Source of the DNA: Dermatophilaceae bacterium Sec6.4
GTDB lineage: Bacteria; Actinomycetota; Actinomycetes; Actinomycetales; Dermatophilaceae
Reading direction: 5' to 3'
DNA: 64,000 bases
NCBI GenBank assembly: GCA_039636865.1
Contig: CP144172.1
Location: 1,984,001-2,048,000 of the forward strand
Numbering within the stretch: position 1 is the stretch's first letter; each line of letters starts with the position of its first letter. A program made the translations under genes and the position numbers. Positions 1 through 64,000 of the stretch are shown here, piece by piece. A model generated the notes under the pieces. It was not told the DNA's origin, made no database searches, and saw only the letters and a list, made by a program, of their open reading frames with translations.

Positions 1-770
1 CGGAGGTACCCGAGGAAGACGTCGCGAAATTCGACCCCGGCATCCTTGAGGGCAGGATCGAGTTCAGCAGTGTCTCCTTCCGATATCAGCCCGATGGGCC
101 ACTGGTACTGGACGACGTCTCCATCCGGGTTGCGGCAGGAAGCTCGATCGCGCTCGTCGGACCATCCGGGTCGGGTAAGTCCACGCTCGGCAGATTGCTC
201 CTCGGCTTTGAGGAACCGGAGCACGGTGCAGTCTTCTTCGACGACCAGGACCTGTCCGGTTTGGATATCCGTGCCGTGCGTCGCCAACTGGGCGTGGTGC
301 TGCAGTCGGTGGAACTGCTGCCGGGCAGTGTTCTTACCAACATCATCGGATCGGCGGTGAACCTGACGGTTGATGACGCGTGGCGTGCCGCGGAGAGGGC
401 GGGGCTCGCAGGTGACCTGCGCGCCATGCCAATGGGCATGTACACCGCGGTCAGCGAGGGCGGATCCACGTTTTCCGGTGGTCAACGCCAGCGTTTGTTG
501 ATTGCTCGAGCTCTGGCCGGGAGTCCGCGGATCCTGCTGTTCGATGAGGCGACAAGCGCCTTGGACAATGCGACGCAGGCCGTCGTCGCCGAGAGTCTCG
601 TCAAGGTGCGCGCGACCCGCATCCTCATCGCCCACCGGTTGAGCACCGTGATGGACGCCGACCGTATCTACTACCTGGAACAGGGCCGGATCGTCGAAGA
701 CGGATCGTACGACGAACTGATGGCGCTGAACGGCGCGTTCGCCTCGCAGGCACGTCGCCAATTGACGTGA
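1..770 (+). CDS. NHLM-type bacteriocin ABC transporter, ATP-binding C-terminal part (5' partial)
   Basis: The reading frame is open from the window edge (codons start at base 3), so the membrane part of the gene lies upstream. The visible ~255 residues are a complete nucleotide-binding domain: Walker A GPSGSGKS near base 160, signature FSGGQRQR, Walker B ILLFDEATSALD and switch AHRLST. The stretch MPMGMYT ahead of the signature, and the phrase GVVLQSVELLPGSVLTNI, are what I recall as typical of the NHLM (nitrile hydratase leader microcin) second ATPase, not of ordinary multidrug exporters. It probably energises export of a modified peptide, with leader removal by a partner peptidase-ABC protein outside the window. 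The stop is ~50 bp before the YcaO gene on the same strand, which supports one operon. The family call is good; the substrate is inferred. Confidence 0.88.
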   Translation, partial: EVPEEDVAKFDPGILEGRIEFSSVSFRYQPDGPLVLDDVSIRVAAGSSIALVGPSGSGKSTLGRLLLGFEEPEHGAVFFDDQDLSGLDIRAVRRQLGVVLQSVELLPGSVLTNIIGSAVNLTVDDAWRAAERAGLAGDLRAMPMGMYTAVSEGGSTFSGGQRQRLLIARALAGSPRILLFDEATSALDNATQAVVAESLVKVRATRILIAHRLSTVMDADRIYYLEQGRIVEDGSYDELMALNGAFASQARRQLT

Positions 771-810
771 ACGATCGATATCGACGATCCGCAAACGGCC
801 CGATGAGAGA

Positions 811-3156
811 GTGCAGACAAGCATGACAGACCCAGCAACGCCTACCCCTGAGGATCGGCGTCGGGTCAGTGCCGTGCGCGCGGATCACGCGTGGGCGCTC
901 GATCCGCGCGTCGTGCTGCGTGTCGTCCCGAGAGATGGCGTCTACGTACTTCGCGGTGAGGACACTGTGCTGCTGCGCGGTGCTGCGTACGAGGCCGTCG
1001 CGCCGCTCATCAATGGTCGACGGACGTCGGATGATGTGGTGGATGCATTGGACGGAACACTTCCCGCTGCACAGGTGTACTTCGCGATCCAGCGGATGCA
1101 ACAACGGGGGATTCTTGTTCCGACTGCGACGCAGGAGAAGCTTGTCGAGCGGGCCTGGTGGCTCGAGCTGGGTGCGGACCCGGGTGCAGCCGTCGATGCG
1201 ATGCGCAGCACTGTGCAGATCTGTGCGACCGAGGGGGTTGACCCCGAAACTGTCGACGCCGCGGCGAGCTGCCTGGAAGCGGCGGGCGTCCAGGTGCTGA
1301 CCTCCAGGCACCTGCCGACACTTGAGTTGGAGTCTCCGGATATTTTGCTGGTATTCGCGGGCGACTACACCGACACCGACCTTGCAGCAGTCAATCGAGT
1401 CTGCCTGGCAGCCCATGTCACCTGGTTCCTGGTATGGCCCGGTGCGCGCCGGCTCTGGCTCGGGCCCCTGTTCAGGGATGGTGACTCGCCGTGCTGGGAA
1501 TGTCTCATGGCGCGCAGGCACTCGCATCGACGCGTCGCGTCGTTTCTTTCATCGCTTCCAGGCGGCGATCCGATCGTGATGCCGACAGTCACGACTCCGG
1601 CAGCAGTTCAGTTGACCGCCCGGATCGCCGCGATGGAAGTCGTGAAGATCCTTGGTGGGTTGAGCAGGCCCACCGTCGAGGGTGCGCCAGGAGACTCTGC
1701 GGTGCTGACGGAACTGGACATTGTGGACTGGAGCGCGACGCAGCACGTCCTGGTCCGTCGACCGCAGTGCGGCGCCTGCGGAGATCCCACACCACGCCCG
1801 ACGACCCCGATCAGACCGACAGCCGAACCGGTACATGACGGCAGAGAAGGGGATTTCCGGACCGTTACGGCGGACGAGACCTTCCGTCGGTACCGACACC
1901 ATGTCAGTGCGATCACGGGAGTGGCCAGCATGCTCGAACCGGTGCGCACGCCGGATCCAGGGATGCATGTCTGGCACTCTGGCGCTAACCTCGGTCTGCC
2001 CATAAGGAGCCTGCTCCAACTGCGGCGCAGCCTGCGGGCGTCTACTGCCGGTAAGGGGACCACAGCGGCGCAGGCCAGAGTGGGCGCGCTGAGTGAGGCA
2101 CTGGAGCGCTATTCGGGGATGAGCACCGGCGACGAGCAGCGTGTCAGAGGGTCGATGCGCAGTCTGGGCAGTTCGGCGATTCATCCGAATGCGTGCATGC
2201 TCTTCAGCGCCGCCCAACTGAAGGATGCCGAACGGCTCAACGCGGCAGATTCCTGGTTCAATTTCGTCCCCGCCCGCTTCGATGAGGACACGGTCACGGA
2301 CTGGACCCCGCTATGGTCACTGTCCTGGGAACAGCAGGTGCTCCTACCGACCGGGAGCCTATACTTCGGTGGCTCCCGTGAGCCGAACTCGGGTGTTTTC
2401 GCGGACTCGAACGGCTGCGCTGCGGGTAACACCCTGACCGAGGCGATCCTGCAGGGCACCCTGGAACTGGTGGAGCGCGACTCGGTGGCCCTCTGGTGGT
2501 ACAACCGGTTGCGCAAGCCAGGTGTGGATCTCGTCGGGATGGGTGACCCGTGGGTCCAGGAACTGATCGCGAGCTATCGGGCGCGCGGGCGTGAGGTGTG
2601 GGCGCTGGATCTGACCACTGATCTCGAGATCCCCACCATCGCGGCGTTCTCACGCCGGGTGGACCACCCGACCGAGCGGATCCTGATGGCGTTCGGGGCT
2701 CACCTCGACAGTCGCCTGGCCGTGCTGCGGGCGCTCACCGAACTCAATCAGATGGCTTTCACCGGTGATGATCCGAGCAGCGCGGATGCCGGACTGGATC
2801 GGGATATGGAGAGCTGGATGAGCACGGCAACGGTCGCCAATCAGCCGTACCTGCTGCCCGATCCGGCCGCGCCCACGTGGCGGGCGACAGACCATCCGAA
2901 CCGAGTCGATGAAGACCTCGCAGCGAATGTCCTGCTCTGTCGTCAACGGCTGGAACGGGCCGGCCTCGCCATGCACGTACTGGACCAAACGCGCCCCGAC
3001 ATCGGGATGCCGGTCGTGCGTGTCGTCGTGCCGGGCATCCGCCCGTTCTGGTCCCGACTGGCTCCCGGACGTCTTTACGACGTGCCGGTCGAACGCGGGT
3101 GGCTCGACGCACCCACCGCCGAGGCCGATCTCAACCCCATTGCGATGTTCCTGTGA
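811..3156 (+). CDS. Fused TOMM cyclodehydratase (RRE/ThiF-like C domain + YcaO D domain)
   Basis: This 781-residue protein should install azoline heterocycles on Cys/Ser/Thr of a precursor peptide using ATP. Residues ~25-105 look like the winged-helix RiPP recognition element that binds leader peptides. Residues ~110-335 are ThiF/E1-like, with a four-cysteine zinc site formed by CWEC (C228, C231) and CGAC (C320, C323). From ~345 on it is a YcaO domain: SEALERYSG, GNTLTEAILQGTLELVERDS (the acidic ATP/Mg helix) and a C-terminal end LNPIAMFL, close to the Pro-rich tails known in azoline-forming YcaO proteins. The GTG at 811 has almost no spacing from the GAGAG just upstream; the in-frame ATG at 823 may be the true start. 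The 3' end overlaps the SagB-like gene by GTGA, so translation is probably coupled. Confidence 0.9.
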   Translation: MQTSMTDPATPTPEDRRRVSAVRADHAWALDPRVVLRVVPRDGVYVLRGEDTVLLRGAAYEAVAPLINGRRTSDDVVDALDGTLPAAQVYFAIQRMQQRGILVPTATQEKLVERAWWLELGADPGAAVDAMRSTVQICATEGVDPETVDAAASCLEAAGVQVLTSRHLPTLELESPDILLVFAGDYTDTDLAAVNRVCLAAHVTWFLVWPGARRLWLGPLFRDGDSPCWECLMARRHSHRRVASFLSSLPGGDPIVMPTVTTPAAVQLTARIAAMEVVKILGGLSRPTVEGAPGDSAVLTELDIVDWSATQHVLVRRPQCGACGDPTPRPTTPIRPTAEPVHDGREGDFRTVTADETFRRYRHHVSAITGVASMLEPVRTPDPGMHVWHSGANLGLPIRSLLQLRRSLRASTAGKGTTAAQARVGALSEALERYSGMSTGDEQRVRGSMRSLGSSAIHPNACMLFSAAQLKDAERLNAADSWFNFVPARFDEDTVTDWTPLWSLSWEQQVLLPTGSLYFGGSREPNSGVFADSNGCAAGNTLTEAILQGTLELVERDSVALWWYNRLRKPGVDLVGMGDPWVQELIASYRARGREVWALDLTTDLEIPTIAAFSRRVDHPTERILMAFGAHLDSRLAVLRALTELNQMAFTGDDPSSADAGLDRDMESWMSTATVANQPYLLPDPAAPTWRATDHPNRVDEDLAANVLLCRQRLERAGLAMHVLDQTRPDIGMPVVRVVVPGIRPFWSRLAPGRLYDVPVERGWLDAPTAEADLNPIAMFL

Positions 3157-4610
3157 GTGTGCCGTTGATGATTGCGCTGCGCCCCGAGGTGGAGCGCCGG
3201 ACGAGGATCGGCGCCGACGGCGAAGAGATCGAGATGCTGGAGGCCAGGTGGGGGGCGCTGGCCCTCCCGCGCGCAGGCACTCCCGAACGGGCTCCCGTCG
3301 ACCTGCTCATCAGGAGGCCGGCGACGCCTTCCGAGTGCGAGGCATCGGTCGCCCCGACGGGGACGACAGGCCTGGCGAGATGGATGTTTTGGGCTGCCCG
3401 GGCCAGCCGGCGTGGCTTTCTCAGCTACCGTCTGCTGACCCCTGACGGCACGCTGGTCGCGGATGTGGTGCCGACCTCGCCGGAGGCTCCGAATCTCATG
3501 CTGGGCCCTCCTGCCGCACCCTGTCCGGCCCGGTTGCAGCTGTCCCAATTCGCGGTACTTCACCGGGGCCCGCGCGGCATGATTCTGGAGTCGCCCTGCG
3601 CGAATATGCGAGCCGAATTGACGGTGGCTGCTGTGGCGGTGATCGCTGCCTTCGTCGTGCCGATCACACCGGCTGACGCTGCCGACACGGTTCTTGTCAC
3701 GCCCGGCTTCGGCGCCGCGCAGCTCGATACTCTGGTCGCCGTCCTCCTTCGGGCGGGCCTCCTGGCCGAGGTCGGCGATGACGACCTGCTCGCCGAAGAT
3801 CGTGATCCAGCACTGTCGCAATGGGAATTTCACGACCTGCTCCTGCACGACCGTAGTCGGATGGCCCATCCGGATGAGCCGCGCGGCGGAACATACCGAT
3901 TCGCTGGTGCGCGACCCGCCCCTGCTGCTGCGGGGGACCGTGAGCGCACCGCGAGCGGGTCGGGCACGGACTCCAGGGTCATCCTTCCCCCGCCGGATCT
4001 GGCGGCTGTGATGGCCGCTGATCCCCCCTTCGCGCAGGTGATGGAGGACCGTTCCTCCCGACGTAACCTGAGCCCGCTCACCATTGCCCAGCTGAGCGAA
4101 TTCCTGTACCGGACGATGAGGGTCCGAGGGTGGCGAGGCACGGTCGAGCAGGCGGACAGCTACCCGAGGCCATCGCGCCCCTACCCAGCTGCCGGTGGCC
4201 TGTATGAACTCACCACGTATCTGGCAGTCGCCGACTGCGAAGGATTGCCCGCCGGGCTCTATCGTTACGACCCCTTCGACCACGAACTGATCCTCGTGAC
4301 CCCGTCCAACCCGGATGTCGATCGACTGCTGCGTGAAGGGGGAGGGGCAGCCACCCTGACGACTCCACCGCCCGTTCTCGTGATCCTCGCGGCAGATTTT
4401 CGTCGCCTCAGCTGGAAATACGAAGGCATTGCCTATGCGCTGACACTGAAGAACGTCGGCGTGCTCTTCGCGACGATGCAACTCGCGGCAACCGCGATGG
4501 GCCTCGGCAGTTGTCCGGTCGGAGCTGGGGACTCTTTCCTCTTTGCTCGTACCGCGGGAACCCGCCTTTACGAGGAATCCTCGGTCGGTGAATTTCTGCT
4601 GGGAACGTGA
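3153..4610 (+). CDS. SagB-type FMN-dependent TOMM dehydrogenase
   Basis: It likely oxidises azolines made by the preceding cyclodehydratase to azoles using FMN. The C-terminal ~200 residues form a nitroreductase-fold domain: EDRSSRRNLSPLTIAQLSEFLYRT (shown in part), SRPYPAAGGLYE, GLYRYDPFDHEL and a final ATAMGLGSCPVG segment, the pattern of SagB/ThcOx proteins. The N-terminal ~270 residues are divergent and typical of the long actinobacterial forms. I place the start at GTG 3153, where GTGA overlaps the stop of the YcaO gene; longer in-frame extensions would lie inside that gene. Protein length is 485 aa. It is the last gene of the cluster: the next gene is convergent, only ~15 bp away. Confidence 0.87.
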   Translation: MSVPLMIALRPEVERRTRIGADGEEIEMLEARWGALALPRAGTPERAPVDLLIRRPATPSECEASVAPTGTTGLARWMFWAARASRRGFLSYRLLTPDGTLVADVVPTSPEAPNLMLGPPAAPCPARLQLSQFAVLHRGPRGMILESPCANMRAELTVAAVAVIAAFVVPITPADAADTVLVTPGFGAAQLDTLVAVLLRAGLLAEVGDDDLLAEDRDPALSQWEFHDLLLHDRSRMAHPDEPRGGTYRFAGARPAPAAAGDRERTASGSGTDSRVILPPPDLAAVMAADPPFAQVMEDRSSRRNLSPLTIAQLSEFLYRTMRVRGWRGTVEQADSYPRPSRPYPAAGGLYELTTYLAVADCEGLPAGLYRYDPFDHELILVTPSNPDVDRLLREGGGAATLTTPPPVLVILAADFRRLSWKYEGIAYALTLKNVGVLFATMQLAATAMGLGSCPVGAGDSFLFARTAGTRLYEESSVGEFLLGT

Positions 4611-4626
4611 TGGTGCTCCCCACTGC

Positions 4627-6315
4627 TCAGCCTTTTCGGTAGAGCACGTCCGTCACGGCGGCTTCGTCGCTGAACACCGGGAGAACATCGTTGATGCTGT
4701 TGATCGGGCCGTAGTCGTTGAGACAGATCGCGAACGCGAGTCGGTGTCCGGCGAGGGTGTCCACATACCCGGCGAGGGTCTGCGCCTTGAGTTTTCCATC
4801 GAGCAGTGTCGTGCCGGTCTTGGCGTAGACGTGTCCCTTGGCGGCGAGGTCGGTGCCGGTGTGGGCGAGCGAGCCATCGACGCCGAGAACGGGAAGTGCG
4901 TTCTGGTAGATCCCTGCGACGTTGGTGTGGCTCATCATGGTGAGCAGCTTGACGATCGCGAGAGGGGTGGCGCGGCTGTCCGGGCTGCCACTGCCGTTGG
5001 AGGGGAAGTCGAAGCCGCTCGCCGGCACGCCCATACCTATGACGGCTTTGCGTTCCGCCGCGAGCGCGCCGGACCGGGTCTTGTCTCCCTGAGTCAGTCC
5101 GAACTGGGTCAGCGCGAGGTTGGCACCGAGGTTCAGACTTACCTTCAGGATGAGCTTCGCCTGGTGCGCGTAGGTCGGTGAGATCAGGGCGGCGACACGG
5201 CTCGTGCTCGGATAACTCGTCGAGGCGGGAAGCGTGGCGGTCGGGTTCGGCCCCACGGTGGGTGTGGCAACCTTGACGCCGATGCGTTGTAAGGCCTGGA
5301 TGAACGCGGTGCGGGCGAAGGCTTCGGGATCCTCGACGCGGAACGTGCCCACGTAGCTGCGGTCGCCGGACAGCGGTGCCCGATAGTCAACGGGGATGGT
5401 GCCGCTCACTCTCGCGGTACAGCCGACCGTGGCAGCGCAGGTCACGAGACCGGTCACAGATTGGCCGTTTGATGCTTTGACGTCGGGCACCGAGACGGTC
5501 GGTGTGGTTCCCGCCGCGGTCGTGCGCACGCTGCTGATCACTTTCAACGCGGCTGTCTTGGGCCGGTATTGCAGCGTGGCGGGCTGTCCGGGGCGGGTCG
5601 GCGTGATGGTGACGTCGACCATGTTCTCGTTGAGCATGGTCGGGGTGATGAGCAGGTCGTTGTTCGGCACTCGGTAGGCGGGAAAGAGCCGGTCGTCGAT
5701 CACGACATCGCCGTCGACAGTGGTGATACCGGCGGCTCTGACCTGCCGGGCCAGTTGATCCACGCCGGCAAGCGGGTCCTGTGGGGTCAGGCTCGCGGTG
5801 CCGAGGTTGTTCGCGTCATTGTGATCGAAGTCGGTGTAGGCCAGAGCGCCATTGGCGGTGCGTCGTCCGCCGAGCGTGAGATCGCCGGCGCCGACCAGGT
5901 TGAGGTTGCCGTGCAGCACACCGGCTGTGTCGAGCGTGCCGGTGCGGTAGACGGGGGTTGTCGTGCGGTGGTCGGGGCCCAACGTCTTCAGAGCGAGTCC
6001 GACCGAGAACAGCTTGCGCACCGATCCGGTGAACGCCAATGTGTCGGGATGCTCGGTGTAGAGCGACTTCCCGGTGCCCAGGTCGGCGACCACCACGCTC
6101 CAGCTTGCTTTGGAATAGCGCGCATTGCCGGTGATTGCGTTGATCTCACTGGTGAGATCGCTTGGTGCGGCTGCAGTGCTGCGCCCTGTGTTCGGCGGTG
6201 GCACGGTGCTCGAGCGTGGCGCCGCGCCCGAGCCGTTCGTCGTGCACGCGCTCACGGTGGCCAGGACCCCGACGGCGACCGTTGAGGTGCGCCACCGCGA
6301 TCTGCGGGCGGTCAC
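4627..6315 (-). CDS. dacB: D-alanyl-D-alanine carboxypeptidase/endopeptidase (PBP4-like, S13), lipoprotein
   Basis: A 562-residue peptidase of family S13 that would trim or cut peptidoglycan cross-links outside the cell. The start is GTG at 6315, overlapping the stop of the upstream paralogue (GTGA); the extended frame beyond it is out-of-frame sequence of that gene. The N terminus has an Arg-rich region, a hydrophobic stretch and lipobox VSAC (C24), so it should be membrane-anchored. Catalytic SxxK is SVRK (S98-K101) and the KTG triad is in HVYAKTGT. Where an SxN motif is expected I see LGANLAL, so Ser is replaced by Gly; the downstream paralogue-pair member shows the same change. It is co-transcribed with that paralogue and convergent with the RiPP cluster. 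Confidence 0.88.
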   Translation of the reverse strand: MTARRSRWRTSTVAVGVLATVSACTTNGSGAAPRSSTVPPPNTGRSTAAAPSDLTSEINAITGNARYSKASWSVVVADLGTGKSLYTEHPDTLAFTGSVRKLFSVGLALKTLGPDHRTTTPVYRTGTLDTAGVLHGNLNLVGAGDLTLGGRRTANGALAYTDFDHNDANNLGTASLTPQDPLAGVDQLARQVRAAGITTVDGDVVIDDRLFPAYRVPNNDLLITPTMLNENMVDVTITPTRPGQPATLQYRPKTAALKVISSVRTTAAGTTPTVSVPDVKASNGQSVTGLVTCAATVGCTARVSGTIPVDYRAPLSGDRSYVGTFRVEDPEAFARTAFIQALQRIGVKVATPTVGPNPTATLPASTSYPSTSRVAALISPTYAHQAKLILKVSLNLGANLALTQFGLTQGDKTRSGALAAERKAVIGMGVPASGFDFPSNGSGSPDSRATPLAIVKLLTMMSHTNVAGIYQNALPVLGVDGSLAHTGTDLAAKGHVYAKTGTTLLDGKLKAQTLAGYVDTLAGHRLAFAICLNDYGPINSINDVLPVFSDEAAVTDVLYRKG

Positions 6316-7934
6316 GACACGGCCTGCTGGATCGCGGCGGCCACAGCCGCTACGTCGTTGCCTGCCTGACCGATGCCGGTCTGTACATCGGGGTAGGTGC
6401 CGCTGCTCATGGCTATGTCGAACACCAGTTGGCGACCGTCGGAGGTCGTCATGAATCCGGCGAGCCGCTGGACGTTGAACAGCGCCCTGTCGTTGCCCGG
6501 ATCGAGGTGCGCGCTGGTGCCGGTTTTGGCCTGAATTTTGCCCTTGGCGGGGCTGTTTGCTCCACTGCTGGCCAGCGTCCCGCTCTCGCCCAAGACCGGT
6601 TGTCCTGCCTTCAGCGTCGCTCCCCACGGTTGCGTCTGAGTCCAGCGCAGGTACGTGACCATCTGCGCGGGCGATGCTGAGGCCGGGTCAGCGCCCTGCC
6701 CGTCGATGAGCACGACGTCGGCGGCGGTCAGGCCGGCCTTGTCGACCATGGCGCGGATCGGCTTGAGCCCGGCTAAGCAGTCGGTGGAGCCCTGATGGAC
6801 GGCGAGCAGACAGAGCATGGCGTTGGCGCCCGTGTTGTAGCTGGTCTTCAGGATCAGCGAACCGAAGGCGGACAGCGGGGGCGAGGTGAATTTCGCCACC
6901 TGTCGGGTGGGCTGGTAGCTGCTCTTGGAGGGCAACTGGTCTGCGGGATTGGTGGCCAACGGGTCAGCGGTCACGGTGACGCCGGCGCGTTTGAGTGACT
7001 CGATGAACAACGTACGGGCCCACGACGCCGGGTCTGGGATGCGGTAGATGGTCAGCCGTGGCCCGGCACTGGCCCCGATGGTGCCGGTGACTACCAGTCG
7101 GTGCGGTTGGCGTGTGTCGGGCTCGACCTGCAGTGCCACCTTCGAGCCGGCCCCGGTCTTGACCTTCGAGATCACTTGGTAGGCCGTGGTGACCGGGCTG
7201 GTGGCGATGGCTGCGAGGGCACCGGACGCGCCGGGAGTGACGGTTATATCGAGCACATTGTCGTTGATGAACATCGGCTGGACGGTGCCTTCCCCTCCGG
7301 CGAAGGGTTGCCACAGTCTGTCGTCGATGAGCACGTTGCCGCTGACCTTCCGAATTCCCTTCGCGGCGATTTGTTGCGTGAGGCTGTCCAGACCGGCGAG
7401 CGGGTGGCCGAGGGGTTTGACGGCATTGGGTGCGAGGTCGCCGTAGACGTGGTCGATGTGTGCCTCGTTGAACGACTCGTCGGCCCGACCCTGCGGTGCG
7501 TTGCGACCGCCCATCGTCAGGTCCCCGGAAGCAACGAGTGCCAGGTTGCCGTGCAGGACACCGTTGGTCACGGTACCGGTCGCGTAGACCGGAGTGGTGA
7601 GCTTGGTGTTGGTGCCGATCGTGTTGTATGCCGCTCCGACGGTGAACTGCTTCGCAGTCGAGGCAGTGAACGCCATCTCCGAGGGCCTGTTGGCGAGCAG
7701 CACCTTGCCGGTCTTCAGGTCGCTGACCTCGTAGGTCCAACGGGCGCCCTGATATGCAGGCTTGGCCATGATCTTCTGAGCCGACGCCGGCAGCGACACC
7801 GCGCGCGCTGTGTCGGATGAGCTTGCCGGGCTGGACGAGCCGGCGGGCGAGGTGGGCGTCTGACCACCGCCGCTGGAACAGGCGGTGGCCGTACAGGCGA
7901 CCACGAGGATCGCCATACCGAATCGAGTGCGCAT
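6312..7934 (-). CDS. dacB: D-alanyl-D-alanine carboxypeptidase/endopeptidase paralogue (S13), lipoprotein
   Basis: A 540-residue paralogue of the gene that follows it in the same operon. The signal sequence ends in lipobox ATAC (C19), followed by a Ser/Pro/Gly-rich linker to ~45. The catalytic tetrad is STAK (S92-K95) in AFTASTAKQF, and the KTG box is in IQAKTGTSA. The middle motif is TGANAML, again GAN rather than SxN. The inserted beta-rich domains between SxxK and GAN make it the PBP4 class, not DacA. About 200 bp separate its start from the divergent histidine kinase, so the shared promoter lies there. The duplication looks old because the two proteins share the fold and motifs but little linear identity. 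Confidence 0.88.
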   Translation of the reverse strand: MRTRFGMAILVVACTATACSSGGGQTPTSPAGSSSPASSSDTARAVSLPASAQKIMAKPAYQGARWTYEVSDLKTGKVLLANRPSEMAFTASTAKQFTVGAAYNTIGTNTKLTTPVYATGTVTNGVLHGNLALVASGDLTMGGRNAPQGRADESFNEAHIDHVYGDLAPNAVKPLGHPLAGLDSLTQQIAAKGIRKVSGNVLIDDRLWQPFAGGEGTVQPMFINDNVLDITVTPGASGALAAIATSPVTTAYQVISKVKTGAGSKVALQVEPDTRQPHRLVVTGTIGASAGPRLTIYRIPDPASWARTLFIESLKRAGVTVTADPLATNPADQLPSKSSYQPTRQVAKFTSPPLSAFGSLILKTSYNTGANAMLCLLAVHQGSTDCLAGLKPIRAMVDKAGLTAADVVLIDGQGADPASASPAQMVTYLRWTQTQPWGATLKAGQPVLGESGTLASSGANSPAKGKIQAKTGTSAHLDPGNDRALFNVQRLAGFMTTSDGRQLVFDIAMSSGTYPDVQTGIGQAGNDVAAVAAAIQQAVS

Positions 7935-8130
7935 TCAACCAGAGTGCTCCGACGCCGTTCATAACCCCATAGACCCAAGTCGCCTTCTCAGAGGCGACCT
8001 AGGTCATGCGCGCTGTATCGCAGCAGCATGCGACCAGTCGGATCGCGCGCTGCGCATGGAGTGAAACTCTCACCAGATCGACGACTCAGGTCTATCGGCA
8101 ATCGGATGTTGTGGCGACATGATGTGAGAC

Positions 8131-9948
8131 ATGGCACCCCGACCCGGAACACCTATGGCGGCCGGCCGGATGGGCGGGCACACTTCGATGGTGAACGCCG
8201 CCCCGGAATGGCCATCTCTCACGCAGCGGCCGCTGCGACGCGCGCTGGTGCTGTTGGTGGCAGCGATGGCAGTGATCGGAGTCCTCGAGATCGCCTCCGC
8301 CGTCACATCCGAAGCGGGTGGGCAACGGTGGATGGGGGTCGCGTACGTGGCGGCCAGCTTGGTCTATGTGGCGGCCGGGGTGCTGGCCTGGGCGCGACGT
8401 CCGAGCAACCGCTTCGGATCCCTGATCGTGTTCGGCGGTTTCATGATGCTGGTCGGGCGGCTGGACGCCTTCGGGATTCCCCTACTCAGCGCGGTGAGCG
8501 TGATGTTGGCGACGTTGCCTCTGGCGGTGCTGGTGCATGTGCTGCATGCATTCCCCTCCGGTCGCCTCCCGTCGCGGGCATCGCGACTGACCGTCCTCGC
8601 GGTTTATATGGTCTCGCTGGTCTTGCAGGCGCCGCTTTATCTGTTCACCGCAGACCATGCGCCCGTCGAAATGCTCGTGGTCGCAGATCGGCCGGACCTG
8701 GCCGAGTTGGGCCATTTGGTTCAAAGCGGGGTCGGCGCCGCTGTGATGGTGTCCACCACCTACATTCTCGCCAGCCGGCTGCGCCGCGCGGAACCGCGAC
8801 GACGTCTGATCCTGGCGCCGTTGTACGGCTATGGCATCGTGGCGGTGTTGTTCATCCCAGTCAGTGCAAACCTTCTGCCGAGCTCGTTTTCGCCTGACTG
8901 GGTGTTCTGGGCACAGCTGGTTGCAGTGACCGGTGCACCGGTGGCGTTCACCATCGCCCTGCTGTTCGGCGGCTTCGCCCGTACCGGTGGGATCGAGGAA
9001 CTCGGTGCCTGGCTGAGCACAGCCGAGGGTAGCCGCAGCTCACTGCGTACCGCACTAGCACGGGTGTTGGGCGACGACTCGGCGCAGCTTTTTTTCTGGG
9101 CGTCCGCCCGCCAGGCGTATGTGAATGCAGACGGTGACCTCGTCGATTTGGCGGCGGACGATCAACGCGGCTTGGTCGAAATTGCACTGGCCGGTGAGCG
9201 GGTCGGCGCCATCAACTACGACATCACGCTCAATAGTGATCCGGCGCCAGTTCGCGCGGCTGGACGGGTGATCGCCATCGTGGTCGATCGAGAGAGAGTC
9301 GCTGCGGAGTTGCGCGCCAGTCGGCAGGCGGTGCGCCGCTCACGGGCCAGGATCGTCGAGGCGGGCGATATCGAACGGCGGCGCATCGCCCGCGATCTGC
9401 ACGATGGACTGCAGATGCGCCTGGTGCTGCTGGCCATGCAGGCACAACAGGTCGCTGCCTACCCGGACATATCGCCCGACGCGCACGACGCGGCCATCGC
9501 GTTACGAGTCGGCATCGACTCAGCAGCCGCGGAGCTGCGCGATCTGGTGCACGCGGTACTTCCTGCGGCACTGATCGAGCGTGGGCTGTGCGCGGCCACC
9601 GAAGACCTCGTGGATCGACTGCCCATCCGCACGGAGCTAGAGATGACCATTGCCGATCACAGCCTCCCACCCGTGGTCGAGAGCACCGCTTACTTCGTGG
9701 TCGCTGAAGCGCTGACCAACGCACTCAAGCACGCCCAGGCCACTGCGTTGACAGTGTGCCTGGACCGCATCGGTGACCACCTGCGTATCCAGGTGACAGA
9801 CGATGGGGTCGGCGGCGCACACAACGAGGGCGGGACCCGGTTGCGGGGGTTGGCCGATCGCGTTGACACCCTCGGTGGACGTCTGGACGTGCACAGTCCA
9901 CGGGGCCACGGCACCCGGATTACCGCGGAGCTGCCATGCGTATCGTGA
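8131..9948 (+). CDS. NarL-type membrane sensor histidine kinase
   Basis: A 605-residue kinase. The N-terminal half has about eight hydrophobic segments (residues ~30-290) and no large periplasmic domain, so the signal is probably sensed in or at the membrane. A short cytosolic region (~300-400) leads to a HisKA_3 helix with ERRRIARDLHDGLQ, phospho-acceptor H424. The HATPase_c domain shows the N box EALTNALKHA (N530) and a G box with DDGVGG. It overlaps the response regulator gene by 13 bp, so the pair is co-translated. ATGs at 8161 and 8188 are in-frame alternatives. The ligand is unknown; the flanking S13 lipoproteins are divergently transcribed and could be targets, but this is only positional. 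Confidence 0.88.
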   Translation: MAPRPGTPMAAGRMGGHTSMVNAAPEWPSLTQRPLRRALVLLVAAMAVIGVLEIASAVTSEAGGQRWMGVAYVAASLVYVAAGVLAWARRPSNRFGSLIVFGGFMMLVGRLDAFGIPLLSAVSVMLATLPLAVLVHVLHAFPSGRLPSRASRLTVLAVYMVSLVLQAPLYLFTADHAPVEMLVVADRPDLAELGHLVQSGVGAAVMVSTTYILASRLRRAEPRRRLILAPLYGYGIVAVLFIPVSANLLPSSFSPDWVFWAQLVAVTGAPVAFTIALLFGGFARTGGIEELGAWLSTAEGSRSSLRTALARVLGDDSAQLFFWASARQAYVNADGDLVDLAADDQRGLVEIALAGERVGAINYDITLNSDPAPVRAAGRVIAIVVDRERVAAELRASRQAVRRSRARIVEAGDIERRRIARDLHDGLQMRLVLLAMQAQQVAAYPDISPDAHDAAIALRVGIDSAAAELRDLVHAVLPAALIERGLCAATEDLVDRLPIRTELEMTIADHSLPPVVESTAYFVVAEALTNALKHAQATALTVCLDRIGDHLRIQVTDDGVGGAHNEGGTRLRGLADRVDTLGGRLDVHSPRGHGTRITAELPCVS

Positions 9949-10583
9949 TCTGCGAAGACGAATCCCTGTTGCGACGAGGCCTTACCCATGTTCTGGAACA
10001 CAACGGATACGAGGTCATAGCCGCCACCGCAGACGCGAGTGAGCTGGTCCGGCACGTCGACGAACGCGAGCCGGATCTGGTCATCACCGACATCCGAATG
10101 CCGCCGGACTACACCGACGAGGGGCTGCAGGCTGCGCTGAAAATTCGTTCCTTGCATCCGACGATCGGCATCGTCGTGCTGTCCCAGTACGTCCAGCGCC
10201 GATATGCGGTGGAACTGGTCGCCGGGAGCACCGGCGCAGTTGGCTATCTGCTGAAGCAACGCATCGCCGACATTCCGACGTTCTGCGCCGACCTGGAACG
10301 CGTCGCCGCCGGCGGTACGGTGTTGGATCCTGAAGTGGTCGCGTTGATGGTCGCTCGCGCCGACCGGGAGCGCCCCCCGGTGCGACGGCTCACCCCACGT
10401 CAACAGCAGGTGCTCGCGTTGATGGCCGAAGGTCGCACCAACGCGTCGATCGCCCACCACCTGACCATCACCGAAAAGGCAGTGGTACAGCACGTCTCAC
10501 GCATTTATGACCATCTGACCCTCCCGCCCAGCCAGGATGACCACCGCCGGGTGCTTGCCGTCATCCACTATCTAGCGCAATAG
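9936..10583 (+). CDS. LuxR/NarL-family response regulator
   Basis: A 215-residue partner of the overlapping kinase. The receiver domain (1-120) has the acidic pair E7/D8, phospho-acceptor D52 in VITDIRMP, and the conserved Lys in GYLLKQRI. The output domain is a LuxR helix-turn-helix: LTPRQQQVLALMAEGRTNAS and ITEKAVVQHVSRIY. The switch Thr/Ser region reads VVLSQY. The recognition helix is typical except for a somewhat longer C-terminal tail. It starts inside the end of the kinase gene at ATG 9936. A strong inverted repeat ~150 bp downstream probably ends this transcript. Confidence 0.9.
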   Translation: MRIVICEDESLLRRGLTHVLEHNGYEVIAATADASELVRHVDEREPDLVITDIRMPPDYTDEGLQAALKIRSLHPTIGIVVLSQYVQRRYAVELVAGSTGAVGYLLKQRIADIPTFCADLERVAAGGTVLDPEVVALMVARADRERPPVRRLTPRQQQVLALMAEGRTNASIAHHLTITEKAVVQHVSRIYDHLTLPPSQDDHRRVLAVIHYLAQ

Positions 10584-10886
10584 CGCCAGCGACAGCATTG
10601 CAGTCCGTCCCGGGCCTCACTGGGCGGATTCGACGGTGTTCGGCATGTCGTTCATGCGCGGGCAAGCGCAACGGATCAGAACGCCAAGGTTGAAATCTGA
10701 TTTGATCCCAGTCGCCCACTCGTAAGAAATGGCCCCTGACCAGCGGCACGCATGGTCAGGGGCCCATTTATGCACTGACGTGCTACCCAGGTGTGATCAG
10801 GTCCGGCCCCGCGGGTACTGCAGGCCGCTTTTGCGGGCACCCGGTAACTCCCACTGAGCCGGCGTGCGGACGCGGGATGATGGGGC
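10584..10886. other. Intergenic region with terminator, no gene
   Basis: About 300 bp between the response regulator and the P-type ATPase. Apart from the perfect stem-loop at 10731-10764 I see no open frame with a plausible start and ribosome site. The promoter of the ATPase should lie between that stem-loop and 10887. Confidence 0.6.
10731..10764. terminator. Bidirectional-looking terminator stem-loop
   Basis: A perfect 12-bp inverted repeat, GGCCCCTGACCA and TGGTCAGGGGCC, with a 10-nt loop, followed by CATTTA. There is no long T tract, as is usual in high-GC actinobacteria. It lies between the response regulator and the ATPase, both on the plus strand. Confidence 0.75.
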
Positions 10887-12794
10887 ATGTCTGCCTCCCC
10901 GTCCGCGGTCCGGGACCCCGGTGGTCATCGGGTCCGGCACCTCGCCGCTCGAGTGGCACCGTACGGATTCCTGGTCGTGACCTCTGCCGTGCTGGGCGTT
11001 GTGTTGGGCCTGCTGGTCGGCGGCCAAGGTATACCGGCGCGGTGGCTGGCGAGCGGATTCTGTCTGGCGATGGCCGCCTACATCGCGGTGGGCATGGTGC
11101 GCGATCTGCTGCACGGGAACTGGGGAGTAGACGTCCTCGCGTTGACCGCCATCGTGAGCACGGTCGCGGTCGGCGAATACGTCGCCGCCACCTTGGTCGT
11201 GCTGATGCTCACCGGTGGGCAGGCCCTGGAGCAGTACGCCTCGGCTCGGGCGGGACGGGAGCTGCAAGCGCTTCTGGAGCGCGCGCCCCGGCTGGCCCAT
11301 CGGTTGCACCCGGTCACCAGGGCCCTGCAGGATGTCGCCGTCGAGCTGGTTCGTCCGGGTGATCTGCTGTTGGTCCGACCGGCGGAGGTCATCCCCGTCG
11401 ATGCCACCCTCGCCTCCAGCGAGGCAGTCTTCGACGAGTCCTCACTGACCGGTGAGAGCATGCCGGTCACCCGGATCACAGGGGACGCCGTCCTCAGCGG
11501 CGCGATCAACGGCGGGTCAGCCGTTGACATCGTCGCGACTCAGACCGCCGCGGACAGCCAGTACCAGCGCATCGTCGCACTCGTCACTGATGCCCAAGGT
11601 CGCAAGGCGCCCATCGCCCGGTTGGCCGACCGGTACGCCATCCCGTTCACGGCGGTGTCGTTGCTCATCGCCGGCACCGCCTGGGCCTGGTCCGGAGACG
11701 CCGGCAGGTTCGCAGCCGTCCTCGTCCTGGCCACGCCCTGCCCGCTGCTGATCGCGGCGCCGGTCGCATTTCTGGCAGGTATGGCACGCGCTTCGCGCAG
11801 CGGCATCATCATCCGTGGAGGCGATGTCGTGGAGCGCCTGTCTCAGGTGCGCACAGTGGCGTTCGACAAGACCGGCACCCTGACCCAGGGCAGACCCTCG
11901 CTGGTCGACGTGCGCCCGGTCGCGCCCTTCACGACTGATGAGGTGCTGCGGTTGGCCGCCTCCGCGGAGCAGTACTCCAGTCATGCGCTGGCGAGCTCGG
12001 TGGTGAAGGCGGCCGAGGTTGCCAAGCTGCCTCTGGAGTCAGCGGGTGAGGCGAGGGAGTACGCGACTCAGGGTGTCTTCGCTGCGCTACCCAGTGGCGA
12101 CGTGATCGTGGGCAAGCGCGGTCACGTCGCGGAGCAGTCCGGCCCGATCACCGCGGTCAGCCTGCGCAGCGGGGAGTTGGCCGTCTATGTCTGCGTTGAC
12201 GCGAAGTATGCCGGTGCCCTGGTGTTGCGAGATGAGCTGCGGGTCGACGCAGCAGTGACTTTGCGCCGCCTCGCCGATCTCGGTGTGCAGGAGACGATGA
12301 TGCTCACCGGCGACGCTCAGGCAACGGCTGAACAGGTCGCGGCCGACCTGGGCATCGACGACGTGCGCGCCGAGTGCCTACCCGAGGACAAGGTCCGGGC
12401 CGTCCAGCAGCATTCGCGCGGCCCGGTGATGATGGTCGGAGACGGCGTCAACGACGCGCCGGTCCTGGCGTCCGCGGGCGTGGGTGTGGCCATGGGCGCC
12501 CGCGGGAGCACCGCCGCGAGCGAGTCTGCAGACGTTGTAGTGATGACCGATGACCTGGCCAAGGTCGCCGAGGCCGTCGCGATAGGTCGCCGCACGATGA
12601 CCGTGGCGCGACAGAGCATCTGGCTCGGTATCGGGTTGAGCCTGGTTCTGATCCTGATCGCGGCATTCGGTTTCATCCCCGCCATCGCAGGTGCACTCAT
12701 CCAGGAACTGGTGGACCTCGCAAGCATCGGCAACTCACTACGGGCCCGCGGTGCAGGACGTCCGGGAGATGCTTCACGAGTGCGGGGCAGCTGA
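10887..12794 (+). CDS. P1B-type metal-transporting ATPase with TPC motif
   Basis: A 635-residue P-type ATPase with the metal-transport topology but no N-terminal HMA domain. Phosphorylation site D327 is in FDKTGTLTQG; the actuator motif is LTGES; the hinge is GDGVNDAPVLA. The ion-path motif in TM6 is TPCPLLIAAP (C285), i.e. TPC followed by six residues and Pro, rather than the CPC of copper or zinc/cadmium pumps. TPC(x)6P pumps have been linked to nickel/iron-type substrates in the P1B-5 group, but this protein lacks the C-terminal hemerythrin-like domain of that group. The SxHxLA site reads SSHALA where SEHPLA is usual. ATG 10887 is the natural start. It stands alone. Confidence 0.85.
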   Translation: MSASPSAVRDPGGHRVRHLAARVAPYGFLVVTSAVLGVVLGLLVGGQGIPARWLASGFCLAMAAYIAVGMVRDLLHGNWGVDVLALTAIVSTVAVGEYVAATLVVLMLTGGQALEQYASARAGRELQALLERAPRLAHRLHPVTRALQDVAVELVRPGDLLLVRPAEVIPVDATLASSEAVFDESSLTGESMPVTRITGDAVLSGAINGGSAVDIVATQTAADSQYQRIVALVTDAQGRKAPIARLADRYAIPFTAVSLLIAGTAWAWSGDAGRFAAVLVLATPCPLLIAAPVAFLAGMARASRSGIIIRGGDVVERLSQVRTVAFDKTGTLTQGRPSLVDVRPVAPFTTDEVLRLAASAEQYSSHALASSVVKAAEVAKLPLESAGEAREYATQGVFAALPSGDVIVGKRGHVAEQSGPITAVSLRSGELAVYVCVDAKYAGALVLRDELRVDAAVTLRRLADLGVQETMMLTGDAQATAEQVAADLGIDDVRAECLPEDKVRAVQQHSRGPVMMVGDGVNDAPVLASAGVGVAMGARGSTAASESADVVVMTDDLAKVAEAVAIGRRTMTVARQSIWLGIGLSLVLILIAAFGFIPAIAGALIQELVDLASIGNSLRARGAGRPGDASRVRGS

Positions 12795-13100
12795 CGGAGT
12801 CAGCCCGACATCCTTCAGCGGTCAGAAATCCTCTGCGGGGCTACCTCGTCGGCATACTCAACGAGTCTGGTCTTCACCGGGCGCGGTTCGACCACGTCGG
12901 ACGAAACTTCCATCCTCGGCCCACCACGACTCCTGGACAGGGTCCTGCGGGATTAAGAGCGCATCCCGTAGGCGGTTCACTGCGTCGCGGCGTCGTTGAC
13001 AATCGTGATGACCTCCGTCAGGGACGATGTGCACGATGCCCAAATCCCCCAACGGTCAGTTCGCGACCTCCCGGTCCCTGAGGGGAAATTGTGCTTCCTC
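12795..13100. other. Intergenic region without convincing gene
   Basis: About 300 bp between the ATPase and the convergent CYTH-CHAD gene. A 64-codon minus-strand frame (12858-13052) exists, but it lacks a clear ribosome site and I do not recognise it. No strong hairpin was seen. Confidence 0.5.
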
Positions 13101-14636
13101 TCAGCAACGCACCCATCGGTCGACGCGGTGCGGGATCCGGTCGAGTGCTGCCTCGTAGGGTGCCTGCACCGCCTCCCCAACCTGCTTCTCCAGGGCGAGC
13201 AGGCGGTCGTAGGTCACGCCCGACTCGCCCTCCTGTTCCGCCTGAGCCTTGAGCTCCGTGAGCTTCTCGCACGCCACGACGGAGTCCTGGTGGGCGCCGA
13301 GAACCTCCTGGATTCGCTTGGCCCGCCGGGACAGCTTCTTGGCGCGACGACCGAACAAAGGGACCGCTGACTCCGCGGCATACCGCAGCCGCTTGGCTTT
13401 CTTGCGCACCTCGTGCAGGTTGCGGTCCCGAGTCTCGACGTCCGATGCCTCGTCGACGGCCTTTGCAGCCCGCCGTAACCGTCGGACGTCCCGGCGAAGC
13501 AGGCCCGGTACGGAGGTCCGCGCCGGCCGGTCGGCCAGCGGGGTAGCAGGCAGGTCAGCGACAAAGACGTCGAGGGCGTCGAGCAGCCCGAAGTACCGCG
13601 CGGAGTCGAGCGCCTCGACCGCGGTGAGGCGGCCGGTGGCGTATGCCGCGTCGAAGGTCGCGTCGATCCGCGCGGCGGCGAGTGCATCGACGTCGTCGGC
13701 TCGCTGCTTCGCGAGGAGGCCGCGCAGCCGTTCGCCGAGCACCTGGGCGTCCCGCGCCTCGCCGAGGACCCGACCCAGCCAGCGTAGGTCGGAGCAGATC
13801 TCATCGACCGAGCCCTCCTCGAGGAGGGGGCCGTAGGTGGTCAGCGCAGATCGGAGCCGCCGGGCCGATATGCGCATCCGGTGGATCGCGCCAGGCGCGT
13901 CCAGGCGCACGTCCCGATCCTGGTCGACCAGCCGGGCGAGGTGCCGGGCGAGGTAAGCCCGAAGCAGCTCAGAGGTCGTGACCTTCTCGGGCCTCCTTCG
14001 CTTGGTCGCTGTCGAGGTCGGCGGCAGTCGGTCGCCGAGCGCTCGCGCCAGTTTCGAGGGGGAGTCGGCAGGGCGCGCACCGGCCCTGGTCAGCGCCGCG
14101 CCGACCACGTCGAGGAGCTTGCGGTCGCCGCCGGCCAGCTCGACCTCCCATTCACGCCAGCTCGTCGTGGTGTCACTGCCAAGTACCTCGGCGGTGACAG
14201 AGTCGTCGCACACGTGCGCGAGCGTCTCGCCGCCAGGGGCGAGCAGTGGTGACTCGACCCGCACCGTGGATAGTCGAACCACGCCCACGAGGTCGCGGCC
14301 CCGCACCACGGCTTGGACAAGGTCACGCAGTGGCCGCGGCACGGTCCGCACCGCCCGGCCCAGCGGCAAGCGGCGTTCGGCGCGCTCATCGGCGACCGAC
14401 GTCGTGGTCTTGAGGTGCCATCCCGCGTCGTCGCCGCCGGTGCGCCGCCGCAGCGTGATGCGAGCTCGGGCCAGCGCGAAGTCCGTGGTGTCGAAGTACG
14501 TCGCCACAAGCAGGTGCTCGACGGACGGGCCGACCCGGACCTCCTCGACCTCGGCCAGGTCGGGGAGAGGCGTGCCGGCGGGCACGTCGTACTTGCGCTC
14601 GATCTCGGGCTGGGTGGATCCGCTCCTGGAGGGCAC
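13101..14636 (-). CDS. CYTH and CHAD domain-containing protein
   Basis: A 511-residue two-domain protein. The CYTH part (about 8-205) opens with EIERKYDVP, the ExExK metal/triphosphate signature, and carries further basic/acidic tunnel strands such as RITLRRRTGG and WHLKTTT. The CHAD part (about 225-505) is an Arg/His/Lys-rich helical domain with MRISARRLRSAL and EVRKKAKRLRYAAE. CYTH proteins hydrolyse or process triphosphates and CHAD domains bind polyphosphate, so a role in polyphosphate or phosphate metabolism is likely, but the exact reaction is not shown here. It is a single gene; the neighbours are unrelated. Confidence 0.92.
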   Translation of the reverse strand: MPSRSGSTQPEIERKYDVPAGTPLPDLAEVEEVRVGPSVEHLLVATYFDTTDFALARARITLRRRTGGDDAGWHLKTTTSVADERAERRLPLGRAVRTVPRPLRDLVQAVVRGRDLVGVVRLSTVRVESPLLAPGGETLAHVCDDSVTAEVLGSDTTTSWREWEVELAGGDRKLLDVVGAALTRAGARPADSPSKLARALGDRLPPTSTATKRRRPEKVTTSELLRAYLARHLARLVDQDRDVRLDAPGAIHRMRISARRLRSALTTYGPLLEEGSVDEICSDLRWLGRVLGEARDAQVLGERLRGLLAKQRADDVDALAAARIDATFDAAYATGRLTAVEALDSARYFGLLDALDVFVADLPATPLADRPARTSVPGLLRRDVRRLRRAAKAVDEASDVETRDRNLHEVRKKAKRLRYAAESAVPLFGRRAKKLSRRAKRIQEVLGAHQDSVVACEKLTELKAQAEQEGESGVTYDRLLALEKQVGEAVQAPYEAALDRIPHRVDRWVRC

Positions 14637-14993
14637 ATCTCATCATCGCGCAGCGCGTCGAGTCGGCAACACCTATAGGCCCCAACACAACGGAGGGAGT
14701 GTGTTCTCCACGGGCACAAACGCAGGTGAGACAAGCGCGGTGGCCGGGTCAACCCAACGTGGCCCGTCGGGATCACTATCCACGCACCACCGACGGCAGA
14801 GTCGGACGTTTCGCAATGCGTCGCGTGATCGATGACCAGACAGGGCCCTAGCTCTGTGTTGCCCTTTACCGCGTGGAGCGACCGATCCACATCGGATGCT
14901 TGGTCCGGGGAATGTGCAGTGCGGAGTCCGGGTTCTCTGTCATGGTGACCAGATGCGCGCGACAGGCGTGACGGCGGACCCGGAAGGAACGTT
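14637..14993. other. Divergent intergenic region upstream of gnd
   Basis: About 360 bp between the starts of the CYTH-CHAD gene and gnd, so both promoters must be here. A clear ribosome site GGAAGGAACG precedes the gnd ATG. No gene or RNA was recognised. Confidence 0.55.
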
Positions 14994-16445
14994 ATGAATG
15001 ACGAGCAGCAGGCCAACATCGGGGTCGTGGGCCTCGCGGTAATGGGCTCCAACCTCGCGCGCAACCTTGCCTCACGTGACGGCAACATCGTCGCGGTCTA
15101 CAACCGCACGTATGCCCGCACCGAGGATCTGATGCGTGAGCACAGTGACGCAGGGTTCGTGGCCTCGGAGACAATCGACGACTTTGTGTCATCTCTGTCC
15201 ACTCCACGCACGGTGATCATCATGGTGCAGGCCGGCAAGGGCACAGATGCGGTGGTCGAGCAACTCGCCGATCGCTTCGAGCCGGGCGACATCATTGTGG
15301 ACGGCGGCAACGCGAACTTCCAGGACACTATCCGGCGCGAGAAGGACCTGCGCGAGCGTGGGTTGAATTTCGTGGGTGCTGGAATCTCCGGCGGTGAGGA
15401 AGGCGCGCTGCACGGGCCTTCGATCATGCCGGGTGGTTCAGCCCAGGCGTGGGAGACCCTTGGTCCCATTCTTCGTTCGATCGCGGCCGTTGCCGAGGGC
15501 GAGCCATGCGTCACGCATATTGGCACCGATGGTGCCGGGCACTTCGTCAAGATGGTGCATAACGGCATCGAGTACGCCGATATGCAGCTCATCGCGGAGT
15601 CCTATGACCTGCTGCGTCGGGTCGCGAAGCGCTCGACCGACGAGATCGCCGATGTCTTCCGTGCCTGGAACGAGGGTGATCTGCAGTCCTATCTGATCGA
15701 GATCACAGCTGAGGTCCTCTCCCAGACCGATCAGGACACCGGTGGTCCTCTGGTCGATGTGATCCTGGACCAGGCAGGGTCCAAAGGCACCGGCGTGTGG
15801 ACGGTCCAGAACGCGCTCGGCCTCGGGATACCGGTATCTGGGATCGGTGAAGCGGTCTTCGCGCGTGCGGTCTCCTCCAAGCCGGCGCAGCGTGCGGCCG
15901 TTCGCTCCGCGGTCGCCTCCCGCCCGGAGATTGCCCCCGTCCAGGACGGATTCGAGGACGATGTACGCGCCGCGCTCTACTCCTCGAAGGTCATCGCCTA
16001 CGCACAGGGCTTCGACCTCATCATCGCGGGCGCGCGGGAGTACGGCTGGGATATCGACCTCGGGCAGATCGCGAAGATCTGGCGGGGCGGGTGCATCATC
16101 CGCGCCCAGTTCCTGAACCGGATCGTGGAGGCCTACGACCGAAATCCCGACCTGGAGACATTGCTGGAGGACCCGTATTTCGCGAACGCCGTTGCCGAGG
16201 GAGATGCCGCATGGCGTCGCATCGTCGGCATTGCGGCAGCCTCTGGTATACCGGCCCCGGGCTTTTCATCGGCACTGGCGTACTACGATTCGCTCTACTC
16301 CGAACGGCTACCTGCGGCGCTCATCCAGGCCCAGCGCGACTTCTTCGGCGCGCACACCTATCACCGGGTCGACAGAGAAGGCACGTTCCACACTCTGTGG
16401 TCTGGGGACCGAACCGAAATCGAGACGGCGGCATCGACCCACTGA
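14994..16445 (+). CDS. gnd: 6-phosphogluconate dehydrogenase, decarboxylating
   Basis: A 483-residue enzyme of the oxidative pentose phosphate pathway: 6-phosphogluconate to ribulose 5-phosphate, CO2 and NADPH. The dinucleotide fold is GLAVMGSNLARNLASR, with NRT after strand 2, as in NADP-dependent forms. Substrate site motifs are SGGEEGALHGPSIMPGG and the catalytic Lys in HFVKMVHNGIEYADMQ. The C-terminal helical domain ends with the GxHxYxR element FGAHTYHRVDREG. The length and motifs match the long bacterial GndA type. ATG 14994 has a good ribosome site. The first part lacks any neighbour from the same pathway, but transketolase lies at 52.8 kb. Confidence 0.96.
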   Translation: MNDEQQANIGVVGLAVMGSNLARNLASRDGNIVAVYNRTYARTEDLMREHSDAGFVASETIDDFVSSLSTPRTVIIMVQAGKGTDAVVEQLADRFEPGDIIVDGGNANFQDTIRREKDLRERGLNFVGAGISGGEEGALHGPSIMPGGSAQAWETLGPILRSIAAVAEGEPCVTHIGTDGAGHFVKMVHNGIEYADMQLIAESYDLLRRVAKRSTDEIADVFRAWNEGDLQSYLIEITAEVLSQTDQDTGGPLVDVILDQAGSKGTGVWTVQNALGLGIPVSGIGEAVFARAVSSKPAQRAAVRSAVASRPEIAPVQDGFEDDVRAALYSSKVIAYAQGFDLIIAGAREYGWDIDLGQIAKIWRGGCIIRAQFLNRIVEAYDRNPDLETLLEDPYFANAVAEGDAAWRRIVGIAAASGIPAPGFSSALAYYDSLYSERLPAALIQAQRDFFGAHTYHRVDREGTFHTLWSGDRTEIETAASTH

Positions 16446-16682
16446 CGATGTCCGGCCGGAAAACGACCATATCTCTGGGTAGAGACTCGCTGAAGGGCTC
16501 TGATCCGCTGCTGCTCCACTGCAGATGACCAGGGTCGCAATTTCTGGTGGGCGCACGGTCGCACCTGGTGGTGAACATGACCAGGGTTTGTTTTGATGCG
16601 ACGGCCTGCCCGAGCCAGGCAGCGCGGGGAGGTCCACCTGGCTGGTCCGGAGGCGGGCGTCGGGCCGAGGCAGGATGGTCGG

Positions 16683-17174
16683 ATGACCGGCTTCGACTAC
16701 GACCTCGACTATCCCAATTTGGATCTTCGCCGGCATCCCGAGCTCTACCGGGTCGGCCGCGGCGAGCAGGGCGTATTGCTGGTGCAGCCTTACAAGTCGG
16801 AGCTGTTACCGCTGTGGCGTTTCAAGGACCCCCAGGTTGCCCGGGAGAGCGCTGACGCGATCCGAGACAAGTTCGACGCCTACCTGGCCGCAGGCGACTT
16901 CGTCGGCGCCGACCTGGCTCGGAAGTTCTTGCAGATGGGCTTCACTCGCGCACGCCGGTATGCCAACCACAAGGGCGGCAAGAAGTACGACGGGCCGGTA
17001 CCGACTGACCAGCGAGGTCGCAGCGGGTCACATGGGCGGGCAGAGCTGCCACGTCAGGAAGACGATCCCGTCAAGGCCGAGGCGGCTGCGGTTTTCAAGG
17101 CTGCCTGGGATGCGGTGGAACAAGTAAGCGCGTACACCACTCTGCGCGACGCCCACCGAGCTGCTCACGGCTGA
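16683..17174 (+). CDS. DUF4385 family protein
   Basis: A 163-residue protein of unknown function. The start is taken at ATG 16683, because the conserved domain begins right there (FDYDLDYPNLDLRRHPELYR) and the upstream in-frame extension is not conserved. Core motifs that match the family as I know it are VGRGEQGVLLVQPYKSELLP, WRFK, DLARKFLQMGFTRARRYANH and KGGKKYDG. The many Lys/Arg and aromatic residues suggest nucleic-acid or anion binding, which is speculation. It is a single gene ended by a strong hairpin shared with the convergent secreted protein. Confidence 0.88.
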   Translation: MTGFDYDLDYPNLDLRRHPELYRVGRGEQGVLLVQPYKSELLPLWRFKDPQVARESADAIRDKFDAYLAAGDFVGADLARKFLQMGFTRARRYANHKGGKKYDGPVPTDQRGRSGSHGRAELPRQEDDPVKAEAAAVFKAAWDAVEQVSAYTTLRDAHRAAHG

Positions 17175-17201
17175 CCCATCACGACCGGACGACGCCCAAC
17201 G

Positions 17202-17241
17202 AACAGGCCCTGGCCAGCAGAGCTGCTGGTCAGGGCCTGTT
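17202..17241. terminator. Strong bidirectional terminator
   Basis: A 19-bp inverted repeat, AACAGGCCCTGGCCAGCAG with its near-complement, broken by one G-T wobble and a very short loop, sits between two convergent genes (DUF4385 and the secreted protein). It should stop transcription both ways. Confidence 0.82.
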
Positions 17242-17270
17242 GGTTGAGCAGTGTCAGTTGAAGCGGGGTA

Positions 17271-18029
17271 TTACTTTCCAGCAACGCGAAGGAACGGGCT
17301 CACGCGGTTGTTGGCGAGGGTGCCGGGGAACTTGTAGCCGAGCACGTCCATCATGGGCTGGTCGACCTTTGCCTGCGCCGAGACGTGGTCGTAGGCCAAT
17401 CCTGTCCTGGTGGGGGACAGGTAGTTCGCCTCGTAGCCGAGGAACCCGTTCTGCGTCGTGCACCGGTAGTCGGCGCCGATCAGGCGGTTGGTGTTCGTGT
17501 TCTTGTCGATCAGGTTCACGATGTAGTTGCGCTGCGCGTTGCAGGTCGCCTGCGACGTGGTGCCCACCTTGTGCTGGGTCACGTGAGCGAACGTGTAGAC
17601 CGCCTGCGTGTCGAGGCTGGTGCCTGCATCAACATCTGCCGCGCGGTTGCTGAGGTCGAGGTAGATGTCCTGCGGCTGAATCGGATTACCGGTCTTGGAT
17701 GTGTAAGCCGTCAGGTAGCTCCAGTTACCCGTCCGCAATGGGTAGCACCGGAAGCGAAGGGCTGAGCCCACCGAGTTCTCGTTCTGGACACCGGACAGCG
17801 TCGCCGCGAACGAGGAGTTCTTGGCCACCAGCGCGACCTCATAGCTCGCGTGCGCCTCGCAGTTGGACCGCGTCGGGAACTGCGCCAAGGCGGCGGTGCC
17901 GTGCATGTAGATGGATCCCGGCGCGTGCGTGGGTGCCGGGGGGGCCGCGTTCGCAGGACCGGCCGCGAGGGTGACTCCCATCCCTGCCAGTGCGGTGGCT
18001 CCCGCTATTGCTGCAATTTTTCTGAGCAT
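17271..18029 (-). CDS. Secreted protein with two internal cysteine-containing repeats, unknown function
   Basis: A 252-residue exported protein. The start at 18029 is preceded by AAGGA and gives a classic signal peptide MLRKIAAIAGATALAGMG ending in GPANA-AP. The mature part has four cysteines and, by eye, two similar halves: xSNCEAHASYEVALVAKN ... LRFRCYPLRTGNWSYLTAY and xATCNAQRNYIVNLIDKN ... ADYRCTTQNGFLGYEANY. This pattern (C-x-A-x3-Y-x-V-x-L-x2-K-N, then RC, then G-x3-Y) suggests a duplicated small disulfide-bonded domain. I do not recognise the family. It is transcribed alone, away from the Tat/DUF4331 locus. Confidence 0.75.
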   Translation of the reverse strand: MLRKIAAIAGATALAGMGVTLAAGPANAAPPAPTHAPGSIYMHGTAALAQFPTRSNCEAHASYEVALVAKNSSFAATLSGVQNENSVGSALRFRCYPLRTGNWSYLTAYTSKTGNPIQPQDIYLDLSNRAADVDAGTSLDTQAVYTFAHVTQHKVGTTSQATCNAQRNYIVNLIDKNTNTNRLIGADYRCTTQNGFLGYEANYLSPTRTGLAYDHVSAQAKVDQPMMDVLGYKFPGTLANNRVSPFLRVAGK

Positions 18030-18365
18030 TTGGTGTTCCTTCACTGAGAGCAGATTGCGGGCTACCGCACGCCCCCTCACCATACGAGACTGAAAACCCG
18101 CTCAAGACCAATTAGGTGTTTTAGACATCAGATGCGAATGGGTCGCATTAGCGTAGAATGGCCGGACTTTTGATGGCGCTATTTTGCACGGCAAACCCGC
18201 ATTGTCAAGGTTTAAGTAGGTATCAATTTACGGAACATCTGAGGATACTTTTGAGTGCGGAGGTTTTGTCACAGATCCCCACTTTGCGGTGTTAATCTCA
18301 GAACGCGTTGCGATCCGTGACGCAGGTCCCGAAGTGGACTGCAGAATTTTACGATCGGAGATCGT
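18030..18365. promoter_or_regulatory. AT-richer divergent promoter region
   Basis: About 335 bp, visibly lower in GC than its surroundings, between the secreted-protein gene and the Tat small-protein gene. It holds a short inverted repeat ATGCGA-N5-TCGCAT (18132-18148) and runs of T/A that fit promoters. No gene was seen. Confidence 0.45.
18351..18365 (+). promoter_or_regulatory. Hairpin enclosing the ribosome site of the Tat small protein
   Basis: ACGATC-GGA-GATCGT lies immediately before ATG 18366. Its 6-bp stem has the Shine-Dalgarno-like GGAG partly in the loop. Such a structure could limit translation; this is inferred from sequence alone. Confidence 0.4.
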
Positions 18366-18638
18366 ATGGAAGATTCAACTCGCCGAAAGTTCTTCGCCGT
18401 CACGGGTGTGGGCACAGCGCTGGGCATTGCTGCCATGGCTGCTCCCAGCCCCGCTGATGCCGCTGTCGCCGGTGACGTGAAGGTCCCGCACGGTGCGGAG
18501 CCCACCATGGTCGCCTTCGTCAGCAATGTCCACCGCGGTGAAGTGACCTTGATGGTCGGCGATCGTGAGGTTGCAGTCACTGACACGCAGCTGGCGGCCC
18601 GTCTGTCGCACGCTTTCCACCAGGCAGCCCGAGGCTGA
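18366..18638 (+). CDS. Small Tat-exported protein upstream of DUF4331 gene
   Basis: A 90-residue protein with a twin-arginine signal, STRRKFFAVTGVG, then a hydrophobic stretch and a cleavage site like ADA-AV at ~34. The mature ~56 residues (GDVKVPHGAEPTMVAFVSNV and GEVTLMVGDREVAVTDTQLA) carry no Cys and do not match a family I can name. Export in a folded state by Tat hints at a cofactor or a partner bound in the cytoplasm. It lies 60 bp before the DUF4331 gene on the same strand, so a two- or three-gene operon is likely. Confidence 0.8.
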   Translation: MEDSTRRKFFAVTGVGTALGIAAMAAPSPADAAVAGDVKVPHGAEPTMVAFVSNVHRGEVTLMVGDREVAVTDTQLAARLSHAFHQAARG

Positions 18639-18698
18639 TCCGCAAGCTTCACGCTCTGCTCGACTCCGATTTAATCCTGCCTGCTCGAAAGGTTTTGT

Positions 18699-20165
18699 AT
18701 GTCATCGCACCGCGAAGCACCAGAAATCTCCAAGGATCCGTCAGCTGACAACACCGACGTCTACGCGTTTGTCAGTCCGGACAAGCCCGACACGGTCACT
18801 CTGATCGCCAGCTTCCTGCCGTTCGAACTGCCCTACGGCGGCCCGAACTTCAACGAGTTCTCCGATGACGTGGTGTACGAGATCAACATCTCCAACGCTG
18901 GAGACGCTCAGGCAGACATCTCCTACCAGTTCAAATTCACCACGACCGTGCGTGACCCCGAGACGTTCCTCTACAACGTGGGCCCGATCAGCTCGCCCAC
19001 CGACAAGACCTGGAACCGCCCGCAGACCTACACGGTCACCCGTGTGGACCGCAAGGCCTCCCCGAAGTACGTCCCGCGTGGCCTTGCGGGCGTGCTCGGT
19101 CGCAACCTGACCTGCCCGCCGGTCAACGTCGGTGTGCGCAGCACCCCGGACTACCCGAAACTGGCTGCGCAGACCTACCACAGCCTCGGTGGTGGCCGGA
19201 TGGTCTTCGCCGGCCAGCGCGCGGACAGCTTCCAGGTCGACGTAGGCAGCATCTTCGACCTGGGCGACCTTCGTCCGTTCCAGGGTTACTACAACAAGGG
19301 CATCCCGCCGATCCTGGCCGGCATGCCTGGCGTCAACAACCTGAAGGGCCTGAACGTGCACACCATTGCACTACAGGTTCCGCTCACCGATCTCACGGTC
19401 GATGGCAGGGAGCCCACCGACGTCATGTCCTTGAAGTCGGTCATCGGGGTGTGGGGCACAGCCAGCCGTTCCACCAGCCGTGTCCTGAACAAGAGCACCG
19501 GCGCGTACGAGAACTACGGTGCCTGGACCCAGGTCTCGCGGTTGGGTAACCCGCTGATCAATGAGGTCATCATCCCGATGGGCCAGAAGGACGTCTGGAA
19601 CATCACCCCGCCGCGCTTCGACAGCAAGTTCGCGAAGTACGTAACGCAGCCCGAGCTGGCGAACCTCATCGCGAACGTGTTGTACCCGTCGGCGTTCCCC
19701 AACCTCGCGGCGTACATCAAGACCAAGAAGCCGCGTGCGGACCTGGCTGCTGTTCTGCTCACCGGAATTCCGGCAGGAGTCATCCCGGGCTTCCAGAACT
19801 ACACCGGTTCTGTCCAGGCGGACATGCTGCGCATCAACCTCGCAGTGCCACTCACCGCGCCGAAAAAGGTCAGCAAGTACGGTCTGGTCGGCGGCGACGC
19901 CGGCGGTTTCCCCAACGGCCGTCGGCTGGGCGACGATGTCACCGCCATCGAGTTGCGTGCAGTTGCAGGGGCGATCCTGCCCCTCGTCGACAAGACCTAC
20001 ACGCCGGATAAAGCCGCAGGTCTACTGGAAGACGGATCGACCGACGGTGCGAGCAACGAAAATGCTCCGTACGGCCAGCTGTTCCTGGATTCCTTCCCCT
20101 ACATCGGCAACCCGAACAGCGGTTTCACGAGTATGCCCGGCACGCCCGGCGGGAACCTGAAGTAG
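18699..20165 (+). CDS. DUF4331 family protein
   Basis: A 488-residue protein. It opens with SSHREAPEISKDPSADNTDVYAF, the diagnostic N terminus of DUF4331, followed by VSPDKPDTVTLIASFLPFELPYGGPNFNEF, and ends with FLDSFPYIGNPNSGFTS (all quoted in part). In many bacteria these proteins follow a signal peptide; here the frame starts directly at MSSHREAP with a GAAAGG ribosome site, so it is either cytoplasmic or moved by its Tat-exported neighbour. Function is unknown. The His and acidic residues of the N-terminal motif are often invariant and could bind metal. The next gene follows after 6 bp. Confidence 0.92.
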   Translation: MSSHREAPEISKDPSADNTDVYAFVSPDKPDTVTLIASFLPFELPYGGPNFNEFSDDVVYEINISNAGDAQADISYQFKFTTTVRDPETFLYNVGPISSPTDKTWNRPQTYTVTRVDRKASPKYVPRGLAGVLGRNLTCPPVNVGVRSTPDYPKLAAQTYHSLGGGRMVFAGQRADSFQVDVGSIFDLGDLRPFQGYYNKGIPPILAGMPGVNNLKGLNVHTIALQVPLTDLTVDGREPTDVMSLKSVIGVWGTASRSTSRVLNKSTGAYENYGAWTQVSRLGNPLINEVIIPMGQKDVWNITPPRFDSKFAKYVTQPELANLIANVLYPSAFPNLAAYIKTKKPRADLAAVLLTGIPAGVIPGFQNYTGSVQADMLRINLAVPLTAPKKVSKYGLVGGDAGGFPNGRRLGDDVTAIELRAVAGAILPLVDKTYTPDKAAGLLEDGSTDGASNENAPYGQLFLDSFPYIGNPNSGFTSMPGTPGGNLK

Positions 20166-20171
20166 CAGTAC

Positions 20172-20585
20172 ATGCCTGACGCCGAGAATCCTCATGCCGG
20201 TCAAGGCATGGTTGTCCTCGACATCGGTGGCGACGTTGGTGCTCTCGTCGTCTCCATGCCGGCCGAACTGGTCGGCATGGAGATCGAGATCTGCCCAAGC
20301 GGAGCTCGCGGTGGTGTGCCTGATGAAGGGGCCGACTGGTGGGACGGTGACTGGCACTCAGATCATCATCACGACCACTCGGAAGCCGATCATCAGCATG
20401 AGCACCAGGCTGCATGGCCGCACGTTGCGGTGATCGCACGACCGTCACCCACGGGCACGCAAAACAGCGCTGTCTACCCGGGCTTGAAGGAAGGCACCTA
20501 CGACTTGTGGGTGCGACCTGACGGGCCGACTACCTTGACGGCCAGCGTCAAAGGGGCCGAAGTCACCACGGCCGACTGGGTCTGA
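20172..20585 (+). CDS. Conserved hypothetical protein with histidine cluster
   Basis: A 137-residue protein directly downstream of the DUF4331 gene. It starts with a beta-rich segment (GMVVLDIGGDVGALVVSMP), then has a His/Asp cluster at about 60-78 (HSDHHHDHSEADHQHEH, eight His) and ends with YPGLKEGTYDLWVRP and a final Ig-like strand pattern. The His cluster is a likely metal-binding loop. There is no signal peptide. I know similar hypothetical proteins in actinobacteria but no function. The start ATG 20172 has only a weak ribosome site, so translational coupling to DUF4331 is likely. Confidence 0.75.
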   Translation: MPDAENPHAGQGMVVLDIGGDVGALVVSMPAELVGMEIEICPSGARGGVPDEGADWWDGDWHSDHHHDHSEADHQHEHQAAWPHVAVIARPSPTGTQNSAVYPGLKEGTYDLWVRPDGPTTLTASVKGAEVTTADWV

Positions 20586-20598
20586 GCTTTTAAAAACA

Positions 20599-20652
20599 CA
20601 CGATGGTTCCGAACGGATCGGCTTAAATGCTGATTTGTTCGGGACCATCGTG
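20599..20652. terminator. Inverted repeat, probable terminator of the DUF4331 operon
   Basis: A 16-bp stem, CACGATGGTTCCGAAC and GTTCGGGACCATCGTG (one G-T wobble), with a 22-nt loop. It sits 14 bp after the histidine-cluster gene. No T tract follows on the plus strand. Confidence 0.65.
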
Positions 20653-20824
20653 CGTTAGCGCGCCTGAGAACGTGGCGTTGTGCAACCGCTCCTGGTTTTC
20701 CCCACCGTCCACCGGACGACATGTCGTACGCTGCAAAAATGGCGTATATGGCACGTGGCCTGCGGAGCGAAGTCGAGTTTGCAATAACAGACCACTGCAG
20801 CTCGGGCATCCTGAGAGGAACGAG

Positions 20825-22639
20825 GTGAACTCGGCGCCGTTCGTGCAACCCGCGACGGACCCCCCGACCCGCCCCACCTTGTCAGGCTCCTTCGGAATGT
20901 CGGCCACAACGCACTGGGTGGGCTCGGCAACCGCCCAGTCCGTGCTGGAGCGCGGTGGCAACGCGTTCGATGCGGCGGTGGCGGCAGCGTTCGTGCTGCA
21001 CGCTGTGGAGCCACACCTCAATGGACCGGGTGGTGATCTCATCGGGATCATTGCGCCACTGGGCCGGGACCCACAAGTGGTGTGCGGGCAGGGACCCGCG
21101 CCCGCAGCGGCGACCATCTCGGGGATGCGAGCCGACGGCATCGATGAGGTGCCGGGCGCCGGCGCACTCGCAGCGACGGTGCCCGGTGCGGTGCCGGCCC
21201 TGCTGTGGATGCTGGAGCGGCACGGCACCTGGGAGCTCGGCGACTGCCTTGCCTACGCGATCGGCTACCTGGAGGACGGACACCCGGCGGGTCCGCAACT
21301 GAGCAGAGTCATCGGGGCAGTCGAAGCGCTGTTCCGAACCTCATGGCCTTCGTCGGCCGACATGTGGTTACTTGAAGGCCGTGCACCGACCGAGGGGGAG
21401 TGCATCACGAACCGGGGGTATGCCGCGACGCTCCGGCGCCTCGTGCAGGAGAGCGAGCGCGGCGGCGACACCAGGCTGACCCGCGTCCGCGCTGCGGGGC
21501 GGATATGGCGCGACGGATTCGTTGCACGGGAAATCGCGCAGTTCGTGGGGCAACCGCACCTGCATTCAGACGGGCGCGAGCATCGTGGCCTGCTGCAACG
21601 CGGCGACCTGAGGGCCTTCGAGGTCAGTAGTGAGCCGCCGCTATCCCTCGATTTTCGAGGTACGACGGTCCTCAAACCCGGTTTTTACACGCAGGGTCCG
21701 GTCATGCTTCAAGCGCTGGCGATCCTTTCGCATTTCCCGGACGACCGCATCGACCCGTCCACCGCGATCGGGGTGCACACCATCACCGAAGTGCTCAAGC
21801 TCGCTCTGGCAGACCGCGACACCTATTACGGCGACGCACACGGTCAGGATGCCGCGCCACTCGGCCTGCTCGACCCGTCGTACTCGTTGCGTCGGGCAGC
21901 GCTGATCGGCGACACGGCGTCGCTGGAGTACAGACCGGGCACCGACGTGCCTGGATCGCCGATGGGTCAGGTGCCGCCGTTGCAGGAGACACCGCGCGAG
22001 CCTGCCGACCCAACAGCCGGTGAGCCGACGGTCGCCCGGAACGGGGAGACCAGGGGCGACACGTGTCATGTCAGCGTGGTGGACCGATGGGGCAACACCG
22101 TCGCGCTCACCCCGTCGGGAGGGTGGCTGCAGTCCTCGCCGACGATCCCAGCCCTGGGCTTCTGCCTCGGCTCACGACTACAGATGACGTGGCTGGATGA
22201 GCGCAGCCCCAGTGCGCTCGTGCCGGGCCGACGTCCGCGTACGACGCTGAGCCCGACGATGCTTGCGCGCGGCGGCCAGGTGGTTGCGGGTCTGGGTACC
22301 CCCGGTGGTGACCAACAGGATCAGTGGCAGCTGCTCTACCTGTTGCGGACCCTGGTCGGCGGCTACCAGGCGCAGCAGGCTATCGATGCACCTACCTTCC
22401 ACACCACGGCGGCGGTCGGGTCGTTCTGGCCGCGCACGTGGACACCGGGTGGACTGGTCGCCGAGGCACGTCTGGGCACGCGCGTGTTGGACGAGCTGGA
22501 ACGACGCGGGCATCTCCTCACGGTCTCCGGCGATTGGACCCTGGGCCGACTGTGTGTGGTTACCCGCGACCCGGCGTCCGGCCGGGTCGGCGCAGCGGCC
22601 AATCCGCGGGGCGCGCAGGGGTACGCAGCCGGTCGTTAG
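20825..22639 (+). CDS. ggt: Gamma-glutamyltransferase family protein
   Basis: A 604-residue N-terminal nucleophile hydrolase family member that would transfer or hydrolyse gamma-glutamyl groups, or act as a cephalosporin-acylase-like enzyme. The start is GTG 20825, with AGAGGAA upstream; the longer frame lacks similarity. Family motifs are GGNAFDAAVAAAFVLHAVEP, NGPGGD, a large-subunit helix with PGAVPALLWMLE, and the autoprocessing site RGDTCHVSVVDRWGN, where the Thr in the first position of the usual TTH is kept and the second Thr is Cys. Later motifs are RPRTTLSPTM and TPGGDQQDQ, the latter matching the oxyanion GG region. No signal peptide is seen, unlike periplasmic GGTs. Substrate unknown. 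Confidence 0.85.
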   Translation: MNSAPFVQPATDPPTRPTLSGSFGMSATTHWVGSATAQSVLERGGNAFDAAVAAAFVLHAVEPHLNGPGGDLIGIIAPLGRDPQVVCGQGPAPAAATISGMRADGIDEVPGAGALAATVPGAVPALLWMLERHGTWELGDCLAYAIGYLEDGHPAGPQLSRVIGAVEALFRTSWPSSADMWLLEGRAPTEGECITNRGYAATLRRLVQESERGGDTRLTRVRAAGRIWRDGFVAREIAQFVGQPHLHSDGREHRGLLQRGDLRAFEVSSEPPLSLDFRGTTVLKPGFYTQGPVMLQALAILSHFPDDRIDPSTAIGVHTITEVLKLALADRDTYYGDAHGQDAAPLGLLDPSYSLRRAALIGDTASLEYRPGTDVPGSPMGQVPPLQETPREPADPTAGEPTVARNGETRGDTCHVSVVDRWGNTVALTPSGGWLQSSPTIPALGFCLGSRLQMTWLDERSPSALVPGRRPRTTLSPTMLARGGQVVAGLGTPGGDQQDQWQLLYLLRTLVGGYQAQQAIDAPTFHTTAAVGSFWPRTWTPGGLVAEARLGTRVLDELERRGHLLTVSGDWTLGRLCVVTRDPASGRVGAAANPRGAQGYAAGR

Positions 22640-22693
22640 GCGCTCATCCGGTCACGTGCGCGTCCGGCCGTAGATCTGTTGTCATGGATCTGT

Positions 22694-23134
22694 TCAGGCC
22701 GGGTCGGTGTTGCGGAACAGGTAAATGCCGACGGTTTCGCCGCTGACCGCCACATTCTGGCCACTGACCAGGAAGTTGGCGCGACTGTTCTCCCCGGTCA
22801 CGACGAACACATAGCCCACGTGTTCGAGCTTCCAGCCGATGGCCTCGATCGCGGCCAGTGTTCCGGCGTGGCTTTGAGTTCTGACGTCTTTGGGCACGGC
22901 AGTTGCGCCGAAAGGCATCGGGTCGCGCTGGGAGAAGCCGACCTGGAGTTGGATCTCGAAAAAGCCCTGGCGCTCCTCTTTGGCGGCGACAGCTTGTCCG
23001 ATCGGTAGGTCGATCGCGGCTTGCCGGTTGGCCTCGATCCGTGCACCCTCAAGCGCTAGTCTGCGCTTGTCCGACAGCGCGGCGAGCCTACGCGCATCTG
23101 CTTCTTTGTCTTCGCGACTGGTGCCGAACGCCAT
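22694..23134 (-). CDS. Conserved actinobacterial hypothetical protein
   Basis: A 146-residue protein with no domain I can name. The N-terminal third is charged and helical (REDKEADARRLAALSDKRRL) and the rest is predicted alpha/beta: GFFEIQLQVGFSQRDPMPFG, AIEAIGWKLEHVGYVFVVTG and VSGETVGIYLFRNT. The middle motif resembles the small ligand-binding fold seen in several conserved actinobacterial proteins of about this size. A good ribosome site GGGAGG lies 7 bp before ATG 23134. It is convergent with ggt and divergent from pabB, and no transmembrane or signal segment is present. Confidence 0.75.
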   Translation of the reverse strand: MAFGTSREDKEADARRLAALSDKRRLALEGARIEANRQAAIDLPIGQAVAAKEERQGFFEIQLQVGFSQRDPMPFGATAVPKDVRTQSHAGTLAAIEAIGWKLEHVGYVFVVTGENSRANFLVSGQNVAVSGETVGIYLFRNTDPA

Positions 23135-23315
23135 GTCATGCCTCCCTGGGAATGTCGTTATCTTTGCGGAATTGAGTGTCCTCTTCGGCGGATGGTGGTC
23201 AGGACTGCCGTGTCGCTGGAGGCGGGGACCGGGGCTCCCAATGTCGGTGTCATCACCGAACTGAACGTTCGGGTTCGCTGCGCCCAGCGCTGGCCTGGGG
23301 GATCCGTGGGCATAC

Positions 23316-24425
23316 TTGGCACCGATGGAAACGATCGAGGGCTGCGCGGATTTTGCCGGTATCCGTGCCCGTGGCGTGCTGGAGGTGCGTCATGACGTCG
23401 CGGCGCTGGACGAGCCCGGTTTCTGGGTCGTCGTCGATACCTTCGAGGGCGAGTTGACGGCCGTACGGATGGCGCACGTGGTCCGGTTCGAGGAGCCGGT
23501 GGTCGCCGGGACCATCGAGCCGCTGGTGATCGACCCGGAGCTGAGCGCATGGTCCTCATCGCTGGACCAGGCTGCCTACGAACGCAGCGTGCATGATGTG
23601 CGCGACCTGGTGGCCGCGGGCGAGATCTACCAGGTCAACGTATGCCGGGTGCTCAGCCGGGTCGTACCTACCGACTTCTCGATGGCCCTGCTGAGTCAGT
23701 TCGTGCGGCAGGGCAATCCGGCGCCGCACGCGGCATTCATCGATATTCCGCAGGCGCGGCTGGAAGTGGTGTGCGCCTCACCCGAGCTCTTTCTGCGACG
23801 CGAGGGGGAAACGTTGTGGTCGGCGCCTATCAAAGGCACCGCGCCGAACGCCGAAGAACTACTCCCGAAGGACCGCACCGAAAACGTGATGATCACCGAC
23901 CTGGTCCGCAACGATCTTTCGGTGGTGTGCCGGCCCGGCACCGTCGCGGTGGACGCGCTGCTGATGCCGCAGTACAACCCCGGCCTGGTACACCTGGAAT
24001 CCACGATCTGCGGATCGTTGGTCGATGGAGCGACGTGGAGGGAGATCCTGGGCGCCACTTTCCCGCCGGGATCGGTATCGGGTGCGCCGAAATCGAGCGC
24101 TCTGAACGCTATTCACGATCTGGAACCGGTTGAGCGCGGACCGTACTGCGGCGCAATCGGCTGGGTGGAGAACGTGCCGGACCCGGGCAGCTCGAGTGCG
24201 CCGCGTGGAGTGGGTGGGGGTCACTCCCAGCAGACGGCATCGTTGTCCGTGGGGATCCGCACGTTCTGGTTGGAACAGGATCGTGGCGGCAATCGTTGGC
24301 TGCGGTACGGCACCGGTGCGGGCATCACGTGGGGTTCTGACCCGGAGAGTGAATGGTGGGAAACTGTCCTGAAGGCGCGGCGCCTGCTGGCGCTGGCGGA
24401 GTCGGTGATCGGGGCAGCACAGTGA
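23316..24425 (+). CDS. pabB: Aminodeoxychorismate synthase component I
   Basis: A 369-residue chorismate-binding enzyme. It would convert chorismate and ammonia to 4-amino-4-deoxychorismate for folate synthesis. The motif PIKGTAPN with Lys (K173 from the TTG start) is the PabB hallmark, since TrpE has PIAGT. Other motifs are AAGEIYQVNVCR, KDRTENVMITDLVRND, LESTICGSL and FPPGSVSGAPK. The protein is shorter than full TrpE/PabB because the N-terminal regulatory half is reduced to ~85 residues. The start could be TTG 23316 or ATG 23325; GGGGGAT upstream suits the former. It is followed by pabC after a short tandem repeat. Confidence 0.9.
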   Translation: MAPMETIEGCADFAGIRARGVLEVRHDVAALDEPGFWVVVDTFEGELTAVRMAHVVRFEEPVVAGTIEPLVIDPELSAWSSSLDQAAYERSVHDVRDLVAAGEIYQVNVCRVLSRVVPTDFSMALLSQFVRQGNPAPHAAFIDIPQARLEVVCASPELFLRREGETLWSAPIKGTAPNAEELLPKDRTENVMITDLVRNDLSVVCRPGTVAVDALLMPQYNPGLVHLESTICGSLVDGATWREILGATFPPGSVSGAPKSSALNAIHDLEPVERGPYCGAIGWVENVPDPGSSSAPRGVGGGHSQQTASLSVGIRTFWLEQDRGGNRWLRYGTGAGITWGSDPESEWWETVLKARRLLALAESVIGAAQ

Positions 24426-24477
24426 CATGGCAGCGCGGCGACATTGGCAGCACGGCGACATTGGCAGCACAGTGAAG
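24413..24477 (+). repeat. Imperfect 16-17 bp tandem repeat across the pabB-pabC junction
   Basis: Four copies of a unit like GGCAGCACGGCGACATT begin at 24413, 24429, 24446 and 24463. The first copy contains the last codons of pabB and the last copy ends in the pabC ribosome site (AAGAGG). It looks like slippage expansion of the intergenic spacer. Confidence 0.75.
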
Positions 24478-24488
24478 AGGTCGGCGTT

Positions 24489-25325
24489 ATGAATATCCGG
24501 GTATGGGTGGACGGTGAACGCGTCGATGACACGCCCAGCCTGAGCGCACTGGACCACGGTGTCACGGTCGGCGACGGCGCCTTCGAGACGTGCAAGGTGC
24601 TCGACGGTCACGTGATCGCTCGATCGATGCACCACGCCCGGTTCAATCGCACCCTCGCGGGTTTGAAGTTGCCGTCTGCTGATCGGGACCGGCTCGACGA
24701 AGGAATCGCGGCCGTCCTGAGCGAGCCGATGGCGCTGGGGAGGTTGCGCTACATGGTGACCGGGGGAGCGGGGCCGCTGGGTTCGGGGCGCTTGAACTCC
24801 CCGCTGACCTACATCGTCACGGCTGGCGAATCGCAGCCTTCTGCGGCCAGTTGTGCGCTGGTCACGTTGCCGTGGGTTCGCAACGAACGAGGCGTGCTTG
24901 CCGGTTTGAAAACGACGTCCTACGCCGAGAACGTTGTTGCGCTGGCCTACGCAACGGAACGCGACGCCGACGAGGGGATCTTCGCCAATACGATGGGCGA
25001 GCTGTGCGAAGGTACCGCCACCAACATCTTCGTTGTCATCGACGGTGAGATCCTGACGCCACCATTGGCTTCTGGCGCGCTGCCCGGAATCGGCCGTGCA
25101 CTGACGCTGCGGTGGTGCGCGGCGGCCGGTATGCCGATCCGGGAGGTCGCGATGCCGCTGGAGGTGCTCACTCGCGCCGACGAGTTGTTTGTGACGTCGT
25201 CGCTGCGAGACGTGCAGGCCGTACACGCTGTGGACGCACGCACCCTCACCCCTGGACCTGTCACCGCCCAGGCTGCGCGCGTGTTCGCAGATGCAGTGGC
25301 GCAGGATGAAGACCCCACCCCCTGA
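24489..25325 (+). CDS. pabC: Aminodeoxychorismate lyase / class IV aminotransferase
   Basis: A 278-residue PLP enzyme of fold type IV that would release pyruvate from aminodeoxychorismate to give p-aminobenzoate. The PLP Lys sits in LAGLKTTSYAENV. Other motifs are GDGAFETCKVLDG, the Glu region MGELCEGTATNIFVV and the C-terminal ELFVTSSLRDVQAV, where lyase/aminotransferase members keep the TSS. ATG 24489 has the ribosome site GAAGAGG. Since pabB is just upstream, the lyase role is favoured over branched-chain or D-amino acid transaminase, which look alike. Confidence 0.87.
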   Translation: MNIRVWVDGERVDDTPSLSALDHGVTVGDGAFETCKVLDGHVIARSMHHARFNRTLAGLKLPSADRDRLDEGIAAVLSEPMALGRLRYMVTGGAGPLGSGRLNSPLTYIVTAGESQPSAASCALVTLPWVRNERGVLAGLKTTSYAENVVALAYATERDADEGIFANTMGELCEGTATNIFVVIDGEILTPPLASGALPGIGRALTLRWCAAAGMPIREVAMPLEVLTRADELFVTSSLRDVQAVHAVDARTLTPGPVTAQAARVFADAVAQDEDPTP

Positions 25326-25348
25326 CCACCGACACCGACACCGGAGCT

Positions 25349-25795
25349 ATGTCCATGAGTACGCCCGTCAAGAATCATGAGGGATCCCGGGAGGCGACGC
25401 CGGCCCGATGGGCCTGGCAGCGCAAGATCCGCGCCAACCCCACGGCCTATTTCATCTACCGGATCTTCATTGCGGTATTCGGTTTGGCGATCGTGGTGGG
25501 GGGCATCATCCTGTTGCCGCTTCCAGGGCCGGGATGGGTCATCATCTTCGTCGGATTGGGCGTATGGGCCTCAGAATTCGCGTGGGCCTCGCGGCTGCTG
25601 AGGTTTGCCAAGGACAAGGTACGGTCCTGGACCCGCTGGCTCGGGAAGCAGAACATTCTCATCCGCGGCCTGGTCAGCCTTGCTGTCGTTGCGCTCGTAC
25701 TGGGATGCATCTACGGATACCTGCTGTGGCAGGGCGTACCCACCTGGTTGCCGTCGTTCGTCACGACACCGCTGGTGAGGCTGCCCGGTCTCTGA
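25349..25795 (+). CDS. PGPGW-motif membrane protein (TIGR02611-like)
   Basis: A 148-residue protein with two clear membrane segments before and after a loop: FIYRIFIAVFGLAIVVGGII and, after the signature LPLPGPGWVIIFVGLGVWAS, a conserved EFAWASRLLRFAKDKV stretch; a third segment is near 118-138. This is the family signature I know from actinobacterial small membrane proteins of unknown function. It follows pabC by ~23 bp. ATG 25355 is an alternative start. The next gene is convergent with almost no spacer. Confidence 0.85.
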   Translation: MSMSTPVKNHEGSREATPARWAWQRKIRANPTAYFIYRIFIAVFGLAIVVGGIILLPLPGPGWVIIFVGLGVWASEFAWASRLLRFAKDKVRSWTRWLGKQNILIRGLVSLAVVALVLGCIYGYLLWQGVPTWLPSFVTTPLVRLPGL

Positions 25796-25810
25796 TCCGC
25801 ACCGCTGCGC

Positions 25811-26965
25811 TCAGAGCGTGCGGGCGATCAGCTCCTTCATGATCTCGTTGGTGCCGCCGTAGATCTTCTGTACCCGTGCTGCGGCATAGGCCCGCGCGAT
25901 GGGGTACTCCAGCATGTAGCCGTAGCCGCCGAAGATCTGCAGGCACTTGTCGATGACCTCGCACTGCTTCTGGGTGGCGTACCACTTGGCCATCGATGCT
26001 GAGGAGGCGTCTAGTTCACCTTTGAGGTGCTGCACGATGCAGTGGTCCACGAAGGTCCGCACAGCCCGCGCCTCGGTGGCGCACTCGGCGAGCACGAAGC
26101 GGGTGTTCTGGAACTGCATGAGGTTGCGGCCGAACGCCTCACGCTCTTTGGCGTAGGCCACAGTCTGCTCGACCGCGACCTCCATCCCCTTGGCCGCGGC
26201 GACCGCGATGATGAGTCGTTCCTGGGGTAGTTGCTCCATCAGTTGAGCAAATGCCTGGCCTTCTTCGCCACCGAGGAGGTTCGTGGTGGGGACGCGCATA
26301 TCGCCGAAGAAAAGCTCGCGGGTGTCCTGACCGGGCATCCCGATCTTCTCCAGTACCCGTCCGCGCTCGAAACCCGGTAGATCATCGGTCTCGGCAACGA
26401 GTAGCGACAGGCCCTTGCCGCCGGCTTCGCCGGTGCGGACCACGACGATGATCAGGTTGGCGTGCGAACCGTTGGTGATGAACGTCTTCGAACCGTTGAC
26501 GACATAGTGGTCGCCGTCGAGTCGGGCCGAGGTCCGTAGGTTCTGCAGATCCGATCCGGCACCGGGCTCAGTCATCGCGATGGCTCCGACCAGCTCGCCG
26601 GAGACCAGGCCGGGCAGCCACCGCCGCTTCTGCTCCTCGGTACCGTAATTGGCGATGTAAGGCGCCACGATCGTGCTGTGCACGCTGTAACCGAAAGCGT
26701 CGTCGCAGGCCACGGCCTGCTCTTCCATCACGACGGCTTCGTGCGCGAAGGTGCCGCCGCCGCCGCCGTACTCCTCGGGTAGTCCGATACACAGCAACCC
26801 GGCCGATCCGGCGGCGTTCCAGAACTCGCGGTCCACCTGATGCTGCTGTGCCCACTTCGCGTGATGAGGCACCGACTCCTTGGTGAAGAAGGTGCGGGCC
26901 AGGTCGCGGATGTCGTCCAGGTCCTCGGTCATCCACGGGGAGCGGTAGGTGCTGGTCAGCTGCAT
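25811..26965 (-). CDS. Acyl-CoA dehydrogenase
   Basis: A 384-residue FAD enzyme that introduces the trans-2 double bond in acyl-CoA. Motifs are the FAD/substrate region IAMTEPGAGSDLQNLRTSA, GSKTFITNGSHANL, the helical segment QFQNTRFVLAECATEARA, and the C-terminal CLQIFGGYGYMLEYPIARAYAAARVQKIYGGTNEIM (quoted in pieces), which carries the arginine and GGTNEI adenine-binding elements. The catalytic Glu is likely the one in YGGTNEIM, as in short/medium chain enzymes. It is the last gene of the fad operon; its ATG is one base after the stop of the CoA-transferase gene. Confidence 0.93.
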   Translation of the reverse strand: MQLTSTYRSPWMTEDLDDIRDLARTFFTKESVPHHAKWAQQHQVDREFWNAAGSAGLLCIGLPEEYGGGGGTFAHEAVVMEEQAVACDDAFGYSVHSTIVAPYIANYGTEEQKRRWLPGLVSGELVGAIAMTEPGAGSDLQNLRTSARLDGDHYVVNGSKTFITNGSHANLIIVVVRTGEAGGKGLSLLVAETDDLPGFERGRVLEKIGMPGQDTRELFFGDMRVPTTNLLGGEEGQAFAQLMEQLPQERLIIAVAAAKGMEVAVEQTVAYAKEREAFGRNLMQFQNTRFVLAECATEARAVRTFVDHCIVQHLKGELDASSASMAKWYATQKQCEVIDKCLQIFGGYGYMLEYPIARAYAAARVQKIYGGTNEIMKELIARTL

Positions 26966-26966
26966 G

Positions 26967-27869
26967 TCAGGCCTTTTCGTCTCGTTGTGCGTTGTCCTGG
27001 TGCGCGTTGCGTGTCATGGGGCTGCCCGGTGTTCTGACGGCGGCGATCGGCAATCCGTGCTCTTTGCCCCAGGCTTCCCACTCCTCGGCGGTGCGCGCCT
27101 TAAAGGCCGCCGCGAGATCGGCGCGACTGCCCTCGACCCCGAGCCGTGCGGTCAGACCCGCCCAGAAGTGCGCTTCGAGAGCCGCGACGGCGATGAATCC
27201 CCGTGCGGTGTCGTAGATCCCGTAGGCGGGCAGGGTGCCATTGAGGAACCCTTCCGGCCCGGTCATCCCATGTGCTGCAGGCTGCGCCATCGCCAGTGCG
27301 ACATCGCTCAACGCAACCTCACGGTGCACTCCCTCGCCGGTGCGTGCCGTGTGCAGCAGCGCCGCCAGACCGTCTGCGACGGCGCGCTCGGCCCCCGCGA
27401 GATCAGCGACCAGGACGGTCGGCATGGCCGGTGGGCTCAAGGTACCGACCGCAGCCTGATAGGTCAGGTCGTGCCCGGCGATCTCGGCGTCTGCGCCGGG
27501 GTGGCCGACGATGGAGACCTGACACAACGCGGGCAGCCTGGCATGCACGGTGGTCCAGTCCAGCCCGAGACGGGCCAGCGCTGACGGGCGGCTGGAGGTG
27601 ACCATCAGGTCGGTCTCCTCCAGCAGCGTCCACAACGGCGCAAGGTCCGCCTTGAGATCGAGCTGTACGACGCGCTGCCCGGCCACCAGTTGTCGGTAAT
27701 AGGCATCCGCGCCGAACTCCAACGGGTCGCCGCTGGGTGGCTCAACCTTGGTGACCGTGGCCCCGAGGGCGTGCAGCCGTGCTGCGGCGGCCGGACCGGG
27801 CAGGTTGACCGCTAGGCTCACCACCCGCACGCCGACCAGCGGCAGCTCGCTCACTGCAGAATCCAGCAC
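26967..27869 (-). CDS. CaiB/BaiF-family CoA-transferase (short)
   Basis: A 300-residue member of the family III CoA-transferase/alpha-methylacyl-CoA racemase group. The start is GTG 27869, two bases after the fadB stop. Motifs are VVSLAVNLPGPAAAARLHAL, VTKVEPPSGDPL and the catalytic-Asp region IAGHDLTYQAAVG. Family members are usually 360-400 residues; here the C-terminal lobe is shorter, ending in AHFWAGLTARLG and EWEAWGKEHGLPIAAV. In this operon an alpha-methylacyl-CoA racemase role in branched fatty-acid degradation is plausible, but substrate cannot be told. Confidence 0.83.
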   Translation of the reverse strand: MLDSAVSELPLVGVRVVSLAVNLPGPAAAARLHALGATVTKVEPPSGDPLEFGADAYYRQLVAGQRVVQLDLKADLAPLWTLLEETDLMVTSSRPSALARLGLDWTTVHARLPALCQVSIVGHPGADAEIAGHDLTYQAAVGTLSPPAMPTVLVADLAGAERAVADGLAALLHTARTGEGVHREVALSDVALAMAQPAAHGMTGPEGFLNGTLPAYGIYDTARGFIAVAALEAHFWAGLTARLGVEGSRADLAAAFKARTAEEWEAWGKEHGLPIAAVRTPGSPMTRNAHQDNAQRDEKA

Positions 27870-27871
27870 TG

Positions 27872-30067
27872 TCAGAAGCTCGTGCCGGACTCGGCCTTCG
27901 CCACCAGCCAGGCGCTCGGTTCGAAGCGGGGGCCGTACGCGGCAGCCAACTCGCGGGCGCGGGTGACGAACCCACCGAGCCCACCGGCATACCCCTGCAT
28001 GAACTGGACGGTGCCGCCGTACAGAGGCGGGTAACCGATGCCGAAGATCGAGCCGACATTGGCTGCTGCTGCCGACTCGATGACGCCTTCTTCGAAACAC
28101 GCGGCCGTCTCCAGCGCCATCGCGAACAGGTAACGGTCCTGGATGTCGAGCATCGGCACTGATGCGGCTGCCTTCGTGAAGTGCTCGCGCACACCCGGCC
28201 ACAACTTCTTAGGACCGTCGGCGGGGTAGTCGTAGAAACCGGCCCCGGCGGCGCGCCCCTTGCGGCCGAACTCGCTGACCATCCGATCGATGACGTCGCT
28301 GCCCGGCTGGGCCGGCAACTCGGTGCCTGCCTGCGCGGCGGCCTTCTCCGCTTCGCCCCGGATGTGCTGGGTCAGGCTCAGGGAGACCTCGTCGAGCATC
28401 GCGAGCGGCGGCGCGGGGAAGCCGGCCATCGTTGCGCCCCGCTCGATGGTCGCCGGGTCCACACCTTCTCCGACGAGCGCGACGCCTTCGAGGATGAGGG
28501 TGCCGAAGACACGGCTCGTGTAGAAACCGCGTGCGTCGTTGACGACGATCGGGATCTTGCCGATCTGCTGCACCAGGTCAACGGCGCGAGCGAGTGCGTC
28601 GTCCGAGGTCCGTTTGCCGCGGATGATCTCCACGAGCTTCATCTTGTCGACGGGGGAGAAGAAGTGCAGTCCGACGAAATCGTCGGGGCGCGTGACATTC
28701 TCGGCCAGTGAGGTGATCGGCAGCGTGGAGGTGTTGGAGCACAACAGCGCCTTGTCATCCAGCACGGTCAACGCTTCATTGAAGACCTTTACTTTGAGGT
28801 CGGCGTCTTCGAAGACGGCCTCGATGACTGCGTCGCACCCCGTCAGGTCGCTCGCCTGGTCGGTCGGGGTGATGCGCGCGAGGATAGCGTCGCGGGCCTC
28901 GGGAGTCAGCTGACCCCGCGTCACCTTCTTGGCCAGTAACCGGTCGCTGTACGCCTTACCCTTCTCAGCTCCCACGGCGGACACGTCCTTCAGCACGACG
29001 TCGATGCCGCGGGTGGCGCAGGCGTAGGCAATGCCGGCGCCCATCATCCCCGCGCCGAGGATACCGACGCGTGCGACCTTGGAGGTTCTGAAGCCCTGCG
29101 GCCGCAACGACCCGGAGGAGATCTCCTGCATGTCGAAGAAGAACGCCTGAATCATGTTCTTTGCCGTTTGACCGGTGGCCAGCGAGGTCAGGTAGCGCGA
29201 CTCGATGCGGCTCGCGGTGTCGACATCGACCTGCGCACCTTCGACCGCTGCGGACAGGATGGCGCGCGGCGCGGGGTAGGCCGCGCCCTTGAGCTGCTTG
29301 CGCAGATTTGCCGGGAATGCGGGCAGGAACTGCGCGAGCTTGGGGCTGCTGGGTGTGCCACCGGGTAGCCGGTATCCGGGGCGGTCCCACGGCTGGCTGG
29401 CCGCCTGGGCGTTGTCCTTGTTCGCGAGCACCCAGGCGTGGGCGGCCGGGAGCAACTCGTCGTTGGTCGCGACGATCTCGTCGATGAATCCTTTCTCGGC
29501 GGCCTGCGCAGGGCCACGCTGCTGACCCTGCAGCAACCAGTCCATCAACGCACTCTGCAGACCGAGCATTCGTACACTGCGTGTCACACCGCCACCTCCG
29601 GGCAGCAGACCGAGGGTGACCTCCGGAAAGCCGAACTTGGCTTTGGGGTTGTCGACCGCAATGCGGTGGTGGGCCGCCAGCGCGATCTCCAGGCCGCCGC
29701 CCAGTGCGGTGCCGTTCAACGCAGCCACGACGGGCTTGCCGATCCGTTCCAGGCGCCGCAGCTGGGACTTCATCGTCTCGACCTGCTCGAAGAACTGAGC
29801 TGCGTCCTCAGGCTGTACCGACTGCAGTGCCGTCAGGTTGCCGCCGGCGAAGAAGGTCTTCTTCGCACTGGCGAGGATGACCCCAGACAACTCGCCTGCT
29901 GTCGCCTCGGCTTCGAGCCGATCGACCGCCGCCGCCATACCTTCGGCGTACCGGTCGTTCATCGTGTTGGCGCTGGACTGCGGGTCGTCGAGCAGCAGGG
30001 TCACGACGCCATCGGAGTCCCGGGAGTAGCGAACGGCAGAGGTCTGTTCAGTATCTGTGGTGGTCAT
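27872..30067 (-). CDS. fadB: Bifunctional enoyl-CoA hydratase / 3-hydroxyacyl-CoA dehydrogenase
   Basis: A 731-residue two-enzyme protein covering the second and third steps of beta-oxidation. The hydratase half (1-~300) has the oxyanion pieces FFAGGNLTAL and NGTALGGGLEIALAAHHRIA, and the catalytic Glu region FGFPEVTLGLLPGGGG. The dehydrogenase half begins with the NAD fold VARVGILGAGMMGAGIAYACA, followed by CSNTSTLPIT, FVGLHFFSPVDKMKLVEII and a C-terminal helical part. The order matches FadJ/FadB-type alpha subunits. It follows fadA by 45 bp. No frameshift was seen. Confidence 0.94.
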   Translation of the reverse strand: MTTTDTEQTSAVRYSRDSDGVVTLLLDDPQSSANTMNDRYAEGMAAAVDRLEAEATAGELSGVILASAKKTFFAGGNLTALQSVQPEDAAQFFEQVETMKSQLRRLERIGKPVVAALNGTALGGGLEIALAAHHRIAVDNPKAKFGFPEVTLGLLPGGGGVTRSVRMLGLQSALMDWLLQGQQRGPAQAAEKGFIDEIVATNDELLPAAHAWVLANKDNAQAASQPWDRPGYRLPGGTPSSPKLAQFLPAFPANLRKQLKGAAYPAPRAILSAAVEGAQVDVDTASRIESRYLTSLATGQTAKNMIQAFFFDMQEISSGSLRPQGFRTSKVARVGILGAGMMGAGIAYACATRGIDVVLKDVSAVGAEKGKAYSDRLLAKKVTRGQLTPEARDAILARITPTDQASDLTGCDAVIEAVFEDADLKVKVFNEALTVLDDKALLCSNTSTLPITSLAENVTRPDDFVGLHFFSPVDKMKLVEIIRGKRTSDDALARAVDLVQQIGKIPIVVNDARGFYTSRVFGTLILEGVALVGEGVDPATIERGATMAGFPAPPLAMLDEVSLSLTQHIRGEAEKAAAQAGTELPAQPGSDVIDRMVSEFGRKGRAAGAGFYDYPADGPKKLWPGVREHFTKAAASVPMLDIQDRYLFAMALETAACFEEGVIESAAAANVGSIFGIGYPPLYGGTVQFMQGYAGGLGGFVTRARELAAAYGPRFEPSAWLVAKAESGTSF

Positions 30068-30112
30068 CGTCGAGAGTCCTTGATGTCGGTGTGGTGAGGG
30101 CAGCGCTGCTGG

Positions 30113-31333
30113 TCAGATGCGTTCGATGATGGTGGCAATTCCCATGCCGCCGCCGACGCACAGCGATGCCAGGCCCAGGTGCAGGTCGCGGCGTTCGAGC
30201 TCGTCGATCAGTGTTCCGAGGATCATCGCGCCGGTCGCGCCCAGCGGGTGCCCCATGGCGATGGCACCACCGTTGACGTTGACCCGGTCGTGACTCACCT
30301 TGAGGTCGCGCATGAAGCGCATCGGCACTGCGGCGAAGGCTTCGTTGATCTCGAACAGGTCGATGTCGGAGGCGCTCAGGCCGGCTCTGGCGAGCGCTTT
30401 GAGCGCTGCCGGCGTGGGGCCGGTGAGCATGATGGTCGGGTCGGCGCCGCTGACGGCGACGGCGAGCACCCGGGCGCGCGGTCGGAGACCCAACTCGCGG
30501 CCTATCGCGTCGGTACCGATCAGCGTCAGTGCGGCGCCGTCGACGATGCCGGAGGAGTTGCCCGCGTGGTGCACGTGGTTGATCTCGTCGACCCAGTGGT
30601 ACTTCTCGAGGGCGACCGAGTCGAAGCCACCGAGGTCACCGATGTCCTTGAAGGATGGCTTCAGACCGGCAAGAGACTCCACGGAGGTACCGGGACGGAT
30701 GGTCTCGTCGTGGTCCAGGACTGTCAGGCCGTTGCGGTCGGCGACGGGGATGACCGAGCCCTTGAAATATCCGGACTGCTCGGCGTGGGCCGCGCGGGCG
30801 TGCGACTCAGTGGCGTACGCATCGACGTCGGTGCGGGAGAAGCCCTCGATGGTGGCGATGAGGTCGGCGCCGATGCCCTGCGGGACGAAGTCGGTGGTGA
30901 GTGCGGTGGCGGGATCCATGGCCCACGCGCCGCCGTCCGAGGCCATCGGCACGCGTGACATCGACTCGACGCCACCAGCAAGGATGAGGTCTTCGAAGCC
31001 GGAGCGGACCCGGCCGGCCGCCTGGTTGACGGCCTCCAGCCCGGATGCGCAGAACCTGTTGAGCTGTACCCCGGCGACGGTGTCGGGCAGACCGGCCGCC
31101 AGCGCGGCTGTCTTCGCGATATCCGAGCCCTGGTCGCCGACCGGGCTCACGACGCCGAGGACCAGGTCGTCGATGCGGTCCACATCCAGTTCAGGGTTGC
31201 GCTTACGCAGCTCGTCGATGAGCCCGACGACGAGGTCGATCGGCTTGACCTCGTACAGCGAACCGGTCTTCTTACCGCGTCCGCGCGGCGTCCGGATGGC
31301 GTCGTAGACGATTGCCTGGGGGACTTCTGCCAT
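30113..31333 (-). CDS. fadA: Acetyl-CoA C-acyltransferase (thiolase)
   Basis: A 406-residue thiolase that cleaves 3-ketoacyl-CoA in the last step of beta-oxidation. I take ATG 31333, with AGGAG eight bases upstream; the longer frame runs through the operator palindrome and is not conserved. The nucleophilic Cys is in [16 protein letters not shown], the His in [15 protein letters not shown] and the second Cys in SLCVGGGMG. It is the first gene of the fadA-fadB-CoA transferase-dehydrogenase operon and divergent from the MerR gene. Confidence 0.95.
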
Positions 31334-31408
31334 GGTCAAACTCCTGGTTCTGCTCCGTGGCTGATCGCAATGACGAGCAGCACGGGCGGCGTACATCGAC
31401 AGTTCTGA

Positions 31409-31443
31409 CCCTAACACTGACAGTGACACTGTCAGTGTTAGGG
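31409..31443. promoter_or_regulatory. Perfect 35-bp palindrome, candidate operator for the fad operon and MerR gene
   Basis: CCCTAACACTGACAGTG, a single central A, then its exact complement CACTGTCAGTGTTAGGG. It lies between the fadA start (31333) and the MerR start (31471). Within it ACTGACAGTG and CACTGTCAGT form nested dyads. MerR proteins bind such dyads between promoter elements, so this is the likely binding site for the adjacent regulator. Confidence 0.8.
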
Positions 31444-31470
31444 CGAGGGCGAATATGCAACCATTCCCCT

Positions 31471-32208
31471 ATGTCCGACCTACCCGCATTGGAGCTGACG
31501 CTCGATGAACTCGTCACGCGGTCGGGTTTTGCGGCCCGGACCATTCGCTTCTACACCGGCCGCGGAATGCTGCCGCAGCCGCAGCGACGTGGTCGGTCGG
31601 CGCTCTACACGGGTGATCATCTGGCGCGGCTGGAGTTGATGCGTGAGCTGCAGGCGCATGGGTTCACCCTCGCGGCGATCGAGAGCTACGTGAGCCGATT
31701 GCCGCCGGATGCCACCCCCGAGACGATCGCGCTGCACCGCACGCTACTAGCGCCATGGATGGCGGACCTGCCGGAGACGTTGACGCTCGGGGAGTTGCAG
31801 GGCAGGACGGGACGGGCGCTGAGCGCTGAGGATCTGTCGATGCTGCAGACCATGGGGATCGTGGTGCCCGAGGGCAGGACGCGGTACCGGGTCGCTGTCG
31901 CCCACCTTTCGATAGGCGTGTCGATGCTCGATCTAGGGATGCCGTTGTCGGCGGCGCTGGCGGCGCAGCAGATCTTCACAGCCCACGGCCGGGCCATTGC
32001 GCAGGAGTTGAGCGACGTGCTGCGCGACCAGGTGTGGCCGGCCTACAAAGAAGCGGGTATCCCGCCCGATGAGTTACGGCAGATCGTCGAGCGGTTCAAG
32101 CCACTCACGGTCGCCGCGCTGGTGACCTCGTATGAGTCGGCAGTCAACGAAACCAAGCGCGAGGTAGCGGCCCGCCGTACTGACGGCGATCGGCCCTCTC
32201 CTCTGTGA
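31471..32208 (+). CDS. MerR-family transcriptional regulator
   Basis: A 245-residue regulator. The N-terminal winged helix is TLDELVTRSGFAARTIRFYT followed by GRGMLPQPQRRGRSALYTGDHLARLELMREL (in part), the MerR signature, then a helix and a large C-terminal effector region (~100-245) with no cysteines, so a metal sensor is unlikely. I take ATG 31471; a longer frame crosses the palindrome. It is divergent from fadA and separated only by the 35-bp palindrome, so it probably controls the fatty-acid operon and itself, perhaps with an acyl-CoA ligand (inferred). Confidence 0.9.
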   Translation: MSDLPALELTLDELVTRSGFAARTIRFYTGRGMLPQPQRRGRSALYTGDHLARLELMRELQAHGFTLAAIESYVSRLPPDATPETIALHRTLLAPWMADLPETLTLGELQGRTGRALSAEDLSMLQTMGIVVPEGRTRYRVAVAHLSIGVSMLDLGMPLSAALAAQQIFTAHGRAIAQELSDVLRDQVWPAYKEAGIPPDELRQIVERFKPLTVAALVTSYESAVNETKREVAARRTDGDRPSPL

Positions 32209-32240
32209 CGAGCAAGTTCGGATCAGTTCTGAGAAGCCAA

Positions 32241-32510
32241 TCAAACCTTCACCTCCAGCGGGATGTCGCCGATGTTGCCCGTAACGCTGTGGCCCGACAA
32301 AAGCCCCTGCCACCACGGGTGCGCCTCGTCGGGTGCATCCAGGATGGCTACTTTCCATCCGTGGAACGCGATGACCGCGAGCCAGCCGAGACGCTTGTCG
32401 CTGTTGACCAAAGCGTGGTTGCGAACGATGGACCCTGTGAGAACTGCCACTTTCGGATCGTTCGTCAGATAGATAAGTCCTGACCAGCTCGGTCGATATC
32501 TGGTCGTCAC
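32241..32510 (-). CDS. Small hypothetical protein
   Basis: An 89-residue frame starting at GTG with GGAGG a little far upstream (about 14 bp). The composition is protein-like (VAVLTGSIVRNHALVNSD, GWLAVIAFHGWKVAILDAPD, GNIGDIPLEV), with alternating beta and turn segments, and third positions are GC-rich. No family recognised. It converges with the MerR gene and leaves ~165 bp to the aldo/keto reductase. It may be a real small protein or a chance frame. Confidence 0.45.
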   Translation of the reverse strand: MTTRYRPSWSGLIYLTNDPKVAVLTGSIVRNHALVNSDKRLGWLAVIAFHGWKVAILDAPDEAHPWWQGLLSGHSVTGNIGDIPLEVKV

Positions 32511-32677
32511 TTTCGGAGAGCCTCCGTGTCATGGCCATTAACCAGAGCCGTTACGCCACCAGAGTGCTCGCTGATCTGCAGCGACCCAGGCACAAACATC
32601 AGCCAGGTGGTTGCGGTGACCTCGGAATGGTCGGGCCACGGGTGGGCCCGCGGTGTGCGAGCCCACCCGTCAATCGG

Positions 32678-33538
32678 TCAGGCGGAGTCGCTGAGAGCCT
32701 TGAACTCGTCATCGGTGAGTTCGATCGCTGCGGCGGCGGTGTTGCTGTCGAGGTGATCGACGCTGGAGGTGCCGGGGATCGGCAGCATCACGGGGGAGCG
32801 CTTCAACAGCCACGCGAGGGCCAGCTGCGACGGGGTGGCACCGTGCTCCTTGGATGCGGCGGCCAGCGGGCCGTCTTCCTTGGAGAGCGCGCCGGTGGCC
32901 AGCGGGAACCACGGGATGAAGGCGATCTGCTCTGTGGTGCAGTGGTCCAGCAATTCTTCGGCATCGCGGTTGGCGAGGTTGTAGAGGTTCTGGACAGAGA
33001 CGATCGTGGCAGTCTTCTGGGCCTCCTTGAGGTCAGCGACGCCGATCTCAGACAGACCGATGTGGCGAATTTTGCCCTCGTCCTGCAACTGCCTCAGCTC
33101 GCCGACCTGGTCCGCGACGGGGTAGGCCGGGTCGATGCGGTGCAACTGGAAAAGGTCGATGCGCTCCAGGCCGAGTCGGCGAAGGCTCATCTCGACCTCC
33201 TGGCGCAGGTACGCGGGCTGGCCGAGCGGAGTCCACACGCCCGGGCCCTGACGGGTCAGACCGGCCTTGGTGGCAACGACGACATCGTCGGCGTACGGGT
33301 GCAGTGCCTCGCGAAGGAGGTCTTCGGCCACATACGGGCCGTACGAGTCGGCGGTGTCGAACAAAGTAATGCCGAGCTCGACGGCGCGGCGCAACACGGC
33401 GATGGCCTGGTCGCGGTCCTTCGGCGGCCCCCACACACCTTTCCCAGGCAGTTGCATCGTGCCGTAGCCGAGGCGCACGACGGGCAGGTCGCCACCGAGT
33501 TGGAAGGTGCCGGACTGGGAAGCCTGGGGTTTGGTCAC
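32678..33538 (-). CDS. Aldo/keto reductase
   Basis: A 286-residue NADPH-dependent oxidoreductase with a TIM-barrel fold. The catalytic tetrad is visible: Asp in ITLFDTADSYGPY, its Tyr four residues on, Lys in VVVATKAGL, and His in LFQLHRIDP. The cofactor site near the C terminus reads LPIPGTSSVDHLDSN. The length and sequence fit the AKR group of general carbonyl reductases, with substrate unknown. It is a single gene, followed on the other strand by tRNA-Val. Confidence 0.92.
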   Translation of the reverse strand: MTKPQASQSGTFQLGGDLPVVRLGYGTMQLPGKGVWGPPKDRDQAIAVLRRAVELGITLFDTADSYGPYVAEDLLREALHPYADDVVVATKAGLTRQGPGVWTPLGQPAYLRQEVEMSLRRLGLERIDLFQLHRIDPAYPVADQVGELRQLQDEGKIRHIGLSEIGVADLKEAQKTATIVSVQNLYNLANRDAEELLDHCTTEQIAFIPWFPLATGALSKEDGPLAAASKEHGATPSQLALAWLLKRSPVMLPIPGTSSVDHLDSNTAAAAIELTDDEFKALSDSA

Positions 33539-33688
33539 AGAAGATCTCCTTAGTGAAGCGATGTGTCTGACGTGTGGTGCAAGACAGTGGGGCGCTCAGA
33601 CATTCCCGGGCCACTGGTCGATTCGCGGTCGAGCACACGTCCGGGCTATCCTTCCCGACGCCGCACTGAGTCGTTTTGGGTGCGTCCT

Positions 33689-33762
33689 GGACGTGTAGCT
33701 CAGCTGGTTAGAGCGCTCGCCTCACACGCGAGAGGTCAGGGGTTCGAGTCCCTTCACGTCCA
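33689..33762 (+). tRNA. tRNA-Val (anticodon CAC)
   Basis: The acceptor stem GGACGTG pairs with CACGTCC, plus discriminator A. The D arm has GCTCAGCTGGTTAGAGC. The anticodon stem CTCGC/GCGAG encloses loop CTCACAC, giving anticodon CAC (Val, codon GUG). The T arm is GGTTCGAGTCC. CCA is not fully encoded. It is the left border of the mobile-element island, as is usual for tRNA integration sites. Confidence 0.95.
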
Positions 33763-33773
33763 CCCATAAAAAC

Positions 33774-33807
33774 AGCCTCTGACCTGCGACTCTGCAGGGC
33801 AGGGGCT
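33774..33807 (+). terminator. Terminator after tRNA-Val
   Basis: An inverted repeat AGCCTCTGACCTGC / GCAGGGCAGGGGCT with two non-Watson-Crick positions and a 6-nt loop, 11 bp after the tRNA. Confidence 0.65.
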
Positions 33808-34375
33808 AATAGCATGCGGAGCGTGTCGGATACGTGTCGGATGGCGGACGGAATTGCCTCGACCTGATCGGCTGCTCAGTGCGAGGCCGGTCTTACGACT
33901 TCACCATCGTCCGCTAGCGCGGGACGGCCTGGACGATCGGAGAATGCCTGTTCAGGTCTGGTGCGAGCGTCCGAACTGGGTTGATCGTCAGCGTCGTCGA
34001 GGTATCGACATCACGACTGTTCATCCGGGCACGGCCAGGGGTCACCCGAGCCGTTGGGACTCGATGGTGGCTGAACAGGGTTGAGCCAGCGGCCCCGTGC
34101 GTGATCAACAGCGAAGGTATCTCTCGGTTTCTCCGCTGAGGTGCGAGTGGTGATCGACGGCGAACTGACCGAGGGTGACGTTCATGGTCTCGTCGAGTGG
34201 CCAGGGGCGCACACCGCGGCTGAATACGGCATTTCCGGAAGGATTGCCTGCTGGTCACGAGGTCATCCACCGTCAGGATTTTGCTCGGTCACCGCACGGC
34301 GGCGGGCTCAAAAGCCCTGTGAGTAGGTCTGATAGCAGTCTGGCCAGTCGCGCTCAAAGTGGCGAGGAAATCTAT
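33808..34375. other. Decayed island DNA, no recognisable gene
   Basis: About 570 bp just inside the tRNA border. All frames are short or have improbable composition. I looked here for a tyrosine integrase and did not find one. Confidence 0.5.
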
Positions 34376-34570
34376 TTACGCGGTTGGGATCCGAACCATG
34401 AGCTTGTCAACGTCTTCGGGTTTGACGCGGAGCACTCGGGGTCCGCATCGGTAGGCGGGAAGATTTCCTGTAGCGATGCGGCGTCGAATGGTTCGGGCGC
34501 TGAGGCCGGTGCGTTCGGCTGCTTCGGCGAGGGATTCGTACTGGCGTCGGGTGGTGGCGAGAGTTGTCAT
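34376..34570 (-). CDS. Excisionase-like helix-turn-helix protein
   Basis: A 64-residue protein with a MerR/AlpA-type winged helix: YESLAEAAERTGLSARTIRR, RIATGNLPAYRCGPRVLRVK and PEDVDKLMV. This is the usual layout of excisionase-family or helper DNA-binding proteins of integrative elements. I take ATG 34570, which has AGGACC six bases upstream; the 38-codon extension is not needed. It sits ~600 bp from tRNA-Val, supporting an integrated element whose integrase has been lost. Confidence 0.8.
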   Translation of the reverse strand: MTTLATTRRQYESLAEAAERTGLSARTIRRRIATGNLPAYRCGPRVLRVKPEDVDKLMVRIPTA

Positions 34571-35189
34571 AAGAGGTCCTTTTCTGATCTTCGCTGAAGG
34601 CATGCTCCCGGTTGTGCGAAAGGGAGACTTGCCGTTGGTGGTCGATGTCGGCTGCCGGTTCACTGTTTTCTTCCAAGTCGACATTTATCAGGTAGTCGGG
34701 GTGGGCCTGCTTGTCGCGAGTGTGGTCGCCGTTTGCCGGGGCCGTACGAGGTTCGCCGAGCAGTTCGGACTTGGAACGTTCTCCGTCGCCACGCATCGAC
34801 GAAGAAGCGCATGACCGCTGTCGGGGTGGCGCAGCCTTCTGAGGTACAGCAAATGCCACGGTGAGCGAGCCGAAGTTACGGCGAGGGTCACCCCACCAAT
34901 GTGCGCCGTCATCTAGTCTCGAGTCCGAGCACGTCGTCGCGTTTGGTCTCAAGAATGACGATGCTGTCGGTGAGGCTGGCCAGCGATTCAGAATCGGCAC
35001 CGTCTGACGTGGCTTCACGGAGTTGGGACTTTATGGTGTGGATTACACGGTCTACAACGGCAGACCCCGGTTGCTCCTCGTCGTCAGTCGTTGCAACTCC
35101 CTGATGCGTCCGATTGACCTCCGTGGGCAATCACGCTGGTGACCGGGTGACAACCCCATAGCTCTCGCCCGATCAACCTCGAAGGGATT
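34571..35189. other. Degenerate region in the island
   Basis: About 620 bp with no confident gene. A 73-codon minus-strand frame (34909-35130; VVDRVIHTIKSQLREATSDG) has protein-like composition but no recognised family and may be a fragment. Confidence 0.4.
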
Positions 35190-35710
35190 ACGTCGTGGTC
35201 AACCGGTCTGTCATCCTCGCCCGACGGGACCGCGGTGATAGCGCACGCGGTCAACGTCGGGACCCGGCTGCCGGCTGACCAGGTAGGTCTGACCGGTGCC
35301 CTGTCCGGCACGGTGGCCCAGCGCGGGCCTACCCCCACCCACAACCCGAGGCGGGTGTTAGTCAAGTCGCGGTCCTGATCACGAGCTGCGGGGAAGCAAC
35401 CGCCGACATCAACGTCCTGTGACATCAGCTTGCTGGTGTCGGCCGCGTCGGTGCCGTCAGCGTGGCGGACCTTGGACGAGGTCTACTCCCGCCGTGGCGC
35501 AATGAGCCGACAAGGCCCGGGGCAGAGGTCCGCACCCACATCTGGTCTCAGCCGCCCAACGGGATGCCAGCCTCGAAGGACGCGGGCACCGACCTCGGCG
35601 AAACCGTCATCTTTGACGTCGATGCCATCCTCGCGACCGCGCACTCGGAGAAGGAAGGGGCAGCGTCCGGGTTCAGGAAGTGCCTCGGCTACCACCCCCA
35701 TCGGCCGGGG
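35190..35710 (+). pseudogene. IS1380-family transposase remnant
   Basis: The pieces line up in order with the N-terminal half of an IS1380 transposase but in three frames: AVIAHAVNVGTRLPADQVGL and THNPRRVLV (35230-35370), then EATADINVL, then SVPSAWRTLDEV (near 35455), and finally RTHIWSQPPNGMPASKDAGT, DLGETVIFDVDAILATAHSE and KEGAASGF (35530-35680), which contains the DxD catalytic segment. At least two frameshifts and a stop break it, and the C-terminal half is missing. The element is dead. Confidence 0.8.
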
Positions 35711-35980
35711 GTGCGAAGAACCACCAGGAGTCGACGTCGCTGGGGTTCAGCTGGATCACTGACGGGGACCATATGACGCCAGAGGCCGATCGGCAACCGA
35801 ACCGCTTTCGTCCTACTGGGCTCGGTGACTGCGCCGCAGGGTGTTGCTCATTATGGAATGGGCGTAGGGGTCCTGGTGCAGATTTCCGCCTAGGCATTGT
35901 CAGTGAGCTCAGTCCTGCCTGATCGTGTTCCGTGCCCTGGCTTGCTGCTGCACGAAGCGCGGCCGCTGGCGGCGAGAAGG
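35711..35980. other. Short unassigned stretch after the IS1380 remnant
   Basis: About 270 bp without a recognisable gene; it may be further eroded IS sequence. Confidence 0.4.
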
Positions 35981-36610
35981 TCACTTCGAGATTGCTGCGC
36001 GTCCCTGCGTTGCGGAGGTGCCGAGGTTGTTCTTGGGCAGCGGTTTGTGTTCTTGTGCAGCGGTTGTCCAGTCATCGGTGCTGGCCACGGCCGCGAAATT
36101 TGAGTGCAGGAGCACCATCAGGGTCTCGTGGAGCTGCTCGGCGGAGACCTTCCCGGCTTCGTTGGCCAGGTGGATGGCGCCGGTGGCGTCAGACAGGACC
36201 TCGGCGTGCAGGTCGAGTTCCTCGGCGCCCGCGGCGGAGGCCAGGATGCAGTTGTTGGTCATGTAGCCGACCAGGGTGATCGTGTCGATGCCTTGGTCGG
36301 TGAGCCAGGACGCGAGGTCGGTGCCAGCGAAGACGCTGCCCTTGTTCTTGGTGACCCGCTTCCAGGAGTCGGTTGCGCGTGCTTGGACCGCCTCGTGTGT
36401 CTCCCAGCCTGGGGTGCCCGCAACGAAGACTCCAGCCGGCGCCTCGTGCTTGACCAGGACAACTGGCATGTCGTGCCGGGCGGCGGTGTCGAGCGCTCGA
36501 ACGACGGCAGCGAGTGACTGCTCGCGAGGGGGGTATTGAATCTGAAGAGGTCCGTCGAAGTACTCGTTCTGGACGTCTACGACGATGAGTGCGCGGCGCG
36601 GGTCGGACAT
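35981..36610 (-). CDS. Isochorismatase-family cysteine hydrolase
   Basis: A 209-residue hydrolase. The catalytic triad is visible: Asp in ALIVVDVQNEYFDG, Lys in SWKRVTKNKGSVF and Cys in VGYMTNNCILASAAGAEEL, preceded by the cis-peptide region. Members cleave amides, nicotinamide or isochorismate; here the substrate is not evident. The gene shares a ~65-bp divergent promoter with a GlxA-type regulator, a common arrangement in which the regulator controls the hydrolase. It is intact though surrounded by IS debris. Confidence 0.9.
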   Translation of the reverse strand: MSDPRRALIVVDVQNEYFDGPLQIQYPPREQSLAAVVRALDTAARHDMPVVLVKHEAPAGVFVAGTPGWETHEAVQARATDSWKRVTKNKGSVFAGTDLASWLTDQGIDTITLVGYMTNNCILASAAGAEELDLHAEVLSDATGAIHLANEAGKVSAEQLHETLMVLLHSNFAAVASTDDWTTAAQEHKPLPKNNLGTSATQGRAAISK

Positions 36611-36674
36611 GATTCCTCCTGGGGCGTGGGTCTCGTTTCGTTCTTATCCTGCAATATCGCCTGGGGTACCGTGA

Positions 36675-37655
36675 GTGGCCAGCAAGCCCACCTGCGATGA
36701 GATCAGGCCAAACGTGCGTGTTGCCGTCCATGCCTTTGAAGGCATCACCATGTTTCACCTTGCTGCTCCTCTTCTCGTTTTTGGTGAGCTGGGTCGGATG
36801 GACCCGCAGCTGCAGTGGTCAACCACGGTGTGGACTAACGACGGAGCCGGTGTGGGAACTGCTGAAGGTCTTCGCGTGGAGGACGTGAGCGGGCCACGGG
36901 CACTGCGCGGCGTTGATCTTCTGGTGTTCCCGTCGTGGCCGCTGGACCTGCCGGCGGCGCAGGAGGCACTGACGACACGCATACGCGCCGCACACGCCGG
37001 TGGCGCGCAGGTCGCCGGACTATGCCTGGGAGCCTTCCCGGTCGTGGACAGCGGCCTGCTGGACGGCCGGTCCGCCGTCACGCACTGGGCCATGCTCGGC
37101 GAACTCGAGCGCCGAAGCCCCCACGTGAGCGTCGACCACTCTGCCCTGTACCTCGACCACGGCGACGTGTTGACCTCTGCCGGCACCGCGTCCGCGATCG
37201 ATGCCTGTCTGCACATCGTGCGTAGCCATCTCGGCGCCGCCGTGGCGACGGCCCTATCGCGTCGTCTCGTCGTCGCGCCCCATCGTGATGGCGACCAGGC
37301 CCAGTACGTCGAGCGACCGATCGCTGAACCTGGCGGTGTCGGTTCCCTTGGCTCCACGTTGCAGTGGGCCATGACCCATCTCGATGAGGAACTGTCGTTA
37401 AGCCACCTTGCCCATCACGCCCGGATGAGCCCCCGCAATTTCACCCGCCGGTTTGCGCAGGCCACCGGCACGACGCCGGCAAAGTGGGTCCTGGCCCGAC
37501 GGCTGGATGAGTCACGACGGCTGTTGGAGACGACGACATGGCCCTTGACGCGGGTAGCTCACGTATGCGGATTCAACAGCCCTGTCACCTTCCGGCAGAA
37601 TTTCACCACCGCGTACGCCACTACCCCGACCTCATATCGGCAACGCTTCGCCTGA
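36675..37655 (+). CDS. GlxA-type AraC regulator with DJ-1/PfpI domain
   Basis: A 326-residue regulator. The N-terminal ~175 residues are a class I glutamine-amidotransferase-like (DJ-1/PfpI) domain with the nucleophile-elbow region AGGAQVAGLCLGAFPVVDSG (Cys present). The C-terminal ~100 residues are an AraC double helix-turn-helix: LSLSHLAHHARMSPRNFTRR, FAQATGTTPAKWV and RVAHVCGFNSPVTFRQNF. The GTG start at 36675 is probable; there is another GTG at 36714. It is divergent from the isochorismatase gene and probably regulates it. Confidence 0.9.
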   Translation: MASKPTCDEIRPNVRVAVHAFEGITMFHLAAPLLVFGELGRMDPQLQWSTTVWTNDGAGVGTAEGLRVEDVSGPRALRGVDLLVFPSWPLDLPAAQEALTTRIRAAHAGGAQVAGLCLGAFPVVDSGLLDGRSAVTHWAMLGELERRSPHVSVDHSALYLDHGDVLTSAGTASAIDACLHIVRSHLGAAVATALSRRLVVAPHRDGDQAQYVERPIAEPGGVGSLGSTLQWAMTHLDEELSLSHLAHHARMSPRNFTRRFAQATGTTPAKWVLARRLDESRRLLETTTWPLTRVAHVCGFNSPVTFRQNFTTAYATTPTSYRQRFA

Positions 37656-37914
37656 GCACCACACCTGACCGAACATCGAACTGGTCTCGCGATGGTTGGC
37701 TCACCACAAGGGCAGGCGAGCTGAGCCGCCCCGCCGCAGGCCTCTATCCGACGGCGATAGAAAAATCGGGGCCCGGTAGGCCATGCCGAGGACTACCGCA
37801 CGCTGACCTGCCTACGGCGCCGTTGCCTAAGGTTTCCGTGACGCAGCTGGTCAATTCGTCAGCCGAAAGATGGCGATGTCGATGTCGACTTTCAGTGATG
37901 CGACCACTGAATTC
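37656..37914. other. Unassigned island DNA
   Basis: About 260 bp between the GlxA-type regulator and an IS30 remnant. A frame overlaps but shows no homology that I recognise. Confidence 0.4.
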
Positions 37915-38130
37915 GCGGTACTCCTACGGTGGGAACTTATGCTTTGGGGTCAAATATCGTTCGGAGGGTGAGACTTTGGTGGGGCGTCATACCCGGTTCC
38001 TGATGCTGGTCCACCTGCCCGACGGTCATGACGCCGTCGCGGTCCGTGACGGCCTGCTGGCTGGTATCGAGGCGCTACCAGCGCGCCCAGCCAGGACCCT
38101 CACCTAGGACCAGACACTGAATAGGCCCAG
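37915..38130 (+). pseudogene. IS30-family transposase fragment
   Basis: A ~70-residue piece of the catalytic core: YGGNLCFGVKYRSEGETLVG, RHTRFLMLVHLPDGHD and LPARPARTLT, then a stop where the family has TWDQ (TAG for TGG), then DQ. This matches the IS30 segment from EGDLIxG to TWDQG. Both ends are missing. Confidence 0.7.
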
Positions 38131-38429
38131 CACTGTTTGATCGAGATGGCCACGAACATGGGCTCTACTGATGATGACCCGTTTGGGAGTACATGACGCG
38201 GCTCAGGACTGGTCGCAGCGAGTACCGGGTCGGGCGTCTCGGGCGTCTGCCCGCCCGTTGGCTACTTTCGGTGACGCGAATGAGCAACGGGCCACGCGCG
38301 CTGCGGCTGAGGCGACCGCCGGGGTGGAGCGAGCATTGGATATTTGGGTGCACAGGTGCCAGATCACCTGGCCCAGGCGGGCTGGTCGCAGAGCGGGGTA
38401 TCCCCGGAACAGGGGCCAACTGGCCGTGA

Positions 38430-38790
38430 CGTAGTCACTGCTGGTCTTGACCGGGCAAGGCGCCGCGATCGCCACCACCACCACTGTCTCCGGGGAACTC
38501 GTCCTCGGGATCTTCGCTGCCATAGCGGAGTTCGACCGGGCGCTCATCTCCGAGCGGACAAAGGCCGGTCTCGCGTCAGCCCGGGAACAGGGCTGGCTGG
38601 GTGGGGCACCGTTCAAGATGACCCCGGCAAATTTTCGCCTCGCTCTGGCGTCGATGGGCCAGGCCGACACCAATGTCCCCGCCCGGTGCGCAGAGCTGGG
38701 TAACCCTGTACCGGCACGTGTCATCCACCAGACAGCGACGGGCCGATGGCCAGAAGGTCCTCGCTCACCAACTGCGAGCGGTAGACACGG
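38430..38790 (+). pseudogene. Serine resolvase C-terminal remnant
   Basis: One frame reads ATTTTVSGELVLGIFAAIAE, FDRALISERTKAGLASAREQ and GWLGGAPFKMTPANFRLALA (E helix and the start of the DNA-binding domain of a Tn3-type resolvase). The continuation TLYRHVSSTRQRRADGQKVL is in another frame, so there is at least one frameshift. The N-terminal catalytic serine region is absent. Confidence 0.75.
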
Positions 38791-38869
38791 TGGATCGCGC
38801 GCGTTCACCGACTACCTCCGCGGAGGCGCCCGGCAGGGGACACCGTGCGGGTGGCGTTGATGGACCGGT

Positions 38870-39545
38870 TGGCCCGGTCGGTGACCGGGATGGTCGACCC
38901 CACCTGGGATGAGCACGGCCCGGCTGCACGCCCGGTTATTGGGGGTGGTCCCCGGCCGGACCGGGACCGCGTAGCCGGCTGGCTCAAACAACAGCGACCC
39001 GGCGTTTATCGCCGGGTTAAGACAAACATCCCTGGACCCGTTCCGTGTGTACGCCAATGCGATCCGCGATGAGCTCCCCGACGCAGTCGCGGTGTTGGAC
39101 GCGTTCCATGTCGTCAAACTCGGCACCCAAGTCGTGGATGAGGTCCGGCGCCGGGTCCAACGCGCCACCCAGGGGCGACGCGGTCACAAAGACGACCCGT
39201 TATACGAGATCCGCGGACTGCTACGCCTCAGGTCCGAACACCTCAGCGACCCGCAAATCGCCACACTCGACGCCTGCCTGTTGGCTGGGGATCCGTCCTG
39301 GGAAGTGACGTTGGCGTGGCACTGCTCGCAGCAGGTTCGCTTGATGTATCAAGCCGAGAGGCCCGCGCAGGGCAAAGCATCGCGGCCAAGGCCATCGGAT
39401 CGTTCCGACGGGCCTCAGCAATGCTGGCACCAAAGGAGTGAACCTCATCATCTAAACGACCCGACGCCTGGCCGACAGCTTCTTCACCTTCGAGCACTAA
39501 CGCCTCAGGATCGCGCTTGCAGTATCAGGAAAGCCTTCCTACCAA
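38870..39545 (+). pseudogene. ISL3-family transposase remnant
   Basis: The pieces SVTGMVDPTWDEHG, then in another frame RLLGVVPGRTGTA-stop-PAG, SLDPFRVYANAIRDELPDAV, AVLDAFHVVKLGTQVVDEVR and RRVQRATQGRRGHKDDPLYE follow the ISL3 transposase. Frameshifts are near 38930 and 39390 and a stop is near 38972. The C-terminal part is scrambled. It is not functional. Confidence 0.8.
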
Positions 39546-39883
39546 AAAACTCCTGACCACGCCTAGACCCGAACCGCCAAATTAGCGGTAGACGCTGCGG
39601 GTGAAAACTGTTGCCCAACCGCAAATGGAAAAACAAGCCAGCAGAAACCCAGCGTGACAATCAAAACAAAAAAAAGGTAAAATTTTGGCAAATACTTTGT
39701 CAATTTTTGATCAGATTTTGAGCAAAACCGCTAGGAAAATTCGACGACCAGCATCACCAGTGCTATTCGAGGTTCCTAAAGTCGTTGACTTTGCTGCAGG
39801 TGCCATTAAGGGTTGAGCTCAACAAGGCCGCGCCGCGTGCTTTGATTCCTGATAGATAGCCCGCGTGAAAGTCGGTCCACCAG
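39546..39883. other. AT-rich spacer before the ice-binding-like gene
   Basis: About 340 bp without a gene. Bases 39655-39735 are strikingly A/T-rich compared with the window (runs of A8, ATTTTT, TTTTG), which suggests foreign origin or a promoter region for the downstream surface-protein gene. Confidence 0.5.
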
Positions 39884-41218
39884 ATGGTTACTCCCGTTCG
39901 TGTTATCAGCAGCCGACGTCTTCTGGCCAGCCTGGGGGGCGTGATAGTCCTGGTACCGGTGGTGGCAATGACGGGGATAGGCCCTTCGAGTGCGGCGCAA
40001 GCAACGGTCGGGTTGGGGACGGCTCAAAGTTTCGCTGTCCTCGGCGGATCAACGGTCACCAACACAGGACCGTCGGTGATCAGTGGTGATGTGGGCGTCA
40101 GTCCGGGGAATGCCGTGACTGGATTCCCACCGGGGGTGGTGAACAACGGAACCATCCACCGTGCGGATGCTGTTGCTGCCAAGGCTGAGGCTGACCTGAC
40201 CACCGGGTACAACGAGGCTGCGGGCCAGCAGGCTACCGCGACCGTCGGTGCCGAACTTGGTGGACAAACTTTTTCACCTGGCGTTTATAAGGGCAACGTC
40301 CTGGGACTGACTGGCGCGCTGACACTCAACGCTCAGGGCAACCCCAGCGCAGTCTTCATTTTCCAGTCCGCCTCGACCTTGATCACCGCCTCGGCTAGCA
40401 GGGTCGTGCTCATCAACGGCGCCAGCCCCTGCAACATCTACTGGCAAGTTGGTAGCTCTGCGACCCTGGGGACCGGCTCATCCTTCACCGGAAGCGTCCT
40501 AGCGCTGACCTCGATCACCGCGCAGACCACAGCCACCATCCAGGGCCGACTTCTTGCACGCAACGGCGCCGTCACCCTGGACACCAACACCATCACCAGG
40601 CCGTCCTGCAGCACGGGCCCCACGTCGCCGCCACCGACCAGCACGACCAGCACGACCAGCACTGGTGGCCCCACCACGACGGGTCCTGGCCCCACCACGA
40701 CCGGTCCTGGCGGCCCCACCACGACGGGTCCTGGCCCCACCACGACCGGTCCTGGCGGCCCCACCACGACCGGTCCTGGCGGCCCCACCACGACCGGTCC
40801 TGGCGGCCCCACCACGACGGGTCCTGGCCCCACCACGACCGGTCCTGGCGGCCCCACCACGACGGGTCCTGGCCCCACCACGACGGGTCCTGGCCCCACC
40901 ACGACCGGTCCTGGCGGCCCCACCACGACGGGTCCGGGTAGCCCCAGCACCACGACCAGCCCTGGCAGTGCCACCACCACGACCAGCCCTGGCAGTGCCA
41001 CCACCACGACCAGCCCTGGCAGTGCCACCACCACGACCAGCCCTGGCAGTGCCACCACCACGACCAGCCCTGGCAGTGCCACGACGACCGGGCCGGTGGT
41101 CGTGACCGATGGGCCGGCTGGCGGCAGCAGCGGTGGTGGCCTGATCGGTTTCGTTCTGCTGGGCGCGGGTGCTGTAGCTCTCGCAGGTGGCGCGTTCTGG
41201 CGGATCAGTCGGCGTTAG
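39884..41218 (+). CDS. Ice-binding-like (DUF3494) surface protein with Pro/Thr/Gly repeat stalk and C-terminal membrane anchor
   Basis: A 444-residue exported protein. Residues 1-38 are a signal peptide ending near GPSSA-AQ. Residues ~40-245 are a DUF3494 domain, the beta-solenoid fold of ice-binding proteins: AQSFAVLGGSTVTNTGPSVI, SGDVGVSPGN, TFSPGVYKGN and GNPSAVFIFQSASTLITASA. Residues ~260-395 are a low-complexity stalk (PTTTGPGG units, then five SPGSATTTT units). Residues ~416-440 are a membrane helix followed by RISRR. The end resembles a sorting signal, but no LPxTG-like motif precedes the helix. DUF3494 proteins can also be adhesins, so ice binding is not certain. A sortase-like gene follows after ~20 bp. 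Confidence 0.88.
   Translation: MVTPVRVISSRRLLASLGGVIVLVPVVAMTGIGPSSAAQATVGLGTAQSFAVLGGSTVTNTGPSVISGDVGVSPGNAVTGFPPGVVNNGTIHRADAVAAKAEADLTTGYNEAAGQQATATVGAELGGQTFSPGVYKGNVLGLTGALTLNAQGNPSAVFIFQSASTLITASASRVVLINGASPCNIYWQVGSSATLGTGSSFTGSVLALTSITAQTTATIQGRLLARNGAVTLDTNTITRPSCSTGPTSPPPTSTTSTTSTGGPTTTGPGPTTTGPGGPTTTGPGPTTTGPGGPTTTGPGGPTTTGPGGPTTTGPGPTTTGPGGPTTTGPGPTTTGPGPTTTGPGGPTTTGPGSPSTTTSPGSATTTTSPGSATTTTSPGSATTTTSPGSATTTTSPGSATTTGPVVVTDGPAGGSSGGGLIGFVLLGAGAVALAGGAFWRISRR
40660..41090 (+). repeat. Coding tandem repeats in the stalk of the ice-binding-like protein
   Basis: About twelve units of CCCACCACGACNGGTCCTGG (with or without an extra GGC) from 40667 to 40940, then five 27-bp units encoding SPGSATTTT from ~40960 to 41085. 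Copy number is likely variable through slippage. Confidence 0.85.
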
Positions 41219-41237
41219 GCACGGGTCGGTGAACTCC

Positions 41238-42014
41238 ATGGTCAATGGATCGGTCTACGCATCCTGCGCCGTGGTGGCCTGTCTGGTCCTTACAGGTTGC
41301 TCATCGGCCGGGGGTACCGCGGCCGACGCCCAGCCCATCGGTGCATCGCCTACGGGTGGTGCACCGGTGGGTGGTGCGCCGATGAGCAGGCCGGGTCAAT
41401 CCCAGACTGCGACTTCGAGAATGTCTGCTGGTGTCCTGGCGGTAACTACGCAACCAAGGACGTCGCGGCCGTCGGGCGCCGCCATACGCGGCGGATCCAC
41501 CGGTTCCGGCCCGGCGGTGCGCAGCGTGCCGGATCCGACGGGTGTCAGTACCCCCAGAGCAGCGGGGAACAGCGGGCCAGGTTGCGTGCCTAGTGTGTTG
41601 GGGATCCCGTCGATCGGGATCAACGAGGACGTGCGGGCTCTGGGTTTAAACGCGCAGGGGCAGATTTACCCCCCGCAGCGCACCACAATGTGGTACGACG
41701 GCTCATCAGTACCTGGCCAGGACGGGATCTCCGTGATCGCCGGGCACGTCACCTACGACGGCCCGGACAACTTTTACAACCTGGTCAAAATCACCACTGG
41801 TGGCGCCGTCAATCTGCAATGCACGTCGGGTGGGCCGCTGAGTCTTCGTGTGGTCCGCACAGCATCGGTGCCCAAGACGATCCTGCAGACCGATCAGAGC
41901 GTATGGGGAACCTCGACCACACCCGTAGTCGTCCTGATCACCTGCGACCCCTACAGCCGCGTAGTCAACGGACACCACCTCAACAACTTCGTTGTCTGGA
42001 CCACGCCGACGTGA
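41238..42014 (+). CDS. Sortase (class E/F-like) lipoprotein
   Basis: A 258-residue protein with a signal region ending in LVLTGC, so it is likely a lipoprotein, then a low-complexity linker (~25-100) and a sortase barrel. The barrel shows His170 in VIAGHVTYDGPDNFYNL and Cys236 in VVLITCDPYSR. The Arg normally placed a few residues before the last strand is not where I expect it (NGHHLNNFVVW), so activity is uncertain. ATG 41238 is chosen because the longer frame overlaps the previous gene. The pair is an obvious surface-attachment unit. Confidence 0.8.
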   Translation: MVNGSVYASCAVVACLVLTGCSSAGGTAADAQPIGASPTGGAPVGGAPMSRPGQSQTATSRMSAGVLAVTTQPRTSRPSGAAIRGGSTGSGPAVRSVPDPTGVSTPRAAGNSGPGCVPSVLGIPSIGINEDVRALGLNAQGQIYPPQRTTMWYDGSSVPGQDGISVIAGHVTYDGPDNFYNLVKITTGGAVNLQCTSGGPLSLRVVRTASVPKTILQTDQSVWGTSTTPVVVLITCDPYSRVVNGHHLNNFVVWTTPT

Positions 42015-42599
42015 ACTTGTTCTGATTCCTGCCGCATCTTGCACGGGAGGGCTCACTAATTTGAACCACAGGCAACTTCGAGCAGCTTGGTGAAGCTCCC
42101 TTTCAGTGTCCCAACGTTAGATTCTGGGACGTTTCACCGCTGGGTGTTGGTGTCGCGTCGTATCTCACGGACCGGGTCCGATGTCTTGCCCCGACGTGGG
42201 TCAGGTGGTGGCTAGGAATACCACGGTGGCGGCCAATAGGTCCTGGATTTCGGCGGTCGGGTGGTATCCGGGGCCGACGACCCGGTCCTTGACGATCGCC
42301 TCGATGACCCCGACGATGGCCAGACCCCGGTATCGCAGCCGGGTCAGGTCAGGTCAGCTTCGCTGAGATTCGTGCCTGTTCCTGTTCTCGTTCAGAACGA
42401 GGGGTCAGGAAGTTCTGAAAGTTCATCCGCTGACACTCCAACACGGGGCTAGCCCTAGACAGGAGGAGGCAAAAATCATCTGATAGACCCGAGGGTCGTC
42501 GAGCGTCGGGATGACGCAGGCTAGACATATCGGACTGACGCGTTCGGCGAAGGGTCGGCCCCCGGTTTGGTTGTCGGAAGCCTGGGTACACAAAGCGCC
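42015..42599. other. Degenerate island DNA
   Basis: About 585 bp without an intact gene; only the possible regulator remnant at 42208-42345 stands out. The stretch just before the IS630 remnant has no other recognised content. Confidence 0.4.
42208..42345 (-). pseudogene. Possible TetR-type regulator C-terminal remnant
   Basis: A minus-strand frame reads RYRGLAIVGVIEAIVKDRVV, GPGYHPTAEIQDLLAATVVF and LATT-stop, which resembles the last helices of TetR-family proteins. There is no DNA-binding part. The call is weak because this domain is poorly conserved. Confidence 0.3.
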
Positions 42600-43340
42600 T
42601 TACTGGCGCTTAGTGGGCCGTGTTTGAAGTGGCCATGACGGGTGGCCTTCTTCAGGACTTCCTCGGCGGGCTTGTTCCACGCTAACGGGGGATAGCGCTC
42701 GTTGCAGCCGTTGACGAAGGCGCGGAGGTTGGCCGTTGAGGTATTTCATGGATCCGGAGTATCCGCGGTGGATTGCTTGTCGCTCGATGATCACGAACCA
42801 GACCTCGACCAGGTTCAACCATGACCCGAGGTCGAGGTGAAGTGCACCGTAATTCGTGGGTCCCGCTGGCCAGTCGCGGACCTGCACCGTTTTATGGGTT
42901 CTGTAGTTGTCCATCACCAGGTGCAACTCCTTCTCGGGGTAGGCGCGGGCGATCTGCTTCAGGAACGCCAAGAATTCTTCATGGCGATGGCGATGGCGAT
43001 GGCGATGGCGATGGCGATGGCGATGGCGCGACTTACACGCCCCGGTCCCCGTTCCCGTGGCAATGTCCGATGCGGCGAACAATGTGGTGGTGCCGTGCTG
43101 TTTGTAGTCACAAGTACGCCGCTCGGGCAGGCCCGGTTGCATCGGCAACATCGGTGCGGTCCGGTCCAACGCCTGAATCTGGGACTTCTCATCCACACAT
43201 AACACGATCGCGTTATCTGGCGGAGCCCAATACAACCCGACCACATCGGTCACTTTCGCGACCAGTTGCGCTTCGATAGAGGACTTGAACGTCTCCACCC
43301 GCCACGGCGCCACTTCGTAGTTACGCCAAGCCTTGGCGAG
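42600..43340 (-). pseudogene. IS630-family transposase, frameshifted and truncated, with (Arg-His)8 expansion
   Basis: The frame reads [60 protein letters not shown], the expanded RH run, then [31 protein letters not shown] and [20 protein letters not shown]: the DDE core of IS630. Past ~42735 the continuation [20 protein letters not shown] is in another frame (one extra G), so the end is shifted. Upstream of ~43340 the frame runs into a resolvase remnant. The element has lost its 5' part. Confidence 0.85.
42981..43028. repeat. Hexanucleotide microsatellite (ATGGCG)8 inside the IS630 remnant
   Basis: Eight perfect tandem copies of ATGGCG on the plus strand, encoding eight Arg-His pairs on the minus strand. 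Family members as I recall have about two such pairs (RHRHQEF) at this place, so this is a local expansion. Confidence 0.95.
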
Positions 43341-43670
43341 CATCGACCCCACCGGAATCACGGTGTCCACATCCCCACCGCCCAGGTTCAGGACCCGCAA
43401 CCCAGCACCGCGGCTGCGCAGTTGGTCAGCGAACGCGAGCATGTTGTGCGCCGAACGCCCCAGCCCGGTCCAAGGTCGTGACGACCAAAGTGTCCCCGTC
43501 AATGCAGCTCCGCCAGGGCAGCCTCTAACTACGGCCACGAAGCCCTGGCGCCGGACACGCCATGGTCGAGGCACAGGTCATCCCTGCGGATCCCCGCAGC
43601 GAGCAGATCGGTTTTCCTGCCGATCGGCGTACTGCCTTTGGTGGACACCCGGGCGTACTCAAATCAGGCT
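43340..43670 (-). pseudogene. Serine resolvase N-terminal remnant fused to the IS630 remnant
   Basis: Reading the minus strand, [40 protein letters not shown] (43560-43665, catalytic Ser in VST), then after frame changes [38 protein letters not shown] and PVGSM up to ~43340. That is the catalytic domain of a Tn3/Hin-type resolvase with a stop and frameshifts. The last piece is joined in frame to IS630 sequence, giving a chimeric open frame. Confidence 0.8.
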
Positions 43671-43900
43671 GCATGGGGCGGCCGCCACTTCCTCACAGAT
43701 CCGGGATTTGGTAGGTGGGTGCCGTCGCTCATACGCGGTTGATTTTGGCAACTGGTTAGTTCAAAGATTTTCTGGGGCTATAGTAAACAAATAGTAAAGA
43801 AAAGTATTGAACGAGTCTAGAAATCTGGGGAATCCTTCCCTCTGCAGCGACCAGCTTTTACACGCCGTGCCCTGCATCCGGACGACTGAAAGAGCAATCA
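43671..43900. other. Unassigned spacer between remnants
   Basis: About 230 bp, somewhat A/T-rich near 43760-43805, with no gene recognised. Confidence 0.4.
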
Positions 43901-44000
43901 TGCATGTTGTAGAAGCCGATGGAGCTGGGTTCCTGGGGTTGCACCTGGGCGAGCGGCTCACCGCTGAGGGCCACGAAACGGTATGCCACTGGCTGCAACC
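43900..44000 (+). pseudogene. Fragment of an NAD-dependent epimerase/dehydratase N terminus
   Basis: A short frame, VVEADGAGFLGLHLGERLTA then EGHETVCHW, fits the GxGxxG Rossmann start of sugar-nucleotide epimerases or UDP-glucuronate decarboxylases (GGAGFLGSHLxExLLAEGHEV). Nothing of the rest follows; it ends before the metalloprotease start. Confidence 0.5.
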
Positions 44001-44018
44001 GTCGAGTGAGGAGAAGCG

Positions 44019-44564
44019 ATGATCAGCAGGATCGGGAAGCTCATAGGAGTACTCCTCACGCTGGTGGCCGGTATGTCACTCGCGTTCGCATCACCGGCCC
44101 ACGCCAGCATCGAAGGCCCGACGTGGGCGCACACCGCGGGCCACTGGGGCAACGTCAGCGTGGAGGACCACACGAGCGGGGCCTGGCCCGTCAAGACCGC
44201 CGTTGCGACCTGGGGGAGTGGGCTTTACTACAGGTCGTGTGGCACTAGCAACCAGTGCGTCAAGGTCTCCGAGAAGAACCAGGGCGACACCGGACAGATC
44301 GCCATCACGTCGCAGTCGTGGACTCAAGACGCGAAGGGAAAGACGCACTTCACCCCGCTCACGATCACGATCAACAGCTACTACAACACCCGGACCACCG
44401 CCGCCGTGCGGTCGCAGGTCGTCACGCACGAACTCGGCCACGCGCTGGGGCTAGGGCACGACACCTGGAACGACGTCATGAACGCTGACGGCGTGCATTC
44501 CTACAACGTGGTCTCGCCGCAAGAACGCGAAGAGTTGCGCAACATCTACGGGGTGGCTGCCTGA
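44019..44564 (+). CDS. Secreted matrixin-type zinc metalloprotease
   Basis: A 181-residue protein with a signal peptide ending SPAHA-SI (~31). The metzincin zinc motif is HELGHALGLGH (H137, E138, H141, H147), followed by a likely Met-turn ADGVHSYNVVS and a C-terminal helix QEREELRNIYG. Two Cys (GTSNQC, YYRSC) may pair. It is shorter than many bacterial matrixins, so it has little besides the catalytic domain. Its ribosome site GAGGAGAAG is excellent. It is intact among dead elements and looks like foreign cargo. There is an IS256 remnant just 6 bp after its stop, on the opposite strand. Confidence 0.85.
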   Translation: MISRIGKLIGVLLTLVAGMSLAFASPAHASIEGPTWAHTAGHWGNVSVEDHTSGAWPVKTAVATWGSGLYYRSCGTSNQCVKVSEKNQGDTGQIAITSQSWTQDAKGKTHFTPLTITINSYYNTRTTAAVRSQVVTHELGHALGLGHDTWNDVMNADGVHSYNVVSPQEREELRNIYGVAA

Positions 44565-44570
44565 AACAGA

Positions 44571-44897
44571 TCACTCAGCACCGTTACGCACGTTGCCGTC
44601 CTGCTCGGCCGCAGTGGGCTGGTGTTTCTCATGCCCCAGGTGCTCGGCTATCTCCTCCTCCAGAGCGGCCTGAAGGACAGTGGCCGTGATCATCTTCAGC
44701 AGCCCGTCCGGGCCCGTCAGATCATCCCGGCGGGCCCGGGCGGCCTTGACCAACTCCCGCACCGCGGCCCGCTCGGACTCCCCGGGTTTGGCTGTCTTCT
44801 TCGCATCCTTGGGCATCGAACTCATGCCCTTGATTGTCTCGGTCATCGGTGACCAGCCTTCCTCGCCGACTCCTTCGGCGTGTTGAGCTAGAAACAC
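44571..44897 (-). pseudogene. IS256-family transposase N-terminal fragment
   Basis: A 108-codon frame whose second half, ARARRDDLTGPDGLLKMITA, TVLQAALEEEIAEHLGHEKH and NVRNG, is the conserved N terminus of IS256 transposases (LTGPDGLLKxLTKxVLExAL...EHLGYEKH...GNSRNG). The frame ends there with a stop; the DDE core is absent. Confidence 0.85.
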
Positions 44898-44957
44898 AAT
44901 TCAGCTGACAGTCCCCGTCACCCCAATGTCGCGTTGGCCGCGATTTGCGATACTCCC

Positions 44958-45389
44958 GTGGTGATACGTCGTAGCGCCGGTGTGGAGGCTGTGGTCGAGC
45001 AGTTCTACGACGTGATGCGGGGTGTTGGATCGGCCGAGGAGTTGTTGTCCTCGGATATGACTGTGGCCATCGGTACCGATGAGGAAGAGTGGGACACCGA
45101 TCACGCTGGTGCTGTGGCTGGGTTTTTCAGCCAGAGTCAAGAGGCTGGCTCCGTCACGGTGCAAGCGGGGTCACCGCGCGGTTTCAGCGATGGCGGGTTC
45201 GGGTGGTTCCAGGACCGGGCGCTGGTGACGTTAGCTGATGGGGAATCAGTACCGGTGAGGGTCACTGGGGTCGTCCGATTTGAGGATGGTCGATGGCGAC
45301 TGGTGCAGGTCCATGTTTCGATCGGGCTGCCTAACGCCGAACTGGGTTTGGACCTGACTACAAACCCGGGCGCTCAACGTGGCGGGTAG
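44958..45389 (+). CDS. NTF2-like / SnoaL-fold protein
   Basis: A 143-residue protein of the nuclear transport factor 2-like superfamily: an N-terminal helix VEAVVEQFYDVMRGVGSAEE, then beta strands MTVAIGTDEEEWDTDHAGAV, VQAGSPRGFSDGGFGWFQDR, VTGVVRFEDGRWRLVQVHVS and a final IGLPN. This family holds isomerases, stress proteins and non-enzymatic binders, so no reaction can be named. I take GTG 44958; the longer frame adds nothing conserved. Confidence 0.75.
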   Translation: MVIRRSAGVEAVVEQFYDVMRGVGSAEELLSSDMTVAIGTDEEEWDTDHAGAVAGFFSQSQEAGSVTVQAGSPRGFSDGGFGWFQDRALVTLADGESVPVRVTGVVRFEDGRWRLVQVHVSIGLPNAELGLDLTTNPGAQRGG

Positions 45390-45513
45390 CAGGGTAAACC
45401 CGGGCCGCGACTGGCCCACGGAGAAATAGATCCCAGAGTCCGTCGTGACAGCGAACGTTCACGAGACACCCTGTATGAAGGGACTGCCCAGAGTTTGGAT
45501 GCTCCTATTGGTG

Positions 45514-46745
45514 TCAAGCGGCGTCTGGGAGGGTCAGCGTGCTCAACCATGAGCGGTAGCTCGCGGCGAATTGGTGGTTGGTTCTGATGCCTCGCTCGGT
45601 TCGAGAGATGGTCGTCAAGCTGACGCTCAGATGGTCGGCTGCGGCTTGCATCGTGAGGCCGAGGTGTTGACGGGTCGGGCGCAGGTCGCCGACGGTGGGG
45701 ACGGGTGGTGGCTGGGTCAGGACACGGTAAATGTCGCGGGCTATGTGCCGTTTGAGGCACCGCAGGATGTCGCGGTCTGTCTTTGACTCCCCGCGGCGAC
45801 GCTGGGCATAGGCCTGGGTTGCGGGATCGGTTTTGAGCCGGATCATGGCGATGCGCCACTGGGCGCTGTTGGCTTGGCGATCGCCCCTCGGTTGAGTCGA
45901 TGCCGCACGGTGCGCCCGGAAGAGGCTTCAATGGGCGATGCTCCACACAGGGACGCGAACGCGGATTCGCTGTGCATTCGCTCGGGGTTGTCACCTGCGG
46001 CCACGAGCAGGGCGCACGCGCTATCGACGCCGATGCCACGGGTTGCCATAAGTTCGGGGTTGGCCGATTCGGCCAGGGTTGTCAGTCCAGCGCGTAGCCG
46101 TGCGAGCTCGGTGTCCAGTCCTTGGATGTGGCGGGCCAGGGTCCGTAGTGTTTGTTTCACCGCGACCGCTGGATCGCCCGACGGGCCGGCATCGACCCGC
46201 AACCGGGCACACCGAGTGAACAGGACAGTCGGTGTCAATACCTCCAGCTCGTCACGAATATCGGACGGCGCGGTGACCAGTACCGAACGCAGGGTGTTGA
46301 TCAGCGCGGTGCGACTCTTGCGCAGCGTCGTCAGCATCAGACGGTGAAGACGGATGGATTCCACGATCCCGTCGTGGCTTTTGGGCAGTCCCTGAGCGTT
46401 CCCGTTCAACGCTGAGCGGGCTGCTGCTTCGGCGTCAATGGTGTCGGTCTTGCCGTGCCGGCGACGCAGCGCACGGTCAGGGCGATTGACCTCGACTACG
46501 GCCAGGCCCCGGCCCGTCAACAGCGCTGCGATTCCGGCCCCGTAGGACCCGGTGCCTTCGATCCCGACAATACTGACCGGGCCGTTGGCCAGGAGCCATT
46601 CATGCAGCTGCTCGCACCCTCTGCTGGTCGTCGCAAACGCGGCAGTGGTGATCAATCGACCAATACTGTCGATGACCGCAACGACGTTGGTGTCTTTGTG
46701 GGTATCGATACCGGCGTAGTTCAACTCGGCTGATTCTGAAGCCAT
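45514..46745 (-). pseudogene. IS110-family transposase interrupted by one frameshift
   Basis: The first part (start 46745) has the DEDD-type N-terminal domain, YAGIDTHKDTNVVAVIDSIG, IEGTGSYGAGIAALLTGRGL and KTDTIDAEAAARSA, and the transposase_20 part MATRGIGVDSACALLVAAGD then HRLNRG. The rest, VLTQPPPVPTVGDLRPTRQH and a helix-turn-helix tail, lies in the -1/+2 frame (45514-45846), with ARDIYRVL and RCLKRHIA. If one G is added in the G4 run at 45884-45887 (C4 on the plus strand) the reading restores NRGGDRQANSAQWRIA, as expected. So the element is broken by one base, or this is a sequencing slip. Confidence 0.85.
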
Positions 46746-46965
46746 CTGTTGCCCGTTTCTCCAGGCGCGGATCCGGCGCCGAGACGGGCAGAAGGGCAGA
46801 ACATCAACGGTGCGAACAAGGCTCCTATCAAGCCACGCCCACCCGAACCCGGCGACAGCAGGATGCTCGAGGGAGCACCTGCACCCCGGAGCCAGGCGGT
46901 CGACATATCCAAACGAAGGCACACACAAGGCCAGTAGACATTCGAGTCACACCACCGGACTCCGG

Positions 46966-48286
46966 GGCACTACCAGTATTGATGTTGGCACCTGACCTGT
47001 GAGGATTGCTCCTCGCTGGAAGAATGTCTGTGATGCCCAAGCCCTACCCCAGAGAGTTCCGCAACGACGTCGTGGCCGTCGCCCGTAAGGGCGACGCACC
47101 GTTGAATCAGATCGCCAAAGACTTCGGGATCTCCGATAGTTGTTTAGCGAACTGGCTGAAACGGGCCGATGTCGTTGACGGCAACCGCCCCGGTGTCACC
47201 GAGAAACAATCGGCGGAGGTGCGCGAGTTGAAGAAGCGCAACCGGTTGCTGGAGCAGGAGAACGAGGTCCTACGCCGCGCAGCGGCGTACTTGTCCCAGG
47301 CGAATCTGCCGGGAAAATATTCTTCCCGCTCGTCCGTGAGATGGCCGCGACCGGTGCCCGCATCGGTGGCGTGCAGGGTTCTGGGGTTCTTCACCCAGGG
47401 GTACTACAAATGGGTCAGAAACCCGGTGTCGCAACGGGATTGGAACGACGCGCACCTGATCAACACTGCGGTCGATATCCACGGTGATGGCCCAGGGTTC
47501 GGGTACCGGTTCATCGCTGATGAGCTGCCCGCCCGTGGGATCACCGCCTCGGAGAACCGGGTATGGCGGCTGTGCTCAGTCCAACGAATTTTCTCCACCC
47601 ACTCCAAGAAGCGCGGGACCGGGCGTAAACCTGGCCTGTCGGTGCACGATGACCTGCCCGCGATTCCCACCGCCGACCGAAAGGAGGGCGGGCCGGGGCG
47701 TGACTTCTCCGTGACCGGGCCGGACCAGAAGTGGTTGACCGATATTCCCCCGCAAGCGGGAGGTGCCCCCTCCGAGCACCCCACCGGTGACGGCAAGCTC
47801 TATCTGTGCGCGGTCAAGGACTGCTACTCCGGGCGGATCGTGGGCTACTCCATCGACTCGAGGATGAAATCAGCACTGGTCGCCTCAGCGATCCGCAACG
47901 CGATCAGCCTTCGATCACCGCATATGACCATCTTGCACAGCGACCGGGGTAGCCAGGGCCAGTTCCGGTCGAAGAGAGTCGTACGCCTGCTGAAGAAGAA
48001 CGGGCTACGCGGCTCGATGGGCCGCGTCGGCGCGTGCGGGGACAACGCCGCTATGGAGTCCTTCTTCGCCCTGCTACAAAAAAACGTCCTGAACACCCAG
48101 CGCTGGGAAACCCACGAGGAACTGCGCCTGGCGATCGTGACCTGGATCGAAACTAGGCACAACCGACGGCGCCGACAACGACACCTCGGGAAGCTGACAC
48201 CCGTCGAATTTGAGATGATCTACAAGGCCGCTGACGCGGCCTAAGAACCACCCACCCCTAGTGTCAACCAGACCGGGGGCAGTCCC
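46966..48286 (+). mobile_element. IS3-family element
   Basis: It contains the DDE transposase frame. Possible imperfect terminal inverted repeats are near 46966-46993 (GGGCACTACC...TGTTGGCACC) and 48259-48286 (GTGTCAACCAGACCGGGGGC); the match is partial and was made by eye. No target duplication could be confirmed. Confidence 0.5.
47006..48244 (+). CDS. IS3-family transposase, orfA and orfB joined in one frame
   Basis: A 412-codon frame. The orfA part is a helix-turn-helix with a leucine zipper: KPYPREFRNDVVAVARKGDA, IAKDFGISDSCLANWLKRAD and VRELKKRNRLLEQENEVLRR. The orfB part has the rve DDE core: Asp in QKWLTDI, Asp in LHSDRGSQG and Glu in NAAMESFFA. The linker SSRSSVRWPRPVPAS is out of frame relative to the usual FPLVREMAATGARI, which is readable in the next frame, so an indel has put orfB in line with orfA. 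There is also a ~27-bp in-frame insertion near 47746-47771. The catalytic residues remain, but function is doubtful. ATG 47024 or 47033 may be the true start. Confidence 0.85.
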   Translation: MLLAGRMSVMPKPYPREFRNDVVAVARKGDAPLNQIAKDFGISDSCLANWLKRADVVDGNRPGVTEKQSAEVRELKKRNRLLEQENEVLRRAAAYLSQANLPGKYSSRSSVRWPRPVPASVACRVLGFFTQGYYKWVRNPVSQRDWNDAHLINTAVDIHGDGPGFGYRFIADELPARGITASENRVWRLCSVQRIFSTHSKKRGTGRKPGLSVHDDLPAIPTADRKEGGPGRDFSVTGPDQKWLTDIPPQAGGAPSEHPTGDGKLYLCAVKDCYSGRIVGYSIDSRMKSALVASAIRNAISLRSPHMTILHSDRGSQGQFRSKRVVRLLKKNGLRGSMGRVGACGDNAAMESFFALLQKNVLNTQRWETHEELRLAIVTWIETRHNRRRRQRHLGKLTPVEFEMIYKAADAA

Positions 48287-48521
48287 AAGTGGCCCTCCAG
48301 AAGTGCTGTTTGGGGAACCACGAAATGCTTACCGGGCAACCTCATTCGACCTCGGTGCGGCACGGGGCTCAGGCATTCCGTAGCTCAGTTTGACAGTAAT
48401 CCAGCCGGAACTGGAATGTCGCGGCTGCTCTCAACCCCCATTTCGTCGAGGTGCTGGGATCTGGATACTGGGTACGACGTTGAGGTCAGGGGGCTGCACG
48501 ACGCTCATAGCCAGTGGCCGC
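48245..48521. other. Spacer with no recognised gene
   Basis: It includes the right end of the IS3 element; the remaining ~230 bp before the leader repeat carries no recognisable gene. Confidence 0.4.
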
Positions 48522-48653
48522 GGGTGTAACGTCAAAGTGCTGAACAGATCAGCTGGTTCGGGAAAGGTCTGGCCGTCCGCTGCCACGCCTTAGGAGTGCT
48601 TGCTCCCCGCCCTTTTCGTGATCGCATTCCACTCGTGATGCAGGTTCCCCATG
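48522..48653 (+). repeat. Leader-like dispersed repeat, copy A
   Basis: ~130 bp similar to 56788-56916: both begin GGGTGTA(A/G)CGTC(A/G)AAGTGCTGA, share TTCGGGAA(A/G)GGT and GGCCGTCCGC, and end in AGGTTCCC followed by ATG. In copy A that ATG is the start of the DUF5994 gene. The spacing is nearly the same in both copies. Confidence 0.65.
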
Positions 48654-49529
48654 GTGATCCACAAGCTCCCACTCGCTCGGACTGATGTCGATACTGAACC
48701 GGCAGCTCGGCTGAATCTTTCGCGCGACCCTCAAACTGGGGTGTCTGACGGCGCATGGTGGCCTCGTAGTTCGTCTCTTCAGGCGGAGCTTCCGAGTCTG
48801 GATCTGGCGGTTCACGCGCTGATCGGTTCCCGTGTCGCACGTGTTGCTTATACCCTCGGTCTCTGGTCACCAGCACCTCACAAGTTGTGGACCTCGCTTG
48901 GAATAACGAAATTGGGATGGTTCCACGACGGTCGAGGAACCGGCGCGATTGATCTGCAGCTGAGCGACGGCACCACCCTGGTGCTGACCGTGATCCCACC
49001 GGACACCGAGCCCTCGCTTGCCCGGCGAATGCTGGGGGACGGTGGTCACACGCTTCTCTCCGCACCCGCGATGACACCGATCGAGCGTGCCCTTGATCGG
49101 TGGGACGACGAAGGTGGACACGCCGCGCCGAGGCCGCATCCTGAGATAGCTCACGGGGGATCTAGAGCCGCGCTGATTTGCTCCTGCGGGTGCGGAGAAG
49201 TCGAGCAGGCTTATCCCTTTCACGAGGTGTCGGTGCCGTCAGATGAGAGCACAGCGGCAGAGTCGGACAAGCATGCTTTTGCCCAGGCCCTGCTGGCACT
49301 TGCGGATCTTGCCGGTGACGTATTCGGTGGTGTCGAGGGGTTGGACCGGGCGTCGTGTTCACCGAATATCAAGTACCTCGCTCAAATCGGCATGGGTGCC
49401 GCGGCCCGTGGCTGTTCGCAGGATGGGTGGCGCGCTCAGGTCGCGATCACCCAGGGTCTTGATGCCGCGAGAGAGCTCGATCAAGCCGAGGAATGTATGC
49501 GGCATAGCGGTCTGTGGCCGTGGGCCTGA
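48651..49529 (+). CDS. DUF5994 family protein with C-terminal extension
   Basis: A 292-residue protein. Its first ~150 residues match the DUF5994 pattern as I know it: ARLNLSRDPQTGVSDGAWWP, RSSSLQAELPSL, RVARVAYTLGLWSPAPHKLW, LGWFHDGRGTGAIDL and LTVIPPDTEPSLARRML. Function unknown; the domain is common in mycobacteria and streptomycetes near stress genes. The C-terminal ~110 residues (SDKHAFAQALLALADLAGDV, AQIGMGAAARGCSQDGWRAQ) are not part of the usual domain and could be a second, unnamed one; CSCGCGEVEQ at ~183 gives a possible metal site. Its start lies at the end of the leader repeat. Confidence 0.8.
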   Translation: MVIHKLPLARTDVDTEPAARLNLSRDPQTGVSDGAWWPRSSSLQAELPSLDLAVHALIGSRVARVAYTLGLWSPAPHKLWTSLGITKLGWFHDGRGTGAIDLQLSDGTTLVLTVIPPDTEPSLARRMLGDGGHTLLSAPAMTPIERALDRWDDEGGHAAPRPHPEIAHGGSRAALICSCGCGEVEQAYPFHEVSVPSDESTAAESDKHAFAQALLALADLAGDVFGGVEGLDRASCSPNIKYLAQIGMGAAARGCSQDGWRAQVAITQGLDAARELDQAEECMRHSGLWPWA

Positions 49530-49560
49530 TGGTCAATGAAGCGGCCACGAAAAGTCGGCG

Positions 49561-49788
49561 ATGTTGTTCGCGGGGGCGAAGGTCACCCACCTGGGTCTAC
49601 TACCGCAAGGACAGCCCGAACGGGACTCGCGGGCTTTGTCGATGATCGCCGCTCATGATGCTGAGGGATTCGGTGGGTGCACACAGATCGGGGAATGCAC
49701 CGCGGTCTGCCCACAGAGCATTCAACTCGACGTCATTTCCCAGTTCAACCACGACGTCCTGCGCGCACTACTACACGGAGAAAACTGA
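49561..49788 (+). pseudogene. sdhB: Succinate dehydrogenase/fumarate reductase Fe-S subunit, C-terminal fragment
   Basis: A 75-codon frame, MLFAGAKVTHLGLLPQGQPE, RDSRALSMIAAHDAEGFGGC and TQIGECTAVCPQSIQLDVIS, is the C-terminal third of an SdhB-type subunit, with the Cys cluster GGCTQIGECTAVCP. The N-terminal 2Fe-2S domain is missing and nothing else of the operon is here. It could still be expressed, but it cannot make a working subunit. It precedes the Rieske-cupin gene by ~27 bp. Confidence 0.8.
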
Positions 49789-49814
49789 GCCGGGACGAGG
49801 ACTGGGGGACGAAC

Positions 49815-50555
49815 ATGCGCATTATTGTTACGAACGACCGACCGAGGCTCGACACCACTACGCCCAGCACCACGCCAGGCGATCCCACCCTCGACGTGCT
49901 TCTCGACAAGATCCCCGCGGGCGGGCGGTTGAGCATCACCCAGGTCAGCATCCCGGTCGGCAGCGGCCTGCGAGAGCATGACCACGGCGATGCCGAAGTG
50001 GTCCTGATCCCGATCTTCGGGGAAGTGACCGTACGAAGCAGCAGTCAGCGCGAAACCCTGGTGCCCGGGAGGATCGCATTGCTACCGCGAGGTGAACGCG
50101 TCGCACTGGCCAACGAGACCCGCGAACCGGCCACTCTGATCATGGTGCTCACCGATATCGGGGCAGCGGCAGGCGCCCCGGCACCGATAGCGGCGGACAG
50201 TTCGAGCACACCCGTCGCACCCACCAGTGTCGCGACCGATGAAACCCATTGGGTGCGGGCCGGTCTTGCCGACGACGTCGAGGACGACAGCGCTGTCCAC
50301 GTCGACCTGCAAGGGCACGCGCTGTGCATTGCCCGCAGCCGCGGGCTCCTGTACGCGCTACGGGACGAATGCAGCCACGGGCAGGTCCAACTGTCCGAAG
50401 GGGAGGTCGACGACGGTTACGTGGAGTGCTGGATGCACGGTTCACGTTTCGACCTGGCCACCGGGATACCCGACTGTCTTCCTGCCACGCAGCCAGTCAC
50501 GGTCTACCCCGTCCGTGTCATCGATGGCGGCATCGACATCGCTCTGCCATGCTGA
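49815..50555 (+). CDS. Cupin-Rieske fusion protein
   Basis: A 246-residue two-domain protein. Residues ~25-115 form a cupin: RLSITQVSIPVGSGLREHDH, EVVLIPIFGEVTV and GRIALLPRGERVALAN, with His and Asp/Glu residues fit for metal. After an Ala/Pro linker (~118-145), residues ~148-245 are a Rieske ferredoxin domain with C186-x-H188 (ECSHGQ) and C205-x2-H208 (ECWMHGSRFDL). The Rieske part resembles the ferredoxin component of ring-hydroxylating systems. It is followed ~1 kb downstream by a ferredoxin reductase, a logical electron donor. ATG 49815 is chosen over a longer frame that overlaps the sdhB fragment. Confidence 0.85.
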   Translation: MRIIVTNDRPRLDTTTPSTTPGDPTLDVLLDKIPAGGRLSITQVSIPVGSGLREHDHGDAEVVLIPIFGEVTVRSSSQRETLVPGRIALLPRGERVALANETREPATLIMVLTDIGAAAGAPAPIAADSSSTPVAPTSVATDETHWVRAGLADDVEDDSAVHVDLQGHALCIARSRGLLYALRDECSHGQVQLSEGEVDDGYVECWMHGSRFDLATGIPDCLPATQPVTVYPVRVIDGGIDIALPC

Positions 50556-50578
50556 ATTGTCGCAGCGGCTCAATGGAG

Positions 50579-50750
50579 TCAGCGCAGTTCGGCAACCGTG
50601 AGCAGGGCCGCGAAGCGCTCGAGCTTGAGCAGGCGGTGGCGAGCGTCCGGGATGATCAGCAGGTCACCGGAGCGGGCATCTCGATGTTCTTCTCCAGCAC
50701 ACAACCGGACGTGACCATGCAACACATGCAGCACCCCGCTCATGACCGCC
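50579..50750 (-). pseudogene. Cupin-domain fragment
   Basis: The minus-strand frame ends MSGVLHVLHGHVRLCAGEEH, RDARSGDLLIIPDARHRLLK and LERFAALLTVAEL, the last strands of a single-domain cupin with the LLTVA end. The N-terminal strands that should precede it (upstream, at 50750-50880) are not readable, because ZIP-like sequence on the other strand takes over. It is a remnant. Confidence 0.6.
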
Positions 50751-50751
50751 C

Positions 50752-51464
50752 ACCACGGTGCCGGCGGCGTGCGGCTGTGATCGGTGCAGCCTTGGCTGCC
50801 TTCCGGCCCCCTGGTGCCCGACTGACCAGCGGGGTGCAGCACTTCGCCGCTGATGCAGTGCTTGCCGCGGTCGCACTGGACGTAAAACCTGGCCTGAGCA
50901 AGCAGGGTCATCTCGCGATTGCGACGGCCGGTTTCGCCTTCGGCGCGGCGATCGTGCTCGGGGTACGGCAGCTGGAGAGCCACGGCGCAGCGACCGCTGA
51001 GCAGGAAGAGACGGGGACTGCCCACCGCGTTGCTGGTCGCGGTCGGAGTGGACCTGCTGCTGGATGGGATCCTCGTCGGGCTCAGCGTCGCGACCCTCGG
51101 ACGCACCCAGGGCGTGGTGCTGACGATTGCGCTCACCCTGGTGCTGTTGCCGTTGGCGTTGTCGGTCACCGTGGAGCTGGCCCGTCGTGGCATGAGTGCG
51201 GTGCGGGCGGCGCTGCTCCCGCCGCTGATCCCGCAGCTGCTCTCGCTCGCACTGGTCGCTGGCGCGATTGCAGCGGTGCTGCTGCTCGGTTCGGCTCCTG
51301 CGGCACTCTTGGCCGCGATCCTCGGCTTCGGTGTGGCCGCACTGTTGTTTCTGGCTTCCGAGGAGTTACTCGTCGAGGCACACGAAACGACCGACACGCC
51401 ACTGTTAGCGGCGATGTTTTTCATCGGCTTCTTCGCCCTGTACGTCCTGGACGCAAGCCGCTAG
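50752..51464 (+). pseudogene. ZIP-like metal transporter, frameshifted and 5'-truncated
   Basis: The first part, VIGAALAAFRPPGARLTSGV, QHFAADAVLAAVALDVKPGL and GFAFGAAIVLGVRQLESHGA, is in one frame up to ~51015. The rest, GLPTALLVAVGVDLLLDGIL, PLALSVTVELARRG, AAILGFGVAALLFLASEELL and VEAHETTDTPLLAAMFFIGF, is in another (one extra base near 51016). Together they give a ZIP-family-like multi-helix protein lacking its first helix. The 3' frame alone (50919-51464) could be mis-annotated as a gene. Confidence 0.7.
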
Positions 51465-51526
51465 CCCCGATCCCTTGATCATCTTCCCCCAGAGTGGCCT
51501 CACCGGGCAGAACAGAGAGACATCAC

Positions 51527-52786
51527 ATGGGCACCACACCACGAACAGTCGTGATCATCGGGGCCGGGCGGGCCGGTGCAGCGGCGGCTGAGGCACTGCG
51601 CGCCCAGGGCTTCGACGGCCAGCTCACGCTCGTCGGGGACGAAGGAGAGCACCCCTACGACCGTCCGCCGCTGTCGAAGGATTATCTGCAGGGATTGTCG
51701 GAGAAGGACAAGGTGTTCCTGCAGACGGACGACTGGTACGCCGCGCAGGACATCGATCTGCGCGTGGATACCACCGTCACCGCGATCGACCGGGCCCGGC
51801 ATCAGGTCAGCACGGCCGATGGCGCGAATCTGCTTTACGACAGGTTGTTACTGGCCACCGGATCCTCTCCCCGCCGGTTGCAGGTGCCTGGCGCCGATCT
51901 GGACGGCCTGTTCTATCTACGCACACTCGATGACTGCGAAGCGCTCCGGGCGGCGTTCGCGACGGCCCATCGCGTCGCAATCATCGGGGCAGGGTGGATC
52001 GGTCTGGAAACTGCAGCTGCTGCCGTAGCGGCTGGCTGCGAGGTGACGGTGATCGAACGGTCCGACCTGCCACTGCTGCGTGTCCTGGGCCGCGAACTCG
52101 CGCAGATCTACACCGCCCTGCACCGGGCGCACGGGGTGCAGTTCCGACTGGCCGCCCCGGTCGCGCAGATCGCCGGTACCGACGGCCGCGCGAGCGGGGT
52201 GCAACTGCAGGACGGCACGGTGATCGAAGCTGACGCGATCATCGTCGGTATTGGGATCGCGCCGAATATCGAGCTCGCGCAGGCGGCCGGCCTGGGCATC
52301 GACAACGGCGTACTCGTCGACGAATACCTGAGCACCAACGATCCCGACATCTTTGCTGCTGGCGACGTCGCCAATGCGTACTATCCGCATCTAAGGACTC
52401 ATCTGCGCCTCGAACACTGGCACGCCGCAATCAAGCAGGGCCCGGTCGCGGCGACCAACATGCTCGGCGGCAAGACACCGTACGCGGAGGTGCCCTATTT
52501 CTTCTCCGACCAGTACGAGATGGGCATGGAGTACTGCGGTTACGTCGGCCCGGATGGTTACGACGAACTGGTCTTCCGCGGTGAAGTGGCAACAGGTGAG
52601 TACCTCGCCTTCTGGCTCGGCAACGGACGTGTACTAGCCGGTATGAACGTCAACATCTGGGACCAGACCGACGCCATCTCAGACCTCGTCCATTCCGGCG
52701 CGCAGATCGATCGATCCAAATTGGTCAACCCTGACGTGCCACTCAATGAACTCCACGCAACATCCACCAGAGGAGCACGACAATGA
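51527..52786 (+). CDS. FAD-dependent ferredoxin reductase-like oxidoreductase
   Basis: A 419-residue flavoprotein of the ferredoxin-NAD reductase (BphA4/rubredoxin-reductase) type. Motifs are the FAD fold VVIIGAGRAGAAAAEALRAQ, the family signature HPYDRPPLSKDYL, the NAD fold VAIIGAGWIGLETAAAAVAA and the second FAD motif NDPDIFAAGDVANAYYP, with a reductase C-terminal domain (EMGMEYCGYVGPDGYDELVF). ATG 51527 is right after AGAGAG. The transketolase start overlaps its stop (ATGA). Together with the Rieske protein upstream it could form an NADH-Rieske electron chain. Confidence 0.9.
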   Translation: MGTTPRTVVIIGAGRAGAAAAEALRAQGFDGQLTLVGDEGEHPYDRPPLSKDYLQGLSEKDKVFLQTDDWYAAQDIDLRVDTTVTAIDRARHQVSTADGANLLYDRLLLATGSSPRRLQVPGADLDGLFYLRTLDDCEALRAAFATAHRVAIIGAGWIGLETAAAAVAAGCEVTVIERSDLPLLRVLGRELAQIYTALHRAHGVQFRLAAPVAQIAGTDGRASGVQLQDGTVIEADAIIVGIGIAPNIELAQAAGLGIDNGVLVDEYLSTNDPDIFAAGDVANAYYPHLRTHLRLEHWHAAIKQGPVAATNMLGGKTPYAEVPYFFSDQYEMGMEYCGYVGPDGYDELVFRGEVATGEYLAFWLGNGRVLAGMNVNIWDQTDAISDLVHSGAQIDRSKLVNPDVPLNELHATSTRGARQ

Positions 52787-54678
52787 CCACACCCTTGCCC
52801 ACCTCGAAGACCAGCTCTCCGATGAGCACACAGCAACTGCAACTGGCCCGGGACGTCGCCACGCAGCTGCGGGTGGACTCGATCCGGTGCAGCACTCACG
52901 CCGGCTCGGGGCACCCCACCTCCTCGCTGTCCGCCGCCGACCTGATGGCGGTGCTGCTTGCCGGCCACCTGCATTACGACTGGGAGCAGCCGGACCTGGC
53001 CAACAACGACCATCTGATTTTCTCCAAGGGTCACGCGTCACCGCTGCTCTATTCGATGTTCCGCGCTGTCGGGGCCGTGTCCGAGGAAGAGCTGGTCACG
53101 ACCTACCGCCAGCTGGGTGCACGCCTGCAAGGCCACCCCACCCCGATCCTGCCGTGGGTGGACGTCGCGACCGGGTCCCTCGGGCAGGGCCTACCCGACG
53201 CGGTCGGGGTCGCTCTGGCCGGTAAGTATCTGGATGGCCTCGACTATCACGTATGGGTGCTGTGCGGAGACAGCGAAACCGCTGAGGGTTCGATCTGGGA
53301 GGCATTGGACAAGGCCAGCTACTACGGGCTGGGCAACCTGACCGCCATCATCGACATCAACCGTCTCGGCCAACGCGGGCCCACCGAACTGCAATGGGAC
53401 CTGGACCGTTACGCCGCCCGCATCACTGCCTTCGGCGCCCGCCCGCTGATCGTCGACGGCCATGATCTCGCGGCGATTGATCACGCACTGGCTGAGGCCC
53501 GCAACTCCGGCGATCAACCCACCGTGCTGCTGGCCCGCACCATCAAGGCCAAGGGTGTTCCGGAGATCGAGGACAAGAACGGTTGGCACGGCAAGGCCCT
53601 GCCTGCGGAGATGGCCGATCGCGCCATCAAGGCTCTCGGCGGCATCACCCACCATCTGATGACGACAATCCACCCCGGGCCCGGTGAATCCGCTGTGGTC
53701 GCTGACCCGAGTGCTGCGATCACTCTGCCGACCTGGCAACTCGGGGAGAAAGTCGCGACCAGGGTCGCGTTCGGCGCCGCGGTTGCCGCGCTGGCGGCCC
53801 GCCCTGAGGTAGTCGTTGTCGATGGGGAGGTCGGAAACTCTACCCACGCCGAGGAATTTCAGAAGGTCGCTCCGGAGCGCTACTTCGAGATGTACATCTC
53901 CGAGTGTCAGCTCGTCGCGACCGCTGTGGGGTTGGCTGTGCGTGGGTACGTGCCATTCGCTGCCACCTTCGCGGTGTTCTTCTCCCGCGCCTACGACTTC
54001 ATCCGAATGGCCGGCATCTCCGGAGTCAACATCCGCCTTGTCGGTTCGCATGCCGGGGTCGAGATCGGTCAGGACGGGCCCTCACAGATGGCGCTGGAAG
54101 ACCTGGCCTCGCTGCGCGCCGTGCACGGTTCAGTCGTGCTCTACCCGGCCGACGCACCGAGCACCGCCGCACTGGTCGCCGAGATGGCCGACACCGACGG
54201 CATCGTGTATCTACGCACCACCCGCGGCGCATACCCGGTCCTCTACCCGCCGGAAGAAGCGTTCCCGGTCGGTGGGTCCAAGACCCACCGGGCGGAACCG
54301 GACGATCAGGTCGCGCTGATCGGTGCCGGGGTCACACTGCACGAATGCCTGGCCGCGGCCGACGAGCTCACCGCCGATGGAATCAGGGTGCGAGTCATCG
54401 ATGCGTACTCGATCAAACCCATCGACCGGGACGCGCTCATCCAGGCCTGCCGGGTCACCGGTAGTCGCCTGGTCGTAGTCGAGGACCACTACCCCGAGGG
54501 CGGCCTCGGCGCCGCCGTCCTGGAAGTACTTGCCGACGCCGCTGTGCCCGCTCTGCACGTCGCGCACCTGGCGGTACGGAGCCTGCCCGGATCCGGCACA
54601 CCCGCCGAATTATTGAACGAGGCGGGTATCTCAGCCCGGCACATCGCCGACGCCGCCCGCCGTGTGATCACCTCATGA
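52783..54678 (+). CDS. tkt: Transketolase
   Basis: A 631-residue single-chain transketolase (thiamine-diphosphate enzyme of the pentose phosphate and Calvin cycles). The N-terminal part has RCSTHAGSGHPTSSLSAADL, FSKGHASPLLYSMF, a substrate-binding ATGSLGQGLPDAVGVALAGK and the ThDP motif CGDSETAEGSIWEALDKASYYGLGNLTAIIDIN (in parts). The middle domain has VDGEVGNSTHAEEF and the C-terminal part has the transketolase_C fold EDHYPEGGLGAAVLEVLADA. It is shorter than the usual ~670 aa TktA and closer to the animal-type/archaeal-like short forms. ATG overlaps the stop of the reductase gene and has GAGGAG upstream. Confidence 0.9.
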   Translation: MTTPLPTSKTSSPMSTQQLQLARDVATQLRVDSIRCSTHAGSGHPTSSLSAADLMAVLLAGHLHYDWEQPDLANNDHLIFSKGHASPLLYSMFRAVGAVSEEELVTTYRQLGARLQGHPTPILPWVDVATGSLGQGLPDAVGVALAGKYLDGLDYHVWVLCGDSETAEGSIWEALDKASYYGLGNLTAIIDINRLGQRGPTELQWDLDRYAARITAFGARPLIVDGHDLAAIDHALAEARNSGDQPTVLLARTIKAKGVPEIEDKNGWHGKALPAEMADRAIKALGGITHHLMTTIHPGPGESAVVADPSAAITLPTWQLGEKVATRVAFGAAVAALAARPEVVVVDGEVGNSTHAEEFQKVAPERYFEMYISECQLVATAVGLAVRGYVPFAATFAVFFSRAYDFIRMAGISGVNIRLVGSHAGVEIGQDGPSQMALEDLASLRAVHGSVVLYPADAPSTAALVAEMADTDGIVYLRTTRGAYPVLYPPEEAFPVGGSKTHRAEPDDQVALIGAGVTLHECLAAADELTADGIRVRVIDAYSIKPIDRDALIQACRVTGSRLVVVEDHYPEGGLGAAVLEVLADAAVPALHVAHLAVRSLPGSGTPAELLNEAGISARHIADAARRVITS

Positions 54679-54758
54679 CCCATACAGCGAAGGAGACGTC
54701 CGGGAGACCGACCCAGTAGATGCATGTGCCGTGCGCCGCTCATCATCGCGGCTTCCAA

Positions 54759-55121
54759 TCAGCTACGGACCAGGTCCACCAGAACGGTAGCTTCGCTGAT
54801 GTCGGATCGTCTGCTGGCTGTGAGCAGAGTGAGCGGGCGGCGCCGGGCCAGCTGACGTAGATGCTCCAACGCCTCGGCACGCTCTGGCTCGGCCAATTCG
54901 ATGAGGTATCGACGGGTGAACTCCTCGAACCGTTGCGGGTCGTGGCCGTACCACTTTCGCAGCTCGGTGGACGGCGCGATCTGCTTGCACCACTCGTCCA
55001 GGTCAGCCTTCTCTTTACTCAACCCGCGGGGCCAGATGCGGTCGACCAGCACCCGTGCTCCGTCGCCGTAGGAGCGGGGGTCATAGGGGCGCCCGACCTG
55101 CACGGTGTGCTTGCTTGCCAT
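54759..55121 (-). CDS. DUF488 family protein
   Basis: A 120-residue protein of the small DUF488 type: VGRPYDPRSYGDGARVLVDR, IWPRGLSKEKADLDEWCKQI, APSTELRKWYGHDPQRFEEF and LTLLTASRRSDISEATVL, the last being the conserved basic end. Function unknown; members are often near uncharacterised regulators. It lies 58 bp upstream of the hydroxyacid dehydrogenase start point in the opposite order, so the two are likely separate transcripts on the same strand. Confidence 0.88.
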   Translation of the reverse strand: MASKHTVQVGRPYDPRSYGDGARVLVDRIWPRGLSKEKADLDEWCKQIAPSTELRKWYGHDPQRFEEFTRRYLIELAEPERAEALEHLRQLARRRPLTLLTASRRSDISEATVLVDLVRS

Positions 55122-55181
55122 CCGGTGGCCTTTCCGCTGTGCCCAAGGGTGTGTCGCTGTGCTCCAAGCTAGTGGGTCAGA

Positions 55182-56237
55182 TCAGTAGAGCAGGGTGGGA
55201 TGCACTCGATCGAGCAGCTCGTTTCCGGCGAGGTAACGACGTAGATTCTCGGCGAACAGGTCAACGATCCGCTCGTTCTCTCGCACTGAGAGCCCGGCAG
55301 TGTGCGGGCTGAGCAGCACGTTGGGCAGGGTCCACAGCGGGCTGTCGTCCGGCAGTGGTTCGGTGGCGAAAACGTCCAGTGCCGCACCGGCCAACTTCCC
55401 TTGCTGCAGGGCTTGGACCAGCGCCGCCTCGTCGATAACGCCGCCACGACCGATGTTGACGAGCACGGCTCCCGAATGCATCCGGGCAATCGCCTTCGCA
55501 TCGATCATTCCGCGTGTCTCGTCGGTCAGCGGCAGAGTGAGGACGACGCCATGCGACACCGGCAACAGATCCCCCAAAAATCGCGACGTGCGGGCCAGGT
55601 CCACGTCCGGTGAATCCGTCCGACCAGTGCGATTTACAGCGATGACCCGCATGCCGAACGCCTTGGCCAACCGCGCTACCTGCGCCCCTACCGCCCCGAA
55701 ACCGACGATCAGCACGGTGCCGCCGGCCAGCTCGGGCACCGGGTAGTGATCCCACCGTTTCGCCTGTTGATCTTGTAGGAGGCGCGGTATGCCCTTGGTG
55801 AACGAAAGCAGCCCGAACATCGCGAACTCGGCCAGCGGGACGGCGTGCACCCCAGCGCGGGTGATCAGCACCCGCTCCTGCTCTTCGACGCTCAAGCCGG
55901 CGGCTCGCACTTGCTCGCCGGCGCCGCCCGCCGTCGCCTGGACCCACCGCAGCCGCCCGCTGTTTCGCACCGCATCCGTCAGGCCCTGCGGCGAGTCGCC
56001 GGGGATACCGAAGAGAACATCGGCCTCAGCGAGCATCGCGCTCCAACGGCCTTCCTGCTGGCGGGTGCGGTCAAATGACGCGATGCCGCGGTGATCACAG
56101 ATGAACCGTGGTGCCGGGAGCAGATGCGGGTCGTAGCGCACCTGTAGCCGGTCATCGACCGCTGAGATACGCGCGACCAGATCAGCCTCGAGTGGCGTAG
56201 CAATCACGACAACTGGACGGGTACCCGGCATCGTCAA
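55182..56237 (-). CDS. D-2-hydroxyacid dehydrogenase
   Basis: A 351-residue NAD-dependent oxidoreductase of the D-isomer-specific family (reduction of a 2-keto acid to a D-2-hydroxy acid). The NAD motif is TVLIVGFGAVGAQVARLAKA. The catalytic Arg is in VNIGRGGVIDEAALVQAL, Glu in DVFATEPLPDDSPLW, and His in LLSPHTAGLSVRE. The N-terminal part is divergent, with a GGAGEQ loop. Substrate could be glyoxylate, hydroxypyruvate or another keto acid. It lies between transketolase and the metal genes on the opposite strand. Confidence 0.9.
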   Translation of the reverse strand: MTMPGTRPVVVIATPLEADLVARISAVDDRLQVRYDPHLLPAPRFICDHRGIASFDRTRQQEGRWSAMLAEADVLFGIPGDSPQGLTDAVRNSGRLRWVQATAGGAGEQVRAAGLSVEEQERVLITRAGVHAVPLAEFAMFGLLSFTKGIPRLLQDQQAKRWDHYPVPELAGGTVLIVGFGAVGAQVARLAKAFGMRVIAVNRTGRTDSPDVDLARTSRFLGDLLPVSHGVVLTLPLTDETRGMIDAKAIARMHSGAVLVNIGRGGVIDEAALVQALQQGKLAGAALDVFATEPLPDDSPLWTLPNVLLSPHTAGLSVRENERIVDLFAENLRRYLAGNELLDRVHPTLLY

Positions 56238-56322
56238 CTCGTTTCTTGATCGGCGTGGGGATTTCTCGGCAGCGATCTGGTGCGGTCACTCGATTGATCG
56301 ATGCAGACGTGGTCCGCGCTGA

Positions 56323-56574
56323 TCATGGTGATGGTTCGATGGGTAGCAGCGTTCTAGATGTGCCCATGCCGAGGAATCCAGAGTGCTCGACCACCACGAA
56401 ACGGACTTTCTGCTCTCGGTCGTCGACCAGTAGATCGGTGACCCTCCCAATTTCAGCGTGGTCCTTCTCTTGCACCATGCGACCGGGGACGGCGCCGACT
56501 ATGCCGTCGATCGTCCTGCCCCGGCGACCCAGCGAGTGGAAGGTCGCAATCTCGTCGTCGGTCATGGGGGTCAT
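56323..56574 (-). CDS. PRC-barrel domain protein
   Basis: An 83-residue protein with a single PRC-barrel: MVQEKDHAEIGRVTDLLVDD, REQKVRFVVVEHSGFLGMG and TSRTLLPIEPS. The barrel ends early: the usual (LxPVDAI...) strand is LLPIE and the frame stops, so the fold may be truncated by mutation. Members bind RNA or proteins or the photosynthetic reaction centre; no role is clear here. It is the first gene upstream of the hydroxyacid dehydrogenase. Confidence 0.75.
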   Translation of the reverse strand: MTPMTDDEIATFHSLGRRGRTIDGIVGAVPGRMVQEKDHAEIGRVTDLLVDDREQKVRFVVVEHSGFLGMGTSRTLLPIEPSP

Positions 56575-57158
56575 CTCCTGGAAGGTGGTCTCGTCAGCTA
56601 TCGACGGTTTGCGGCCGTCACAGCATCAGGTAGTGCGCCGGGTGCACCTGGTGGTGAGTGACGGCTCGTCGCGGCGGCCGTGGGGCAGACCGCGAGATCC
56701 AGGCTGGCTGCGAAGCAGCTGCTTTTCACCGTACGCGCGCGGGCGGAGCAAGTACACAGCGCGCGTTCGATGGCTGGACCGCTCGCTGGGTGTAGCGTCG
56801 AAGTGCTGAGTGATTCAGCCATTTCGGGAAGGGTGCGGCCGTCCGCCGTTGCACCGCAGGAGCAATCGCTTCGGGTCCCTCACAACGGTTCGATGACCGT
56901 CTCGTAGGTTCCCATGATTCAGTGCCAGTCGTTTCGACGTGTTCGCCGATTGCCCCGACCATCGCCAAGCTCACGGGTCGACATCAGCATTCAACGGTGC
57001 CCGCGAGTGGCATCCCATCAAGCACTGCTGACCGAGCCACGTCAATGGATGATCCATCGCGGCGATGTTCCTGGCTCAGACGCGGTGCAGGGGTAGACCA
57101 GGCGATTCGTGTCCCAAGACTGGGTCATTTCCATCCCACCAGCACCCGAGAGGTTTTC
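56575..57158. other. Intergenic region with leader repeat copy B
   Basis: About 580 bp. It contains copy B of the repeat, and no convincing gene: a 60-codon frame begins at the ATG 56914 after the repeat, but it is not recognised. Its 3' end holds the HMA promoter and ribosome site (GAGAGGTTTTC). Confidence 0.45.
56788..56916 (+). repeat. Leader-like dispersed repeat, copy B
   Basis: The second copy of the ~130-bp leader-like sequence at 48522-48653, with the shared blocks GGGTGTAGCGTCGAAGTGCT, TTCGGGAAGGGT and GGCCGTCCGCC and an AGGTTCCC-ATG end. Unlike copy A, no recognised gene follows the ATG. Confidence 0.6.
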
Positions 57159-57398
57159 ATGAGCACCACTGATGTCTCCACCGTTCACACCATTTTGCGA
57201 GCAGAGGGCTTTTCGTGTCCTTCCTGCGTATCGAAGATCGAGAAGAAGGTCAGCCGAGTCACGGGCGTCACCGCGGTGAAGGTGGGCTACGCGTCGGCTC
57301 GGATAGAGATCGACCATGACCCAGAGGTCGTAAGCGTCGAAGAGCTTGTGGCAGTGGTGGCCAAGGCCGGCTACAAGTCCGTACCCGCCGCGTACTGA
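57159..57398 (+). CDS. Heavy-metal-associated (HMA) domain protein
   Basis: A 79-residue single HMA domain, a copper/zinc chaperone-type fold: metal site GFSCPSC (C20, C23), GVTAVKVGYASARIEIDHD and VAVVAKAGYKSVP. Since the ATPase 35 bp downstream has no HMA domain of its own, this protein likely hands it metal or acts as its sensor. ATG 57159 is preceded by GAGAGG; the longer frame is not conserved. Confidence 0.9.
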   Translation: MSTTDVSTVHTILRAEGFSCPSCVSKIEKKVSRVTGVTAVKVGYASARIEIDHDPEVVSVEELVAVVAKAGYKSVPAAY

Positions 57399-57433
57399 CG
57401 CCCGCGCGATCCGAAAGGAATGGTGCAGATCTG

Positions 57434-59377
57434 ATGTTCGTTCGATTGCGTAGTACAGCGCAGAACGCGTGGTTCACCACCACGGCCGCAGGGCTGGGCA
57501 TCATCGCGGCCCTTGTCGCCCAGCATGTTCTCAGCCTGGTCACGACAGGTCGGGCCCTGATGGTGGCCGCGGCTCTGATCGGCGGAACACCCATCGCTGT
57601 CCGCGCGGGCCGGTTCCTGTTGGACCGCACCGTCGGGATCGAACTTCTCGTCGCGGTCGCGTTCATCGGGGCTATCATCATCGGCCAGTTCTGGGAAGCC
57701 GCCGCGGTGACCTTCCTGTTTGCGCTCGGTGGCGCATTGGAGACGGCGACCCTGGCCCGGACCCGGCGGGCGCTGGGGGAGCTGCTGGACATGGCGCCCT
57801 CGGTCGCGGTGGTCCTGCGCGGGGGTCAGCAGGTGGAGGTCCCCGTCACCCAGGTCGTCGTGGGTGAGGCGGTCGTGGTCAAGAACGGCGCCAAGGTCCC
57901 AGTCGACGGCGAGGTGTGCGAGGGGCACGCAGCGCTGGACGAGTCAACGATCACCGGCGAGTCGATGCCGGTGGAGAAGGGACCGGGAGCGAGGGTCTTC
58001 GCCGGCACAGTGAGCATGGGTGGCCTCATCACAGTCCAAGCCGTCGGGATCGGCGCAGACACCACCCTGGCTCGGGTGATCCACCGCGTGGAGGACGCCC
58101 AGGACGAGAAGGCACCCACCGAACAGTTCATCGACCGGTTCTCGCGCTGGTACACCCCTGGCATCATCGCGTTGGCACTGATCATGGGTCTGGTCACCCG
58201 CGACGTCGTGCTCGCGTTGACGTTGCTGGTGATCGGATGCCCCGGGGCCCTGGTCATCTCCATCCCGGTGTCCATCGTCGCCGGTATCGGGCGCGCGGCG
58301 CGCACCGGAATTCTGATCAAGGGTGGGGAATACCTAGAGACCACGGCCAAGATCACCGCCGTGGCCCTGGACAAGACCGGCACCCTGACGGTGGGCCGCC
58401 CCCGGCTGACTGACCTGGTTGTCACGGGCGCTCACAGCAAGGACGAGCTCCTTCACTGGGCGGCGGTGGCCGAGATTGGCTCAGAACACCCGTTGGCTGC
58501 CTCCGTGCTCGACGCGGCACGCGAGGCCGGCTCGCCCACCCCGCAACTTCCTGTACGAGTCGTCTCCCACCCGGGGAAGGGCATCGAAGCCCACACCGAC
58601 AGTCACCGGGTGCTGGTCGGGACGCTGGCCCTGCTGGCGGACTTCGACGTCGACCCTGGGTCACGCGCCACCGAGGTGCTCGCCGATCTCGCTGAAGGTG
58701 GGCGCACCCCCATGGTGGTGGCGCTTGACTGCGTGACTCTCGGGGTGATTGCCGTCGCTGACCAGCTGCGCCCCGACGCCGCTGCCATGGTTACCGCGCT
58801 ACACCGCAACGGGGTTGACCGGATCGTGATGTTGACCGGCGACGATGCACGGGTAGCCCGCGCAGTGGGCGGGGCCACCGGCATCGACGACATTCGCGCC
58901 GGCCTGCTACCGGAGGCCAAGCTCGATGCAGTACGTGCGCTGCAGGACGAGGGGTATGTCGTCGCGATGGTCGGCGACGGGGTCAACGACTCTCCCGCGC
59001 TGGCCACCGCGGACGTCGGGGTCGCTATGGGGGCCGCGGGCAGCGACGTCGCCATGGAAACTGCTGACCTGGCCCTGATGAGCGACAACATGCTGCACCT
59101 GCCCGATGCGATCCGGTTGGCCCGCCTGACGGTGCGCAACATGCGCCAGAACCTGGTCATCGCTCTGGTCACTGTTGCCCTGCTGCTCGCCGGTGTTCTC
59201 GCCGGCGGGGTCACGATGGCCATCGGAATGTTCGTCCATGAGGCCTCTGTGCTGGTCGTCATCCTGAACGCTATGCGGCTGCTGCGCGTCCCCAGGGCAG
59301 ATCACGAAACCCCGCCCGATTCCCGCATTCACCGCGACAGCCAACCGCAGTCCCTCACCACAGGAGGAAGAGCATGA
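57434..59377 (+). CDS. P1B-type metal-transporting ATPase with CPG motif
   Basis: A 647-residue metal pump. The actuator motif is ITGESMPVEKG, phosphorylation D313 is in LDKTGTLTVG, the HP motif is SEHPLAA and the hinge GDGVNDSPALA. The ion-path motif is GCPGALVISIP (C269): Cys-Pro-Gly where Cys-Pro-Cys is usual in copper/zinc/cadmium pumps, with the conserved Pro six residues further. I recall CPG variants in several Gram-positive heavy-metal pumps, but the metal is unsettled. There is no N-terminal HMA; the gene before supplies one. ATGA overlap with the cupin gene suggests coupled translation. Confidence 0.88.
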   Translation: MFVRLRSTAQNAWFTTTAAGLGIIAALVAQHVLSLVTTGRALMVAAALIGGTPIAVRAGRFLLDRTVGIELLVAVAFIGAIIIGQFWEAAAVTFLFALGGALETATLARTRRALGELLDMAPSVAVVLRGGQQVEVPVTQVVVGEAVVVKNGAKVPVDGEVCEGHAALDESTITGESMPVEKGPGARVFAGTVSMGGLITVQAVGIGADTTLARVIHRVEDAQDEKAPTEQFIDRFSRWYTPGIIALALIMGLVTRDVVLALTLLVIGCPGALVISIPVSIVAGIGRAARTGILIKGGEYLETTAKITAVALDKTGTLTVGRPRLTDLVVTGAHSKDELLHWAAVAEIGSEHPLAASVLDAAREAGSPTPQLPVRVVSHPGKGIEAHTDSHRVLVGTLALLADFDVDPGSRATEVLADLAEGGRTPMVVALDCVTLGVIAVADQLRPDAAAMVTALHRNGVDRIVMLTGDDARVARAVGGATGIDDIRAGLLPEAKLDAVRALQDEGYVVAMVGDGVNDSPALATADVGVAMGAAGSDVAMETADLALMSDNMLHLPDAIRLARLTVRNMRQNLVIALVTVALLLAGVLAGGVTMAIGMFVHEASVLVVILNAMRLLRVPRADHETPPDSRIHRDSQPQSLTTGGRA

Positions 59378-59838
59378 GCAACGCCGACAGCTACACCATC
59401 AGCGACAACATCAAACACTTCACTATCGCGGCAGTTGCTGCCGACAATCACGACTTTCGTCGTGTGTTGTGGACTGGCGAACACGCCCAGATCGTCGTCA
59501 TGACGATTCCGCCCGGCGGGCAGATCGGGAACGAGGTCCATCCGCACACCGACCAGGTGCTTACCTTCGTCAGCGGCACTGGCGAGGCAGACCTGGCTGG
59601 CGAAACCCATCAGATTGACCAGGGCGACCAGTGCTGTGTGCCGGCCGGCACCGAGCACAACTTTCGCAACACCGGTCAGCAACCACTGGTGCTTTACACG
59701 ATCTACAGCCCGCCCGAGCACAGCGTTGACGCCGTACACCCCACCAAGGCTGACGCTGACGATGCCGAGGAGACGGGCGGGGAGCCCAGCCGACGACCCG
59801 CACCCAAGCTCCACAACACGAGGACAGCGCTCTCATGA
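59374..59838 (+). CDS. Cupin-domain protein
   Basis: A 154-residue single cupin: IVVMTIPPGGQIGNEVHPHT, DQVLTFVSGTGEADLAGETH, QIDQGDQCCVPAGTEHNFRN and PLVLYTIYSPPEHSVDAVHP. The metal-binding residues are all there (HPH near 52, E/D, and H about 87). Typical roles are sugar or oxalate-like metalloenzymes and unknown stress proteins. It overlaps both neighbours by ATGA, so the ATPase-cupin-DsbA genes form one translation unit. The C-terminal tail (~130-154) is Glu/Arg/Pro-rich and disordered. Confidence 0.87.
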   Translation: MSNADSYTISDNIKHFTIAAVAADNHDFRRVLWTGEHAQIVVMTIPPGGQIGNEVHPHTDQVLTFVSGTGEADLAGETHQIDQGDQCCVPAGTEHNFRNTGQQPLVLYTIYSPPEHSVDAVHPTKADADDAEETGGEPSRRPAPKLHNTRTALS

Positions 59839-60623
59839 CCGACACCACAGTCCGAACGGTGGTCTACGGCGATTTCACCTGCTGGAGATGTGCCCTGGCC
59901 AACCGGCGGGCTGACCTGCTACGCGGCTCGGGGTACACCGTCGAATGGCGAGCGGTCGAGAATGAGCATGGACTGCCGGTCCGCGGGCGACGCCGCACTG
60001 CGCACGAATCGGAACGGGTGCTGGCGGTGCGTAGTGAGTTCAGCCCGCAGCTACGGGCAGGAGAGATATTGCCGCAGGGTTTGCCCGACCTGGTGCCGAA
60101 GACCACCGCTGCGGTCTCCGCATACGCCGAAGCAGTGGTCGCAAACGTGGCGGATCAGGTGCGGGGGCTGCTATTTGCCTCCTACTGGAGGGACGGGACC
60201 GATATCGGCGACCCGGAGATCCTGCGCACCCTGCTGGCGGCCGAATTCATGAGCAGTGACGCCACCAGCGATCCCATCGCCAGGTTCGGGTACGCCGTCG
60301 CGATGACCCGGGAACCCATCACCACTGCAGCGTGGCGACTCATCCGTGAATGGCGCGACGGCTGGGCGCAGTTGCAGCGTGCGCAACTACCCCTCGTCGT
60401 CGATTCGTCAGGAACGTACTGCGGCGACGCAGCCCTTCAACGGCTCGCAGAACTCCTGAAGGCGACCCACCCGGCGGTCGACGGCGAGCATCCTCGCGTT
60501 GTTTCCACCATGCAGGACTGGGAACCGCTGACGGCCGTAGACCCACCAGAAGCATGGACCTCCCAGGTAGGCGACCCATGGCGGCGCGCAGGAATCATCC
60601 GGCGAGCCGGGCTGCGACGCTGA
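59835..60623 (+). CDS. DsbA-family thioredoxin-fold protein
   Basis: A 262-residue DsbA-type protein with active-site CWRC (C16, C19) in VYGDFTCWRCALANRRADLL and a helical insert (~55-165) as in FrnE-like or 2-hydroxychromene-isomerase-like proteins. No signal peptide is visible, so it acts in the cytoplasm. The cis-Pro loop reads AQLPLVVDSSGTYCGDAAL. Its ATGA overlap with the cupin gene and its place after a metal pump suggest a thiol redox or detoxification role. FrnE-like proteins are known to respond to metals, which fits, but this is inference. Confidence 0.82.
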   Translation: MTDTTVRTVVYGDFTCWRCALANRRADLLRGSGYTVEWRAVENEHGLPVRGRRRTAHESERVLAVRSEFSPQLRAGEILPQGLPDLVPKTTAAVSAYAEAVVANVADQVRGLLFASYWRDGTDIGDPEILRTLLAAEFMSSDATSDPIARFGYAVAMTREPITTAAWRLIREWRDGWAQLQRAQLPLVVDSSGTYCGDAALQRLAELLKATHPAVDGEHPRVVSTMQDWEPLTAVDPPEAWTSQVGDPWRRAGIIRRAGLRR

Positions 60624-60629
60624 CACCCC

Positions 60630-60929
60630 GTGGACTGGCGCGATCAAGCAGCCTGCCGCGACGAGGACCCCGAACTGTTCTTTCCCATCGGCACCACCGG
60701 GCCAGCCGTGCAGCAGGTCGAGGACGCCAAGGCCGTGTGCCGTCGATGCCCAGTGATCGGTCCCTGCCTGGAGTTCGCGATGGAGACTGGTCAGGACGAG
60801 GGGATCTGGGGTGCAACCACCAAAGATGAACGACGTGCGCTCAAGAGGCAGCGCGCGGGCTCATCGGGTCAGTCTCTGTCATCGACGGCGCGGGATGGTG
60901 TCGACCTTGTCCCAGCCGCGCCGACGTGA
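60630..60929 (+). CDS. WhiB-family Fe-S transcriptional regulator
   Basis: A 99-residue WhiB-like protein. It has the four cluster cysteines C9, C37, C40 and C46 (DQAACR, AVCRRCPVIGPC), the GIWG turn (GIWGATTKDERR, where WhiB proteins usually have GVWGG), and a basic C-terminal segment ALKRQRA. These proteins bind a redox- or NO-sensitive 4Fe-4S cluster and sigma factor. The start is GTG 60630. It follows the DsbA gene by only 6 bp, and its 3' end overlaps narI by ~50 bp on the opposite strand. It is a natural candidate to control the nitrate reductase or metal genes. Confidence 0.92.
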   Translation: MDWRDQAACRDEDPELFFPIGTTGPAVQQVEDAKAVCRRCPVIGPCLEFAMETGQDEGIWGATTKDERRALKRQRAGSSGQSLSSTARDGVDLVPAAPT

Positions 60930-61625
60930 GCGGGAGCCTTCATGATCATCACGGCTGCGGTACAGGATGTAGGGCCGGAAGAGGTAGCTCAATGGGGCGG
61001 TAAAGACATGCACCAGGCGGGTGAAGGGCCACACGGCGAACAACGAGATGGCCAGGATGCCGTGAAGTTGGAAGCTCAGCGGTGCGCCGACCATCAGTGC
61101 GGGGTGCGGGTCGAAGTAGAAGATGCTGCGGAACCAGATGGAGACGCCTTCGCGATAGTTGTATTCCCCGAAGGCGCCTGAGCCAGTGTTGATCAGACCC
61201 GTCAGGATCACGGCGGCGAGCATGAGATACATCAACTTGTCCATCTTGGTCGTTGCTCCCAGCACGGCCTTGGTGAACCGGCGCCGATAGAGCAGCCCGA
61301 TAAATCCCACGATGGTGAAGATGCCGGCCACCGCACCTACGGAGACCGCCATGAAGTGATACATGCCGTTGGAGATGCCGACGGCATCGGTCCAGCTCTT
61401 CGGGATGCCCAGACCCATTACATGACCGAGAAACACGGCCAAGATGCCGAAATGGAACATCGGGTTGGCCCACCGCAGAATGCGGTCTTCATACATCTGA
61501 CTTGAGCGTGAGGTCCACCCGAACTTGTCGTAGCGGTATCGCCCGATGTGGCCCAGGACGAAGATGGTCAGGCAGATGTAGGGGAAGATCAGCCACAGAA
61601 ACGTGTCCAGTGTGCTGTTCATCAT
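60879..61625 (-). CDS. narI: Respiratory nitrate reductase gamma subunit
   Basis: A 248-residue membrane cytochrome b subunit that passes quinol electrons to NarH. It has five membrane helices: FLWLIFPYICLTIFVLGHI, FHFGILAVFLGHVMGLGIP, MAVSVGAVAGIFTIVGFI, LMYLMLAAVILTGLI and LHGILAISLFAVWPFTRLVH, with heme-ligand His residues in the second and last helices (GHVMG, FTRLVHVFTAP). The last gene of narGHJI. The tail is Arg-rich. Its 3' end overlaps the WhiB gene in the opposite direction, so transcription of the two could interfere. Confidence 0.95.
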   Translation of the reverse strand: MMNSTLDTFLWLIFPYICLTIFVLGHIGRYRYDKFGWTSRSSQMYEDRILRWANPMFHFGILAVFLGHVMGLGIPKSWTDAVGISNGMYHFMAVSVGAVAGIFTIVGFIGLLYRRRFTKAVLGATTKMDKLMYLMLAAVILTGLINTGSGAFGEYNYREGVSIWFRSIFYFDPHPALMVGAPLSFQLHGILAISLFAVWPFTRLVHVFTAPLSYLFRPYILYRSRDDHEGSRSRRRGWDKVDTIPRRR

Positions 61626-62278
61626 CCGCCCCCGGGCATCGGCGCCAGGTCCGGCATTCCGTAGGGGTTGAGCCCAACTTGTTCATCTTCGGGTCCTTCG
61701 GCGATCAACCGTTCTACGGCTTCGTGATCTTTGCCCTTCAACGCCGGCAGGGTTGCGCAGACTGATTCCAGCGCTCCCTTCCACGGTGAGCCGATCTCGA
61801 CGAGGTGCAGGCGCAGCAGTTCCAGGCCCGCACGGTTGTCCAGAATGATTTTGAGGCCGGCCTGTTGATCGGTTGTAGCAGCGAACTCCAGCACGACGCA
61901 CAGGTGGTCAGGGAGTTGATCTTCGGTCAGGACGAGCCCGGCTTTGGTGTAAACCTGTTTGATCCGTAGCAGGGCCAGACCTCGCTTGCGCGTTTCGCCG
62001 TTGGAGAAATAGGTCAGGAAGAGGCAACCGCGGCGGCGGGTGTCGAAGGTGTCGACATAGTCGCTGCGCGAATCCCACAGTGACTGGCGTCGAAGGTGGT
62101 CGATCGTTGACTGCAGGCCTGCGCCGAGTTCGGCCGGCAGGGAGGCTGCGACCTCGCTGAGAAGATCGAGGCGTTCGAAGAGTCGCGCGCCGGGGTAATC
62201 CATCAAGAGGGAGGCGGATTGCCAGGCGCGGGCCAACTGGTCCGCCGAATACTTCAGAGCGGGAACGCGCGGTGTCAT
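61622..62278 (-). CDS. narJ: Nitrate reductase molybdenum cofactor assembly chaperone
   Basis: A 218-residue NarJ-family helical chaperone that helps insert the molybdenum cofactor into NarG. The conserved start is AWQSASLLMDYPGARLFERL, then VDTFDTRRRGCLFLTYFSNG (the YVxxFDxRRR...LTYYxxGDTRxRG signature), then PDHLCVVLEFAATT and LLRLHLVEIGSPWKGALE. It overlaps narI and narH by ATGA-type junctions and is not part of the mature enzyme. Confidence 0.94.
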   Translation of the reverse strand: MTPRVPALKYSADQLARAWQSASLLMDYPGARLFERLDLLSEVAASLPAELGAGLQSTIDHLRRQSLWDSRSDYVDTFDTRRRGCLFLTYFSNGETRKRGLALLRIKQVYTKAGLVLTEDQLPDHLCVVLEFAATTDQQAGLKIILDNRAGLELLRLHLVEIGSPWKGALESVCATLPALKGKDHEAVERLIAEGPEDEQVGLNPYGMPDLAPMPGGG

Positions 62279-63942
62279 AGCTGGTCTCCGGATTGGCTCG
62301 GCGATCCGGACGCCGTTTCGGAGGTGGGGAAAAGCCCATTGGGGGTGCCCTGCCCGTTCCAGTTGAGCAGATTGATCCGCACCCCTTCGGGTCGTCCGTG
62401 ACCGTCAGATGTGCTCGCGGTGGGGCTTCCCGTGGCGGGGTCGGTGCCGAACGATCCACCCATCGAGCCGTCCATGCCGCCCATGCCGGGCCCGCCGTCG
62501 ACGTTCAGTGAGCACTCGGTCGCAACATTCTCCAGCTTGTGGGCATCTTCGTAATGTGCTGGTGGGATGACATAGCGCTCTTCGTATTTAGCGATCGCGA
62601 GTAGCCGGTACATGTCTTTGATTTCTTGCCCGGTCATACCCACGGATGCTGGGATGGACTCGTTCGTCTCCCAGCCCATGTTGATGTCGCGCATGTAGGA
62701 ACGCATCGCGGCCAGTTTGCGCAGCACCTTGTCGACCGGCGCAGTGTCGCCAGCGGTGAAGAGTCCCGCAAGGTATTCGATCGGGATCCTGAGACGGTCG
62801 ATCGCGTTGAACAGATTGTCCTTACGCTCCCCGTCCTCGCCGGTCTCGCTGACGGCGTCTACGACCGGTGACAGCGGCGGGATGTACCAGACCATCGGCA
62901 TGGTGCGATATTCCGGATGCAGCGGCAGAGCGACCTTGTACTCGTTGATCAGCGCCCAGATCGGTGAGCGTTGGGCGGCCGTGATCCAGTCTTCGGGGAT
63001 GCCTGCGAGTCGTGCCTCGCGGATCACCTCTGGGTCTTTGGGGTCCAGGAACACATCTCGCTGCGCTTCGTAGAGACCGTGCTCCTCAGGGGTGGTCGCA
63101 GCCTGCATGACACGGTCCTGGTCGTAGAACATCAACCCGAGGTACCGCAACCGTCCCACGCAGGTTTCGGAGCAGATCGTGGGCTGGCCGACCTCGATAC
63201 GCGGATAGCAGAAGGTGCACTTCTCGACTTTGCCGGTTTTGTGATTGAAGTACATCTTCTTGTACGGGCATCCGCTGACGCACTGTCGCCAACCGCGGCA
63301 GCGGTCCTGGTCGACCAGGACGATGCCGTCTTCTTCGCGTTTGTAGATGGCCCCCGTGGGGCACGCGGCTACACATGCCGGGTTCAGGCAATGTTCACAA
63401 ATCCGCGGCAGGTAGAACATGAATGCCTGCTCATACTCGAACTTGACCTTGTCGCCGATCTTTCCGACTATCGGGTCTTTGTGGCCGTGCTCGACCGAGC
63501 CGGCGAGGTCGTCGTCCCAGTTCGAGGACCATTTGATTTTGGTGTTCTGGCCGGTCAAGAGCGATTTAGGACGCGCTACCGGCATGTGTTCCTGAGCCGG
63601 GGCCGTTGTGAGGTTTTCGTAGTCGTAGGTCCATGGCTCGTAGTAGTCGTTGATGCCGGGAAGGTTCGGGTTCGCGAAGATGGTGGCGAGGTTCTTCAAG
63701 CGACCACCAGCTTTGAGCTTCAGTTTTCCGCGCTTGTTGAGCGTCCATCCACCTTTCCATTTTTCCTGGTTTTCATAGGTTTTCGGGTAACCCTGCCCAG
63801 GTCGTGTCTCCACATTGTTGAACCAGACATGTTCGGATCCGGACTTGTTGGTCCACACCTGCTTGCAGGTGACCGAACAGGTATGGCAACCGATGCACTT
63901 GTCCAGGTTCATCACCATGGCCATCTGAGCCATGACCTTCAT
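62275..63942 (-). CDS. narH: Respiratory nitrate reductase beta subunit (Fe-S)
   Basis: A 555-residue subunit with four Fe-S clusters. Cluster Cys groups are C16/C19/C22/C26 (DKCIGCHTCSVTCK), CEHCLNPACVAACPTGAIYK, the CRGWRQCVSGCPYKK group where Trp takes the place of one Cys (the NarH 3Fe-4S site), and CTFCYPRIEVGQPTICSETC (in part). The C-terminal ~100 residues are a Gly/Ser-rich tail unlike classical NarH, possibly lineage-specific. Ribosome site AGGAGGTG lies 8 bp upstream. It overlaps the stop of narG (TGATG). Confidence 0.96.
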   Translation of the reverse strand: MKVMAQMAMVMNLDKCIGCHTCSVTCKQVWTNKSGSEHVWFNNVETRPGQGYPKTYENQEKWKGGWTLNKRGKLKLKAGGRLKNLATIFANPNLPGINDYYEPWTYDYENLTTAPAQEHMPVARPKSLLTGQNTKIKWSSNWDDDLAGSVEHGHKDPIVGKIGDKVKFEYEQAFMFYLPRICEHCLNPACVAACPTGAIYKREEDGIVLVDQDRCRGWRQCVSGCPYKKMYFNHKTGKVEKCTFCYPRIEVGQPTICSETCVGRLRYLGLMFYDQDRVMQAATTPEEHGLYEAQRDVFLDPKDPEVIREARLAGIPEDWITAAQRSPIWALINEYKVALPLHPEYRTMPMVWYIPPLSPVVDAVSETGEDGERKDNLFNAIDRLRIPIEYLAGLFTAGDTAPVDKVLRKLAAMRSYMRDINMGWETNESIPASVGMTGQEIKDMYRLLAIAKYEERYVIPPAHYEDAHKLENVATECSLNVDGGPGMGGMDGSMGGSFGTDPATGSPTASTSDGHGRPEGVRINLLNWNGQGTPNGLFPTSETASGSPSQSGDQL

Positions 63943-64000
63943 CAGTACCTCACCTCCTGGTCACGGCGCCGGATGACAGTTACTTCATCGCGTTGATTAC
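63942..64000 (-). CDS. narG: Respiratory nitrate reductase alpha subunit, last codons (partial)
   Basis: Only the 3' end is in the window: NQRDEVTVIRRRDQEVRY, then TGA at 63944-63942, overlapping the narH ATG (TGATG). This tail resembles other actinobacterial NarG ends as I recall them, and its position before narH makes the call safe. The rest of the gene lies beyond the window's right edge. Confidence 0.75.
   Translation of the reverse strand, partial: NQRDEVTVIRRRDQEVRY

Follow-up and report, generated by a model that had tools for sequence, protein, structure and literature searches.

The six genes that cross the left edge of the analysed window (64,000 nucleotides of Dermatophilaceae bacterium Sec6.4, C2:1984001-2048000 in the host genome) very likely form a complete biosynthesis and export cluster for an azole-type proteusin (NHLP-TOMM) that works in the manner of the mpr system. 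The cluster is new in sequence and known in kind. The assignment follows from a precursor with an NHLP leader, an L(X)4L motif and a Gly-Gly site, encoded together with a fused cyclodehydratase and a SagB-type dehydrogenase; the family scores of the window genes are far beyond chance. The initial annotation had proposed a TOMM/azole RiPP cluster cut by the window edge; the remaining genes of this operon were indeed located directly upstream. It was read in a fetched segment (L002, C2:1969001-1989000), which is identical to the window where the two overlap.

The gene order is precursor, HlyD-like protein, C39-peptidase ABC exporter (ABC1), NHLM exporter (ABC2), fused cyclodehydratase and dehydrogenase, with successive intergenic gaps of 44, -4, -4, 40 and 11 nt. 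Upstream of the window are the gene of the 95-aa precursor (C2:1978777-1979064, L002:9777-10064), which spans the stretch from 5224 to 4937 bases before window base 1, and those of the HlyD-like protein (L002:10109-10936) and ABC1 (L002:10933-13140). The window begins inside the gene of the permease/ATPase ABC2 (C-terminal part in window 1..770, plus strand; whole gene C2:1982137-1984770, L002:13137-15770, 877 aa) and continues with the cyclodehydratase (window 811..3156, plus strand, 781 aa, alternative start ATG 823) and the SagB-type dehydrogenase (window 3168..4610, plus strand, 480 aa from ATG 3168). The corresponding open frames (3-770, open at its 5' end; 811-3156; 3099-4610) follow one another on the plus strand in head-to-tail order. 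The longest dehydrogenase frame opens at GTG 3099, and ATG 3168, 11 nt past the YcaO stop, is the likely start. The tight plus-strand run of an NHLM-type exporter, a fused cyclodehydratase-YcaO and a SagB-like dehydrogenase, recognised from the letters alone, was recovered with the family models TIGR03797, TIGR03882/TIGR03604/PF02624 and TIGR03605 respectively. The precursor had been placed outside the window and a peptidase-ABC gene was sought upstream; both were found there. No defence system was matched by PADLOC among the five proteins submitted.

The 781-aa fusion matched TIGR03882 (107.1 bits, cut-off 36.9), TIGR03604 (267.9 bits, cut-off 219.25) and the Pfam YcaO family PF02624 (327.1 bits, cut-off 25.7), and was the sole PF02624 match in the 3.79-Mb host genome at E 0.001. 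Its N terminus is a winged-helix region (residues 36-102, window 916..1116, plus strand; PF21084, 35.3 bits, cut-off 24.1), which by analogy with LynD and MprC may be the RiPP recognition element, since its position matches. It is followed by the E1-like leader-binding domain (window 1420..1923, plus strand; TIGR03882), with two CxxC motifs (Cys 228, 231, 320 and 323), and by the YcaO domain (residues 413-744, window 2047..3042, plus strand; PF02624). In an alignment of 85 rows (the window protein, 80 named loci and four host-family genomes), the four CxxC cysteines are kept in 85, 83, 83 and 83 rows respectively, while E429, E432, R433, N534, E552, E555 and R556 are identical in all 85 and Q548 in 82. 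We take these conserved residues to be the YcaO ATP-site and zinc residues. At 19 positions on which 85% or more of the rows agree, the window enzyme has another residue, including T543, where 82 rows have E; an altered activity is therefore possible.

The dehydrogenase frame scored 154.2 bits against TIGR03605 (antibiot_sagB, cut-off 78.4) and matched CyaGox (5lq4, E 1.1e-51), the alignment showing a WKY stretch common to both. A Lys-Tyr pair is catalytic in SagB-type and CyaGox-like enzymes. For ABC2, TIGR03797 was the best model (429.3 bits for the window fragment and 835.7 for the full protein, cut-off 709.4). The HlyD-like protein scored 202.6 bits with TIGR03794 (cut-off 156.2) and ABC1 981.2 bits with TIGR03796 (cut-off 853.3). 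The C39 peptidase domain of ABC1 (121.4 bits) has Cys, His and Asp, read by eye, at what are presumably the catalytic places.

The precursor, whose GTG start is preceded by AGGAG, scored 72.5 bits against the NCBIfam NHLP leader model TIGR03793 (cut-off 50.9), and the match stops at residue 81. Its end reads ...LTDEELDSVAGG|YLSFPCATKDGPIW, with the predicted cleavage site at Gly80-Gly81 followed by the core YLSFPCATKDGPIW, which has 14 residues. The ~5 kb upstream had been expected to hold a short frame with a leader and a Cys/Ser/Thr-rich core; the frame, with NHLP leader and Gly-Gly, was present, but the core is not rich in these residues (3/14: one Cys, Ser3 and Thr8). The L(X)4L motif is Leu70/Leu75 in the numbering of MprE7, in which it is likewise Leu70/Leu75 (PMC12455567). 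The helix-1 contacts described there for MprE7 (Q7, S10, Q11, A14 and W17) align to K9, A12, A13, A16 and W19, so that two of the five are kept (Ala and Trp). The top PDB match was the MprE7-leader chimera 8tb1 (E 1.7e-15), MprE7 being a substrate of the characterised azoline-forming enzyme MprC, and the rest of the 36 PDB matches were nitrile hydratase chains and one NHLP peptide, 9cjx (E 4.3e-4). With a single Cys in 95 aa, the precursor does not have the CxxCSC metal motif of nitrile hydratase. The AlphaFold model of the precursor (25-row alignment) has helices at 4-20, 22-30, 32-38 and 72-79, with a mean pLDDT of 74.8, a pTM of 0.51 and a low-confidence tail (81-94). Its top Foldseek match was again 8tb1, weakly (E 0.021, rmsd 10.3), and the structure model therefore adds little. 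A whole-genome search of the host for a second NHLP precursor returned the precursor itself and one weak match at a distant, stop-containing place (E 0.22).

An iterated search of 85 loci gave 70 precursor-like frames in 32 loci, of which 46 could be parsed into leader and core and 24 could not. Cores with a single Cys are not rare: they make up 11 of the 46 parsed, YLSFPCATKDGPIW included, while two have none. The fraction of C/S/T is 3/14 in the window core, compared with a median of 0.34 in the 46 parsed cores. The core YLSFPCATKDGPIW was not seen in the other loci compared. The precursor search matched 7 of 186 family genomes and 11 of 396 phylum genomes, own included in both. The 14 other genomes matched hold open frames of 194-401 aa, which may be nitrile hydratases. 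The precursors of G005 and G021, the only ones read among those genomes, have leaders with an extra insert and Cys-run cores. Two host-family genomes contain frames of another NHLP type (L011:10142-10905 and L012:8975-9322), with cores made of Cys runs, for example TCCCCCPCCCC.

Among known systems, the best comparison is with mpr. The locus of Methylovulum psychrotolerans Sph1 (L018) encodes ten NHLP precursors and is very probably the mpr cluster (MprC/MprD/MprE1-10), because the leader stretch of 8tb1 occurs unchanged in one of them. Its cyclodehydratase is 42% and its SagB-type protein 37% identical to the window proteins, and HlyD, ABC1 (51%) and ABC2 are homologous. The leaders also agree in the absence of the extra insert of the G005/G021 sets, and L(X)4L and GG are at equal places. 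By contrast, mpr has ten precursors and the window operon one, the exporter genes of L018 are on the other strand whereas the window operon has all genes together, the window core is longer and less Cys-rich, and the helix-1 contact residues diverge. The NHLP/Nif11 TOMM group, as described by Haft et al. 2010 (PMC2887384) and Cox et al. 2015 (PMC4603692), shares with the window a TIGR03793 precursor beside a TIGR03882 fusion and the exporter trio TIGR03794/03796/03797. Five examples named there for NHLP beside the fusion are firmicutes, proteobacteria and a Chlorobium, and the actinobacterium Eggerthella lenta is named for Nif11-type precursors (PMC2887384, PMC4603692). Nostatin A (NstC/NstD/NstE), an azole-containing proteusin, resembles the window cluster in its NHLP-type precursor, cyclodehydratase and oxidase; it differs in that its cluster, as described in PMC11583998, also encodes an epimerase and a LanM-like enzyme and that its Ser/Thr/Cys-rich core has 30 residues; none of these is present among the six window-operon genes. 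For the actinobacterium Flexivirga meconopsidis Q11, antiSMASH reports a proteusin region (PMC10745605), and the likeness is that of region type alone. The nearest solved relatives of the cyclodehydratase and the dehydrogenase are cyanobactin LynD/TruD and CyaGox; cyanobactin clusters have a PatA/PatG-like protease, whereas the window operon has an NHLP leader and a C39 exporter. A cyanobactin was ruled out, as no PatA/PatG-like subtilisin protease was present among the six operon proteins, and so was a lanthipeptide proteusin, as no LanM-type enzyme was present among them.

From the observed genes, their order, domains, motifs and conserved residues we infer the chemical steps, the ring position, the secretion and any bioactivity of the product. 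The folded 81-residue leader would use its helix 1 and L(X)4L strand to dock on the cyclodehydratase, which would then activate the Pro-Cys amide of YLSFPCATKDGPIW with ATP and close a thiazoline; this ring the SagB-type enzyme would oxidise to a thiazole. The C39 exporter would cut after Gly-Gly and secrete the 14-mer. The expected thiazole product has a computed [M+H]+ of 1577.75 (1597.77 if unmodified). In the mpr system, MprC together with MprD converts a lone Cys placed after the MprE7 leader to a thiazole (PMC12455567).

Ser3 and Thr8 of the core would be weaker candidate ring sites. It is possible, at considerably lower probability than the single thiazole, that the cyclodehydratase also modifies Ser and/or Thr, giving two or three rings (oxazole, methyloxazole). 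The ten substrates of MprC each received between two and six rings; however, MprC, another enzyme than the window cyclodehydratase, is stated to prefer thiazole-type rings over (methyl)oxazolines (both PMC12455567), and 44 of the 46 parsed cores hold a Cys. A decaying or inactive operon, with the genes there and the enzyme or its expression lost, is unlikely. The window enzyme does deviate at 14 positions on which 90% or more of the other rows agree, a count that ranks joint fourth from the top among the 85 rows, no sigma-70-like promoter was matched upstream of the operon, and the island end described below is degenerate. Nevertheless, all six frames are open with tight spacing and the catalytic-motif and CxxC residues are kept. 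Moreover, the most deviant rows (G005, G013 and G021, 29-31 deviations) are themselves remote from the others in the tree, so that deviation tracks divergence.

YcaO proteins also make thioamides, and the fusion matched TIGR03266 with 148.2 bits, below the cut-off of 365. Against a YcaO that is thioamidating, or otherwise not azoline-forming, stand the fused E1-like domain and the SagB partner in the operon. The solved structures closest in sequence are azoline-forming fusions, namely LynD (E 5.5e-163), TruD (1.4e-158) and MusD (5.3e-145), which are nearer by more than 100 orders of magnitude in E than archaeal MJ1094 YcaO (5.8e-20) or 6ci7 (1.4e-10). This agrees with the azole class named in the initial annotation. 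On sequence grounds a thioamide-type YcaO was ruled out, and an enzyme with other than azoline chemistry is scarcely credible. An azole-type proteusin, with a thiazole at the single Cys, remains the preferred reading.

Six of 58 near genomes matched the cyclodehydratase at E 1e-30 (the own genome, four of the host family and one of the same order with a partial match), and neither of the two congeners searched matched at this threshold. At E 1e-60, matches were found in at least 2 of 396 genomes of the order and at least 30 of 394 of the class, own included; these counts are lower bounds because only two candidates per genome were scored. A single-protein scan of the named collection confirmed none of seven stretches as relatives, and an alignment scan found at least 539 relatives among the 589 stretches listed. 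Of these, 80 were kept, with best segments 36-44% identical among the matches listed. The nearest rows over the alignment, by plain identity, are planctomycete (L017, 44.0%) and Amycolatopsis (L065 and L066, 43%) rows, followed by Nitrospirillum (L020, 42.8%), and not mpr. In plasmid records, 268 of 72,556 matched the cyclodehydratase, 20 of them over at least 80% of its length; the ten listed are 37-39% identical and none is close.

Trees were built among fused cyclodehydratases only. The quick tree (85 rows) placed the window cyclodehydratase with Methylovulum, Nitrospirillum and Pelobacter (support 93), and the cyclodehydratase of the same-family genome G028 among Actinomycetota. A careful tree of 47 rows, chosen from the 85 mostly by thinning cyanobacteria and leaving out G005, G013, G021 and others, gave the same grouping (75/87). 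The AU test did not reject (p 0.089) a placement among 21 rows of the actinobacterial side, namely G028 and 20 named Actinomycetota. In the ABC1 tree (19 rows, the partial L093 left out) the window grouped with Nitrospirillum and Methylovulum (86/92), on a side of nine rows that also includes the host-family G013 and G021. In the cyclodehydratase trees as in the ABC1 tree, the window protein forms a long branch. A transfer from proteobacteria is possible, and the trees are only suggestive of it.

The operon is flanked by two partial tRNA-Val(GAC) 3'-end repeats with 24.7 kb between them, and this interval can be read as a tRNA-associated island with a worn right end. The repeat has three host copies in a genome search, all on the plus strand. 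One is the 3' end of the intact tRNA-Val(GAC) (C2:1899350-1899424) with the hairpin that follows; those at C2:1969996 (L002:996 onward) and C2:1994690 have the tRNA 3' end and the hairpin only, and are preceded by the arm TTGAAATCTGAT, which the tRNA does not have. The right-hand att-like copy (window 10690..10764, plus strand) is degenerate, being 83% identical to the copy at C2:1969996 over 78 bp (E 2.3e-15) and 80% to the intact tRNA-Val region over 71 bp (E 2.4e-10). The hairpin alone recurs elsewhere, for example at window 17202, so that what is informative is the arm together with the tRNA part. No hit came from Rfam and tRNA scans of L002, in which the tRNA copies are partial. A tyrosine recombinase (C2:1968746-1969855, PF00589 E 6.9e-14) adjoins the first partial copy outside the interval, and no recombinase was found inside it among the frames scanned. 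The congener G002 also has a copy resembling that at C2:1969996, adjoined by ~0.9 kb of similar DNA, and the 29 kb from this copy to the next conserved stretch gave no match among the candidates scored (40 of 290 and 40 of 245). The succession of three tRNA-Val 3'-end copies, with spacings of 70.6 kb and 24.7 kb, points to two islands stacked at a single tRNA gene.

Besides the operon, the interval contains an IS256 transposase, a 1382-aa Gly-rich protein, a pair of S13 carboxypeptidases, a histidine kinase and a response regulator. The eight best of 4610 plasmid records matching the transposase are from Mycolicibacterium, Rhodococcus and Arthrobacter (64-67%). The Gly-rich protein (L002:5421-9569), just upstream of the precursor, shows, by eye, a hydrophobic stretch at its C terminus and weakly matches the ALK/LTK Gly-rich domain (33.2 bits). 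A 59-aa frame behind AGGAG (L002:3866-4045, C2:1972866-1973045), whose middle ALPDDELECVAGAG resembles the end of a RiPP leader, has a near-copy ~783 nt on (L002:4530-4758, C2:1973530-1973758) with a frame that differs after ALPDDELECVAGAG. No family was matched by the longer frame of this pair, and no Cys or Ser follows ALPDDELECVAGAG.

The two tandem S13 (PBP4-type) D-Ala-D-Ala carboxypeptidase genes (window 4627..7934, minus strand; PF02113) are convergent with the operon. They are 38% identical over the matched part and are the only such host matches at E 1e-20, a threshold at which neither of the two congeners matched. As a conserved cluster part the pair was rejected, since tblastn at E 1e-8 gave no match to it in any of the 84 other cyclodehydratase loci (some are short), and it is probably outside the pathway. 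It is very improbable that the island-borne proteusin acts on cell-wall DD-peptidases and that the adjacent S13 pair, carried on the mobile unit with it, provides target copies or self-protection.

A cluster cut by the window edge is now completed, and its product is defined and testable as a prediction. The only precursor of the operon is short, has its one Cys next to a preceding Pro, and closely resembles in design the artificial single-Cys substrate of MprC described in PMC12455567. As the helix-1 contacts differ from those of MprE7 while L(X)4L is kept, the cluster could be used to test leader-cyclodehydratase co-evolution. The island, with its tRNA-derived flanks, suggests how clusters of this kind may be mobilised.
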